Part shown: positions 1 through 41,019 of the stretch, piece after piece | Numbering within the stretch: position 1 is the first letter of the stretch | Layout of the letters: each line of letters starts with the position of its first letter | Source: a virus | DNA length: 41,019 nt | Virus record (IMG/VR): IMGVR_UViG_3300025586_000014 | Coordinates: 1-41,019 of that record | Reading direction: 5' to 3' (one strand) | Position numbers and translations under genes: made by a program | The notes under the pieces: generated by a model | Seen by the model: the letters and a program-made list of their open reading frames with translations, nothing else | Database searches by the model: none | What the model was told of the DNA's origin: nothing

Positions 1-298
1 TGGCGTAGTCTCTAGACTGTTCTAAAACCTTTTCTCTATTTCTTTTCTTCCAATTCCTTTTAATCTCATTGGATCTTTCTCTATTTTCTTCTACCCATTT
101 ATTGTTGCTCTTATCACAACGTTCTTTATTTTTCTGATATTCTCGTTGCTTTATCTTTTTAGCTTTATCAGGATTTTTCTTTTTCCATTCCTTTTGTAAC
201 TTAGATAAACACTCTTTACATTTAGCTGTTACATTCCCTGACTTAGTTGTAAAACATTCTAATTCTTTACTTTCCTTGCATAAACTACATTTTTTCAT
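1..298 (-). CDS. HNH-type endonuclease, N-terminal part (truncated by window edge)
   Basis: An open frame of 99 codons starts with ATG at 298 and runs off the window. The protein begins MKKCSLCKESKELECF and has two Cys pairs (CSLC near residue 4, CKEC near 32), a zinc ribbon typical of small phage HNH endonucleases. A very basic helical stretch follows, with W-x-x-x-N-x-x-K style repeats. The HNH catalytic core would lie in the missing part, so the enzymatic call is inferred. It sits just downstream of the FCCH-like virion gene, where the other copy (40016-40735) is followed by a different gene. That pattern suggests a mobile gene present in only one strain. Confidence 0.6.
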   Translation of the reverse strand, partial: MKKCSLCKESKELECFTTKSGNVTAKCKECLSKLQKEWKKKNPDKAKKIKQREYQKNKERCDKSNNKWVEENRERSNEIKRNWKKRNREKVLEQSRDYA

Positions 299-302
299 AA
301 AG

Positions 303-333
303 CCCCATGGTAAAATAAAGTCTACCACAGGGG
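303..333 (-). other. Hairpin between the FCCH-like gene and the HNH gene
   Basis: CCCC (303-306) and TGGTA (308-312) pair with TACCA (323-327) and GGGG (330-333), leaving small internal mismatches and a 10-nt loop. On the minus strand it lies after the stop of the virion gene and directly before the HNH start. It may act as a weak terminator or processing site. There is no long T-run, so termination is not certain. Confidence 0.4.
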
Positions 334-360
334 ATATTTATTAGCAACTAGCCAATATCA

Positions 361-1086
361 TCATCCGATATCACCTAACGCAATGATTCTAGAACCATAT
401 CTAATACATTCTACAAACATCTGCTCGCCATTAGCCCCAACAACTGCAGTTCCCAGTGTTAGCTTATAAGTAATAGGATCAAAAGCAAAAGCACTGCTTA
501 ATGTTTGTGTACGAGATATGCCCATAACACTTCCACCAGACACATATGCTACATAAGCTGTAGAATCTATGTCTTCGCCAGTGATCACATCTTGTAATGA
601 GAATGTGTCATCTGTTAGAACAGTGATGCTATATCTTTTATTCACCAATTCGTCCATGCCACGAGCTGTGGTCATCTCAGGTCCAAGATCAGTTATACGA
701 ATTTCCCAACCTGTAGCCATTCCATGAGCTGTTGCTGTTACAACACAAGGATCAGCTTGAGTTATACCTGTAATAGCAGTTCTATAATCAGCTGCTCCAC
801 CTGAAGTATTAGCAACGGTAAAACCGTTAGTATCTTCAAATGTAAAGTTAAAGGATGAACCTCCTGTTGCAGAATCTATAACTTGTTGTTGATACGAATC
901 TGTATCAGTAGTTAATGTTCTTATCCAAGTAGATTTAGGAAATCCTCCTGCTGTACCTGTCCAATCAGTTAAATTGTGAACTACAACTTTATCTGGCTGG
1001 AAACCTAATGTTAAAGTGTAAGCGTTTCCGCCTGAAATATAGCTAAACGCTTCGGTCATTGTGCGACCTTCGAATAAATCTGACAT
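361..1086 (-). CDS. Virion-associated protein with E1-FCCH-like domain, allele A
   Basis: 241 residues; ATG at 1086 follows a clear AAGGAGAT site. Residues about 105-190 (TGITQADPCVVTATAHGMAT, then ...MDELVNKRYSITV...TFSLQ...STAYVAYVSGGSV) match the beta-rich 'ubiquitin-activating E1 FCCH-like' module common in phage tail and head proteins. The gene lies directly downstream of the major capsid gene, so a head decoration or head-completion role is likely but unproven. A second version (40016-40735) is nearly identical in the FCCH domain and C-terminus but differs strongly in the first 90 residues. The rest of the protein matches no family I know. Confidence 0.75.
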   Translation of the reverse strand: MSDLFEGRTMTEAFSYISGGNAYTLTLGFQPDKVVVHNLTDWTGTAGGFPKSTWIRTLTTDTDSYQQQVIDSATGGSSFNFTFEDTNGFTVANTSGGAADYRTAITGITQADPCVVTATAHGMATGWEIRITDLGPEMTTARGMDELVNKRYSITVLTDDTFSLQDVITGEDIDSTAYVAYVSGGSVMGISRTQTLSSAFAFDPITYKLTLGTAVVGANGEQMFVECIRYGSRIIALGDIG

Positions 1087-1104
1087 AATTTTTATCTCCT
1101 TATA

Positions 1105-2037
1105 TTACGCTTTTGTTGAAAGCAATGTTACGATGTGTGAATCATCAAGAATTGCTGCGTTAAAATAAGCAGTGAATCCCATTGATTGGAATCTATTAAG
1201 ATAATCGTTAAATCCTAGTGGCTTTAAGATCATTTCAGTAGATACTTCATCAAGTCCTACATATCCATATGCGTTTGCACCAACAAAAGTGTTGTTGTAA
1301 ACTGGAGCTGCATCTGTTGAAACTTTTACTAAAGTAGATGTAACCCATCTAGCTTCATCAGTTGAACCAAATTCTGATTTTAATACAGCTTCTTGGCTAC
1401 CGTATTGAGAAGTAGGCATGAACGCATCTAAAGCTCTAATATCTGGCTTCATTTTTACGTGAGCATTAACCCAAAATGCAGCTTCTACTGGTCCTGTTCC
1501 AAAACGACTTGATCCATCAATTGTTGGAGTCATTTTTTCTGTGTTATTTTCATCTAAATATGCAATTGCTCTATTAACATCTGTTTGAGTTAATTCTGTT
1601 ATCGCATTTCCGTTAACACCACTAAGACAAGAAATTTGTGCAACGCCAGAATCCCAAACATCTCTTGTTACTTTGTCTAGCATAGTGTGCATGCACTGAG
1701 AAAGGTTATCAGCGGTTTCGCTTGCTGTATCATCTTCAACTACTAACAATACTTTTCTAGAAAGTAAAACTACTTTTCCAAATTCTTGTACTGTTACGTT
1801 GATATCAAATTTGTTGATTTGTTCAGGTGCTGGATCAGCATCTTCAGAAAGAACAACTGGGTCAGAATTCAAGTTTTCTTGTCTTCTAAACGCCATTGTA
1901 TCAGTGTTTTTTTGTGGTAAGGTAAAAGCTCTACCAAATAGATTGTGGTTATTGTTAGGCTTTGATCTTTGTAATAAAGCTCTATGCGCCCATCTGTTGG
2001 ACATAGAACCATATTGTGTGGTTGTTGTTACACCCAT
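1105..2037 (-). CDS. Major capsid protein, N4-gp56 family
   Basis: 310 residues, beginning MGVTTTTQYGSMSNRW. It fits the N4-gp56 / Phage_capsid_3 type of HK97-fold capsid proteins: an N-terminal arm, the 'INKFDINVTVQEFGKVVLLS' segment, a helix with DVWDSG, and a C-terminal domain with AYGYVGLDEVS and the closing DDSHIVTLLSTKA. It would form the icosahedral shell. Upstream lie the scaffold-like gene (2061-2705) and the portal, the usual head order. A GGAG-like site precedes ATG 2037. A second 3' part of this gene lies at 40754-41019; the protein is the same except for T to A in the last ten residues, while the DNA outside the 127-bp identical block shows about 17 mismatches in 139 bases. Confidence 0.9.
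   Translation of the reverse strand: MGVTTTTQYGSMSNRWAHRALLQRSKPNNNHNLFGRAFTLPQKNTDTMAFRRQENLNSDPVVLSEDADPAPEQINKFDINVTVQEFGKVVLLSRKVLLVVEDDTASETADNLSQCMHTMLDKVTRDVWDSGVAQISCLSGVNGNAITELTQTDVNRAIAYLDENNTEKMTPTIDGSSRFGTGPVEAAFWVNAHVKMKPDIRALDAFMPTSQYGSQEAVLKSEFGSTDEARWVTSTLVKVSTDAAPVYNNTFVGANAYGYVGLDEVSTEMILKPLGFNDYLNRFQSMGFTAYFNAAILDDSHIVTLLSTKA
1244..1370. repeat. 127-bp exact direct repeat, copy 1 (inside major capsid gene)
   Basis: Bases 1244-1370 are identical to 40893-41019, the last 127 bases of the window. The match stops exactly at the window end on one side and at a T/C mismatch (1243 versus 40892) on the other. 127 is also a common largest k-mer in short-read assembly, so this is probably a graph junction and not a biological repeat. 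Confidence 0.9.
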
Positions 2038-2060
2038 ATAATATCTCCATATTGGAGGCC

Positions 2061-2705
2061 TTACCTACGACTACGCTTAGAATTCCTCCACACTACAAAT
2101 TCAGAATCTGTCATGTTCATTACATCTACAGCTTGATTCATCGCCGCTGCCTTAGGGACTCCAGAAGGTGAATTCGGGGTGTCCTTTTTAGGTGCCGGCG
2201 TAGCACTTAACGCTGTTTTCTGCTTTGGACTTAATTTATCCATTAATTCCCATGACTCTTCATATCTGTTTGGCGCTGCTTCTATTGCTGCCGCTAAGTT
2301 TGGTCTCTTTTTTAAAAAGTTAGCTAATTTTTCGTTTATTGCTTCTGCTTTCTCTGGGTTTTGACGTATCCATGCCTTCTCTTCGACATCTCTCATCATT
2401 TGAACTTGCTGCTGTCTTAATTCAGCTTTTGTAACAGGTTCATATTGACTGTCGTCTTCTTCCTGAGCTGCAGGCGTTTGCATCTGTTTTAATTGATGCT
2501 CTCTATACATTTTAAGTTCGCCTTCTGCGTCTTGTCTTTTTCTTCGCTCCTTTTGAAGCGCTGAAAGAGGGACGTTTTGCTCTTGTTGAACTTCTTCTTT
2601 AGTCTCAGCAGTTTCAACCGCTTGAGTTTCATTAACAGGCATTTCTTGTATGTTCTCTTGAACTACTTCTTGTGCTTGCTCTTGTACAGCTTCGGTATCT
2701 GTCAT
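2061..2705 (-). CDS. Capsid scaffolding-like protein
   Basis: 214 residues from ATG 2705, chosen because GGGAGAT lies six bases upstream; a longer frame to 2780 lacks such a site. The protein is highly charged and Gln/Glu-rich at the N-terminus (MTDTEAVQEQAQEVVQENIQ) and has a predicted coiled coil around residues 50-90. A helical stretch with WIRQNPEKAEAINEKLANFL follows, then a short tail ending WRNSKRSRR. Composition and position, between portal and capsid genes and immediately upstream of the capsid gene, are typical of scaffolds in N4-gp56-capsid phages. The basic C-terminus would fit a capsid-binding end. There is no sequence-specific scaffold motif, so the call rests on context. Confidence 0.6.
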   Translation of the reverse strand: MTDTEAVQEQAQEVVQENIQEMPVNETQAVETAETKEEVQQEQNVPLSALQKERRKRQDAEGELKMYREHQLKQMQTPAAQEEDDSQYEPVTKAELRQQQVQMMRDVEEKAWIRQNPEKAEAINEKLANFLKKRPNLAAAIEAAPNRYEESWELMDKLSPKQKTALSATPAPKKDTPNSPSGVPKAAAMNQAVDVMNMTDSEFVVWRNSKRSRR

Positions 2706-2739
2706 ATATTTATCTCCCGATTTAGCGTAAGATAGCCTC

Positions 2740-3129
2740 TTACGATGGCATTGCGCCCTTTGCTTGTAGGTAGGCGACACCTTCTTTATTAAATTCTATT
2801 TTTAGCTTCTCACCTTTCATCTTGGGAGCTACCATCCATAGAAGTTCTTTAATCCCTCTAGAATTTGAGACAAAATACACAAGTGTATTGCTTCTAAAAC
2901 TAGGCAGTTGTTTTGTTAACTTAGGTTCATCAACGCGAAATACTGTTTGATCATTTGAATCAAACTTCGCATGTAATGTAAGGAAATAAGTTCCTTTAAT
3001 ATGTCCATGTGAACTAACGACATCATCAACGATTTTGTTTATAGATTTTTTTAACGAGGCCCTCTCCTCAACAAATTCTGATGGTAGTATTAGGTTAGTA
3101 ACTGGATCTTGCATCATTCGTGTTGACAT
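2740..3129 (-). CDS. Conserved small head-region protein, function unknown
   Basis: 129 residues, starting MSTRMMQDPVTNLILPSEFVEER. It has a helical N-terminal third and a mixed C-terminal part with KLKIEFNKEGVAYLQAKGA. No catalytic motif, Cys pair or membrane segment is seen. It is the third gene of the portal-to-capsid run and ends 35 bases before the scaffold start. Head assembly or an assembly-associated role is inferred only from position. Confidence 0.7.
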   Translation of the reverse strand: MSTRMMQDPVTNLILPSEFVEERASLKKSINKIVDDVVSSHGHIKGTYFLTLHAKFDSNDQTVFRVDEPKLTKQLPSFRSNTLVYFVSNSRGIKELLWMVAPKMKGEKLKIEFNKEGVAYLQAKGAMPS

Positions 3130-3141
3130 AGTAAACCTGCT

Positions 3142-3327
3142 TTACATTCCGCTCTTGCCACGTAGTGACTCTTTCTGAGCGTGTGCTTTTTGTAATAGCC
3201 TGTTGGCCTTCATAGCGTCTGGGTTAGAACTTGGTCCACATTGAGAACTTGTTCTTGATGGCTGACCCATAGGATTATCCTTAGTGGAATACATTCCTTT
3301 TCCAGAGCTTAAAGATGTTTTTTTCAT
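3142..3327 (-). CDS. Small conserved phage protein downstream of portal
   Basis: 61 residues from ATG 3327; AAGGAG lies about eight bases upstream, so the GTG at 3333 is not needed. The sequence (MKKTSLSSGKGMYSTKDNP, later MKANRLLQKAHAQKESLRGK) is basic and Ser/Gly-rich, with a short helix near the end. Small proteins of this style often accompany portal genes in podovirus-like phages; no function is established that I know of. It starts nine bases after the portal stop, so translation is probably coupled. Confidence 0.65.
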   Translation of the reverse strand: MKKTSLSSGKGMYSTKDNPMGQPSRTSSQCGPSSNPDAMKANRLLQKAHAQKESLRGKSGM

Positions 3328-3336
3328 AAACACTCC

Positions 3337-5466
3337 TTATTGTTGTTGATTTATGCCCTCTGTAGGCGGTGATTGTTGCTGAGCTTGAGAAGATTGTTGC
3401 GGCTGTTCTATTTCTGATTCAGCATCAACTAGCTCCTCTTTGCGAGCTGTCATTTCTTGCTCTTGCACATGTATCTGATTAACAAGCTCTAACGCCTGTA
3501 TCAATCTATCTTCATGTAGTTTTGAAAGCTCAACGATAGCTTTAGCTTTGTTAAGTTCTGCAAGACTTTGATTTTGAACAGCTTCAGAAGTTCTCTCTAT
3601 TCTTAGACCTTCGTTTGCATCTGCTCTAGTTCCTCTTTCGTGTGCTAATGCGTATTTCTCGGCAGTTGTTGCTTCTACTAAAGCGTCTTGTTTAGCTTGC
3701 TGTTCTTGTTGTTGCTGCTGTGCTTGTTGTTCGTTTTGTTCAATAGCATTTTGAAGATCCGACATGCCCGCCATCTGTAGAGATTTGACAATTTCAGATT
3801 GTGGAACATCAACAATACCTTCACGTTTAAGATTTACTAATTCATAATAATAAGCGTCTTTTTGTGACTGAGAGCGTACGCCTTCTTTTACTACTGCATC
3901 GTATTGCTCAAACTCTTTTTCGTAGAATTGCTCTGTTGGCTCTTCTCCTATGATTCGCTTTACTTTTCCAGGGGGATAATGATTTTGGATTGCTTTAAGA
4001 ACTAAACCACCAATAACTTTTTGTGTTACTTCAACATTATCAAATATCTTTCTGTTAGTTCTAAGTCCTTGACCTATACGTACTTGTGCAAGTCTTCCAG
4101 AAATCTGAGTATTTCCTGCGTCATCAACCCCAAGAACAGATTCATTAACGTTTGATAATGTAAGAGTTAGTTGATCTAAAACATTTTGATATTCAATTAA
4201 TGCAGGATTAGCACTACCGCCTTGTAACTCTTGAACTGAATTTAAACCTTCAGGAGCATTTTCAGGGTCAACACCAATTATTTTATTCTGTCCAGATTGT
4301 TGTAGGTCTTCTACGTCTGGAACGGATCCAATTAAATACTTGTAGCCAGTAGAGATTGTACTATCCATCATATCCACAATCTTCATGTGTCGTTTGTTGA
4401 ATTGCCTTTGAGCTGAATACATTGTAGAAGCTAAACCTTGTATTCTTTGTGATGGCTCCCAAATACTTGGCTCCATATAGCATAATACAGGTGCAAAAGG
4501 GAATGTTTGGTTAATACCCGTTTTATCTTCACCCGTATAAACTGGCTGACCATTCAACATAATATTTAATTCAACGTAATCTCTATCTACTGATTGAATA
4601 TCAACGATTGGAGGCAGTTCTCGCTTGTCTAACCCTAATTCGTTGGCCTCTTCGTGTAGCTTCTTAATTCTATGTACGCCAAGTTCTAACTTTTTCCTTT
4701 CTTCGGTTTCTAAATCGGTTATATCTCTATAATATGAGCTCTGTTCATCAACTAAGAATTTTCTTCTCTTAGTTATCTTTCTGTAGTACTGGTCGTATGC
4801 CATAAGGTTTCGATTTCTGCTAAGTACCGTAAAATTAGGATGATATGATAAAAATTTGTCGTCTCTAAAAGATGATTGAATATCTTCTATTTGCTTTTGA
4901 TCTACGAAAGGCAACAGTCTTCCAATAAGATTACGATCTATTAGGTCTCTTGTTATGGCAAAGCCACAATCTTTAAGGTCTATACGTTCAAAGGTAGGAT
5001 CAAGATAGAAAGAGTTATATGTGCGCTTGAAGAAACTGATCTCGCCATTAATGAAATCCCTTGAATAGTCCATTCGAAGGCCACACAAAGATAAACCAGA
5101 TTTAAAGCCCTCATCGCAAGCGTCTAAAAACGTGCTATAGCCTTCGCCCTTATCCCATGTATAATAACTAAGCTTTGTGAATTGATCCGCTGTCTTTTGA
5201 TCGCTTCCTTCAACTGGAGATATAACGATACTATTTAGATTATCTCGTAGATAACCAGAAAAGAACTGCAAAGGTCTTCTCATGATATTAAGCTCTAATG
5301 GCTCCCTGCCTTCTTTCTGCAATGCTCTAAGCTCAGAATTTGACCAGGTATAACCAGATTGGGCTAAGGTGTAAACTTGAGCGTTTTTTACAAACGGACT
5401 CCAATAATCTTGTGCGTATCTATAATTTTCCTGGAACTCACCGAGCAACTCTCTATCATTTAACAT
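3337..5466 (-). CDS. Portal protein, P22-type
   Basis: 709 residues, close to the length of the P22 portal. The N-terminal half has the family features: NIMRRPLQFFSGYLRDN, ...KTADQFTKLSYYTWDKGEG..., SGLSLCGLRMDYSRD, and a NSFYLDPTF motif before a stem/clip region. The C-terminal 150 residues are Gln/Glu-rich coiled coil, like the barrel of P22-type portals. It forms the dodecameric ring at the capsid vertex through which DNA is packaged and ejected and to which the gp4-like adaptor binds. It leads the head gene run and is preceded by a 197-bp divergent intergenic region. Confidence 0.88.
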   Translation of the reverse strand: MLNDRELLGEFQENYRYAQDYWSPFVKNAQVYTLAQSGYTWSNSELRALQKEGREPLELNIMRRPLQFFSGYLRDNLNSIVISPVEGSDQKTADQFTKLSYYTWDKGEGYSTFLDACDEGFKSGLSLCGLRMDYSRDFINGEISFFKRTYNSFYLDPTFERIDLKDCGFAITRDLIDRNLIGRLLPFVDQKQIEDIQSSFRDDKFLSYHPNFTVLSRNRNLMAYDQYYRKITKRRKFLVDEQSSYYRDITDLETEERKKLELGVHRIKKLHEEANELGLDKRELPPIVDIQSVDRDYVELNIMLNGQPVYTGEDKTGINQTFPFAPVLCYMEPSIWEPSQRIQGLASTMYSAQRQFNKRHMKIVDMMDSTISTGYKYLIGSVPDVEDLQQSGQNKIIGVDPENAPEGLNSVQELQGGSANPALIEYQNVLDQLTLTLSNVNESVLGVDDAGNTQISGRLAQVRIGQGLRTNRKIFDNVEVTQKVIGGLVLKAIQNHYPPGKVKRIIGEEPTEQFYEKEFEQYDAVVKEGVRSQSQKDAYYYELVNLKREGIVDVPQSEIVKSLQMAGMSDLQNAIEQNEQQAQQQQQEQQAKQDALVEATTAEKYALAHERGTRADANEGLRIERTSEAVQNQSLAELNKAKAIVELSKLHEDRLIQALELVNQIHVQEQEMTARKEELVDAESEIEQPQQSSQAQQQSPPTEGINQQQ

Positions 5467-5500
5467 AAGGCTCTTAATCTAAGATGGTTTACTTGAATTA

Positions 5501-5529
5501 AAAGTATATTTATGATATGATGTTGTCAA
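5501..5529 (-). promoter_or_regulatory. Candidate promoter for the portal-capsid run
   Basis: On the minus strand a consensus TTGACA lies at 5524-5529. A TACTTT -10 candidate (5501-5506) gives 17-bp spacing; TATACT (5503-5508) is a better hexamer but gives only 15 bp. It is located 35-60 bases upstream of the portal start. Good -35, doubtful -10. Confidence 0.4.
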
Positions 5530-5552
5530 TGGTATTAAGAATATAAAAGGTT

Positions 5553-5565
5553 ATGTTATAACAGT
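5553..5565. promoter_or_regulatory. Palindromic operator-like site, copy 1
   Basis: ATGTTATAACAGT contains the perfect palindrome TGTTATAACA (5554-5563). The same 13 bases occur at 12825-12837, over the promoter of the Cro-like gene. Here the site lies between the portal and the plus-strand HTH gene. A common regulator is plausible. Confidence 0.4.
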
Positions 5566-5597
5566 TTAGAGCAAATAATTATAAAAGACTAAATATA

Positions 5598-5626
5598 TTG
5601 CTAGCGTTTTTTCAATATGATATGTT
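5598..5626 (+). promoter_or_regulatory. Candidate promoter for the 70-residue HTH gene
   Basis: TTGCTA (5598-5603), 17-bp spacer, TATGTT (5621-5626), 38 bases before the ATG at 5664. Only a moderate match to sigma70 consensus in an AT-rich region. Confidence 0.3.
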
Positions 5627-5663
5627 TATATTTATACTTATTATCTAAAACTATGGTGTTAAA

Positions 5664-5876
5664 ATGACTGAAGCTAATTCAAGTTTTGAAATTCCAACTC
5701 TTCTTACAATAAGACAGTTCGCTGATAAGCATAAATTTATTTCTGAAGCTGGAATTAGGACTCTAATTTTTAAACAAGAACCTACTATCTCTCAATGTAT
5801 TGTTAGAATCTATAGCCGTATTTATCTTGATGAAAAAAAATTCTTTTCTTATTTAATGAACAAAAAAAAGAATTAG
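5664..5876 (+). CDS. Small helix-turn-helix (excisionase/MerR-like) DNA-binding protein
   Basis: 70 residues. The core, TIRQFADKHKFISEAGIRTL followed by a ...IVRIYSRIYLDEKKFFSYLM segment, matches a common prophage family of small winged-helix proteins (pattern 'FaekHp.itesglR...r.gr.v.idedkFf.wv'). These are usually annotated as excisionase- or regulator-like. It lies alone on the plus strand, convergent with and overlapping by four bases the end of the large terminase gene. It has no strong Shine-Dalgarno site. It could regulate the divergent portal promoter through the palindrome at 5553; that link is inference. Confidence 0.65.
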   Translation: MTEANSSFEIPTLLTIRQFADKHKFISEAGIRTLIFKQEPTISQCIVRIYSRIYLDEKKFFSYLMNKKKN

Positions 5877-7384
5877 AAAATGTTTCGTCTAGTCTCTGTA
5901 GCTTTCTTGTGGCGGTCTAATGCTCCTGAAAAAGAACCTGCTTTTTCGATGTGATCTACTGCTTGACACATATAAATAAAGCTATCTGCGTGGTTAACCT
6001 CTATACCTTCATGCTCTTTTTCTAGATACTTCCCGTATTGTTCGCTCCATTTCTTTCTAAACTTCATTAGCTTATTAATATATGGTTTAACTCTTTTCAA
6101 AGCAAAAACGCATCTATCCATCTTTATTTTAGCATTGTTAATATTTAAGTTCTTATCGGTTCTCTTTAGAACAACAATTCTAGTGTTAGTATGTTCCATA
6201 TAACGTTTAAAGTCTCTTTCATATGTGTTTTCTACTACTATGCCATCTCTTTTAGCTGCATCATGAGGTAAGTATATTGTCTTATAAATATATTTCTTAT
6301 CGTTGAGTAAGAAGTTACAATAAAAATCTACACCTTTGTTATTGTCCTCATAGTAATCTATAACCCTTATCTCACCATGTACAACCTGAAAGAAGGTTAT
6401 TACCGTTAGATCATTAACGCCAATGTCCATTGATATATAAACAGGTTCTAAAGCGTCATATAACGGTATATTTAGCATTCTATTCTCATTATAGACCTTC
6501 TCTATGTGTTGTTGGAAGTAATAGGCGTCAGAGTTGCTTAAAAAGCTTTCTGCTATAGTACTACAAAATTCTTGCCTTATCTTATCGCCAAGTATAGATT
6601 TTTGGTGAGCGTACCAGTTTCTTTGTTCATTATCTATAGTACAATCAAGTTCTTTCTCTATCTTCTCAAAGTACTCTTTAAGCTCATAATCTATCGTTAC
6701 AGGTTGTTGCATACGATAGTTTTTTTCTTGCAACCAATTAAAAAAGAACAACTTATAGCTAAGAGGAGAAAGGTTGTCGTTGCCTTCTTGTACTGAGTGC
6801 ATAACCATTTCGTAAAAGTACGACTCCGAACCCTCAGCGGTGGACTCAATTATAACTTGTCCGTCAATTGGAACAGCTTGCAGCGTTCCAGTCACTACCT
6901 CATCAGCTTTGATTGGATTTCTAGCACATGTTTTGCCAAATTCAGATATTAAAATTGCTTGATAAGATCCTCCTCTTAAAGTTGTATCAACTCTAAGAAA
7001 TGATCCGTTCTTAAATGTTATCTCTCTAGCGCTTCTTTGTACCACTCCAGCCAATTGTTTCATTTCAGGCTTAAGATTGTCCAAGGCATGCCCTAAAATG
7101 CGTTTAAAGATGTGTTGCGCATGTTCTAAGCTATATGAGACAATGCCAGCGGAAAGATTAGAGTTAAATATTGTTTCGTCAAGCATATACAATACAGCAA
7201 ATGTGCTCATTCCAAGCTGCCGACTTTTCAAAATAAGATTTCTATTATGTAATCCTTTAAGCACTTCTCGTTGAACTGGATTCATTACAAACTTGATCGA
7301 ATCACCCTGTTTGTCCACGATGCGATAAAGGTTATTCATGCGCCAAGTCTTGTCGTCTAGTAATGTTAGGTCTTCTTTCGTCAT
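5873..7384 (-). CDS. Terminase large subunit (ATPase-nuclease)
   Basis: 503 residues. The ATPase domain has an atypical Walker A KSRQLGMST (53-61) and Walker B ILISEF with catalytic Glu148 (144-149), then a coupling-type IIESTAEG (178-185). The RNase H-like nuclease domain shows YISMDIG with Asp320, LPHDAAKRDG with Asp374, and HADSF with Asp467, three acidic positions as expected for metal binding. It packages DNA through the portal and cuts headfuls or sites. Its start overlaps the stop of the upstream zinc-ribbon gene (ATGA at 7381-7384). The small subunit gene is about 2.2 kb away, which is unusual. Confidence 0.9.
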   Translation of the reverse strand: MTKEDLTLLDDKTWRMNNLYRIVDKQGDSIKFVMNPVQREVLKGLHNRNLILKSRQLGMSTFAVLYMLDETIFNSNLSAGIVSYSLEHAQHIFKRILGHALDNLKPEMKQLAGVVQRSAREITFKNGSFLRVDTTLRGGSYQAILISEFGKTCARNPIKADEVVTGTLQAVPIDGQVIIESTAEGSESYFYEMVMHSVQEGNDNLSPLSYKLFFFNWLQEKNYRMQQPVTIDYELKEYFEKIEKELDCTIDNEQRNWYAHQKSILGDKIRQEFCSTIAESFLSNSDAYYFQQHIEKVYNENRMLNIPLYDALEPVYISMDIGVNDLTVITFFQVVHGEIRVIDYYEDNNKGVDFYCNFLLNDKKYIYKTIYLPHDAAKRDGIVVENTYERDFKRYMEHTNTRIVVLKRTDKNLNINNAKIKMDRCVFALKRVKPYINKLMKFRKKWSEQYGKYLEKEHEGIEVNHADSFIYMCQAVDHIEKAGSFSGALDRHKKATETRRNIF

Positions 7385-7812
7385 CTCTTACCCCTTATAT
7401 ATCTACAAGCAAATTTTTCGTCCATTATTCGCATATATTCTGCTCGTCTATTCAATTCTTTGAGCGAAACACCTTTTCTAATAACAATCTCTTTTGTGTT
7501 ATCATATATTTTAGCTTTGTGCGTTTTGGCATATTGACAGGCATAACATGTAGCATCACTCCGTATTTGACCAGATATCCTTATTGCCTTATTGCAAATT
7601 GAACACTTGCCATTAGATCGACTATCTAACTCTAGTTTGATTTGCTCATCTTCTTTTGCACATTTGTCTGAACAAAATAATTGATATGGTGTAGTCACCT
7701 TAAAGACTCTATGACATTTCATACAATGTATTCTATCACACTGCCTTTTGTGAAAGTCTGTAGTTTCAAATGTTATAAAACACAATTCGCACTTTTTTTT
7801 GTAGATCGTCAT
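7381..7812 (-). CDS. Multi-zinc-ribbon protein upstream of large terminase
   Basis: 143 residues from ATG 7812; GTG 7827 is an alternative and neither has a strong Shine-Dalgarno site. It carries at least five Cys/His pairs: CELC, CDRIHCMKC, CSDKC, CSICN and CYAC, suggesting two or three stacked zinc ribbons, with a basic C-terminus ending CRYIRGKR. This resembles the recruitment half of phage HNH or zinc-finger proteins, but there is no HNH catalytic triad. It overlaps the terminase start by four bases, so the two are co-translated. A DNA- or RNA-binding role linked to packaging is possible; function is unknown. Confidence 0.6.
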   Translation of the reverse strand: MTIYKKKCELCFITFETTDFHKRQCDRIHCMKCHRVFKVTTPYQLFCSDKCAKEDEQIKLELDSRSNGKCSICNKAIRISGQIRSDATCYACQYAKTHKAKIYDNTKEIVIRKGVSLKELNRRAEYMRIMDEKFACRYIRGKR

Positions 7813-7888
7813 CGCTTTTATCCACACGGTGAGGGTTTGAGACTAAGTCTCTAAGTTTGTTTGGTTTATGATTTCTTGTTTTTCCACT

Positions 7889-8089
7889 TCATACTTCGAA
7901 TTTAACCCCCTTAGGTGGCTCATCATTCTTTTCGTGGTGAGATTTTAGCAAAAGTTCTTCCGTAAACAAAATGCTAGTCCCGCAATTCCTGCATTCCATA
8001 TGACCACCGACCGACATGAAACACTTGCTATCACCTGTACCTTTCATTAAAACCTGTCCGCATTTATCACATTGTATTTTATAGCTCAT
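7889..8089 (-). CDS. Small zinc-ribbon protein
   Basis: 66 residues with CDKCG (residues 7-11) and CRNCG (33-37), a classic four-Cys ribbon. It overlaps the stop of the upstream gene by ATGA (8086-8089), so the pair is translationally coupled. Function unknown. Confidence 0.6.
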   Translation of the reverse strand: MSYKIQCDKCGQVLMKGTGDSKCFMSVGGHMECRNCGTSILFTEELLLKSHHEKNDEPPKGVKFEV

Positions 8090-8277
8090 CTTTTCGCTCC
8101 TTCTTTTTTGATTTTATCCGAAGCTCCGAAACACTCTTCACAATAAAAATAGTGTTCTGATCTACCTTTATCATCTTCACCGGGCATCCAATAACCACTA
8201 GAACTTGTAAACATTTCTTTACAACGTGAACATTCGCAATCTTTGTTCTCTTCATCTTCATCTTCATCATTATTCAT
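8086..8277 (-). CDS. Acidic small zinc-ribbon protein
   Basis: 63 residues. A very acidic start (MNNDEDEDEENKD) is followed by CECSRC, then GYWMPGEDDKG and CEEC: a ribbon with CxxC pairs near residues 15 and 46. It is the first of three adjacent minus-strand zinc-ribbon genes reading toward the large terminase. A second frame over the same DNA (8079-8270) lacks these features and is a shadow. Confidence 0.55.
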   Translation of the reverse strand: MNNDEDEDEENKDCECSRCKEMFTSSSGYWMPGEDDKGRSEHYFYCEECFGASDKIKKEGAKR

Positions 8278-8347
8278 TACTTTTGATCCTCTTCATCTTA
8301 CCGAAATTTGCAATGTGCAAAAAATGCACGTTACCTATCATATCCCA

Positions 8348-8492
8348 TTATTCTGTCTCCTTAGGTTGGCCTGGAAGCTCAATCCAATGAGTCACATTTT
8401 TTAAAACTAAATTTTTATACGCATTAGCTGCCCAAAAAGAGATATTTGCAACCCGAAAATATCCATCTGTGTAAACTGCTTACCCACTTCAT
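8348..8492 (-). pseudogene. Decayed DUF551-type gene
   Basis: ATG at 8492 follows a strong AAGGAG and reads MKWVSS, like the N-terminus of DUF551 proteins (W-I/V-S). A +1 shift then gives VYTDGYFRVANISFWAANAY and, at the end, VTHWIELPGQPKE before TAA at 8348-8350. This is the typical DUF551 C-terminus (VTHWmpLPepP). The usual middle part with DRLP is missing. So an internal deletion plus a frameshift has probably destroyed the gene. DUF551 proteins are common phage accessory proteins of unknown function. This fills most of the 8278-8593 gap; a small GTGCA/TGCAC hairpin at 8315-8329 is the only other thing seen there. Confidence 0.55.
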
Positions 8493-8528
8493 TCTTAAAC
8501 TCCTTCTATGACAGATTTATAATAATCC

Positions 8529-8557
8529 TTTACAACATTCGAGTCAATCAATATAAT
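8529..8557 (+). promoter_or_regulatory. Sigma70-type promoter of the plus-strand accessory operon
   Basis: TTTACA (8529-8534), 17-bp spacer, perfect TATAAT (8552-8557). Expected start near 8564, about 30 bases before the first ATG of the three-gene plus-strand operon at 8594. Confidence 0.6.
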
Positions 8558-8593
8558 ATTTGAATTCAAGACATACTTTACAGGGATATATAC

Positions 8594-8779
8594 ATGAACG
8601 ATGATAAAATACAATTTTACGTACACATTGACCAATCGGTATACGACGACGTAGAGGACATCCTTAGCTCGCACAATGAGCTAACAGATGACCAGGGACA
8701 TATGTTAAGGTCAATCATCCGAATGGTCGCACGTAGGCTTAAAATGGATATACCTTTACGGGGCAACGGCGATGTCTAG
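8594..8779 (+). CDS. Small protein of unknown function, first gene of accessory operon
   Basis: 61 residues (MNDDKIQFYVHIDQSVYDDV...). Predicted mixed alpha/beta, acidic at the N-terminus and basic near the end (RSIIRMVARRLKMD). I do not recognise the family. It overlaps the next gene by eight bases, so the two are probably coupled. The fold could be ribbon-helix-helix-like (a short strand, then two helices), but the evidence is weak. Confidence 0.6.
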   Translation: MNDDKIQFYVHIDQSVYDDVEDILSSHNELTDDQGHMLRSIIRMVARRLKMDIPLRGNGDV

Positions 8780-9020
8780 GCTTAGAAGATTGAAAGTATT
8801 GGAATCGATTGACGATGGATTCCACCACATTAGTTTTTCTAGAAATGACAGACTTCCTACGTGGGATGAGGTAAAATATATTAGAGAAAAATACGCCGAT
8901 CCAGAAAAATTCTATGTTATGGTTTTGCCACCTAAACAATATTACGTAAACTCACATCAATTCTGTTTTCATTTGTGGGAAGTTAAAAGCAAAATAGAAA
9001 CAAACTTATGGAAGGGATAA
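8772..9020 (+). CDS. DUF7694-like phage protein
   Basis: 82 residues. The pattern DRLPTWDEVKYIREKYADPE, then MVLPPKQYYVNSHQFCFHLW, matches a small conserved phage family. Its hallmarks are 'nRlPtWdEm', a downstream 'lPPk.eYvN.h..clHLW' and no known activity (I believe DUF7694). No signal peptide or membrane segment. It overlaps the preceding gene and ends three bases before the next start, so it is the middle gene of a tight operon. Confidence 0.6.
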   Translation: MSRLRRLKVLESIDDGFHHISFSRNDRLPTWDEVKYIREKYADPEKFYVMVLPPKQYYVNSHQFCFHLWEVKSKIETNLWKG

Positions 9021-9022
9021 AT

Positions 9023-9235
9023 ATGAATTTTATAGAAGCTTATGAAGAAATGAAGAAGGGCGCTATATGTCAAAGAGTAACGAAATATGCTTGTAAAACA
9101 CATTATACCGTTGTCATATTCCCTAATCAAGAATATATACTACATCGGAAAGATACCCATTCAGCCAATTGGGAAGAAGTTAAAATGCTTGATATTAAAT
9201 CTATTCTTGGTGAATGGGTTTTAGTTGAGGATTAG
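9023..9235 (+). CDS. Tad2/DUF2829-like small protein (possible anti-defence)
   Basis: 70 residues from ATG 9023; GGAAGGGA lies about six bases upstream, so the ATG at 9008 is not needed. The layout resembles DUF2829 proteins, whose studied members (Tad2) sequester the signal molecule of Thoeris defence: MNFIEAYEEMKKGAICQR at the start, a beta-rich middle, and a C-terminus IKSILGEWVLVED that parallels the family's 'eDllA.DWevv'. The usual W-N-G motif after the first helix is absent. So homology is likely only at fold level, and the function is inference. Confidence 0.4.
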   Translation: MNFIEAYEEMKKGAICQRVTKYACKTHYTVVIFPNQEYILHRKDTHSANWEEVKMLDIKSILGEWVLVED

Positions 9236-9247
9236 CTATTAAGGTGA

Positions 9248-9421
9248 TTATCTGCCAACGTCCAGCCTACATGCTTCCTTTACTATTGGCTTTGCCAGTT
9301 TCGATTTGTATAGCATCCAACGCTTTTCTTCAAATGTTAGCGTGCTTACTTTATCTCCCTTCCACCTGCCAAAATCTATCGTAGGATCTTCATTTTTATT
9401 TTTATTTGTCCATGGTAACAT
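9248..9421 (-). CDS. 57-residue DUF3820-like small protein
   Basis: ATG 9421 to TAA at 9248-9250 gives 57 codons. The central IDFGRWKGDKVSTLTFEEKR resembles the 'fGk.kGk.v.eL...y..Wl' signature of DUF3820-type proteins, and KPIVKEACRLDVGR closes it. AAAGGA lies upstream with a long A-rich spacer. It explains most of the 9236-9596 gap and has the strand of the terminase genes. The rest of the gap (9422-9596) holds only a 17-residue open frame and a weak minus-strand promoter candidate (TTGAGG, 18 bp, TATATT). Confidence 0.5.
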   Translation of the reverse strand: MLPWTNKNKNEDPTIDFGRWKGDKVSTLTFEEKRWMLYKSKLAKPIVKEACRLDVGR

Positions 9422-9596
9422 ATCTTTTTTTTCCTTTTGTCATTATTTTATTTGCAATCGACTTGACAAGAATATACACTCCCCACCATTACCACCTCAA
9501 AGAGTAGCCCAGCCACGCTCAAGAAACTAAAATCGTCGTCATAGCTCCTCTAATAGATTCTTTCACTCTCATAATATAATGTTCTTAGGATAACGC

Positions 9597-10052
9597 TTAC
9601 TTGTCATCTTGCTTGAGTAGATCCAAGAGCCTTGCTTCTTTTATAGCCTTAACAAACTCATCGGCGGTGGCTTGCAAATCCTCACTAGTAGCTTTAGAAA
9701 GGGAAGCCTTGCGTTTAGTCTCCTCTTTATAGGCCTTACAGTACATTGGGAGTATCCTTTCACCGAACGAAGAATTACGATCACCAAGAAAACAATGTCT
9801 GGCAATCTTTCCAGCAATAAGGCTTCTAGCGACATCTAAAGCGCCTTTTAAGTTTTCGTGAGATCTAGCAAGATTATATAACCAATAATCTGGTTGTTTA
9901 TATTTAACGTAAGCGAACGTAGCAATATATAGCGAATCATCATCATTAGCCCATTCGAGCAAATTTTCGATAATATCGTCAATTTGCTCATCTGTATATT
10001 GGGGATTAATCTTTCTATTTTGTGTGTATGTGTTACCTTTAGCTGCTGCCAT
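9597..10052 (-). CDS. Terminase small subunit-like protein
   Basis: 151 residues. It starts MAAAKGNTYTQNRKINPQYT, followed by DEQIDDIIENLLEWANDDDS, then a W-LYNLA segment and KGALDVARSLIAGKIARHCF. This is the layout of phage small terminase / DNA-packaging proteins: a helical N-terminal DNA-binding part and an oligomerisation helix. The C-terminus is basic, then helical. It would recognise packaging sites and load the large subunit. The large subunit gene is 2.2 kb downstream, separated by zinc-ribbon genes and an opposite-strand operon. Confidence 0.7.
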   Translation of the reverse strand: MAAAKGNTYTQNRKINPQYTDEQIDDIIENLLEWANDDDSLYIATFAYVKYKQPDYWLYNLARSHENLKGALDVARSLIAGKIARHCFLGDRNSSFGERILPMYCKAYKEETKRKASLSKATSEDLQATADEFVKAIKEARLLDLLKQDDK

Positions 10053-10145
10053 ACAAAAACCACATAAGTTATAATTTAATAATGTCTGAACGATAAGACA
10101 CTAAGGGAGATAAGGTCAAGGGCTAAATTAATAAGAGAAAAAGGC

Positions 10146-10175
10146 TTGTGATTAATGGTTGTTCGTGTGCATAAT
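10146..10175 (+). promoter_or_regulatory. Candidate promoter for the 10216-11003 early genes
   Basis: TTGTGA (10146-10151), 18-bp spacer, CATAAT (10170-10175), about 40 bases before ATG 10216. The interval 10053-10215 separates divergent genes. A minus-strand TTGACC also lies in it without a convincing -10. Confidence 0.4.
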
Positions 10176-10215
10176 ATGGGCAAGAGTAACATCAACCTAA
10201 CATGGAGTTAAAGAG

Positions 10216-10518
10216 ATGAAACAAACAATAAATGAATATGAATTTATGAGAGCATTTGAAACAAGCGACAATTACAGATATAATTTCAGCTATGAAGGTT
10301 TGAAAACATTGTTTAGCTATTTAGAAGATCTAGAGGAAGAAATACAAGAGGAATTTGATCTTGATGTGATAGCATTTTGTTGTAACTATTCAGAAGTAAG
10401 CTTGGAAGAATTCAATGATGATTATTCAACAAACTATCTAACTATAGGAGACGTTCAAGAAAATGAAATGTTTTTAAGAGAGATAGAAGGAACAGACAGT
10501 TTTTTAATACACAACTAG
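10216..10518 (+). CDS. Acidic small phage protein, function unknown
   Basis: 100 residues, strongly acidic. FSYEGLKTLFSYLEDLEEEI and FDLDVIAFCCNYSEVSLEEF are shared by a recurrent family of small acidic proteins in phages and plasmids ('fsyeal..Lf.yLee...e.ielDviaiCc.yse'). Such acidity recalls DNA-mimic inhibitors, but no member that I know of is characterised well enough to transfer a function. The AAAGAG site before the ATG is acceptable. Confidence 0.65.
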   Translation: MKQTINEYEFMRAFETSDNYRYNFSYEGLKTLFSYLEDLEEEIQEEFDLDVIAFCCNYSEVSLEEFNDDYSTNYLTIGDVQENEMFLREIEGTDSFLIHN

Positions 10519-10537
10519 AAAGAGAGGAGCAATAGAA

Positions 10538-10738
10538 ATGAATAAAATAAAATTAACAAACAGTTTTCACGACACCGTCGTTGATATTACAAATAGTCAA
10601 TTTGATAGAATTAAGGAGCTTGAAGAAACGCCCGACGATCAATGGACTAGGGCAGATAAAGCCTTTGCAAAACGAATACACGACAAACTTTGTGGTTCTA
10701 ATGACTGCGAATGTTCGGGCATTTTTGGTTACAGATAA
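10538..10738 (+). CDS. Small conserved phage protein with C-terminal Cys cluster
   Basis: 66 residues. It begins MNKIKLTNSFHDTVVDI and ends with KLCGSNDCECSGIFGYR, an invariant-looking L-C-G-x-x-D-C-x-C-S cluster seen in short phage proteins ('LtnsFHnTev... rlCG...C.Cs..fG'). The Cys cluster may bind metal. AGAGAGGAG precedes the ATG. Function unknown. Confidence 0.6.
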   Translation: MNKIKLTNSFHDTVVDITNSQFDRIKELEETPDDQWTRADKAFAKRIHDKLCGSNDCECSGIFGYR

Positions 10739-10805
10739 ATTTAAGGCAAGACAAATTAAATAAATAACGGTCGAGATAGAAATAATATGATTTCGGAGTA
10801 GCTTT

Positions 10806-11003
10806 ATGGGAACGATATATAAATATGATGAAACTAGGTGGCGGGTACAAATCCGCCGTCAAGGTTATAAAACTATCTCTAGTATATTTGAGACATACGA
10901 GTTAGCAAAGCAATTTCATGATAAGCTTGAAAATCATCTACTTGATAAGAAGCAAAAGAGAGTGATTAAAGAAGCCTTAAAAGAGATAGTTAAGATTAGT
11001 TAA
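10806..11003 (+). CDS. Stand-alone integrase-type arm-binding (three-stranded sheet) domain
   Basis: 65 residues. MGTIYKYDETRWRVQIRRQG then FETYELAKQFHDKLE is the layout of the N-terminal arm-site DNA-binding domain of tyrosine recombinases (pattern 'G.i.k...kW.vri.r.G......F.tk.eA..w...lE'). No catalytic domain follows; the protein ends after a short helix. It could be a small DNA-binding protein derived from an integrase or a decayed integrase start. CGGAG lies upstream of the ATG. It is convergent with the next gene and overlaps it by eight bases. Confidence 0.55.
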   Translation: MGTIYKYDETRWRVQIRRQGYKTISSIFETYELAKQFHDKLENHLLDKKQKRVIKEALKEIVKIS

Positions 11004-11202
11004 GCTCACGTAGATGGCTTTCAATAATCATACCCTCGATTTTCTCTAATATTTCTTCTAGGGTATCTTCATTCCAGCCTTTTCTTATCTCTCTTAAGTA
11101 ATTATCCATATCATGTAGAGCTAGATACATTCTACTAGCGTTTTCGAATAGTTCTCGTTCTGCTCTTTCTTCAGATTCTTTAAATGTATAAGTCACTTTC
11201 AT
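10996..11202 (-). CDS. Small helical phage protein, function unknown
   Basis: 68 residues, all-alpha by eye. The pattern MKVTYTFKESEERAERELFE, MYLALHDMDNYLREIRKGW and ...EILEKIEGMI recurs in a common family of short phage proteins ('F..peE..e...a..g..y..aL.dld..lR...Ky'). No function known to me. It is the last gene of the minus-strand early run starting at 12803. Confidence 0.6.
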   Translation of the reverse strand: MKVTYTFKESEERAERELFENASRMYLALHDMDNYLREIRKGWNEDTLEEILEKIEGMIIESHLRELN

Positions 11203-11205
11203 AGA

Positions 11206-11517
11206 TTAGCTCACCATAAATATAGCTTTTTTATCTTTGTCTTCAATTCCTTCTAGGTTCATTAGCTTAATAGAACCAGCTAATTCAACGTCTTTAAAGT
11301 TATGCCAAGACTCATATTTATCTATATGAAAACAAACTCTATCATGATCTAAGCTATCGTTATTTAAGAGCATGTTTTTTTTCAAAAGCTTCTTATGCTT
11401 GATAGTACTAGATTTGAGAATAGCTTGTAGCTTTTCTATAGCTTCCTCTTTTGTACAGAAATAGCCTTTGAAATTCTCAAGGTAATTTGTAGTATGCAGC
11501 CACCAGTCTTTTTTCAT
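11206..11517 (-). CDS. Unknown early protein
   Basis: 103 residues from ATG 11517; a TTG at 11532 would lie inside the upstream gene. It begins MKKDWWLHTTNYLENFKGYF and is Lys-rich; no domain recognised. It directly follows the 61-residue gene. Aromatic N-terminus, helical middle (EEAIEKLQAILKS). Confidence 0.5.
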   Translation of the reverse strand: MKKDWWLHTTNYLENFKGYFCTKEEAIEKLQAILKSSTIKHKKLLKKNMLLNNDSLDHDRVCFHIDKYESWHNFKDVELAGSIKLMNLEGIEDKDKKAIFMVS

Positions 11518-11521
11518 ACTC

Positions 11522-11707
11522 TTACCACTCAAATTTTGCAGTTACTAAAACGTCTTGAATATCTTCTATGTGCGAATCTTTACAAGCTTTATCAACTATG
11601 TGTTGTAGATCGGCATTGTCCTTAGAAACGTTATATTCCTCGGGCAGGAACTCATCGTGAGTGAAGGTATTAATGTAACCTTTGATTTTAATTTTAAGCT
11701 TTATCAT
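11522..11707 (-). CDS. Unknown small early protein
   Basis: 61 residues (MIKLKIKIKGYINTFTHDEF... VTAKFEW), probably a small alpha/beta fold with a first strand and an acidic helix. The ATG overlaps the preceding CHC2 gene's end region by adjacency only (next base). No family recognised. Confidence 0.5.
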   Translation of the reverse strand: MIKLKIKIKGYINTFTHDEFLPEEYNVSKDNADLQHIVDKACKDSHIEDIQDVLVTAKFEW

Positions 11708-12202
11708 TTATTTGCCTATTTGTTTAATTGCGTTAAAGATTTTTTGTATATATTCCGCATCATCACAGTCATTAATCTTATATTTTTTGTATTCAATCAT
11801 CAATTCTAAAACATCATCTATGTTAACTTTGTCAGCTAATTTTTCATATCTTCTAAATTTTATAGCCGAATGATCGTTAGACTTATCTTCTTCTTTTTTT
11901 TCTACTTCACTCGGGTTCATGTCAACATTATATAGAATCGATAAGAAATTAATAGCGTCCTCAAAAGATTGATCGTAGGCGTTCATAATTAGATCTACAG
12001 CGCCTCCTTTAGCATTGCAATCGAAACAGTAGTATTCCTCGACATCATCATGTGAATGTAACGCTAATGAGTTTTTGTCACAAAAAGGGCAATTGTATAG
12101 GCTCACCGAACCTGTTCGCTCTATATTTATTACGCCTAAAAGGTGTTCTAGATCTATTTCTTTTTGTAGCTCTGCTAGCATTTCTTTTTTAAAAAGCTTC
12201 AT
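11708..12202 (-). CDS. CHC2 zinc-finger primase-like protein
   Basis: 164 residues. The N-terminal 75 residues form a DnaG-type CHC2 zinc finger: Cys38 and Cys41 (YNCPFCDK), then Cys59 and Cys62 (YYCFDCNAKGG), followed by AVDLIM and a helix. In DnaG this domain reads the template for primer synthesis. Here the C-terminal part is helical and Lys/Glu-rich with no TOPRIM or polymerase domain. The TOPRIM function is in another gene (15976-17613), so primase functions may be split between the two proteins. It lies directly downstream of RusA. Confidence 0.75.
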   Translation of the reverse strand: MKLFKKEMLAELQKEIDLEHLLGVINIERTGSVSLYNCPFCDKNSLALHSHDDVEEYYCFDCNAKGGAVDLIMNAYDQSFEDAINFLSILYNVDMNPSEVEKKEEDKSNDHSAIKFRRYEKLADKVNIDDVLELMIEYKKYKINDCDDAEYIQKIFNAIKQIGK

Positions 12203-12604
12203 TTAGTTTTCCTTTTGATTTAGTGAGTGAATAATGATTTTAGTTTGTGAAAAAGTTCCCCATGTTTTTTTGGCGGCTAAAATTGAGATAATACAATCAT
12301 CTTTCCATGTTACGCCTAGAAGTGCATCTTCAACAAACTTTATCAGATTGCTTGTATCAGGGGTTTGTTTATGATAAGAGCCAATATATTCGATTTTCTT
12401 CTTCTTTGACCATGATACAGGCATTTCAAAAATAAACTCTAACTCAAGCTTTATTTGAGAATTGAAAGATTCTTGTTTGAATTGCTCTTTAACACAATGG
12501 GCGAAATTCTTTTTAGCAATAAATTGAGGATCATAAAAACCAGATTTACCTGATCTAGCTCTTTGAAGAGGAATAGGTTTTTCAAAAATAGTTATCGAAA
12601 TCAT
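12203..12604 (-). CDS. rusA: RusA-family Holliday junction resolvase
   Basis: 133 residues. The family core is present: PIPLQRARSG at residues 10-19, TPDTSNLIKFVEDAL (Asp83, Asp93), KDD at 101-103, and a Lys in AAKKTW near 112. These match the acidic and basic catalytic residues of RusA, which resolves four-way junctions during recombination or packaging. It is the second gene of the minus-strand early operon, abutting the CHC2 gene by one base. It complements the ERF and YqaJ genes on the other strand. Confidence 0.85.
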   Translation of the reverse strand: MISITIFEKPIPLQRARSGKSGFYDPQFIAKKNFAHCVKEQFKQESFNSQIKLELEFIFEMPVSWSKKKKIEYIGSYHKQTPDTSNLIKFVEDALLGVTWKDDCIISILAAKKTWGTFSQTKIIIHSLNQKEN

Positions 12605-12605
12605 A

Positions 12606-12803
12606 TTATTTAGACCCGCAAAATTTCTGAATGTTTTTATATTCTACTACTCCATTAGTGATGTTGTAGAGCTTGCGTGCTGATCTGGGGGCTATATTTC
12701 TGTTATTTAGTATTCTGTATATGACAGGCACGGACAATTTGCAGATATGCGCGAACATATAGACGGTTAGCTTGTGTTTTATTAGATACTCTTTAAGGTG
12801 CAT
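12606..12803 (-). CDS. Cro-like HTH regulator
   Basis: 65 residues. MHLKEYLIKHKLTVYMFAHI, then LSVPVIYRILNNRNIAPRSA is a typical helix-turn-helix of the XRE/Cro type, with the recognition helix around VPVIYRILN. It is the first gene after the minus-strand promoter at 12825-12853. That promoter overlaps a palindrome shared with 5553-5565, so autoregulation is plausible. No CI-like partner is seen. A TTG or TAT start is not needed; ATG 12803 has a weak AAGAG upstream. Confidence 0.65.
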   Translation of the reverse strand: MHLKEYLIKHKLTVYMFAHICKLSVPVIYRILNNRNIAPRSARKLYNITNGVVEYKNIQKFCGSK

Positions 12804-12824
12804 AAATATCTCTTGTATATGAGC

Positions 12825-12837
12825 ATGTTATAACAGT
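12825..12837. promoter_or_regulatory. Palindromic operator-like site, copy 2
   Basis: ATGTTATAACAGT, identical to 5553-5565, with the palindrome TGTTATAACA at 12827-12836. It covers the -10 element of the promoter above. Binding here would repress that promoter. Confidence 0.45.
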
Positions 12838-12853
12838 GATGTATATTTGTCAA
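12825..12853 (-). promoter_or_regulatory. Promoter of the Cro-like/RusA/CHC2 operon
   Basis: On the minus strand TTGACA (12848-12853), 17-bp spacer, TAACAT (12825-12830). The start would lie about 15 bases before ATG 12803. Consensus -35 and reasonable -10. Confidence 0.6.
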
Positions 12854-12960
12854 TCATTATAAGTCAAAATAAAACTAACAGGATGAAATAAATAAACAAA
12901 TCTATGTTATTTAATTAGAGTGGGATACGACAAGCCAAGACTATATTTATAACATTCTCA

Positions 12961-12989
12961 TTGACGTTTTCCTATTAATGTCTTAGAAT
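12961..12989 (+). promoter_or_regulatory. Promoter of the lipoprotein/ERF/YqaJ operon
   Basis: TTGACG (12961-12966), exactly 17 bp, TAGAAT (12984-12989); start near 12996, about 40 bases before ATG 13036. It is divergent from the promoter at 12825-12853 in a 232-bp regulatory region. Confidence 0.65.
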
Positions 12990-13035
12990 TGCAATCAAGA
13001 GGGAATTAACTTTAAAACATATGTGAGAGGATAAG

Positions 13036-13197
13036 ATGAAAATAATATTTATTTGTTTAACAAGCGCAATGCTATTTCAATCGTGCTGCGTTTATAAAGA
13101 AACAATATATGAACAAGATAGAAATGTAACTGAATTAGGATTTGCCCCTTATGGATCAAGGCCGATAGATAAAGAAATTAACAATCATGGAGAATAA
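13036..13197 (+). CDS. Small phage lipoprotein
   Basis: 53 residues: ATG 13036, TAA 13195-13197, with AGAGGA five bases upstream. The start MKIIFICLTSAMLFQSCC is a basic-hydrophobic signal followed by a lipobox-like FQSC (Cys17), so the mature protein would be an outer-leaflet lipoprotein of about 37 residues. The mature part is polar (YKETIYEQDRNVTELGFAPYG) and not Pro-rich, so an Rz1 spanin is unlikely. Early expression just before recombination genes suggests superinfection exclusion or a similar surface role; that is inference. Its GGAG-containing end (13189) also serves the next gene's start. Confidence 0.55.
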   Translation: MKIIFICLTSAMLFQSCCVYKETIYEQDRNVTELGFAPYGSRPIDKEINNHGE

Positions 13198-13199
13198 AA

Positions 13200-13853
13200 A
13201 TGAGCAAAGAAAAATACGTTGGTGAGCCAATGAAAACACTTAAAGAAATACATAATGGAACTTATGAAATGCATGAGGCCTTTATTAGAGCTAGCTTAAA
13301 ATTTACTAAGCCTGAATTCAATGCATCTGTCAAATACGGAGGCACTAATTTTGAATACGCTACTCTTGCAAAAATTCAAGACTGCATTCTTCATCCCTTG
13401 CTTAATGAGGGCTTGTATCCTGTGCACGAGTTCTATAACGAAAGTGGTATACATTGGATTAAGACCTACCTACGTTACAAAAATGGTAATACTATCGGTA
13501 ATGTTGTGCTTCCAGTAACCATTGAAGGAAAGACAATGCAGCAAGTAGGGGCACAAATTACTTACCTTAAACGTTATAGTCTTAGCATTTTATGTAATAT
13601 CTGTGCTGATTCTGATAATGATGGTTCAGAAATGATTGGCGAAAAACTTATTAAACAAGTTAGCAAAGATGAAGCAAATAACATCAAAAAGCTAATTGGA
13701 ACAGATAAAGAAGCGTGGCTAATGCTATCTAAAGAATATGGTTTTGCAAAAATAACCGATATCACTACAAACAAATATAAAGAGATTGCTTCGGCCTTAA
13801 AACTTCTTAATGCAAAGAACAATGCAACGGAGGCTAAGAATGAGAGCTTATAG
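13200..13853 (+). CDS. erf: ERF-family single-strand annealing recombinase
   Basis: 217 residues. The ERF core is clear: FNASVKYGGTNFEYATLAKI, LHPLLNEGLYPVH, and the diagnostic QQVGAQITYLKRYSLSILC followed by SDNDGSE. ERF proteins bind single-strand DNA and anneal complementary strands for recombination or genome circularisation. The C-terminal 70 residues are helical and variable, as usual. Start ATG 13200 has GGAG seven bases upstream, inside the end of the lipoprotein gene. It is followed by a homing endonuclease and the partner exonuclease YqaJ. Confidence 0.85.
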   Translation: MSKEKYVGEPMKTLKEIHNGTYEMHEAFIRASLKFTKPEFNASVKYGGTNFEYATLAKIQDCILHPLLNEGLYPVHEFYNESGIHWIKTYLRYKNGNTIGNVVLPVTIEGKTMQQVGAQITYLKRYSLSILCNICADSDNDGSEMIGEKLIKQVSKDEANNIKKLIGTDKEAWLMLSKEYGFAKITDITTNKYKEIASALKLLNAKNNATEAKNESL

Positions 13854-14670
13854 TAAGAAATATGATCTTGTTGGTAGTAGATTTAGAAATCTAACTGTAA
13901 TTTCTCGTGTTAAATTTGATGCGCCTAGAAAGAATTCTGTCTGGAATTGTATCTGTGATTGTGGTGAAAAAAGCATTATCACACGTCCTACGTTAATTAG
14001 CTGTGAGTTTAAGCATTGTAAATGCTCTAATTTTATTAGCAATATAGGAAAAACGACTATAGATCCAATAACTAGATTTAATAATTCATATACTATTAAT
14101 GGCGAATGCTGGGAATGGAATCACTCAATAGGAACTAATGGATATGGTAAATTTTGGTTAAATAATAAGAATATTTCTTCTCACCGAGCGGCGTATATAT
14201 TGTTTAAAGGACCTATACCGAAAGGTTTATGTATATGTCATACTTGTGATAACCGTATCTGCGTAAACCCAGACCATTTATGGCTTGGAACCTATAAGGA
14301 TAATGGACAAGACATGGTTAAAAAAGGAAGATCATGCACAGGTTTGAAAAACTCCCAAGGTAAGATAGACATAAAAACATATGAAGAAATAGTTAATAAG
14401 TATAAGAAAGGAGTGAATCAATATACTTTATCAAGAGAGTATAATGTTAAACAATCGACTATTCATAAAATTATTCATAAATTTATACCGTCATTAGTAA
14501 ATCTTAGAGGAGAAAACAATGGAATGAGTAAATTAACTGAAAAAATTGTTCTTGAATTGAGAGAATTACATAAAAAAGGAAATTCGTTTTATTACTTAGC
14601 TAAAAAATTTAAAGTAAATATTTCAACAATAGAAAGATCAATTAAAGGGAAAACATGGAGTCATATATGA
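13840..14670 (+). CDS. HNH homing endonuclease
   Basis: 276 residues from ATG 13840, chosen because CGGAGG lies at 13828-13833; ATG 13810 lacks such a site. The N-terminus has a Cys-rich ribbon (NCICDCGE, CEFKHCKC). The HNH_3 core follows at about 110-150: SSHRAAYILFKG, then LCICHTCDNRICVNPDHLWLG with His134, Asn143 and His146. The C-terminal part has two repeated HTH-like segments (YNVKQSTIHKIIHKF and FKVNISTIERSIKGK), as in modular homing endonucleases. It overlaps the ends of both ERF (14 bases) and YqaJ (ATGA), so it sits seamlessly between two functional recombination genes. Confidence 0.85.
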   Translation: MRAYSKKYDLVGSRFRNLTVISRVKFDAPRKNSVWNCICDCGEKSIITRPTLISCEFKHCKCSNFISNIGKTTIDPITRFNNSYTINGECWEWNHSIGTNGYGKFWLNNKNISSHRAAYILFKGPIPKGLCICHTCDNRICVNPDHLWLGTYKDNGQDMVKKGRSCTGLKNSQGKIDIKTYEEIVNKYKKGVNQYTLSREYNVKQSTIHKIIHKFIPSLVNLRGENNGMSKLTEKIVLELRELHKKGNSFYYLAKKFKVNISTIERSIKGKTWSHI

Positions 14671-15551
14671 AACCATATAAAGAAATGAATCTTATTCAAG
14701 GAACTCCTGAATGGCATGCATTTCGTAGCGAACACATTATGGCAACTTGCAGCGCTAAAATAGCTGGAAAAAACCCTTGGACTACCGCTATTGATTGTTA
14801 TGAGGAAAAAGTTGAAGGGAAGAAAACCTTTGTCACACCAGCTATGCAACGTGGGATATTGCTAGAACACAAAGCTCGAGAGCTATTAATCAAGCTTCAT
14901 GGCGTTCATCTTGATCCTAAAGTTGTAGAAAGCATCGAGAATCCCGTTCAAGGCGCCTCACTGGACGCTGTTAACCTCAAAGCTAAGGTTATGTATGAAA
15001 TTAAGTGTGTTGGCGAAAAAACGATGGAGAAGGCCTTAAACGAAGTCGTGGATGCTATGTATATTATCCAGTGTCAAAAGCAAATGTATGTTACTGGTTT
15101 TGATACAATGGGAATCTTTTTTTATTTTAATGATTTCCTTTACAAAGGGATTCAAATTGACCGAAACGATAAGCTGATTAAGGATTTGCTTAAATCAGAT
15201 ATGAAGTTTTGGAACGAAAACATTCTCAAAAAAATTAAGCCTGAAAAGTATGGCGAGGAATATAATAGAATCAATGAAACTGGAGCTAATTTGATAGCCG
15301 AGGCTTATATTGAGATTTTAGCTCAAGAAAAGAAGCTTAAAGAGCAAAAGGAAACCCTTACTAAAAAATTAGAGAGATATACTAACAAAGAGAGTTGTAT
15401 CTTCACTATAGCGGGCTTAAGGCATCAAATAATTGAAAGAAAAGGATCTGTTGATTGGAAAGAAGTTGCTAAAAGATCTAATATATCCAACGATACATTA
15501 GATTCCTTCAGAAAAGAGTCAACGGAATTTTCAAAGTTTTCCGAAATGTAA
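14667..15551 (+). CDS. YqaJ-type viral exonuclease
   Basis: 294 residues from ATG 14667, which follows GGAG at 14657 with good spacing; ATG 14655 is an alternative. Catalytic positions of the YqaJ / lambda-exonuclease fold are visible: QGTPEWHAFR (11-20), MQRGILLE with Glu67, GASLD with Asp100, and YEIKC with Glu111 and Lys113. It would resect double-strand ends and hand single strands to ERF. The C-terminal third is helical and Lys/Glu-rich. A terminator follows at 15579. Confidence 0.85.
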   Translation: MKPYKEMNLIQGTPEWHAFRSEHIMATCSAKIAGKNPWTTAIDCYEEKVEGKKTFVTPAMQRGILLEHKARELLIKLHGVHLDPKVVESIENPVQGASLDAVNLKAKVMYEIKCVGEKTMEKALNEVVDAMYIIQCQKQMYVTGFDTMGIFFYFNDFLYKGIQIDRNDKLIKDLLKSDMKFWNENILKKIKPEKYGEEYNRINETGANLIAEAYIEILAQEKKLKEQKETLTKKLERYTNKESCIFTIAGLRHQIIERKGSVDWKEVAKRSNISNDTLDSFRKESTEFSKFSEM

Positions 15552-15578
15552 GAATTTTTCATTTTCTTACCTCCATGG

Positions 15579-15605
15579 ACCGCAGGCTTAACTTGCGGTT
15601 TTTTT
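15579..15605 (+). terminator. Rho-independent terminator after yqaJ
   Basis: ACCGCA (15579-15584) pairs with TGCGGT (15594-15599); a T-run follows (15599-15605). It lies 28 bases after the stop of the exonuclease gene and ends the early recombination operon. Confidence 0.75.
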
Positions 15606-15689
15606 ATTTCTACTTTTTTAAAAGTCCGATAAGCAATTTCTTAAAATCATAAGTATCACATTTACAATAATATGCTTTCATACAAAACG

Positions 15690-15883
15690 TGGGAGGGTTT
15701 TTATGCCCCCCAACGAAACTATTAAAATATAATATTTATATATTCAAATAAATACTGAACTCTTATATTGAGCTCAAGTTCTTTTTGTAATCGTATAAAA
15801 AGAATGAGCTAGATGCGTTGACGCGCTGTCTAGCTCAGTGAATTAAGAGCTTTAATCTCTTAATAGGATGATAATCTTATCAT
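15690..15883. other. Structured non-coding region (hairpin array), candidate origin or leader RNA
   Basis: The 424-bp gap 15552-15975 holds no gene. It contains five inverted repeats: (A) TGGGAGGG/CCCCCCA at 15690-15712; (B) AGCTCA + TTCTTTTT with AAAAAGAA + TGAGCT at 15771-15810; (C) TGAGCTAGA with TCTAGCTCA at 15805-15837, with inner GCG/CGC; (D) TTAAGAG/CTCTTAA at 15843-15863; (E) ATGATAA/TTATCAT at 15868-15883. B and C compete for the same TGAGCT. The region directly precedes the primase-helicase gene. An origin of replication or a regulatory leader RNA would both fit; the sequence does not decide. Confidence 0.5.
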
Positions 15884-15975
15884 ATATGATATTTATTGTA
15901 TTAGTCAAAGATTGTTTTGCACTATTTGAGTATTGGTTCTTAGTTATTTAACAGCTAATTAAAATAAGGATTAAT

Positions 15976-17613
15976 ATGAATTTTGAAGATAATCTACGAA
16001 GCTTTATGGCTTCTAAAGGCTTGCCTCTAAATACAAATGAACTTTATATGGATGGTCATATACATAGGTATTCTGCTCATTCTAATGGCTCTAAAGACGA
16101 ATATTATACTTGTCAAATTATAGAAGGAAATCATTTTAGATGTATGTTTGGTTCTTGGAAAGGAACCCAACTAAGACACTTTTGGAACTCATGTTCTCCA
16201 GGTGAAATAACTAATTATGACGAAAAAATAGAAATAATAAACAAAAAATATATAGAAGAAGATGAAAAATTAGAAAAGGAACAAAAAGCATCCTTTATAA
16301 AAGAATGGAATTCTCTAGATCCATGCTTAGAACATCCATATTTAATTAAAAAGAAAATATCTCCTAAAGATTTAAAACAAAGCGGATCGATTCTTTATAT
16401 ACCATTATATAACTTAAATAACGAATTATCTACATGTATTAAAATTGATTCTACTGGGAAAAAGAAGTATTTCTATGGAATCAAAGCAAAATTAATGCAC
16501 CATTCTTTTGGTAATATATCAGAAGACAAGGAAATTGTTTTTTGTGAAGGTTATGCAACAGGAAGGACTATATACGAACTAACAGGAAAGTTTGTAGTTT
16601 CATGTGGAAGTTCATCAAGCATTTGTCCAATTGCTCAATTATTTAAGATTAAATATCCAAATAAAAAGTTAAGTGTAGCAATAGATTATGATAACGCAGG
16701 ATTAGCTGTAAAAGAGGACTGGCTAAAATGGTTCTCTAATACCATATATATGCCTGAAACTATAGATTATGATTTTAATGATGTTTTATGTAATGAAGGT
16801 CCAGAAAAAGTAAAAGAAGCCTTTGTTACAAAATACTTAATACCATTAAACATAAAAGAAATAATGGAAGAAGAAGTCACGGAAGAAAAACAACTGAATT
16901 CCATATTACATGAAGGCACATTTAACATAATATTTGGTTCGGGTGGAGTTGGAAAATCTAGAGTAGCTCTAGAGATGGCTTTTTGTTTGTGTTCTGGAGA
17001 ACAATTTCTTTATTTCGAAACATTTGGAAAGCATAGAATTCTTTATATAGATGGTGAAATGACAGGTGCTGAAATTCAAGATAGAATAAAAGACATAATA
17101 GTAAGACATGATGAATCTGATTTTGAAAGTGATAATTTTAGAATAATCAAAGCCATGGATATATTAAATCAAACTGGTGAAGACATAGATTTATTCCAGG
17201 AAGAACATAGAAGTCGATTTGATCAAGCTATAGAACAATCTGATGTAATATTCTTAGATAACCTTGGAAGCTTAACAATGCCACCAGAAGGAGACAGCTT
17301 CAAGTTAGATAAGCTTCAATGGATTAAAATGTTTAATTGGATTAAAGAATGGCGAGCAAAAGGGAAAACGTTTGTTCTTCTAATGCATGCTAACAAAAGT
17401 GGATCACTAGAAGGTGTTGGTAAAATCAGAAACGATGCTGATTTAGTCTTAGAATTAAAAAAACCAATAGACATTGATACGTCAGCTTTAATCCATTTTG
17501 AAGTCTTCTATGATAAAGCCAGAAAGATACCAGTCTATAAACAACAATCATTCTCAGCTAAAATAATGCCTGAAAGAAAACAATACTTTGGCTGGTTTAG
17601 TACCAAAATTTGA
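15976..17613 (+). CDS. TOPRIM primase / RecA-like helicase fusion
   Basis: 545 residues. The N-terminal part (about 1-75) resembles the zinc-less leader of RepA/VapE-type proteins. The TOPRIM domain spans about 185-260 with EGYATG (Glu191) and AIDYDNAG (Asp237, Asp239). A RecA/RepA-like ATPase follows with Walker A GSGGVGKS (321-328), IDGEMTG (358-364), Walker B VIFLDN (424-429) and MHANKSG (470-476). This combination primes synthesis and unwinds DNA at the phage origin. There is no zinc finger, which may be supplied by the CHC2 protein at 11708-12202. The hairpin array at 15690-15883 lies just upstream, and a GC-rich RNA-like element lies downstream. AAGGAT precedes the ATG. Confidence 0.85.
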   Translation: MNFEDNLRSFMASKGLPLNTNELYMDGHIHRYSAHSNGSKDEYYTCQIIEGNHFRCMFGSWKGTQLRHFWNSCSPGEITNYDEKIEIINKKYIEEDEKLEKEQKASFIKEWNSLDPCLEHPYLIKKKISPKDLKQSGSILYIPLYNLNNELSTCIKIDSTGKKKYFYGIKAKLMHHSFGNISEDKEIVFCEGYATGRTIYELTGKFVVSCGSSSSICPIAQLFKIKYPNKKLSVAIDYDNAGLAVKEDWLKWFSNTIYMPETIDYDFNDVLCNEGPEKVKEAFVTKYLIPLNIKEIMEEEVTEEKQLNSILHEGTFNIIFGSGGVGKSRVALEMAFCLCSGEQFLYFETFGKHRILYIDGEMTGAEIQDRIKDIIVRHDESDFESDNFRIIKAMDILNQTGEDIDLFQEEHRSRFDQAIEQSDVIFLDNLGSLTMPPEGDSFKLDKLQWIKMFNWIKEWRAKGKTFVLLMHANKSGSLEGVGKIRNDADLVLELKKPIDIDTSALIHFEVFYDKARKIPVYKQQSFSAKIMPERKQYFGWFSTKI

Positions 17614-17651
17614 GCGGAATAAAAGGATTACCATTAGATGAAATTACATTC

Positions 17652-17782
17652 AAAAACCTTGCTTGCCAACAGTCCGCATTGTATGCCGGTACAAGGTGTA
17701 CTTCTGTTACGGGCAGGACACGACGCAACGGTCGAGTTGCATCGCTCGTGCTTACGGCAAGGTCCATGCCGAGCCGCTGCCC
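17652..17782 (-). ncRNA. GC-rich structured RNA candidate with own promoter
   Basis: The interval 17701-17820 has 69 G+C in 120 bases, against a clearly AT-rich genome. It folds as a three-way junction: outer stem GGGCAG (17711-17716)/CTGCCC (17777-17782), extended by GGTGTACTTC (17695-17704)/GAAGTATACC (17783-17792); arm one CACGA + GCAAC with GTTGC + TCGTG (17719-17750); arm two CGGCA/TGCCG (17755-17771). On the minus strand a near-consensus promoter (17785-17813) leads into it. ACCTTG/CAAGGT (17697-17692/17661-17656) followed by five T could end it. No frame across it looks like a protein. The strand is inferred from the promoter; the outer 10-bp stem has a G-T wobble that would suit a plus-strand transcript. 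Confidence 0.45.
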
Positions 17783-17784
17783 GA

Positions 17785-17813
17785 AGTATACCGCCAATAC
17801 ACGCTGGTGTCAA
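17785..17813 (-). promoter_or_regulatory. Near-consensus sigma70 promoter inside GC-rich island
   Basis: On the minus strand TTGACA (17808-17813), exactly 17 bp, TATACT (17785-17790): 11 of 12 consensus bases. It points into the GC-rich structured element and away from the next plus-strand gene. No minus-strand protein gene lies within reach, so an RNA product is the natural reading. Confidence 0.55.
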
Positions 17814-17852
17814 GACAATTCTTCTAAATAATATATAATAAAGGATAAGAGT

Positions 17853-18281
17853 ATGAATATTAAAGACTTAAGAAGAAACATTCTTAAAGAGAAAAAAGAG
17901 CTGAACTTCTTATGGTATAAAAAAGATAACCCTCAACTTTTACTTATGGACTTAAGAGATCGGAAGACTTTAAAAGAAGAGCTTGAATGGAAACACTATA
18001 ATAAACAAAAGCTTGAAGGTGGAGAGTTCTTTAAGATACTAAGGCTATCTATGTCTTTTGTGGATAGAAAGGTATCTACACGTAAAACTTTAAGTATATT
18101 TCCATATTATAAGAGAGGAACTAAGGGATACTTACTGGACACAAGTGTTATAACTATTCTCCCTAAAGAAATACAACTTCTAGTAAAAAAAAGCATGGAA
18201 GAAAAAGGAACTAATATAATATTATTTAATGAGACAATAATAACTCTACCACCTGAATATTTCAGGATATTAAAACGATAG
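17853..18281 (+). CDS. Unknown protein downstream of the primase-helicase
   Basis: 142 residues, very rich in Lys and Leu (MNIKDLRRNILKEKKELNFL). Two regions are visible: a charged helical N-terminus to about residue 55 and a beta-rich C-terminus (VSTRKTLSIFPYYKRG, ITILPKEIQLLVKK). No catalytic motif. It starts 50 bases after the GC-rich island and runs tightly into the next gene (7 bases), so the three genes 17853-18901 form one operon. A replication accessory role is inferred from context only. Confidence 0.6.
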   Translation: MNIKDLRRNILKEKKELNFLWYKKDNPQLLLMDLRDRKTLKEELEWKHYNKQKLEGGEFFKILRLSMSFVDRKVSTRKTLSIFPYYKRGTKGYLLDTSVITILPKEIQLLVKKSMEEKGTNIILFNETIITLPPEYFRILKR

Positions 18282-18288
18282 GATATAC

Positions 18289-18633
18289 ATGGAAATTAAA
18301 AATATTAAACAAAGCCAAAGCAAATCTAGAGTTTGTTATTTTGATTTAGAATTAGAAGAAAATTCAATTTTATTAGAAAATATACGATTGATAAAACTTG
18401 AAAACAACGAGTTTTATTTAGGAATGATCACTTCAATTAAATCCTCTTATTTTAATTGTAAGTTTATTAATTCTAAATTAGAGCAAGAAATTATTAGTGC
18501 TTTGTTAAAAACAATTCCTTCTAAATGGATAGAATTAGCGGCTACTTCTAAGTTTAAAGTTGTTCCGTCAACTATTGAAATAAATTCATTAGTCATTAAC
18601 TTAAGGAAAAATAATGAAAATACAAAACTTTAA
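18289..18633 (+). CDS. Unknown small protein, possibly distantly related to the next gene product
   Basis: 114 residues (MEIKNIKQSQSKSRVCYFDL...). The start, strand pattern and 'I.NI..L' segment resemble the beginning of the following SpoVG-like protein (MKIQNFKKIDKGSLLGKLDL), so an old duplication is possible. It overlaps that gene by 20 bases. GGATATAC precedes the ATG. No known domain is certain. Confidence 0.55.
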   Translation: MEIKNIKQSQSKSRVCYFDLELEENSILLENIRLIKLENNEFYLGMITSIKSSYFNCKFINSKLEQEIISALLKTIPSKWIELAATSKFKVVPSTIEINSLVINLRKNNENTKL

Positions 18634-18901
18634 AAAGATTGATAAAGGAAGTCTCCTTGGAAAACTTGATTTAGAATTTGAAGAATGGGGACTAACAATT
18701 AGAGACATTCTATTACTTAATGGTAAAAATGGTATGTGGCTATCTATGCCTAGTAGAAGCTATGAAGCTGAAGGGAAGAAAAAGTACTTTAGCTTTGTTA
18801 TTTTCGATAAAGAAAAGATAACTCGTATTACAGAAAGAGTTATTAAATCTTTAGAGAATGAATTAAAGGAAGATGCACCTAGTCAAGATTGCCCTTTTTA
18901 A
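18614..18901 (+). CDS. SpoVG-like small nucleic-acid-binding candidate
   Basis: 95 residues. The pattern F-KKIDKGSLLGKLDLEFEEWG, LTIRDILLLNGKNGMWLSMP, SRSY...KKYFSFVIFDKE and a last helix resembles a common phage family. Its fold recalls SpoVG ('G.l.af.dl.f...l.I.di.l...ngg.wi.mPsr'), and it is often found near single-strand DNA-binding or recombination genes. DNA or RNA binding is a reasonable guess from the SpoVG comparison. It overlaps the previous gene by 20 bases; AAGGAAAA lies upstream of the ATG. Confidence 0.5.
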   Translation: MKIQNFKKIDKGSLLGKLDLEFEEWGLTIRDILLLNGKNGMWLSMPSRSYEAEGKKKYFSFVIFDKEKITRITERVIKSLENELKEDAPSQDCPF

Positions 18902-18913
18902 GCTGGATAAAAC

Positions 18914-19018
18914 ATGAAACACCCATTCAAATGTGCCTTTTGGGCTATAAGCCTTAGCTTGCCCTTGTGGTTAATTATCATAATGATTATAAAAAACTTT
19001 CATACTGTTATAAATTAG
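18914..19018 (+). CDS. 34-residue single-pass membrane peptide
   Basis: ATG 18914 to TAG 19016-19018. MKHPFKCAFWAISLSLPLWL followed by IIIMIIKN is one strongly hydrophobic helix with a short basic start. It lies 12 bases after the SpoVG-like gene and seven before the next membrane gene, so a co-expressed membrane pair is likely. Only a weak Shine-Dalgarno (GGATAA) is seen. A holin-like or toxin-like role is possible but unsupported. Confidence 0.4.
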   Translation: MKHPFKCAFWAISLSLPLWLIIIMIIKNFHTVIN

Positions 19019-19025
19019 AGGGATT

Positions 19026-19352
19026 ATGTCATTACTTACTGAAATAACATTTGTGGTAGCTAGTACGTGTTTAACGGCAATAGCCTTTGTTATGGCGTAC
19101 AATAGCATTGTGATAGTTAACAAGAAGATTGATAGCTATTCATCAAACATCGAGGCTTATGCAGCCAATGAAAATGATGTGATTGAGTTATTATCGGATA
19201 AGATAGAGAAATTAGAGATACAGATAACTCATTTAGAAAGGCAAGTACTCAAATTCACTCCAGTAGACAATGATTTAAAAATAAAACAATCTGAAACATT
19301 TGTGATTTCTGAAAAAATAAAACCTAGACCAAAAAAAACAAAAAGAATATGA
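19026..19352 (+). CDS. Membrane-anchored coiled-coil protein
   Basis: 108 residues. A transmembrane segment at about 5-30 (TFVVASTCLTAIAFVMAY) is followed by a coiled coil at about 45-75 (VIELLSDKIEKLEIQITHLE) and a basic Pro/Lys C-terminus (KPRPKKTKRI). AGAGGGAT gives a strong start. The layout resembles phage membrane-anchored lysis accessory or inner-spanin-like proteins, but no partner lipoprotein gene is embedded in it. Last gene of the plus-strand early region; 19353-19419 holds only a weak hairpin (TGGTT/AACCA). Confidence 0.55.
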   Translation: MSLLTEITFVVASTCLTAIAFVMAYNSIVIVNKKIDSYSSNIEAYAANENDVIELLSDKIEKLEIQITHLERQVLKFTPVDNDLKIKQSETFVISEKIKPRPKKTKRI

Positions 19353-19419
19353 AGGATTAAGTTTAATAATACTATAGCATTGTTGGTTGGCTTAAATAAC
19401 CATCTACAGTCTTTTCATT

Positions 19420-19522
19420 TTAAATATACTCAGGTGTATTAGGACTCAAGTCAATATATCCTTCTGGTAGGCCTAGATCCTTTTCGATTGCATCTTCTAG
19501 GCCACTCTTCGATAATATTATC
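19420..19522 (-). pseudogene. Frameshifted remnant of the small SPxS/T-type tail-region protein
   Basis: After the fibre gene's stop, the minus strand reads DNIIEEW in one frame and LEDAIEKDLGLPEGYIDLSP then NTPEYI-stop in the next. Removing one C of GGCC joins them to DNIIEEWLEDAIEKDLGLPE. This matches the C-terminal motif of the intact gene at 20553-20756 (DNPIEERCEAVIEE...IDFSPSSQE). The hydrophobic N-terminus is gone. It is a broken second copy, left at the boundary of the fibre gene. Confidence 0.55.
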
Positions 19523-19536
19523 TTGAGGATATGATT

Positions 19537-20499
19537 TTATACGATCGTTATGTTCCCTTGAGATGACCGTACAAGCCACCCATCATCAGTTTCTATACAA
19601 ACACACTCTATGCTATCTCCTAATGCGACTGCTGCAAGACTGCCACCTGCACCAACTGTAGTCACTTGATTTCCGAATCTTATGTACCCTGAAGCGTTTT
19701 GTGCTATTTTCCATCCAGCCGCTGTATTTATATTTACAATAGCAAAGGAATCTCCAACTGTTGCCGTTGCTGGCAATGTCATGGTCAACAAGCCTGCCTT
19801 ATTAGCTATGTAACCATTCTCTGCTACTATTGAGGCGTCAACGGTAGTTAAAGTCCAAGTAAGACCACGACTTGCTTGGAATGAAGGGTCTGCTCCAGCG
19901 CCATTTGATGTAAGCACTTGACCAGCCGATCCTAATGCTAAAACTGTAATTGGATTTGCTCCAGATCCTACAAGCACACCACCATCTGCAAATGTTACGA
20001 CACCAGTACCTCCATTTATTACTGGGAGAATTCCTTTGACCCCATTAACTAGATTTACTTGGTTCCATTCAGGTAACGTTGCTCCTGTTCCTGTATTCGC
20101 TAGATATCTGGTTGCTGTAGCATCAAACGCAAGACCTGTAATTGTATTTAAGGCTGAGCCATAGATCACATCGCCTATTGCTGCTGTTGCTGGATAGGTC
20201 GCTGTAGTCCATACAGGATCGGCTCCTGTGACACCTGTGACAATAGTCCCTGTAAGACCAACTGCTATTGATGTAAGACTTCCTGTTGCATTTCCTATTT
20301 GTAATGTATGATCTGTTGTGCCTGTTACATCAAAGGTTATAGTATTCGTTAATGGTGTGCCTGTGGTTGTAATATTTGCCCCACCTAATAAATTAATATT
20401 ATATGTAGAATCAACGCCTATAGACCCACCTACATTTCCTGTTAACAATTCTAAATCTGGCTTTATTGTTCCTTCATAAAACTTTCCGCCTTGGCTCAT
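19537..20499 (-). CDS. Tail fibre / receptor-binding protein
   Basis: 320 residues. The N-terminus (MSQGGKFYEGTIKPDLELLT) looks like a virion-attachment segment. Gly/Thr-rich repeats follow, with phage-fibre phrases: GATLPEWNQVNLVNGVKGIL, VINGGTGVVTFADGG, GSAGQVLTSNGAGADPSFQ. The C-terminal domain begins TWTLTTVDASIVAENGYIAN and ends in DDGWLVRSSQGNITIV. This C-terminus resembles a fibre tip module found in many phages. It is the last gene of the fibre cluster. A decayed gene follows directly after its stop, hinting that this gene was swapped in. Confidence 0.7.
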   Translation of the reverse strand: MSQGGKFYEGTIKPDLELLTGNVGGSIGVDSTYNINLLGGANITTTGTPLTNTITFDVTGTTDHTLQIGNATGSLTSIAVGLTGTIVTGVTGADPVWTTATYPATAAIGDVIYGSALNTITGLAFDATATRYLANTGTGATLPEWNQVNLVNGVKGILPVINGGTGVVTFADGGVLVGSGANPITVLALGSAGQVLTSNGAGADPSFQASRGLTWTLTTVDASIVAENGYIANKAGLLTMTLPATATVGDSFAIVNINTAAGWKIAQNASGYIRFGNQVTTVGAGGSLAAVALGDSIECVCIETDDGWLVRSSQGNITIV

Positions 20500-20552
20500 T
20501 CTTTCCCCCGTACCTTTTTAGGTAGTATTGTTTATTTTATATTCTAATTCAT

Positions 20553-20756
20553 TCATATTATCTCTTGTGATGATGGGCTAAAATCTATTGAAACGCCTGT
20601 ATGCTCTTCGATTACAGCCTCGCATCTTTCCTCGATAGGATTATCACCGCCTAAGAAAAGAGATGATAGCCATGCTATAATCATTAAACCTATAAGGAAT
20701 AAGACTCTACGAACCCACTTGTTGGCTTTTAGCTCTGACATTAGTTTCTCTAGCAT
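20553..20756 (-). CDS. Small single-pass membrane protein with C-terminal SPSS motif
   Basis: 67 residues from ATG 20756, which overlaps the stop of the upstream C1q-like gene; a longer frame to 20846 would lie inside that gene. One transmembrane segment (about 20-38, VLFLIGLMIIAWLSSLFLGG) is followed by DNPIEERCEAVIEEHTG then IDFSPSSQE. The C-terminal 'NPIEE..E..I....G..iDlSP.s.E' is a recognisable pattern of small phage membrane proteins near tail or lysis genes, with no established function. A damaged second copy exists at 19420-19522. Confidence 0.6.
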   Translation of the reverse strand: MLEKLMSELKANKWVRRVLFLIGLMIIAWLSSLFLGGDNPIEERCEAVIEEHTGVSIDFSPSSQEII

Positions 20757-21256
20757 TCTAGCATTCCTCCGAAATTTGTATAAGAGATAGACGCATCTCC
20801 CATTACATCTGCTACTTTTAATCCACCACCGATTTGTATTCGACAACGAGAGTTATCACCAGCATCCATTGGTATTGTAATTGAACCATAAAAAGTTCTA
20901 AAATTTCCAGCATCACGCACACACCCTGCATTTGAGTAACAATAATCAGCTGATACTGATGTTGACTTACATACTGCTTTTCCAACGTTCATAGCTGCTG
21001 TTATTCCACTCATTTTTAATGTGCAAATAAAACTATACTTTCCTGTTACTGGAGCATAAAATATATAATCTCCATCGTAATCAGCGTTTTGATCAAAGAC
21101 TTCAGTATCAAAATGAACACTATATATTGTGTTATTACCTGTTACATCTAATTGACTTAATCCTGCGAATGCAAAAAAAGCTGGTTGTGTTGGCTGAACT
21201 ATTGCCTGTTCTGTGCCAACTGTAAAATTTGTATTTATTGAATTTTGATTTACCAT
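20750..21256 (-). CDS. C1q-like virion protein, paralog 1
   Basis: 168 residues. Typical C1q/TNF-like jelly-roll marks: QPAFFAFAGL, HFDTEVFDQNADY, FYAPVTGKYSFICTLKMSG, an internal MDAGDNSRCRIQI, and a C-terminus ending GGMLEC. Such trimeric domains sit at the tips of phage fibres and bind receptors. It is one of three stand-alone modules (20750-22263) and a fourth at the end of the fibre at 22865-25888, all sharing 'FDQNADY' and 'APVTGxY'. A short N-terminal stretch (MVNQNSINTNFTVG) is common to paralogs 1 and 3. Confidence 0.7.
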   Translation of the reverse strand: MVNQNSINTNFTVGTEQAIVQPTQPAFFAFAGLSQLDVTGNNTIYSVHFDTEVFDQNADYDGDYIFYAPVTGKYSFICTLKMSGITAAMNVGKAVCKSTSVSADYCYSNAGCVRDAGNFRTFYGSITIPMDAGDNSRCRIQIGGGLKVADVMGDASISYTNFGGMLEC

Positions 21257-21257
21257 A

Positions 21258-21755
21258 TTAACACACTAATTTTGGATTAAAATAAGTTCTTAGAGTAGAT
21301 ATGTTACTTTTTATATCTACACTCTTAGCTCCCCCACTAATGACTGCCTGCATTGTTGAAGTGTCACCAGCATCTAGATCTGTTAATGTATAACCTGAAA
21401 AATAGTTTACGCCAGGAGCTACAAAATTTGTAAAAAGTCTTGTACAAAAATAATAATTTCTATTACTAGTTATGAGTTTTAAATATCCGTTGTTTCCGCT
21501 GAAAACATTTAAACCTAGTTGTTGAAACATTAAATATATTCCAGTTAACGGCGATGTAAATATTCCTGTACCAGTATTATAATCTGCATTTTGATCATAA
21601 TGTTCATAGTCACATATTACCGTATATGCTGTGCCATCACCTGTTACATTTGAAACATCGTTAGCAACGCAAGCCAATACTGCTGGTTGAAGTGGCATTG
21701 TTACTTCATGAGAAGCTGGAGCTATTATATATGTGTTACATGAATTATTTGTCAT
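21258..21755 (-). CDS. C1q-like virion protein, paralog 2
   Basis: 165 residues. Same jelly-roll plan as its neighbours: LQPAVLACVANDVSNVTGDG, EHYDQNADYNTG, FTSPLTGIYLMFQQLGL, LDAGDTSTMQAVISGG and a last strand ending FNPKLVC. It is the most divergent of the four (EHYDQNAD instead of EVFDQNAD). It begins two bases from the previous gene, so the group is one operon. Receptor-binding tip or decoration is the likely role. Confidence 0.7.
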   Translation of the reverse strand: MTNNSCNTYIIAPASHEVTMPLQPAVLACVANDVSNVTGDGTAYTVICDYEHYDQNADYNTGTGIFTSPLTGIYLMFQQLGLNVFSGNNGYLKLITSNRNYYFCTRLFTNFVAPGVNYFSGYTLTDLDAGDTSTMQAVISGGAKSVDIKSNISTLRTYFNPKLVC

Positions 21756-21756
21756 A

Positions 21757-22263
21757 TTATACCGTTAAATATCCTGCATAAAAAGTTAACATATCTGTTG
21801 CATGTCCATTGACATCAACTGTATCAGCACCGCCATTATTAATTTGCACTTGAATTGTTGATGTATCTGCTGCATCCATATCACATTGAGCATTCCCTTG
21901 AATTGCATATATTCCAGCGGCTGTTTGACAATTCCCATAATCATAATAATTATGATAGAAAGTTCTATTTGATGTAACTATGAAGCTATTACCTGAAGTG
22001 TTTGCGGCTGCAATATCATCTAATTCTAGTTGATAAACAAAATAATACCTTCCTGTCACTGGAGCTGTAAATGTATCTGCTGCAAAATCTGCGTTCTGAT
22101 CAAACACTTCAGTATCAAAATCTACTGTTACTAGTGTCCCATTTCCCGTTTGATCTGCATCAGTTGAGGAATTATAGGCGCAAAAAGCTGGTTGAGCATT
22201 ATTTGCTAATTCTCTATTAGCACCAAGAGTATATGAAGCATTAACATTATTCTGAGTTACCAT
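21757..22263 (-). CDS. C1q-like virion protein, paralog 3
   Basis: 168 residues. MVTQNNVNASYTLGANRELA, then QPAFCAYNSSTDADQTGNGT, FDTEVFDQNADF, FTAPVTGRYYFVYQLELDDI, MDAADTSTIQVQINNGGAD and TFYAGYLTV. The C-terminal Cys found in the other copies is replaced by Val. It follows the 194-residue gene directly. Together with its paralogs it suggests several alternative or hetero-oligomeric adhesin tips. Confidence 0.7.
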   Translation of the reverse strand: MVTQNNVNASYTLGANRELANNAQPAFCAYNSSTDADQTGNGTLVTVDFDTEVFDQNADFAADTFTAPVTGRYYFVYQLELDDIAAANTSGNSFIVTSNRTFYHNYYDYGNCQTAAGIYAIQGNAQCDMDAADTSTIQVQINNGGADTVDVNGHATDMLTFYAGYLTV

Positions 22264-22848
22264 CTAAGCCTCCAAGGATTCAGCTTCTCTTTGTACTCTA
22301 TTCTTATATTCTGGTCTAGCTACTATAAATTCTATTAGCTCGTCTTCATCTGATGGAAATGATGCTACTGTTGGATCTGCTATAAATAGTGTGGTCCATT
22401 CTTTTATCATTCTAGACTTGCATGCTGCTATCTTGTTGTCTAGTAAGTCCACTAGGTAGCCTTCTGGATCTTCCCAATAAGCTACGCAAGCTTCGTGCTC
22501 ATGGTTTTCTATGTTCATGCCATTAGTTAAGATCTTTTCATCTCTTGCTTGTGTTCTTTTAGGCTTCTTAAGTCCTGAACCATTATGCTTTTCAGGCGCA
22601 AAATCAGACATTGCTTTAATTTCCGTTACTAGATCCATGTAATTAGCTGGTATTGATCCTTTAGACATTGCTTTAGATTCCTGAAGCTTACCCATCCATT
22701 TAGCTTTCATTGCCTTAACTGGCTTACCAGTCATATGGAAGTAAGGTCCTTTCATTGCCCACTCTTCTAGCGTTGTATCTAATTCATTTGCTACAGCTAA
22801 TCTATCTGCTCTAGAAAGATAATAGCCTTCTTTTAATAGTTTTTTCAT
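22264..22848 (-). CDS. Unknown protein between fibre and C1q-like genes
   Basis: 194 residues, mostly helical and charged (MKKLLKEGYYLSRADRLAVA..., LTNGMNIENHEHEACVAYWE, DPEGYLVDLLDNKI). No signal peptide, membrane segment or known motif. It lies between the long fibre and the stand-alone C1q-like genes, immediately followed by paralog 3. A fibre chaperone or assembly protein would fit that position, as fibre genes are often followed by one; this is inference only. A GGAGAAAC site precedes ATG 22848. Confidence 0.6.
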   Translation of the reverse strand: MKKLLKEGYYLSRADRLAVANELDTTLEEWAMKGPYFHMTGKPVKAMKAKWMGKLQESKAMSKGSIPANYMDLVTEIKAMSDFAPEKHNGSGLKKPKRTQARDEKILTNGMNIENHEHEACVAYWEDPEGYLVDLLDNKIAACKSRMIKEWTTLFIADPTVASFPSDEDELIEFIVARPEYKNRVQREAESLEA

Positions 22849-22864
22849 TTGTTTCTCCTTTTAT

Positions 22865-25800
22865 TTAACATTCTAGTTTTCCTGAAAAAAAGCTTCCTGT
22901 GCCATCAGCTAGAAAATCTACTGTTTTCGTTGAATTATTTACATTAACTCTAACAAATACAGTATCTGTGGCATCCATATCACATAAACTATCTATGGAA
23001 AATGAGTTAGCGTTCCCTACAGTCCGTGTTACACCAGGATTACATATAAATTGATAGTTTCTATGTGTGGTTACTAATACATAATTAGAAGCCGTGTGAG
23101 CAGCGCCTAAGTCAGTAGCTACATTAGTAGATGACAAGACATATCTACCTGTTACAGGGGCTGTAAATGTATTTGTTCCATCGTAATCTGCGTTCTGATC
23201 GAAAATCTCTGTTGTAAAATTAAGAGTTAGTGCTGTTGAATCTCCTGTGCCATTTAATTGATCTGCTGTATGGGTGGCCAAAAATGCTGGTTGATACGGC
23301 ATCGTTACTTCGCCTGCTGTAGAACATTGCCAGTAATTAATTGCACTAGATGGACTTCCTCCGTGACCTAGAGTAAACTGATTAGCTAAAGCATTCGCTT
23401 GACCAAATACCCAGTCAAAACCATCAATTACTTGTGCCGTAAAATATGGATCGCCTAATCCTCCAGATTGAATAAGGGATCTTACATAACAATGCGAACC
23501 TGCATCATTTGAAGTATTTAAACATGATAAATCTACTGTTCCACCAGATATTGTTGCTCGTGTTACAAATGATTGTTGATATACATCTGACCTTCCTTCA
23601 AAACCTGTCATTTCCCATATAACATTTCCAGCTGAAGGTGTAGCTCCATCTGTAATCTTTAGAGGATCATTAGCAACGCTATTATCAGGACCGAAGGAAT
23701 ATTCGCTTCCCCCAGGTATTTCCCAATGAACAAAAGGATCTCCAGTCGAAGTTGTGCCGCCTACGCTTAGATTGAGCGCTGCGCTTGAGGCAGTAGCCGT
23801 ATTATCCATATTCATTATGTTAGCCTGAACAACTCCTGCGGCTTCTCTGCCTCTACATGTGAGGTCTCCATCTGTTTCTGAAGAGGTGCAAGTGAAGGTT
23901 CCGCCCGCTGTTAGGCTAATGCCATCGGCTGCAACTATATCATCAAACTGTGAGATAACTGTTGCTGTATTTCCGATTAAGAAAGAATTGCTTGTTCCTG
24001 CTGTGTCCGTTACATGTATATGGTTATAGAAGAATCTTGATTTTGAGGCTGTGTCTGCTGACCAAAAACCAAATCCTGCATTATTTGTGGCTGTTACATG
24101 TAATGTATTTCTGAAAAATTCATGGGTTATTCCAGTTCCTCCTAAATATACAAAGCCCGCAACTATTAGGGCATTCGGATCTGTTACAGTCATTTTATTG
24201 TCATTCATTTCGAATACACCAGTTGATGATGTATCTACCCCTACACTAGTAACTAAAGCCGTTCCGCTACAAGAAACATCTAAATCGTTTATCCGTTGTA
24301 GTGTAATTACTCCTCCATCTGCTGTCTTGAAAGCTCCCTTATTAGCTGTTCCGCCTCCGTCTCCAGTATGTGCATATGTAACTTTACCTATCGTAACTTT
24401 AAGTGTTCCTGCTCCCGTTAGACATCCTACTGATGGTTGTGTTACTGCTGCTATGTTAGCGGCGCAAGTCATCTCAAGCTGACATTCTTTAAATGTAGCT
24501 CCGCCTGTTGATCCTTGGACTGTACATAAAGCACTTGTTGCTGCGGTACAACTGATCCCGAAATATTTGTATTGGATTCCTGTGAATGTTGCGAAATCAA
24601 CTACGTTGGCATCTGCTTGAGTGATGATTACGTTAGTGGGTTTTCCTACGGCTATGACTGTTACATTGCTACAAGCATGGGTTACGGTTTCTGTATAGGT
24701 GCCTGGGAAAACTTTGATTGTATCGCCTGCAACTGCTGCTGTTACGGCTGCCTGAATTGTAAGTTTTGCATTGCTTGCTGTTTTACCATTGTTCGTATCA
24801 TTGCCATGTTTTCCAACATAAAGAATATTGTCTAAATCTGTTATTAGTGATGAGACTGTTCCCCAATCTAGATTGTCTGCTCCATCAGTAATTAATATCT
24901 CATTAGCATTTCCATCGGCGATAGGAAATTCATAAGCACTTGCAAAGGTTACTGCTGCTGTCGTTGCATCTACTGTTATAGCTGCTGTGCCTGTGCTTGG
25001 GTGTGATGAATTAGATAGCTTCCAAGGATCTCCTGCTACTTGATTATCAACGCCTGCTGCAAAGAAATGTGAACCTTGAACTTCCCAACTTACAAGAGCG
25101 TCTCCACCTAAAGGTGGTGTAGTTAATCTGAAATCTGCATGAGATGCTGCGTTTACATCCACGTTAACTACTGTTAACATTCTAGGTGTTGCTACTGCTG
25201 TGATATTTGAGAAAGAAAAATCACCATATGATGTAGCTGACCAACTAGGATCTGCAAAAGTTGTTGAGACTAATAATTGTCCTGTTGTTCCCGGATTTAA
25301 AGCTGCTAAAGCTGTTCCTGTTCCTGTCCCAAGAATAAGTCCATGATCTGTTTGCGCTCCAAGCTTAGCTTTTAAGCTTGAAGGATTTATTGCATAATTA
25401 TCTACTAGCGTTCCAGATATCGCTTGTGCATCTGTTGATAAATATATTATACCTTCATTTACTGTCGTTGCATCTTCTCCAGACACAGTTATTAGATTTC
25501 CAGGTCCTTGACCTTTTACATTTATACCTGTTCCGCCAAGTATCTGTAATCCTCCAGTTGCGTTGGGTTCGACCGCTGGTGCACCATCATCAGTTAAGAA
25601 TGTTTCTACTCCTGTTCCGCCTACTAATTGAACAAATCCAGACGTTACTGTAAAATGAGACGAATCAAACGATGCTAACCCTTTAGTTGCAGCAAGTGCT
25701 GTTGCTCCAGATGTTGCATCTATTCCACTAACTGTTAAAGTTCCTCCAGCTCCAGAAGTTTGAATTCCTTCACCACCAAGAACTTCAAGAACATTTCCTA

Positions 25801-25888
25801 TTGCTATCGCTGACCCAGCATCTGTTAAAAAACTTGTTGGAATCTGCGGATTAGCTGCTTCTATATCTATTAATCCTGATTGGCTCAA
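22865..25888 (-). CDS. Long tail fibre with beta-helix and C-terminal C1q-like tip
   Basis: 1007 residues. The N-terminal third is Gly/Thr-rich fibre sequence with GGTGINVKGQGPGNLITVSG-type repeats and an anchor-like start (MSQSGLIDIEAANPQIPTSF). From about residue 355 (NILYVGKHGNDTNNGKTASN) to about 650 it has a pectate-lyase-like right-handed beta-helix pattern (AAVAGDTIKVFPGTYTE). Residues about 865-1007 form a C1q-like tip (QPAFLATHTADQLNGTG... FDQNADY... FTAPVTGRYVL ... GKLEC), paralogous to the three small genes downstream. It would mediate host attachment, and the beta-helix may bind or cut surface polysaccharide; no catalytic residues can be assigned. Confidence 0.75.
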   Translation of the reverse strand: MSQSGLIDIEAANPQIPTSFLTDAGSAIAIGNVLEVLGGEGIQTSGAGGTLTVSGIDATSGATALAATKGLASFDSSHFTVTSGFVQLVGGTGVETFLTDDGAPAVEPNATGGLQILGGTGINVKGQGPGNLITVSGEDATTVNEGIIYLSTDAQAISGTLVDNYAINPSSLKAKLGAQTDHGLILGTGTGTALAALNPGTTGQLLVSTTFADPSWSATSYGDFSFSNITAVATPRMLTVVNVDVNAASHADFRLTTPPLGGDALVSWEVQGSHFFAAGVDNQVAGDPWKLSNSSHPSTGTAAITVDATTAAVTFASAYEFPIADGNANEILITDGADNLDWGTVSSLITDLDNILYVGKHGNDTNNGKTASNAKLTIQAAVTAAVAGDTIKVFPGTYTETVTHACSNVTVIAVGKPTNVIITQADANVVDFATFTGIQYKYFGISCTAATSALCTVQGSTGGATFKECQLEMTCAANIAAVTQPSVGCLTGAGTLKVTIGKVTYAHTGDGGGTANKGAFKTADGGVITLQRINDLDVSCSGTALVTSVGVDTSSTGVFEMNDNKMTVTDPNALIVAGFVYLGGTGITHEFFRNTLHVTATNNAGFGFWSADTASKSRFFYNHIHVTDTAGTSNSFLIGNTATVISQFDDIVAADGISLTAGGTFTCTSSETDGDLTCRGREAAGVVQANIMNMDNTATASSAALNLSVGGTTSTGDPFVHWEIPGGSEYSFGPDNSVANDPLKITDGATPSAGNVIWEMTGFEGRSDVYQQSFVTRATISGGTVDLSCLNTSNDAGSHCYVRSLIQSGGLGDPYFTAQVIDGFDWVFGQANALANQFTLGHGGSPSSAINYWQCSTAGEVTMPYQPAFLATHTADQLNGTGDSTALTLNFTTEIFDQNADYDGTNTFTAPVTGRYVLSSTNVATDLGAAHTASNYVLVTTHRNYQFICNPGVTRTVGNANSFSIDSLCDMDATDTVFVRVNVNNSTKTVDFLADGTGSFFSGKLEC

Positions 25889-25931
25889 AATCTTGCTCCT
25901 TAACGTCTTTTGTTTTAAATGTATTCTTTTC

Positions 25932-26597
25932 TTATAGTTTTGTATATATCCTATCTATCAATGTATACAAATTTTCTATCTTTTTTTCATTAATAAAGAC
26001 TGTTTTCTTCAGAACTTTTATTTCTCTTAATAAACCTTCATTATCTATCTTGTGCATTGATATTTGTTCTTCTAAATCTTTTTTTACTTTTAATGCTTCT
26101 GAAGGTAATGATAAAATCTCTTCTTTCATAATTTTAACAGATTTAATTATTCTATTAGTTAACCTTTGATCTTGGCTATCGCATACCTTTGCTAATACAT
26201 TAATTGCTTTATTATTTAATGTAATATCTTCTTCTAATGAATCAATTCGCTTATCTGACTTTTGTTGGTTTCTATAAACCGTTTCAACAGATTGATCTAT
26301 TGTCTCTATTTCATTATGATTTCTTGTATTTAAGTTAGATTGATCACTTTTTAGCTTTTTAAACTCGTCATATATACTGGAGAAACTTGAATGACAAACA
26401 TCTACCTCTCTTTGAAGACAATCTATTCTATTCTGCATTTTAAGAAGTCTAGAATTAATTAACTTATGCTCAGAGTCTAGTTTTATGTTTAAATTATTTA
26501 CTGCTAAATTAGAAGCGGATATAGCATTATTATGATTCTTTATCTCTTGTTGAACCACTAACCCAAACTCTTCTGCTAAATCACGTTTCTTTAACAT
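25932..26597 (-). CDS. Long coiled-coil protein of the tail-fibre region
   Basis: 221 residues, almost entirely coiled coil with heptad spacing of Leu/Ile (NNLNIKLDSEHKLINSRLLK, ESLEEDI...). It starts MLKKRDLAEEFGLVVQQEIK. No globular domain. The position between small tail genes and the long fibre suggests a structural trimer or a fibre connector. A tail-associated protein is the best guess. Confidence 0.55.
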   Translation of the reverse strand: MLKKRDLAEEFGLVVQQEIKNHNNAISASNLAVNNLNIKLDSEHKLINSRLLKMQNRIDCLQREVDVCHSSFSSIYDEFKKLKSDQSNLNTRNHNEIETIDQSVETVYRNQQKSDKRIDSLEEDITLNNKAINVLAKVCDSQDQRLTNRIIKSVKIMKEEILSLPSEALKVKKDLEEQISMHKIDNEGLLREIKVLKKTVFINEKKIENLYTLIDRIYTKL

Positions 26598-26606
26598 TTT
26601 GCTCCT

Positions 26607-26930
26607 TTAAACTATGCATTCAACATACACATTTCCGCTTACTGGCGCTGTTATTTGTTTTACTGAAAATTGAGTGCCTACTTCCAATACAAATTTATCA
26701 TCTTTCTTATTTATATTTGCTTGCAGATCATATAACCTAAAACTCCCTGCTGCCAAATACATTTCATCTTGTCCTGTATCTGTAGTGAAATATAAATTGC
26801 CTTCTGTATCATTAGAAACACAAAAAGCTCTTACTGGATGGGTTGTAACTGCTCCTACATTTGCATATGCTGCACTTATTCCCGCAAATCCTAATGTCTT
26901 TATTGGCTCAAAAAAAGCTCTTGATGTCAT
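26607..26930 (-). CDS. Small beta-rich virion-type protein
   Basis: 107 residues (MTSRAFFEPIKTLGFAGISA... TAPVSGNVYVECIV). Beta-rich pattern with FYF-like strands (GNLYFTTDTGQDEMYLAAG). It is shaped like small tail- or head-associated proteins that occur next to fibres; I cannot assign a family. AGGAGG upstream gives a strong start. Confidence 0.55.
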   Translation of the reverse strand: MTSRAFFEPIKTLGFAGISAAYANVGAVTTHPVRAFCVSNDTEGNLYFTTDTGQDEMYLAAGSFRLYDLQANINKKDDKFVLEVGTQFSVKQITAPVSGNVYVECIV

Positions 26931-26963
26931 AATTTCCTCCTTATTTATTTTTTTAATTTTAAA

Positions 26964-27209
26964 CTAGCAAGGGCTTCCTTCATGAGGACACTCTTCTTTT
27001 ACTGCTTCTTCTGCTTTTTTTGCATCTTTAGCTCGAACAGCTTCTGTTGCTTCTTGTTCTTGTTTTTGTGCGGCAGAAATTAGTTCAACCGTATGCCCCT
27101 TAGCACTTAAAAGCTCATCATGTAATGTTCCAAGACTCACGTCATTGTCACATATTAAAATGATTTTACCATCTTCTGACATGAATTTTTGAGTTCCTAT
27201 TTGTTTCAT
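26964..27209 (-). CDS. Small acidic protein with C-terminal Cys/His
   Basis: 81 residues from ATG 27209, preceded by AAAGGAG; a longer frame to 27254 lacks a site. It begins MKQIGTQKFMSEDGKIILIC and has a helical Ala/Glu/Lys stretch (QKQEQEATEAVRAKDAKKAE). It ends ECPHEGSPC. No family recognised; placed between fibre genes, so possibly virion-associated. Confidence 0.5.
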   Translation of the reverse strand: MKQIGTQKFMSEDGKIILICDNDVSLGTLHDELLSAKGHTVELISAAQKQEQEATEAVRAKDAKKAEEAVKEECPHEGSPC

Positions 27210-27307
27210 ATTTACTCCTTTAAGATTATCTCTATTTAAAAATATGCCAGGCACTAGAGTTGTGCTTTTCGGAAGCTATCCTAGGCATATATGTTTTTAA
27301 TTACTTA

Positions 27308-29653
27308 CTAGCTTTGACCTATAACGACCCAGCTAAAGCTAGTTACATCCGTCGCTGCGGCTGCTCCTGTTACACCTATTGCATTAAATGTTATTGTAGC
27401 ACCAGCTGCAATAGTATACACAATATGTCCTACTGCTGGAGATCCATTTAAAGCATAACGTGTGCAAACAATTAAATCAGTAGCAGCTATATTTGTATTA
27501 GCTACAACTACTTCTCCAGCTACGAAAGTGCTTTTTCCTGCGAAATCCGTCGCAGCTCCAGTGTTATAACTAAGTTTAGTAGCAACATTTGCTAACGATA
27601 AATCACCATAAACATTAACACCACCAGACCCTGCTTTAAGATCAAGAGTTGCTGTAGTGTTTTCTGTACCTACGGTTATAGCATTTGCTGCCGCACCAGT
27701 TCCAACATTAATAGTTTTGACGCCTGTAGAAGCTGCCACATTTATTGTCTGTATTCCAGTACCACCAAGTATTGTAGCTGCACCAGTGTTATTACCAGTT
27801 CCTCCAAAGTTGATAGTTCCAGAAGTTGTTGTCGGAGCAAATGTATAATCACTTGTTGCTGCACCATCTAAACTAAAGTTTCCTGTACCGCATATTAATG
27901 TAAGAGCTGCTGCTCCTGAAGCTGAACCAATAGTAACTAAGTTAGCTACTGCTCCTGTTGCTATTCCAACAACTTTAGCCGCTGTTGCTCCTCCTGCGAT
28001 ATTAACTGTTGTAGCACCCTCGCCACTTCCGATCTCAACAATGTTAATTCCATCAGAATCGCCTAGAGTCATAGTGCCAGTTTGGCTGGTTCCACCAATT
28101 GCTATAGTGCCTGTTGTAGTACTTGCTCCAAGTGTATAAGTTGAAGCTGCATTACCATCTAAGGTAAAGTTTCCTGTTCCAGCTTTAAGGTCTAATGAAG
28201 AAGCTCCTGTTGCATCACCTATAGTAATTACATCTGCGGAAGCAGCTGCACCGATATTAATTGTTTTAGCACCTGTACCACCACCAGCAATTTCTACTGT
28301 CCTAGCACCTGTTCCAGAAGCAAATTTACATGTTCCTGTATTTACGCCAGTTGAAGAAATCTCATAAGTAGAAGTTGTATCACCTTCTAAAGTGAAGTTT
28401 CCTGTTCCAACTAGTAGATCAAGAGAAGCCGCTCCTGATACAGTACCTATTGTTACTACGTTAGCTACAGCTCCATCCGCTATGTTGACTACATTAGCAG
28501 CTGTTGCTCCACCAGCAATTTCTACTGTTGTAGCGCCTTCCCCAGAACCGATTTGAACAATATTAATACCATCAGAATCGCCTAATGTAATAGTTCCTGT
28601 CTGAGAAGTACCACCTATATCAATTGTACCTGTAGTAGTAGTTGCTCCAACTGTGTATGTAGTAGCTCCTACGCCATCCAGTGCAAAGTTTCCTGTACCT
28701 GTATTTAGAACAATTGCTGTAGCTCCAATAACATTACCAAGAGTAAGTGTATGAGCTATTGCGTTTGTTCCTACGTCTAATGCACCTGTTCCGCAATCTA
28801 CAACAACAGAACAAGCTCCATTAGAGTTTCCTAGAGTAATTGTTCTCTCACCATCTGTACCAAGGTTAATAGCTTGGTCAATATCGTCATTACCAATATT
28901 GATAGCTGCTGCACTTGAATTAAGATCAATTGTTCCTGCTGCATCTACTACGAATTTATCACTAGCATTTGCTGTTATATCTCCAGTAGTTGTTGACGCT
29001 AAAGTAATTCCGCCAGTTCCTGAATTAATTGTTACTGCGGTTGTTGTTGTAATATTCCCAATTGTAATCGCTCGTGCTGCTGCTCCAGTTCCACAATTTA
29101 TAGCTCCTGTTCCTGCGTCAGCTCCTAAGGAAAGAGCTGCTGCACCTGTTACTATTGTTGCGGATGCTCCAAGAGTAGCTAATCCAGTAGTTGATGCAGT
29201 TGTAAATTCTGCTGCTGCTGGTGTTGTACTCCCGATTGCTGGTGGTACTGCAAAAATATCTGCCAATTTTAATGGTGTAATTGCTTTATTATCTAGGGTT
29301 ACAGCTTGAGTTTCTGCTGTTGTTGCAACTTCTAAGATACCTTTCACTGTTTCTGAGGCGTCTGGCGCTCCAGCAATCGCAACTGCAGCAAGTCCTGCTG
29401 GTGTGTTAGCCACTGTGTCTAAGGCACCTGCGGTAGTTTCAGCCACCGTTGCCAGTCTAACAATACCCTTCTGAGTTGTAGTTCCATCTTGAATAAGTGA
29501 CTCTATAGCACTGTCAAGCACGCTAGGATTAATCATTAAATCTGTTCTTTCTCCAGCCGCAGCTTCTGTCGCTGTTGCAAACCTAGCTTCGCCTGTTCTT
29601 TTATCAGTTGCCTTAGGTCCCATGTAGGAATTTGGGCGTTTATATTTTGGCAT
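27308..29653 (-). CDS. Repetitive long tail fibre
   Basis: 781 residues. After an N-terminal segment (MPKYKRPNSYMGPKATDKRT, then AIESLIQDGTTTQKGIVRLA), which is a typical fibre attachment module, most of the protein consists of repeats rich in Thr, Gly, Ala and Ile (TLGDSDGINIVxIGSGEGAT, TVxIAGGATAAxVV). Two long blocks repeat with a period of about 519 bp (173 residues), so internal recombination or copy-number change is likely. The C-terminus (NTNIAATDLIVCTRYALNGS ... FSWVVIGQS) is a globular tip. A strong AGGAGG lies before ATG 29653. Confidence 0.7.
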   Translation of the reverse strand: MPKYKRPNSYMGPKATDKRTGEARFATATEAAAGERTDLMINPSVLDSAIESLIQDGTTTQKGIVRLATVAETTAGALDTVANTPAGLAAVAIAGAPDASETVKGILEVATTAETQAVTLDNKAITPLKLADIFAVPPAIGSTTPAAAEFTTASTTGLATLGASATIVTGAAALSLGADAGTGAINCGTGAAARAITIGNITTTTAVTINSGTGGITLASTTTGDITANASDKFVVDAAGTIDLNSSAAAINIGNDDIDQAINLGTDGERTITLGNSNGACSVVVDCGTGALDVGTNAIAHTLTLGNVIGATAIVLNTGTGNFALDGVGATTYTVGATTTTGTIDIGGTSQTGTITLGDSDGINIVQIGSGEGATTVEIAGGATAANVVNIADGAVANVVTIGTVSGAASLDLLVGTGNFTLEGDTTSTYEISSTGVNTGTCKFASGTGARTVEIAGGGTGAKTINIGAAASADVITIGDATGASSLDLKAGTGNFTLDGNAASTYTLGASTTTGTIAIGGTSQTGTMTLGDSDGINIVEIGSGEGATTVNIAGGATAAKVVGIATGAVANLVTIGSASGAAALTLICGTGNFSLDGAATSDYTFAPTTTSGTINFGGTGNNTGAATILGGTGIQTINVAASTGVKTINVGTGAAANAITVGTENTTATLDLKAGSGGVNVYGDLSLANVATKLSYNTGAATDFAGKSTFVAGEVVVANTNIAATDLIVCTRYALNGSPAVGHIVYTIAAGATITFNAIGVTGAAAATDVTSFSWVVIGQS

Positions 29654-29668
29654 GGTTTCCTCCTATGC

Positions 29669-29697
29669 TTGGTTAACTTTATTTTTAAAGTAACCAA
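29669..29697 (-). other. Leader hairpin before the repetitive fibre gene
   Basis: TTGGTT (29669-29674) with AACCAA (29692-29697) and CTTTA (29677-29681) with TAAAG (29686-29690), one A bulged, loop TTTT. It lies 16 bases upstream of the fibre ATG on the minus strand and could protect or regulate that transcript. No T-run follows, so it is not a simple terminator. Confidence 0.4.
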
Positions 29698-29722
29698 CGT
29701 AAGTATAAATTTAAATATTTAA

Positions 29723-29751
29723 TTGGATAACAATGAAGATTGGTATATACT
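29723..29751 (+). promoter_or_regulatory. Promoter of the moron cassette
   Basis: TTGGAT (29723-29728), 17-bp spacer, TATACT (29746-29751). The expected start falls at about 29758, at or next to ATG 29759, so the first gene may be read from a leaderless transcript. It opposes the surrounding minus-strand late genes. Confidence 0.5.
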
Positions 29752-29758
29752 TACATAC

Positions 29759-29938
29759 ATGACAAAAATGTATAAACGCACTACCATTTGGTTACCTATT
29801 GTTATACACACTCAAGCAAAGATGATGGCTTTATTAACAGACTCATCATTTTCTGACTTGCTACGTATAGCTTTGTTAAAAGAAATTAAATATTTAAAGG
29901 CACAGAATGATAAAAAAAACACTTACAAGATTAAATGA
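29759..29938 (+). CDS. Ribbon-helix-helix-like small regulator
   Basis: 59 residues from ATG 29759 (ATG 29768 is also possible; the TTG at 29723 lies inside the promoter). The core YKRTTIWLPIVIHTQAKMMA, then SFSDLLRIALLKEIKYL, has the strand-helix-helix plan of ribbon-helix-helix proteins (antitoxins and small repressors): a beta strand R-T-T-I-W, then two helices. The end overlaps the start of the next gene by 32 bases. A regulator or antitoxin-like role in the two-gene cassette is plausible. No ordinary Shine-Dalgarno site lies before it. Confidence 0.5.
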   Translation: MTKMYKRTTIWLPIVIHTQAKMMALLTDSSFSDLLRIALLKEIKYLKAQNDKKNTYKIK

Positions 29939-30671
29939 GTTATTCCACGTTGTGAATGATAAGAAAATTATAGGCCCTGCTCCTATGATGACTGGTGATT
30001 GCTCAAGCTTAATAGGTGATTGCTCAGAATTAAGTGGTAATTGCTCAAACTTATGGGGTAATTGCTCAAGCTTAATAGGTGATTGCTCAGAATTAAATGG
30101 TGATTGCTCAGAATTAAGGGGTGATTGCTCAAGCTTATTTGGGAATTGCTCAAACTTATGGGGTAATTGCTCAAGCTTAAGAGGTCATTGCTCAGAATTA
30201 AGGGGTGATTGCTCAAGCCTAAAGGGTGATTGCTCAAGCTTATTTGGGAATTGCTCAAGCTTATTTGGGAATTGCTCAAACTTAATAGGTGATTGCTCAG
30301 AATTAAATGGTGATTGCTCAAGCTTAATAGGTGATTGCTCAAGCTTAAGAGGTCATTGCTCAAGCTTAATAGGTGATTGCTCAAGCTTAATAGGTGATTG
30401 CTCAAGCTTAATAGGTGATTGCTCAAGCTTAAGAGGTCATTGCTCAGAATTAAGTGGTAATTGCTCAAGCCTAAGGGGTGATTGCTCAAACTTAATAGGT
30501 GATTGCTCAAGCTTAAGAGGTCATTGCTCAGAATTAAGTGGTAATTGCTCAAGCTTAAGAGGTCATTGCTCAAGCTTAATAGGTGATCTAGACGAGGCAA
30601 ACATTTCTAATGCCGAGAGACTCAATGGCATTGATATTAAAGACTTAATTAAGGATGAGGACACGATTTAA
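29907..30671 (+). CDS. Cys-heptapeptide repeat protein
   Basis: 254 residues. An N-terminal part of 29 residues (MIKKTLTRLNELFHVVNDKK) is followed by 28 heptads of the type G-[DNH]-C-S-[SEN]-L-x (residues 30-225) and a short acidic tail (NAERLNGIDIKDLIKDEDTI). Every heptad has Cys at position 3 and Leu at position 6, which suggests a regular beta-solenoid with a ladder of 28 Cys and an internal Leu stack. Similar 7-residue 'G.vSgL' repeats occur in other phages, but I know of no function. The frame overlaps the small RHH-like gene. Confidence 0.6.
   Translation: MIKKTLTRLNELFHVVNDKKIIGPAPMMTGDCSSLIGDCSELSGNCSNLWGNCSSLIGDCSELNGDCSELRGDCSSLFGNCSNLWGNCSSLRGHCSELRGDCSSLKGDCSSLFGNCSSLFGNCSNLIGDCSELNGDCSSLIGDCSSLRGHCSSLIGDCSSLIGDCSSLIGDCSSLRGHCSELSGNCSSLRGDCSNLIGDCSSLRGHCSELSGNCSSLRGHCSSLIGDLDEANISNAERLNGIDIKDLIKDEDTI
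29994..30581 (+). repeat. 28 tandem copies of a 21-bp unit
   Basis: Tandem units of 21 bp (for example GGTGATTGCTCAAGCTTAAT, then one more base) from 29994 to 30581 encode the 28 heptapeptides. Variants are only at a few codon positions, and long runs are identical (30361-30440). Copy number is likely to vary by slippage, and short reads could collapse it. The complementary strand is also free of stops over 29983-30600, a by-product of the unit. Confidence 0.9.
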
Positions 30672-30730
30672 CCCCTAAAACATTCCCTCAAAACAACCAC
30701 TTAAACCTCTAAAACTCAACAACATAAAAT
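30666..30730 (+). other. G-free C/A-rich tract after the repeat gene
   Basis: Bases 30666-30730 contain no G on the plus strand, with many C. The 358-bp gap 30672-31029 holds no gene: this tract, a weak AGAAAA/TTTTCT hairpin, the terminator at 30863-30898 and a TGTTATAAC-like motif at 30986 are all I see. A strong strand asymmetry may reflect a single-strand or packaging function, or only chance. Confidence 0.35.
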
Positions 30731-30862
30731 GCCACTTTCTCTATTTACCCTAACGCGTTGCCCTAAGTACTTTACCCCAATTTCCCGATCGTTATTGATT
30801 TAAAGATGTAATAATAAGATAATATAGAAAAATACCTGGTTTTCTTAATTGGGTTTTTTCCT

Positions 30863-30898
30863 AAAGTCTACGTGTTAGCGCATGTAGGCTTTATTTTT
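30863..30898 (+). terminator. Rho-independent terminator of the moron cassette
   Basis: AAAGTCTACGTG (30863-30874) pairs with CATGTAGGCTTT (30881-30892) through 12 pairs, two of them G-T, with loop TTAGCG, followed by ATTTTT. It lies about 190 bases after the stop of the heptapeptide gene and closes the plus-strand cassette. Confidence 0.7.
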
Positions 30899-31029
30899 GT
30901 CGTACGGGTCTTTAGAAAAATTCGGGTTTTTTAATTAAAATATTATCTGTAGTTTACTTATTTGTTACATTCCCATAGACTAGATGTTATAACTATATAT
31001 AAGGCTACTCCATGAAATATCTATACATT

Positions 31030-34000
31030 TTATTGTTTATTTGGGGAATTCAAATCATTTTTAGAGACTGATTCTTGAGATTCTTTTCCTGCTATAAATC
31101 CAGTTTTATATAAATATCTAATTAATTGATCTGCTACTTGATTTGTCTCTTTTGATCCAGCGTTACGTTTCATTTTAAGCATAAAATTAATAGTTTTATC
31201 AATAGCTTCTGGATTTGTAATAAGTTGAGCTAACTTTCTTTTAGCTGCTGTTTTTACAAGTATTTTAAATAATGTCTTACCTCCAAAAATAGCCGCTTTT
31301 TTAGGGTTAAGAAGACTTAATAATCCATTCATTAGATTAACAAATTCGTTCATATGTTCTTTTTGCACTTGAGTATTCGATTGGTTAACAAAATAAGTAA
31401 ATTTCTCTTTTACGTTTTTTGCTAAGTCCGCAAGCTTTTCTACTTTTGCAAATTGGGTTGGTGTTAATAGTTCTTTTAATAAGTTCCTTGAATTTTCTGA
31501 TCTCATTAACTTGTTAATTGCATTTATAGATAAAGCATTTTGAAATATTTGTTGCGCTTTAAGCTGCTTGAGACCGTTAAATATTCTTACTCCATTTTTT
31601 GAATCTCCAAATAAGTTTTTAACAGTTCTAATTCCACTAACATTACTCATTTCATTTAATAAAGCTCTATTTGTATCTTCTGATAACATTGTTGATAAAA
31701 GACTTTTATTTAACTTATTTTGGTCTGATCTTATACCTTTTAACCTAGATGTTAATTCCTTAGATACTTCAGCTAAACTTGTTTGTTGTTCTTTTAATAA
31801 ATCAATGTCTTCTTTCGTCTTTCTCTTGTTAGCTCTTAAATCTCTTTGTAGCGAAATCTTATCTTTTTTTAATTGTTCAATATCTTTTTTATTTTGACTG
31901 TCTGTAGCTTTTTGTAAAGCATCTTTTTGCGCTCTACCTGTTATATATTCAATTGGCAAATCAGCTTTAGACCTAAGCTCTCCAGCAACTTTCTCTAACT
32001 GAGAAGCAACTATTGGAGATAAGTTATTTCTATTTGTTTCTAAAAATCGTTCTATTACACCAAGTTGACTAGTAGCTACTTTTGCTTGTATCATTGGCAT
32101 ATTTTGTAAAGCAGAGAATTGAGCTTGCTCATTAGCCTTTAAGTATCTGTTAACATCAGCAATACGTTGTATCTTATGAAAAGTCATTTTACCTGGCTCT
32201 GGATGTCCTACTACCTTTTCAATAGAATGCCTTCTCAATGGATTTAGATCTTTTAATGGTATAAAGTTTTCTAAAGCTTGTATTGCATCTAAATTTAACG
32301 CTCTACCAGCTTCTTGAGGCGACATATACTTAACTCTACCATTTGTTCCTTGCTCTAAAGGTAAATATTTATTAATGAATGTTTCATTAGCAAATTCAAA
32401 TTGTTCTAACAATCCAGCTTGTTTTAACATTCTCTTTAATTGAGAATCAAATTTATGATATTCATTTTTAAGAATCTTTTCACCAGGAAGAGAACTTTTC
32501 CAGTTAATTACTTGGCCTAAAGTTTTTCTAGTCTCCCACATCTTTAATAATGTAGGTATTTTTACTCTACCTTCCATTTCATCCCAATTTGATATAAATT
32601 CACCAGGCGTAGTAAAGTTATTTCTTAATGATTTAAGTTTATCAAGAGCTTTTTCTTGTGTTGGAGATAAAAATTCTAGCTGCTCTATTCCCTTAACCAT
32701 GCGGTTTAGGTCAAACATCATTTTTTTAAATGGTACTTCTGGAACTACATATTTACTTTCTTCGGCTGCTTTATATAGATCACCGTATATTTTCTTTTTT
32801 TCTACTGACGCTTTCTTATAAGCTATGTCTCTTTGTTCTTTATACAGTTGTCCTGCTTCTGGGCTACCTATTCTTGGAGATATACTATCATAAATAGTTT
32901 CTGTTGCTGTTTGAGGAGCTTTTTCTGGTAAAGGAATACTATCTATAATTTCTGCTGCTTGTTGATCTTGTGGAGTTGATGCGTTTGCCTTTATTATATC
33001 ACTTGCATTGCTTATTACAGACCCTTCTACACCTACTTCTGTGCTAGGTAGGCTTTGAGTCGATTCTTTTGTTATAGAGGCTATTTGAGGTTGTATTGAT
33101 GGTTTGGATGGAGTTTCTGTGTCTTCTAATATCTGTCTTGTAGCTTCTGACTGATCTTCTTGTTGTGTTTGTAATGCTTTTTGTTGAATATCTAGTGCTT
33201 GTGATTTCTCACCTATCGCTGCTTGCTCTTTAGCAACCTGTTCTTCTGCTGTAGATAAATCTTGTCCTTTAACTTCTAATTCATTAGCAAGAAAGTTTTC
33301 TGCTTCATCTACTATTGAGTTATCAATTGCTACTATATTTAATAATGAATCACCAAATTCTTTATCTTGCCCAGCAATAAAATCTTTCATTATATTTTTT
33401 GTAGCAACGTTTTTTTGCATAATTCCTAATGCTATATCAGTTGCTGTTCCTTTAGATGCTGTTGCAAATGTTGGAACTATACCTGTTTCTGATACATTTT
33501 TTGCATTTTTTAATAAACTTTCTGTAGTTTTTTCTAATACATATATACCAGCTTTATCAAGCACTGATGGTATTACATTATAACCTAATGGAATACCTAT
33601 TAAATCTGCTACTGGCTCTGGCACTCCCTTGCTTGTTAATCCCTTTGAAATTGCTGCTGCTGCTACAGGTTTAGCTGTTATCCCAAAAGCTATGTTAGCT
33701 CCTCTTACATAGGCTTCTTTTTGAGCCAGTCTTCTAGCTCCCATTTTAGCTGCTTGTAAAACTCCATGTCTAGCAACTTTTGTAGTTCCTAAAGAAGCTA
33801 CATCAGATATTAAGAATGGTAAATCCATAATTGCAAATTCTGTAGCTTTCCAAGTAAGAGACTTTTGTATATTTTTAGGAATAGGTTTGCCTTTTTCAGC
33901 CATTTTTTGTGCATGAGATTTTCCAAAATAACTTGGGGCTACATCATATAAATTAGAACTTCCAATTAAAGAAGAATCCATACCTGTTATCACACCAGTT

Positions 34001-34320
34001 GCTTTAACTGCTTTTTGCATAACAGATAAATCTTTGCCTTCTTTTGGATTTGTGTAAGATGTATATGCTTTACCTAAAGAAGGTAATGTTGTTGTCAGAT
34101 TTCTAGCTCCAGATATAGCAGCTTCTTTGACTGTAGAACCTTTCCATTCTTCAGCTTCTTTTTCATTTTGTCTATTAATTTGTTCTTTCGTTTGGTCTAA
34201 AACAAAACCTGGTGGTAATGGAGGTAATGATGTTTTATTTCCTTCTGATGATAGAGTAGAAGATGATTTTCCTTGTGGTTCATCTAAAACAAAACCTGGT
34301 GGTAATGGAGGCATTGTCAT
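31030..34320 (-). CDS. Large internal virion / DNA ejection-type protein
   Basis: 1096 residues from ATG 34320, which overlaps the upstream stop as ATGA (34317-34320). The N-terminus holds two copies of LPPLPPGFVLD (about residues 4 and 34), a short motif often present in phage ejection or protease-linked proteins. A hydrophobic Ala/Ile-rich region (about 150-270) follows, then long coiled coils (for example SQLGVIERFLETNRNN, QLKKDKISLQRDLRANKRKT) and a hydrophobic C-terminal segment (NLMNGLLSLLNPKKAAIF). The size, the position next to two other internal-type proteins and the Pro motif fit a protein packaged in the head and ejected with DNA. No lysozyme motif is seen. Confidence 0.55.
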   Translation of the reverse strand: MTMPPLPPGFVLDEPQGKSSSTLSSEGNKTSLPPLPPGFVLDQTKEQINRQNEKEAEEWKGSTVKEAAISGARNLTTTLPSLGKAYTSYTNPKEGKDLSVMQKAVKATGVITGMDSSLIGSSNLYDVAPSYFGKSHAQKMAEKGKPIPKNIQKSLTWKATEFAIMDLPFLISDVASLGTTKVARHGVLQAAKMGARRLAQKEAYVRGANIAFGITAKPVAAAAISKGLTSKGVPEPVADLIGIPLGYNVIPSVLDKAGIYVLEKTTESLLKNAKNVSETGIVPTFATASKGTATDIALGIMQKNVATKNIMKDFIAGQDKEFGDSLLNIVAIDNSIVDEAENFLANELEVKGQDLSTAEEQVAKEQAAIGEKSQALDIQQKALQTQQEDQSEATRQILEDTETPSKPSIQPQIASITKESTQSLPSTEVGVEGSVISNASDIIKANASTPQDQQAAEIIDSIPLPEKAPQTATETIYDSISPRIGSPEAGQLYKEQRDIAYKKASVEKKKIYGDLYKAAEESKYVVPEVPFKKMMFDLNRMVKGIEQLEFLSPTQEKALDKLKSLRNNFTTPGEFISNWDEMEGRVKIPTLLKMWETRKTLGQVINWKSSLPGEKILKNEYHKFDSQLKRMLKQAGLLEQFEFANETFINKYLPLEQGTNGRVKYMSPQEAGRALNLDAIQALENFIPLKDLNPLRRHSIEKVVGHPEPGKMTFHKIQRIADVNRYLKANEQAQFSALQNMPMIQAKVATSQLGVIERFLETNRNNLSPIVASQLEKVAGELRSKADLPIEYITGRAQKDALQKATDSQNKKDIEQLKKDKISLQRDLRANKRKTKEDIDLLKEQQTSLAEVSKELTSRLKGIRSDQNKLNKSLLSTMLSEDTNRALLNEMSNVSGIRTVKNLFGDSKNGVRIFNGLKQLKAQQIFQNALSINAINKLMRSENSRNLLKELLTPTQFAKVEKLADLAKNVKEKFTYFVNQSNTQVQKEHMNEFVNLMNGLLSLLNPKKAAIFGGKTLFKILVKTAAKRKLAQLITNPEAIDKTINFMLKMKRNAGSKETNQVADQLIRYLYKTGFIAGKESQESVSKNDLNSPNKQ

Positions 34321-35099
34321 CGTACAGGTTCCCATTTTCCATTTTTTAAAATCAATTTATTTCCTGATGCATCAGTTGCGGTTGGTTGATGTTCCGTGTC
34401 TTCTATTCCACCTTCAAGAGCTTTTATTCTATCTGTTATCATTTTTTCCATACCTAAGATGTTTCCCTCTATTTCCTCTTGTGATAGCCTTGGATCATCT
34501 AACCCTTCTCTTATTGCTTTAAATTCATCCTTATTTCGAATATTTAAAGTTGTAGCTTGAGTAATCAAACCTCTTCCAATCCTAGCATATTCTGCTCTAT
34601 CCAGATTTCCTTGACGAGAGAACATACTACCCCATTTAGCGCCTGTTTTTCCTACTCCAGCCCACTTTGAACCTAAATGCCCTCCCATCAATAACTCTTT
34701 TTGTCTTCTAACAGACTCTAAAGCTGCTTTTGCTAAAGCTATTTTTTCATTTTTAACTGCACTTTTTTTATCAACATTTTGTTTTACAATCTCTTTTTGC
34801 AATCCTATATCAAGATTAGCTATATTTGGATTCATTCCTTGAGATTGATAATATTGTGCTGCTTGTTGCTTTTGCTGTTGTTGTCTTTGTTGACTATATA
34901 CATTCAATGCAGAAGTTTGATTTTCAGGACTAACTCTTGAAAAAATCTGTTGCATCACATCTTGAGATTTACTACCTATTTTTTGTGAATCTTTTAAAAT
35001 CTGATCTAATGCTGATGCATCCTTATATTTTCTAAGTCCTTCAGATATAGCTAAGGATGTTTCCTTGCCTACTTGAAATGGATCATGTGATTGTGTCAT
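34317..35099 (-). CDS. Internal virion / ejection-type protein
   Basis: 260 residues. Gln-rich and helical (QRQQQQKQQAAQYYQSQGMN), with an Ala/Lys-rich middle (KSAVKNEKIALAKAALESVR) and a C-terminus ending WEPVR. No signal or membrane segment. Its stop overlaps the next gene's start. With its two neighbours it forms a three-gene set typical of P22/T7-like ejection proteins. Function by context. Confidence 0.55.
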   Translation of the reverse strand: MTQSHDPFQVGKETSLAISEGLRKYKDASALDQILKDSQKIGSKSQDVMQQIFSRVSPENQTSALNVYSQQRQQQQKQQAAQYYQSQGMNPNIANLDIGLQKEIVKQNVDKKSAVKNEKIALAKAALESVRRQKELLMGGHLGSKWAGVGKTGAKWGSMFSRQGNLDRAEYARIGRGLITQATTLNIRNKDEFKAIREGLDDPRLSQEEIEGNILGMEKMITDRIKALEGGIEDTEHQPTATDASGNKLILKNGKWEPVR

Positions 35100-35102
35100 A
35101 AA

Positions 35103-35759
35103 TTACCTCATTATTCCTGTATACGGATTATAAACTTGAGATTCTTTTTCAAACCCTTTTCTTGCTGGTAAGAAAAGATCTTCTAAAGAGTTTAGATCTC
35201 TTGGATCTTTATAACTATCATTAGTTTTATTATCTGAATATAAAGATAATATATTACCTATATCTTTACCAAATGATCCTCCTAAATAACCTCCTGCTCC
35301 TTGTAGTGCTGCTTCATCACCTGACATTTGAGGCTGTACACCAGCTGGTTGGTCTAAAATATTAGACATAGCTCCTGCTCTTCTAGTCATAGCTGCTTGC
35401 TGTTGTTGCATATAAGCTTGATTCATTTGTTGGTTCATATCGACACCAGCTCTTGTTAAAGCATCGTTCATTCCAGAACCTCTTTCTTTTCCTGCTGCTA
35501 TATAACTTTGTTGTATTTGTGGTGCTATTTGGGTATCAAACATTTGTTTCATTGGATTGACATATGATTGCTGAAATTGATTTTCATCCATCTTAAATAA
35601 ATCAGCATAAGGTCCATTACCATCTATTGATGCCATTAATCTATCTATCATTTCTGATTGTTGTTCTTGAATATGTGTAGGTTTTTTTTGCCTATTTGCT
35701 ATAATTGAACTAATAATACTTCCAGCTGCTGCAATCCCAGCTGGTATAATTGCTGCCAT
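35103..35759 (-). CDS. Internal virion / ejection-type protein with N-terminal hydrophobic segment
   Basis: 218 residues. MAAIIPAGIAAAGSIISSII is a hydrophobic Ala/Ile segment that could insert into a membrane. It is followed by RQKKPTHIQEQQSEMIDRLM and a Gln-rich stretch (MNQQMNQAYMQQQQAAMTRR). Phage ejection proteins with one N-terminal hydrophobic helix and Gln-rich middle are common. First gene of the three-gene ejection-type set; four bases separate it from the next gene. Confidence 0.6.
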   Translation of the reverse strand: MAAIIPAGIAAAGSIISSIIANRQKKPTHIQEQQSEMIDRLMASIDGNGPYADLFKMDENQFQQSYVNPMKQMFDTQIAPQIQQSYIAAGKERGSGMNDALTRAGVDMNQQMNQAYMQQQQAAMTRRAGAMSNILDQPAGVQPQMSGDEAALQGAGGYLGGSFGKDIGNILSLYSDNKTNDSYKDPRDLNSLEDLFLPARKGFEKESQVYNPYTGIMR

Positions 35760-35769
35760 AATGACTTCC

Positions 35770-36030
35770 TTATAAAGTTTTCCATGTTACTGCTGTTGCT
35801 GTTCTAGCTACTAACATCTCAACTTTTTGAGTTAAATTGTTTAAGTTTATTGTTCCATTTGCTGAAAATGTATCAGTTACTTGTCCATCTATTTCTCTAA
35901 CATTTATATCAGGCTTTTGATTAACTGCTAATGCTAATTGTTGATACATATCTTCAATTATTTCTAAAAGGTTTTCATTAGTTAAATTTTCTCTATTTCC
36001 GATGTTGTAATATTCTGGTAATCTAGCCAT
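35770..36030 (-). CDS. Small tail-region protein, function unknown
   Basis: 86 residues (MARLPEYYNIGNRENLTNEN...). A helical first half and a beta-rich second half (TDTFSANGTINLNNLTQKVE); no domain recognised. It lies between tail hub and ejection genes with 7 and 10 bases to its neighbours, so it is part of the same operon. A small structural or adaptor protein is likely. Confidence 0.6.
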   Translation of the reverse strand: MARLPEYYNIGNRENLTNENLLEIIEDMYQQLALAVNQKPDINVREIDGQVTDTFSANGTINLNNLTQKVEMLVARTATAVTWKTL

Positions 36031-36037
36031 ATTTCCT

Positions 36038-37960
36038 CTAATTACTTGTTATAGAGCCTGGACTACAATGTATTCTTATTGAACTAATAATAATAGGTTG
36101 TAATGCATTTTTTTTATAAATTCTTATATTTAAAAAGTTTGATTCTTGATCAACTATTGCTGTAATCCATTGTCTCTTTTTACTAGAATCAGGATCTGGT
36201 GAAAGTTGTACATCTTTTTTAAATGGTGTATCTTCTTCATCTTCAGAAAAATCAAGATATACAGAACCAGCTTTATTATTAATTAGAACTTCTATATGTG
36301 AAACAAAACAATTCATACCTTGATCTCTATAAGGATTAAAAGGTGCTAAAATTGCTTCAAAATTTATTATTTTAGTAATAAATCCACCGCTAGTATAAGC
36401 CGTATAATCAGTTGAATTTAAATTAACAGTTACAGCTGCTCCAGTTGCTGCTGAAACAGTTGCAATTTTCTCATTTATTTCTGTCATTCCTACGACATTT
36501 CTAATATAAACTTCATCTCCAATCTTAAATCCAGCTTCTGCTGCTATAACAGCACTAGCAGCTTGGTTAATAGCTGTTATTGGTGCTGCATAATCATCAA
36601 AATCAACATTTAATCTATAAACATATCCATCATCATCTCCAGCTAATGTCTTTTGAGTAGCTTCCCCTAAACCAATTTTATTCCAAATTTCATCTGTAGT
36701 ATCCCATCTAGCCCAATCTGCTTCTACTGTTTCATCTATTTGATTCCATGCTAAATTTTTACCACTATATGTTTCTCCAAAAACACTAAATCGTTGATCA
36801 TATATAGCCCATGTACTCTCTTCATAATTATATATTAATACTTGATCTTGAGTTTCATCAGCTAACGGTGATTCACTTTGTCTATATGCAAACATGAAGT
36901 GACCAGTATTTCGATCGAAACCACCATAAGTTAAGTCTATATACGGTTGTTCAATTTCATCAGTTGTAAAATTTGGTATTTTATTATCAAACCTTACTGA
37001 TTTTCTACCATCTGTAGTTATTAATCCTGTTGAACCTAAAGATTTAACTTCATTACTCCATCCAACTAGAGAGAACGTAGCATCTGTACCTATTACTGAT
37101 GGAATCTTTCTTGTTATATAAGGAATATTTGAATCACTAGTCTTTGTTAATGTCCAAACTGACTTTTGAAATTCCATTATTATTACATCGCCTAAAAAAT
37201 GAGTTCCCTTCATTAACTCATATGTACTTACAGTTTCAAGACCTGAACCAACAACATTAAATTGATCACCTTTTCCTGTAGTATCTCTTGTACCAGAATA
37301 TAGTACACTTTGATGGTATGAACTTCCACCTAATACAGGAACAAAGAAGTTTATTTTCCCATTAAACCAATGTACTTTAGTTGCTTTAGTTAAAGCTAAT
37401 GCGTTATATGGTTTATAATCTGTATTATCTCCAATAATAGCAGCATTATCTGTGAAACCTTTTACATGTGTACCATCATAAAAATAAACGGCTTTCATCC
37501 CTTTTCCAGTAAAAACAAATCTTTTTGTACCATTTGCTGCAAAATAAGTCGTTCCTGAAACATATTCATCTCTACTAGCAATAGCAAATTCACCTGTTGG
37601 ATCTAATGTTAATAAACGTGGACTAAAATGTATTTGAGTAAATATTTCTGTTACTGAATTATAACTATATAAATATTTAGTAGTTATTACAAGTAACTCT
37701 CTTGTTCCATCACCTGCTGGATCAATATTTTCAAAGATACCCATAACTCTAGTACCATCAGGAAAATCTGTTTTTTGATTCCCTAGTCTGTTTCCAAACT
37801 GCATGAATCCTTTTCTAGATTTCAACTCTTGTCTATAAATGAAACCGTTTCTTAAAACTTCAAATGCATCTGCTGGATCTAGAAAATTAACTCCCGAATT
37901 ATCTAAACCTGTAACAAAACCAGCATTTTGACCTTTTGAAATTATCTCATAAATATCCAT
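36038..37960 (-). CDS. gp10-like tail hub / DNA stabilisation protein
   Basis: 640 residues. The start (MDIYEIISKGQNAGFVTGLD ... RQELKSRKGFMQFGNRLG) and beta-propeller-like repeats (TRELLVITTKYLYSYNSVTE, TKRFVFTGKGMKAVYFYDG, GTHFLGDVIIMEFQKSVWTL) fit P22 gp10-type hubs that close the portal-adaptor channel. Residues about 473-530 form a second FCCH-like module (FKIGDEVYIRNVVGMTEINE ... YTAYTSGG), as in the virion protein at 40016. The C-terminal part is beta-rich. It lies downstream of the adaptor (38764) as in P22. Confidence 0.65.
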   Translation of the reverse strand: MDIYEIISKGQNAGFVTGLDNSGVNFLDPADAFEVLRNGFIYRQELKSRKGFMQFGNRLGNQKTDFPDGTRVMGIFENIDPAGDGTRELLVITTKYLYSYNSVTEIFTQIHFSPRLLTLDPTGEFAIASRDEYVSGTTYFAANGTKRFVFTGKGMKAVYFYDGTHVKGFTDNAAIIGDNTDYKPYNALALTKATKVHWFNGKINFFVPVLGGSSYHQSVLYSGTRDTTGKGDQFNVVGSGLETVSTYELMKGTHFLGDVIIMEFQKSVWTLTKTSDSNIPYITRKIPSVIGTDATFSLVGWSNEVKSLGSTGLITTDGRKSVRFDNKIPNFTTDEIEQPYIDLTYGGFDRNTGHFMFAYRQSESPLADETQDQVLIYNYEESTWAIYDQRFSVFGETYSGKNLAWNQIDETVEADWARWDTTDEIWNKIGLGEATQKTLAGDDDGYVYRLNVDFDDYAAPITAINQAASAVIAAEAGFKIGDEVYIRNVVGMTEINEKIATVSAATGAAVTVNLNSTDYTAYTSGGFITKIINFEAILAPFNPYRDQGMNCFVSHIEVLINNKAGSVYLDFSEDEEDTPFKKDVQLSPDPDSSKKRQWITAIVDQESNFLNIRIYKKNALQPIIISSIRIHCSPGSITSN

Positions 37961-38632
37961 TTAGCCTCCAAAGCATATGAACCAACATTGTAATGGATTT
38001 ACGTTTTGTTGAACCCCAGCTGTCAAAACATAAGTCCTAAAATTTACCAAATCAACTTTTTTAGAATTAGTTAACGGTCCACTATCAGATCCTTGTACGT
38101 TAAGATGCATGAAATCTTCTGTACTACCACTAAATACACCACCACCTAGTACAGCATAATTATTAGTTGGTAATGCAGTCGCAAATTTTGCTATGAATTT
38201 ACCTGTAGCACCGCCTTGAAATGTAACCGGATTAGCAGCATCTAAATTATGGGAATACTGCATTACAATGGGACCACCAGCTACTGTAAAAACACCCATA
38301 GCTCTAATTCCTAATAGTTGCATTATTGCACTTGCATTTCTTATATATGGTTGAACATCTGCTCCTCCTGGAGCTTCTGCTGCTGTCTTAAGTCTTGCAA
38401 AATAAGCTAAATCTGCTGAACCAACTAATGTTGGACTAGTTGGAGTAGCTATTGCACCATCAGTATATTTAGGCATTTGAGCAAATTTATGATGTCCATC
38501 TTCATCTCCGCCAATGTTCCAAAAATGATCTTTATTCATTTCAGTTTCTGTATAAACAGTATTATCATTTAATGTTGATTCATTAGCTTTTACTGTATTT
38601 GTTCCTACTGGAGCTGTTTCATGCCAACCCAT
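37961..38632 (-). CDS. Tail-associated protein, unknown
   Basis: 223 residues (MGWHETAPVGTNTVKANEST, DHFWNIGGDEDGHHKFAQMP). Its start has the 'HF.....dGhHk' phrase common in small fibre or tail-spike N-terminal attachment domains. The rest is beta-rich and ends NPLQCWFICFGG. It begins right after the KG-rich gene, whose last codons supply its AGGAGG. Tail fibre base or spike-associated protein is likely, function open. Confidence 0.55.
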   Translation of the reverse strand: MGWHETAPVGTNTVKANESTLNDNTVYTETEMNKDHFWNIGGDEDGHHKFAQMPKYTDGAIATPTSPTLVGSADLAYFARLKTAAEAPGGADVQPYIRNASAIMQLLGIRAMGVFTVAGGPIVMQYSHNLDAANPVTFQGGATGKFIAKFATALPTNNYAVLGGGVFSGSTEDFMHLNVQGSDSGPLTNSKKVDLVNFRTYVLTAGVQQNVNPLQCWFICFGG

Positions 38633-38635
38633 TGT

Positions 38636-38752
38636 TTACCTCCTTTTTTTATTTCTACTAGGAACCCCTATAGGTCCTTTTTTCTTTCCTTTGCCTAATC
38701 CTTTTCCTCTTCCCTTGGATCTTATTTTTCCACCTGGACATTTCTTTTTCAT
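38636..38752 (-). CDS. 38-residue highly basic Lys/Gly-rich protein
   Basis: ATG 38752 to TAA at 38636-38638. MKKKCPGGKIRSKGRGKGLG followed by KGKKKGPIGVPSRNKKRR is extremely basic. GAGG lies seven bases upstream. Its last two sense codons AGG AGG are the Shine-Dalgarno site of the next gene (ATG 38632), so the two are coupled. DNA or membrane charge binding, or virion nucleation, can be imagined; nothing is known. Confidence 0.6.
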   Translation of the reverse strand: MKKKCPGGKIRSKGRGKGLGKGKKKGPIGVPSRNKKRR

Positions 38753-38763
38753 TGTTTGCCTCA

Positions 38764-39453
38764 TTAAAAGCTTGGTTTTGCTCGATTATGTTTTGCTTGA
38801 TTATATGTTCTCGTTAACAACAGCTTTCTCTCATGCGAAAACTCAACCTTAAGCTGGTTTAACGCATTAGTCTCAAACCTATAGTCTCTAGCATAATTTA
38901 AAGCTGCTCCATAGGCTATATATCTCATCCAGTAATCAAATGGTAATTCTTCTGTTATTGCTTCAAACTCAGAATTTATTTTATAACCATATATTGATAC
39001 TGTATATTCTTGCTCAGGAATGGTTCTAAATACTAGTTCTGTTCCATAATAAAGCATCTGGGTTGGATAACCTGCTATTAAAATACCTGAATTGTTTATA
39101 CCCCAGTAACCATAAAATTCACCTGGATCTTGATATATCTCTAAACGATTCCAAGATATCGACTCATCTGCTGGATCTGTTAATGTTATAAAGCCTTCAA
39201 TAGATATATTAGTGAAATTATAATCGGCGCCTACATCATTAAAGGTGTAGACACCTGTTGTGTTTGTTTCGTCTATTGTAAACTCTAATGAACCATATTG
39301 TTCAAATAACTTAACGTCATCAGACATAGTCATAGACACAAAGTCATTTATGTACTTTCTTAGTGTTGTATCATCTGAATCTGTATCATTTTCGTTACGT
39401 CTGCCTATTGCTAAACGCATAATCCTTAAGCTATCTGAAACAAACTGTGCCAT
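38764..39453 (-). CDS. gp4-like head-tail adaptor / tail tubular protein
   Basis: 229 residues. An N-terminal helical part (MAQFVSDSLRIMRLAIGRRN, DDTTLRKYINDFVSMTMSDD) and a beta-rich core (FTIDETNTTGVYTFNDVG, YGYKINSEFEAITEELPFDY) lead to a C-terminal helix with MRYIAYGAALNYARDYRFE. This matches the layout of P22 gp4-type adaptors that sit under the portal. It follows the 153-residue gene and precedes the KG-rich gene, in the P22 order adaptor then hub. Homology is judged by pattern only. Confidence 0.6.
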   Translation of the reverse strand: MAQFVSDSLRIMRLAIGRRNENDTDSDDTTLRKYINDFVSMTMSDDVKLFEQYGSLEFTIDETNTTGVYTFNDVGADYNFTNISIEGFITLTDPADESISWNRLEIYQDPGEFYGYWGINNSGILIAGYPTQMLYYGTELVFRTIPEQEYTVSIYGYKINSEFEAITEELPFDYWMRYIAYGAALNYARDYRFETNALNQLKVEFSHERKLLLTRTYNQAKHNRAKPSF

Positions 39454-39455
39454 AA

Positions 39456-39917
39456 TTAATCCTCGTATATTGTTCTTAATGCAAATCTAGGATCCATTGA
39501 GGCAACTCTGGTTTCTCTTGAACCATCTGCGTTATCATACCATTGCCAATTTGGAGTTCCTTTCTTTGCTAAATATGCCACTATACATCTAGGTAAATCA
39601 TATGTTTTACCAGGAATTAAGGTCATATTAAAATCTATCATATCATTAGATAACATCACTGGTAGTGGATTCGTGGGTTGATCTTTTCTGTTAAATACAA
39701 TCTTCTCTGTAGGATGTAATTCTATAGGACAAGGTTTTATTGGGTATCTGCATATTTTCAATTTATGATTTTGCTTTCTTGCCTCTCTGTTGTATCTGAT
39801 ATAATCAGTCAACGTTTCTAAAGGCATATCTTCTATTGCTAATTTTTCTTCTTTTGGTGCCGCTTCAATAATCTTATCAATTTTAGCGGGCTGCTCTAAA
39901 TATTTGCTTTTAGCCAT
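39456..39917 (-). CDS. Conserved virion-region protein, unknown
   Basis: 153 residues. Basic N-terminus (MAKSKYLEQPAKIDKIIEAA), then HKLKICRYPIKPCPIELHPT and a C-terminal beta part (GKTYDLPRCIVAYLAKKGTP, NWQWYDNADGSRETRVASMD). The C-terminal phrase recurs in head-region proteins of related phages. It follows the FCCH-like gene and precedes the adaptor. Head-completion or adaptor-associated role is inferred from position. Confidence 0.6.
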   Translation of the reverse strand: MAKSKYLEQPAKIDKIIEAAPKEEKLAIEDMPLETLTDYIRYNREARKQNHKLKICRYPIKPCPIELHPTEKIVFNRKDQPTNPLPVMLSNDMIDFNMTLIPGKTYDLPRCIVAYLAKKGTPNWQWYDNADGSRETRVASMDPRFALRTIYED

Positions 39918-40015
39918 CTTGTTTCCTTTTGTTTTGTTTTAAATTAGAGGGGCGAAAATACTAGAAATTTCCTACAATCCTTTTGAGACTGATTCCCTCA
40001 ACGTTTCTAAGTTAC

Positions 40016-40735
40016 TTAGCCTATGTCGCCTAAGTCTGTTACTTGTCCTAACTTAATACACTTAATCATTAGGATCTCACCATCAGCGCCAATACAGTCA
40101 GTTCCAATGGTTAACTTGTAAGTAATAGGGTCATAAGTAAATGCTGAGCTCAATGCTTGTGTGCGTGAGATACCCATTACACTACCACCTGACACATATG
40201 CCACATAAGCTGCGGAATCAATGTCTTCGCCTGTTATTGGATCTTGTAATGAAAAAGTATCCGCTGTAAGAACGGTAATGCTATATAGCTTATTTACCAA
40301 TTCGTCCATGCCACGAGCTGTAGTCATCTCAGGGCCAAGATCGGTAATACGTACTTGCCAACCTGTTGCCATTCCATGAGCTACTGCTGTAACTACGCAA
40401 GGATCTGCTTGGGTTATACCTGTGATTGCTGTTCTATAATCGGTTGTACCACCACTAGTATTAGCAGCAGTGAAACCGTTAGTTGTACCTTGAACATAGG
40501 TATAAGCTCCACCACCATCTGCGGTAGTTACTTGTTCTTTATAAGAATAAGCAGCAGTTGTTAGATCTTTAAACCACATAGAATGAGGAATGCCACCTGC
40601 TGTACTTGTCCAATCTGTTAAATTGTAAATTTCAACAATATCGGCGTCAAAGTTCATTGTTAATGTGTACTCTGCTCCACCTGATATTAGTTTAAATCCT
40701 TCGGTCATTGTGCGACCTTCGAATAAATCTGACAT
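40016..40735 (-). CDS. Virion-associated protein with E1-FCCH-like domain, allele B
   Basis: 239 residues, same start as allele A (MSDLFEGRTMTEGFKLISGG) and the same FCCH-like domain (TGITQADPCVVTAVAHGMAT ... SAAYVAYVSGG). Between residues 20 and 95 and at the C-terminus it differs from allele A (for example FDADIVEIYNLTDW, CIKLGQVTDLGDIG). In this branch the next gene is the 153-residue head-region gene, with no HNH gene. AAGGAGAT precedes the ATG. Either strain allele or tandem duplicate of 361-1086. Confidence 0.75.
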   Translation of the reverse strand: MSDLFEGRTMTEGFKLISGGAEYTLTMNFDADIVEIYNLTDWTSTAGGIPHSMWFKDLTTAAYSYKEQVTTADGGGAYTYVQGTTNGFTAANTSGGTTDYRTAITGITQADPCVVTAVAHGMATGWQVRITDLGPEMTTARGMDELVNKLYSITVLTADTFSLQDPITGEDIDSAAYVAYVSGGSVMGISRTQALSSAFTYDPITYKLTIGTDCIGADGEILMIKCIKLGQVTDLGDIG

Positions 40736-40753
40736 AATTTTTATCTCCTTAAA

Positions 40754-41019
40754 TTACGCTTTTGTTGATAGTAATGCGACGATGTGTGAATCATCTAGAA
40801 TTGCTGCATTGAAATAAGCAGTGAATCCCATTGATTGAAATCGGTTTAAATAATCGTTAAATCCTAATGGCTTCAAGATCATTTCTGTTGACACTTCATC
40901 AAGTCCTACATATCCATATGCGTTTGCACCAACAAAAGTGTTGTTGTAAACTGGAGCTGCATCTGTTGAAACTTTTACTAAAGTAGATGTAACCCATCTA
41001 GCTTCATCAGTTGAACCAA
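40754..41019 (-). CDS. Major capsid protein, 3' part, allele B (partial)
   Basis: The last 88 codons of a capsid gene identical in protein to 1105-2037 except for one residue (HIVALLSTKA instead of HIVTLLSTKA). The first 127 bases in coding direction (41019 to 40893) are identical to the other copy; the rest differs at about 17 of 139 bases. The gene runs off the window end. If the assembly loops back, the missing part continues at 1371. Confidence 0.85.
   Translation of the reverse strand, partial: GSTDEARWVTSTLVKVSTDAAPVYNNTFVGANAYGYVGLDEVSTEMILKPLGFNDYLNRFQSMGFTAYFNAAILDDSHIVALLSTKA
40893..41019. repeat. 127-bp exact direct repeat, copy 2 (window end)
   Basis: Identical to 1244-1370. It ends exactly with the window. 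See the copy 1 entry; joining the end to 1371 gives a circle of about 39,649 bp. Confidence 0.9.

Follow-up and report, generated by a model that had tools for sequence, protein, structure and literature searches.

A GC-rich, apparently non-coding island after a phage primase-helicase gene: a possible lineage-specific small RNA gene

What is a short GC-rich stretch doing in an AT-rich phage genome, in the gap that follows the gene for the primase-helicase? The window analyzed here is the 41,019-base IMG/VR record IMGVR_UViG_3300025586_000014, from an uncultured virus. It is a tailed-phage genome, encoding a P22-type portal, a terminase, ERF and YqaJ recombination proteins and a primase-helicase. 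The island is located in the 239-bp gap 17614–17852, with the primase-helicase ORF on its left and the ORF 17853–18281 on its right. A preliminary description of this DNA had proposed a phage small RNA gene, antisense to the primase-helicase and folding into a three-way junction. The locus is arranged as follows.

15976–17613, plus strand: primase-helicase ORF.
17657–17820, strand open: GC-rich, apparently non-coding island, judged by its composition, the lack of a consistent codon-position GC signal and a 2-nt deletion in a sibling contig.
17853–18281, plus strand: ORF of unknown function, with a ribosome site at about 17840.

The GC enrichment of the island exceeds chance. The GC content is 57.5% at 17700–17819 against 35% for the whole window, and the most GC-rich 120-mer of the window (17664–17783) contains 72 G+C. 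The gap as a whole, at 46% GC, stands at the top of all intergenic gaps of at least 100 bp in the gene list of this analysis. The island was thus correctly described as a GC-rich island in an AT-rich genome.

Such a composition could come from a protein-coding gene, small or decayed, whose codons are GC-rich. Several frames are open on both strands, and the plus-strand ORF 17638–17838 has the motif AAAGGA (17621–17626) ahead of its ATG; GC-rich DNA, however, is expected to carry open frames anyway. The sole homologue that we found, in the sibling contig IMGVR_UViG_3300025628_000018 (99.9% identity across 18.3 kb), has a 2-nt deletion in the middle of the island, while the adjoining primase gene is unchanged. 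Conservation of one reading frame, which the preliminary description had named as a point against an RNA gene, was not seen: the deletion shifts all frames through the island. It also removes the ATG at 17767 of an ORF on the minus strand, one that might be contained in the predicted RNA. There was no consistent GC bias by codon position in the island, and the frames tested had no relatives among Pfam, PHROG, phage, plasmid or genome proteins. Coding in the several frames of both strands is disfavored because of these three observations, and we regard a protein-coding gene here as quite unlikely.

The elements drawn in the preliminary description (an outer 10-bp stem, an inner stem and two hairpins) are all present, and they fold.

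17695–17704, strand open: left arm of the outer stem, GGTGTACTTC.
17783–17792, strand open: right arm of the outer stem, GAAGTATACC, which includes the −10 box of the minus-strand promoter.
17720–17745, minus strand: hairpin 2, 10 bp with the loop UCGACC, pairing better on the minus than on the plus strand.
17750–17774, minus strand: hairpin 1, the sole island site that differs in the sibling contig, where its stem is kept.

The arms of the outer stem (10 bp) are 90% complementary, and the inner stem is formed by CGGGCAG/CTGCCCG at 17710–17716 and 17777–17783. Against 1000 shuffles, the 105-nt core (17692–17796) gave z-scores of −2.87 on the plus and −2.70 on the minus strand, the 75-nt junction −2.15 and −3.10 (5 of the 1000 shuffles for the minus strand), and the whole 166-bp island −1.26 and −1.77. 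We also scanned the entire genome in 130-nt windows with a step of 65. On each strand 17681–17810 had the lowest raw folding energy of all windows; by z-score, however, it fell outside the 25 best, with just −2.3 (minus) and −1.8 (plus). The low folding energy of the island is mostly an effect of GC content, and its structure exceeds chance moderately, not extremely. Two stretches inside structural genes, 33476–33605 and 36466–36595, have a folding energy unusually low for their composition, with z-scores of −5.3 on the minus and −4.8 on the plus strand (30 shuffles each).

The strand had been left open in the preliminary description on account of a G–T wobble in the outer stem, and the preference is divided. 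The plus strand is the better one for the outer 10-bp stem, which pairs there with a G–U wobble. The junction favors the minus strand, as does hairpin 2, whose region (17717–17750) gave z-scores of −2.51 on the minus and −0.68 on the plus strand; one G–U pair of this hairpin on the minus strand is an A–C mismatch on the plus strand.

The minus strand carries signals that could begin and end a transcript.

17785–17813, minus strand: sigma-70-type promoter-like TTGACA-N17-TATACT, matching at 11 of 12 positions.
17652–17697, minus strand: terminator-like hairpin ACCUUG...CAAGGU followed by five U (−13.6 kcal/mol, z −1.56).
17652–17778, minus strand: predicted transcript of about 127 nt, with its start placed by normal −10 spacing and its end at the T run.

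The promoter-like sequence lies at exactly 17813–17785, as first described, with its −10 box at 17790–17785. Matches of at least 11/12 with a spacing of 16–18 number three in the window, compared to a mean of 3.05 in shuffles of it; shuffled islands contain a mean of 0.003. So good a match inside the GC-rich island is thus unlikely by chance (about 0.003). The hairpin and five T of the suggested terminator are in place by eye and by folding, but the ACCTTG...CAAGGT element (17697–17652) was missed by a scan for consensus terminators, and it would be a non-canonical terminator.

With the −10 box at the spacing normal for sigma-70, the transcript is expected to begin at about 17777–17779. On the minus strand the closing stem takes 17792–17777 as its 5′ arm, and the −10 box falls within the arm of the outer stem. 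An RNA from this promoter could not form the three-way junction, because the predicted start leaves out nearly all of the 5′ arm. The promoter and the junction, combined by the preliminary description in one RNA, are therefore mutually exclusive. Folded from 17779, the RNA consists of two hairpins and the terminator-like hairpin ending in five U, with a z-score of −1.30; the predicted-start RNA folds unremarkably, as expected by chance. The whole junction can form only in a minus-strand RNA that begins further to the right, in mRNA that reads through on the plus strand, or in single-stranded DNA. Nor would the RNA be antisense to the primase-helicase: it is predicted to end at 17652 and the primase ORF ends at 17613, such that only transcription continuing beyond the T run would overlap that ORF. 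Should the rightward operon yield read-through mRNA, the predicted RNA would be complementary to it.

The second of these settings for the junction, plus-strand read-through RNA, amounts to an explanation of its own, in which an intercistronic mRNA element stabilizes, processes or attenuates the message ahead of the next gene. The flanking genes are both on the plus strand, and the entire junction with its outer stem is possible in plus-strand RNA by way of the G–U wobble (core z −2.87). Hairpin 2, however, is worse on this strand (z −0.68 compared to −2.51), and the minus-strand promoter is left without explanation. We consider such an element rather unlikely.

The overlap with the sibling contig has 20 differing columns, five of them clustered in hairpin 1 (A17759G, G17762C, C17764T and deletion of 17766–17767), and the primase gene is identical. 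The stem of hairpin 1 is clean in both contigs, CGGCA/TGCCG in the window and CGGCGA/TCGCCG in the sibling, which retains it by way of an A–T to G–C change, accompanied by changes in the loop. We compared these changes with randomly drawn sets, matched in number and kind and placed in the same nine bases of hairpin 1. The random changes kept or improved the original folding energy in 24% (plus) and 36% (minus) of cases, and attained the folding energy of the sibling in 7% (plus) and 10% (minus). The kept stem is weak support for the structure, given a chance occurrence of 7–36% and a single, near-identical homologue; one template-switch event in the hairpin could also be the source of the changes. 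The sibling has in addition two extra A in the A run at 17891, near the start of the ORF 17853–18281, which shift its frame and represent either a strain difference or a sequencing error. One may go further and imagine a fast-turnover minus-strand RNA of about 127 nt, whose hairpin 1 diversifies between near-identical strains with retention of the stem, while its loop sets the recognition of sibling replicons. This is likened to antisense-RNA immunity and plasmid-incompatibility systems, and we think it very improbable.

How widely does the island occur? No match to a known RNA family had been suggested for it, and none emerged: neither Rfam, at gathering or loose thresholds, nor ARAGORN gave a match in the island, and it was not identifiable as a known Rfam family, tRNA or tmRNA. 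Comparison by blastn with phages, plasmids and E. coli returned short chance matches only, most of them to the AT-rich flank; E. coli gave no match at all. Exact patterns for the left arm, hairpin 2 and the right arm, and a gapped stem pattern, retrieved only the sibling contig from IMG/VR. A covariance model (R1) built from the two known copies was run on 1.1 Mb comprising the window and related phage DNA, and matched the window and the sibling, nothing else. The records of relatives that we searched were drawn from terminase and capsid scans (80 loci each); apart from the sibling, the island is absent from them. The near-identical contigs L005, L007 and G055 stop short of the island position. 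One record among those searched, G065, has a distant primase (28% identity, E 8e-58), and there the next ORF overlaps the end of the primase; gap and island are both absent. As far as the phage, plasmid, E. coli and IMG/VR collections searched extend, the island appears to be confined to a narrow lineage.

Possible analogues and other classes of element were set aside. The strongest GC island in related phages, L096 9561–9680, overlaps an Ala-rich ORF of 86 aa, and a GC peak that precedes the G065 primase folds no better than expected by chance (z 0.53 and −0.15). A group I intron was dismissed by eye and had no Rfam intron match. Dismissed by eye as well were an integron attC site, whose core motifs are absent, and a DGR template repeat, as no reverse transcriptase was noticed among the ORFs.

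The strong contrast in composition and the restriction to this lineage would suit an inert foreign insert: an imperfect, GC-rich palindrome, whether MITE- or REP-like or a piece of foreign DNA, which landed between genes and is functionless for the phage. The ends of the island, 17659–17672 and 17806–17817, are able to pair imperfectly. Yet the island is present in a single copy in the window record, the four IMG/VR patterns yielded no copy from another lineage, the phage, plasmid and E. coli records contained none, and a target-site repeat of at least 5 bp is absent. Of the marks of a MITE- or REP-like element (several copies, terminal inverted repeats and target-site duplication), the first and the last were thus not found in the window, by the IMG/VR patterns or in the phage, plasmid and E. 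coli records. An insert of this kind is, in our estimation, somewhat improbable.

Several features of these records lie outside the island. The segment 1244–1370 is an exact 127-bp repeat of 40893–41019, one copy being internal and the other at the contig end, and the sibling contig starts exactly at 1244. The repeat looks like an assembly-graph junction, and positions 1–1243 may therefore correspond, as a strain variant, to the sequence ahead of the contig end. Paralogous MSDLFEG ORFs are found at 361–1086 and 40016–40735. The ORF 29907–30671 is built from the short repeat NCSSLxGD/H, about 21 bp per unit, and the arrangement of these repeats differs in the near-identical contig G055, with many shifted alignments.

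The position of the island next to the primase-helicase gene also raises the possibility of a DNA element in replication, a hairpin on single-stranded DNA that serves as a primosome or primase loading site or as part of an origin. Folded as DNA, 17652–17820 gave a z-score of −2.03 (5 of 200 shuffles). The gap upstream of the primase, by contrast, is much better structured, and in G065, with its distantly related primase, no island follows the primase gene; a role of the island in replication is of low probability. The upstream gap, 15660–15975, lies between the YqaJ exonuclease and the primase-helicase. It is AT-rich, folds with a z-score of −4.87 (0 of 100 shuffles), is among the best of the whole window by z-score in the 130-nt scan, and consists of near-perfect hairpins in series, for example GAGCTAGATGCGTTGACGCGCTGTCTAGCTC and TTAAGAGC-TTTAAT-CTCTTAA. 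It has no Rfam family at cut-off. On folding, this gap is a stronger candidate than the island, be it for an origin of replication or for a regulatory leader ahead of the primase. In G065, the distant primase is preceded by a non-coding gap (L203 8480–8760) that has repeated CGAACTCACTAA motifs and hairpins, with a z-score of −2.73 on one strand; the motifs are possible origin iterons.

The best single account of the island is a minus-strand gene for a lineage-specific phage small RNA, because it explains together the GC enrichment, the non-coding character, the promoter and the T run. We hold this reading tentatively, with a probability of roughly 0.4. The small RNA gene first proposed thereby survives in part: the island is moderately structured, apparently non-coding and provided with a good candidate promoter on the minus strand, but its RNA would not be antisense to the primase-helicase and the drawn junction is incompatible with the promoter. 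We infer the transcription, termination, length and function of this RNA alike from the DNA sequence. From a start at about 17778, the sigma-70 RNA polymerase of the host would proceed leftward through the two GC-rich hairpins and stop at the terminator-like hairpin with its five U, at 17652. The product would be a stable RNA of about 127 nt from the gap after the primase-helicase gene, and over its full length it would be complementary to the rightward operon mRNA between the two genes. It might act in cis on this mRNA, by duplex formation, RNase III cutting or collision of polymerases, and so uncouple the expression of the primase from that of the downstream genes. Alternatively, it might act in trans on another RNA; action in cis is the more economical guess.

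RNA I of ColE1 is about 110–130 nt long, has three hairpins and a near-consensus promoter, and lies in antisense orientation in a replication region. The island RNA would be alike in these features, but there is no RNA II-like primer here and the sequences are unrelated; this is a resemblance only. The sar RNA of phage P22 arises, like the RNA predicted here, from an intercistronic gap inside an operon. It covers the start of its target gene, whereas the predicted RNA starts at 17778, upstream of the ribosome site at about 17840, which it would not cover. Sar is an antisense RNA (PMC12197685). The OOP RNA of lambda, from the promoter pO of lambdoid phages, is likewise a small RNA directed against a rightward operon, in the replication region and with its own promoter (PMC12197685); OOP is antisense to cII, whereas the predicted RNA overlaps no credible gene on the opposite strand, and the sequences are unrelated. 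The GC-rich intergenic RNAs of 'Cand. Pelagibacter ubique' share with the island a GC-enriched intergenic region in an AT-rich genome (PMC2704228). Many of those regions, however, are known, widely conserved RNAs, whereas the island is without an independent homologue or an Rfam match.

GC-rich DNA in an AT-rich genome folds well regardless of its nature, and the island is to be read with this caution. In 'Cand. P. ubique', whose genome is AT-rich, intergenic regions with raised GC are enriched for structured RNAs (PMC2704228), and antisense RNAs are known to be encoded next to phage replication genes, OOP being an example (PMC12197685). Thus, even if true, the small RNA proposed here would belong to a known kind. 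If the island is transcribed, it would add another phage small RNA without relatives, discovered by base composition alone, and the window and its sibling would be two near-identical phage genomes that differ notably in one RNA hairpin.
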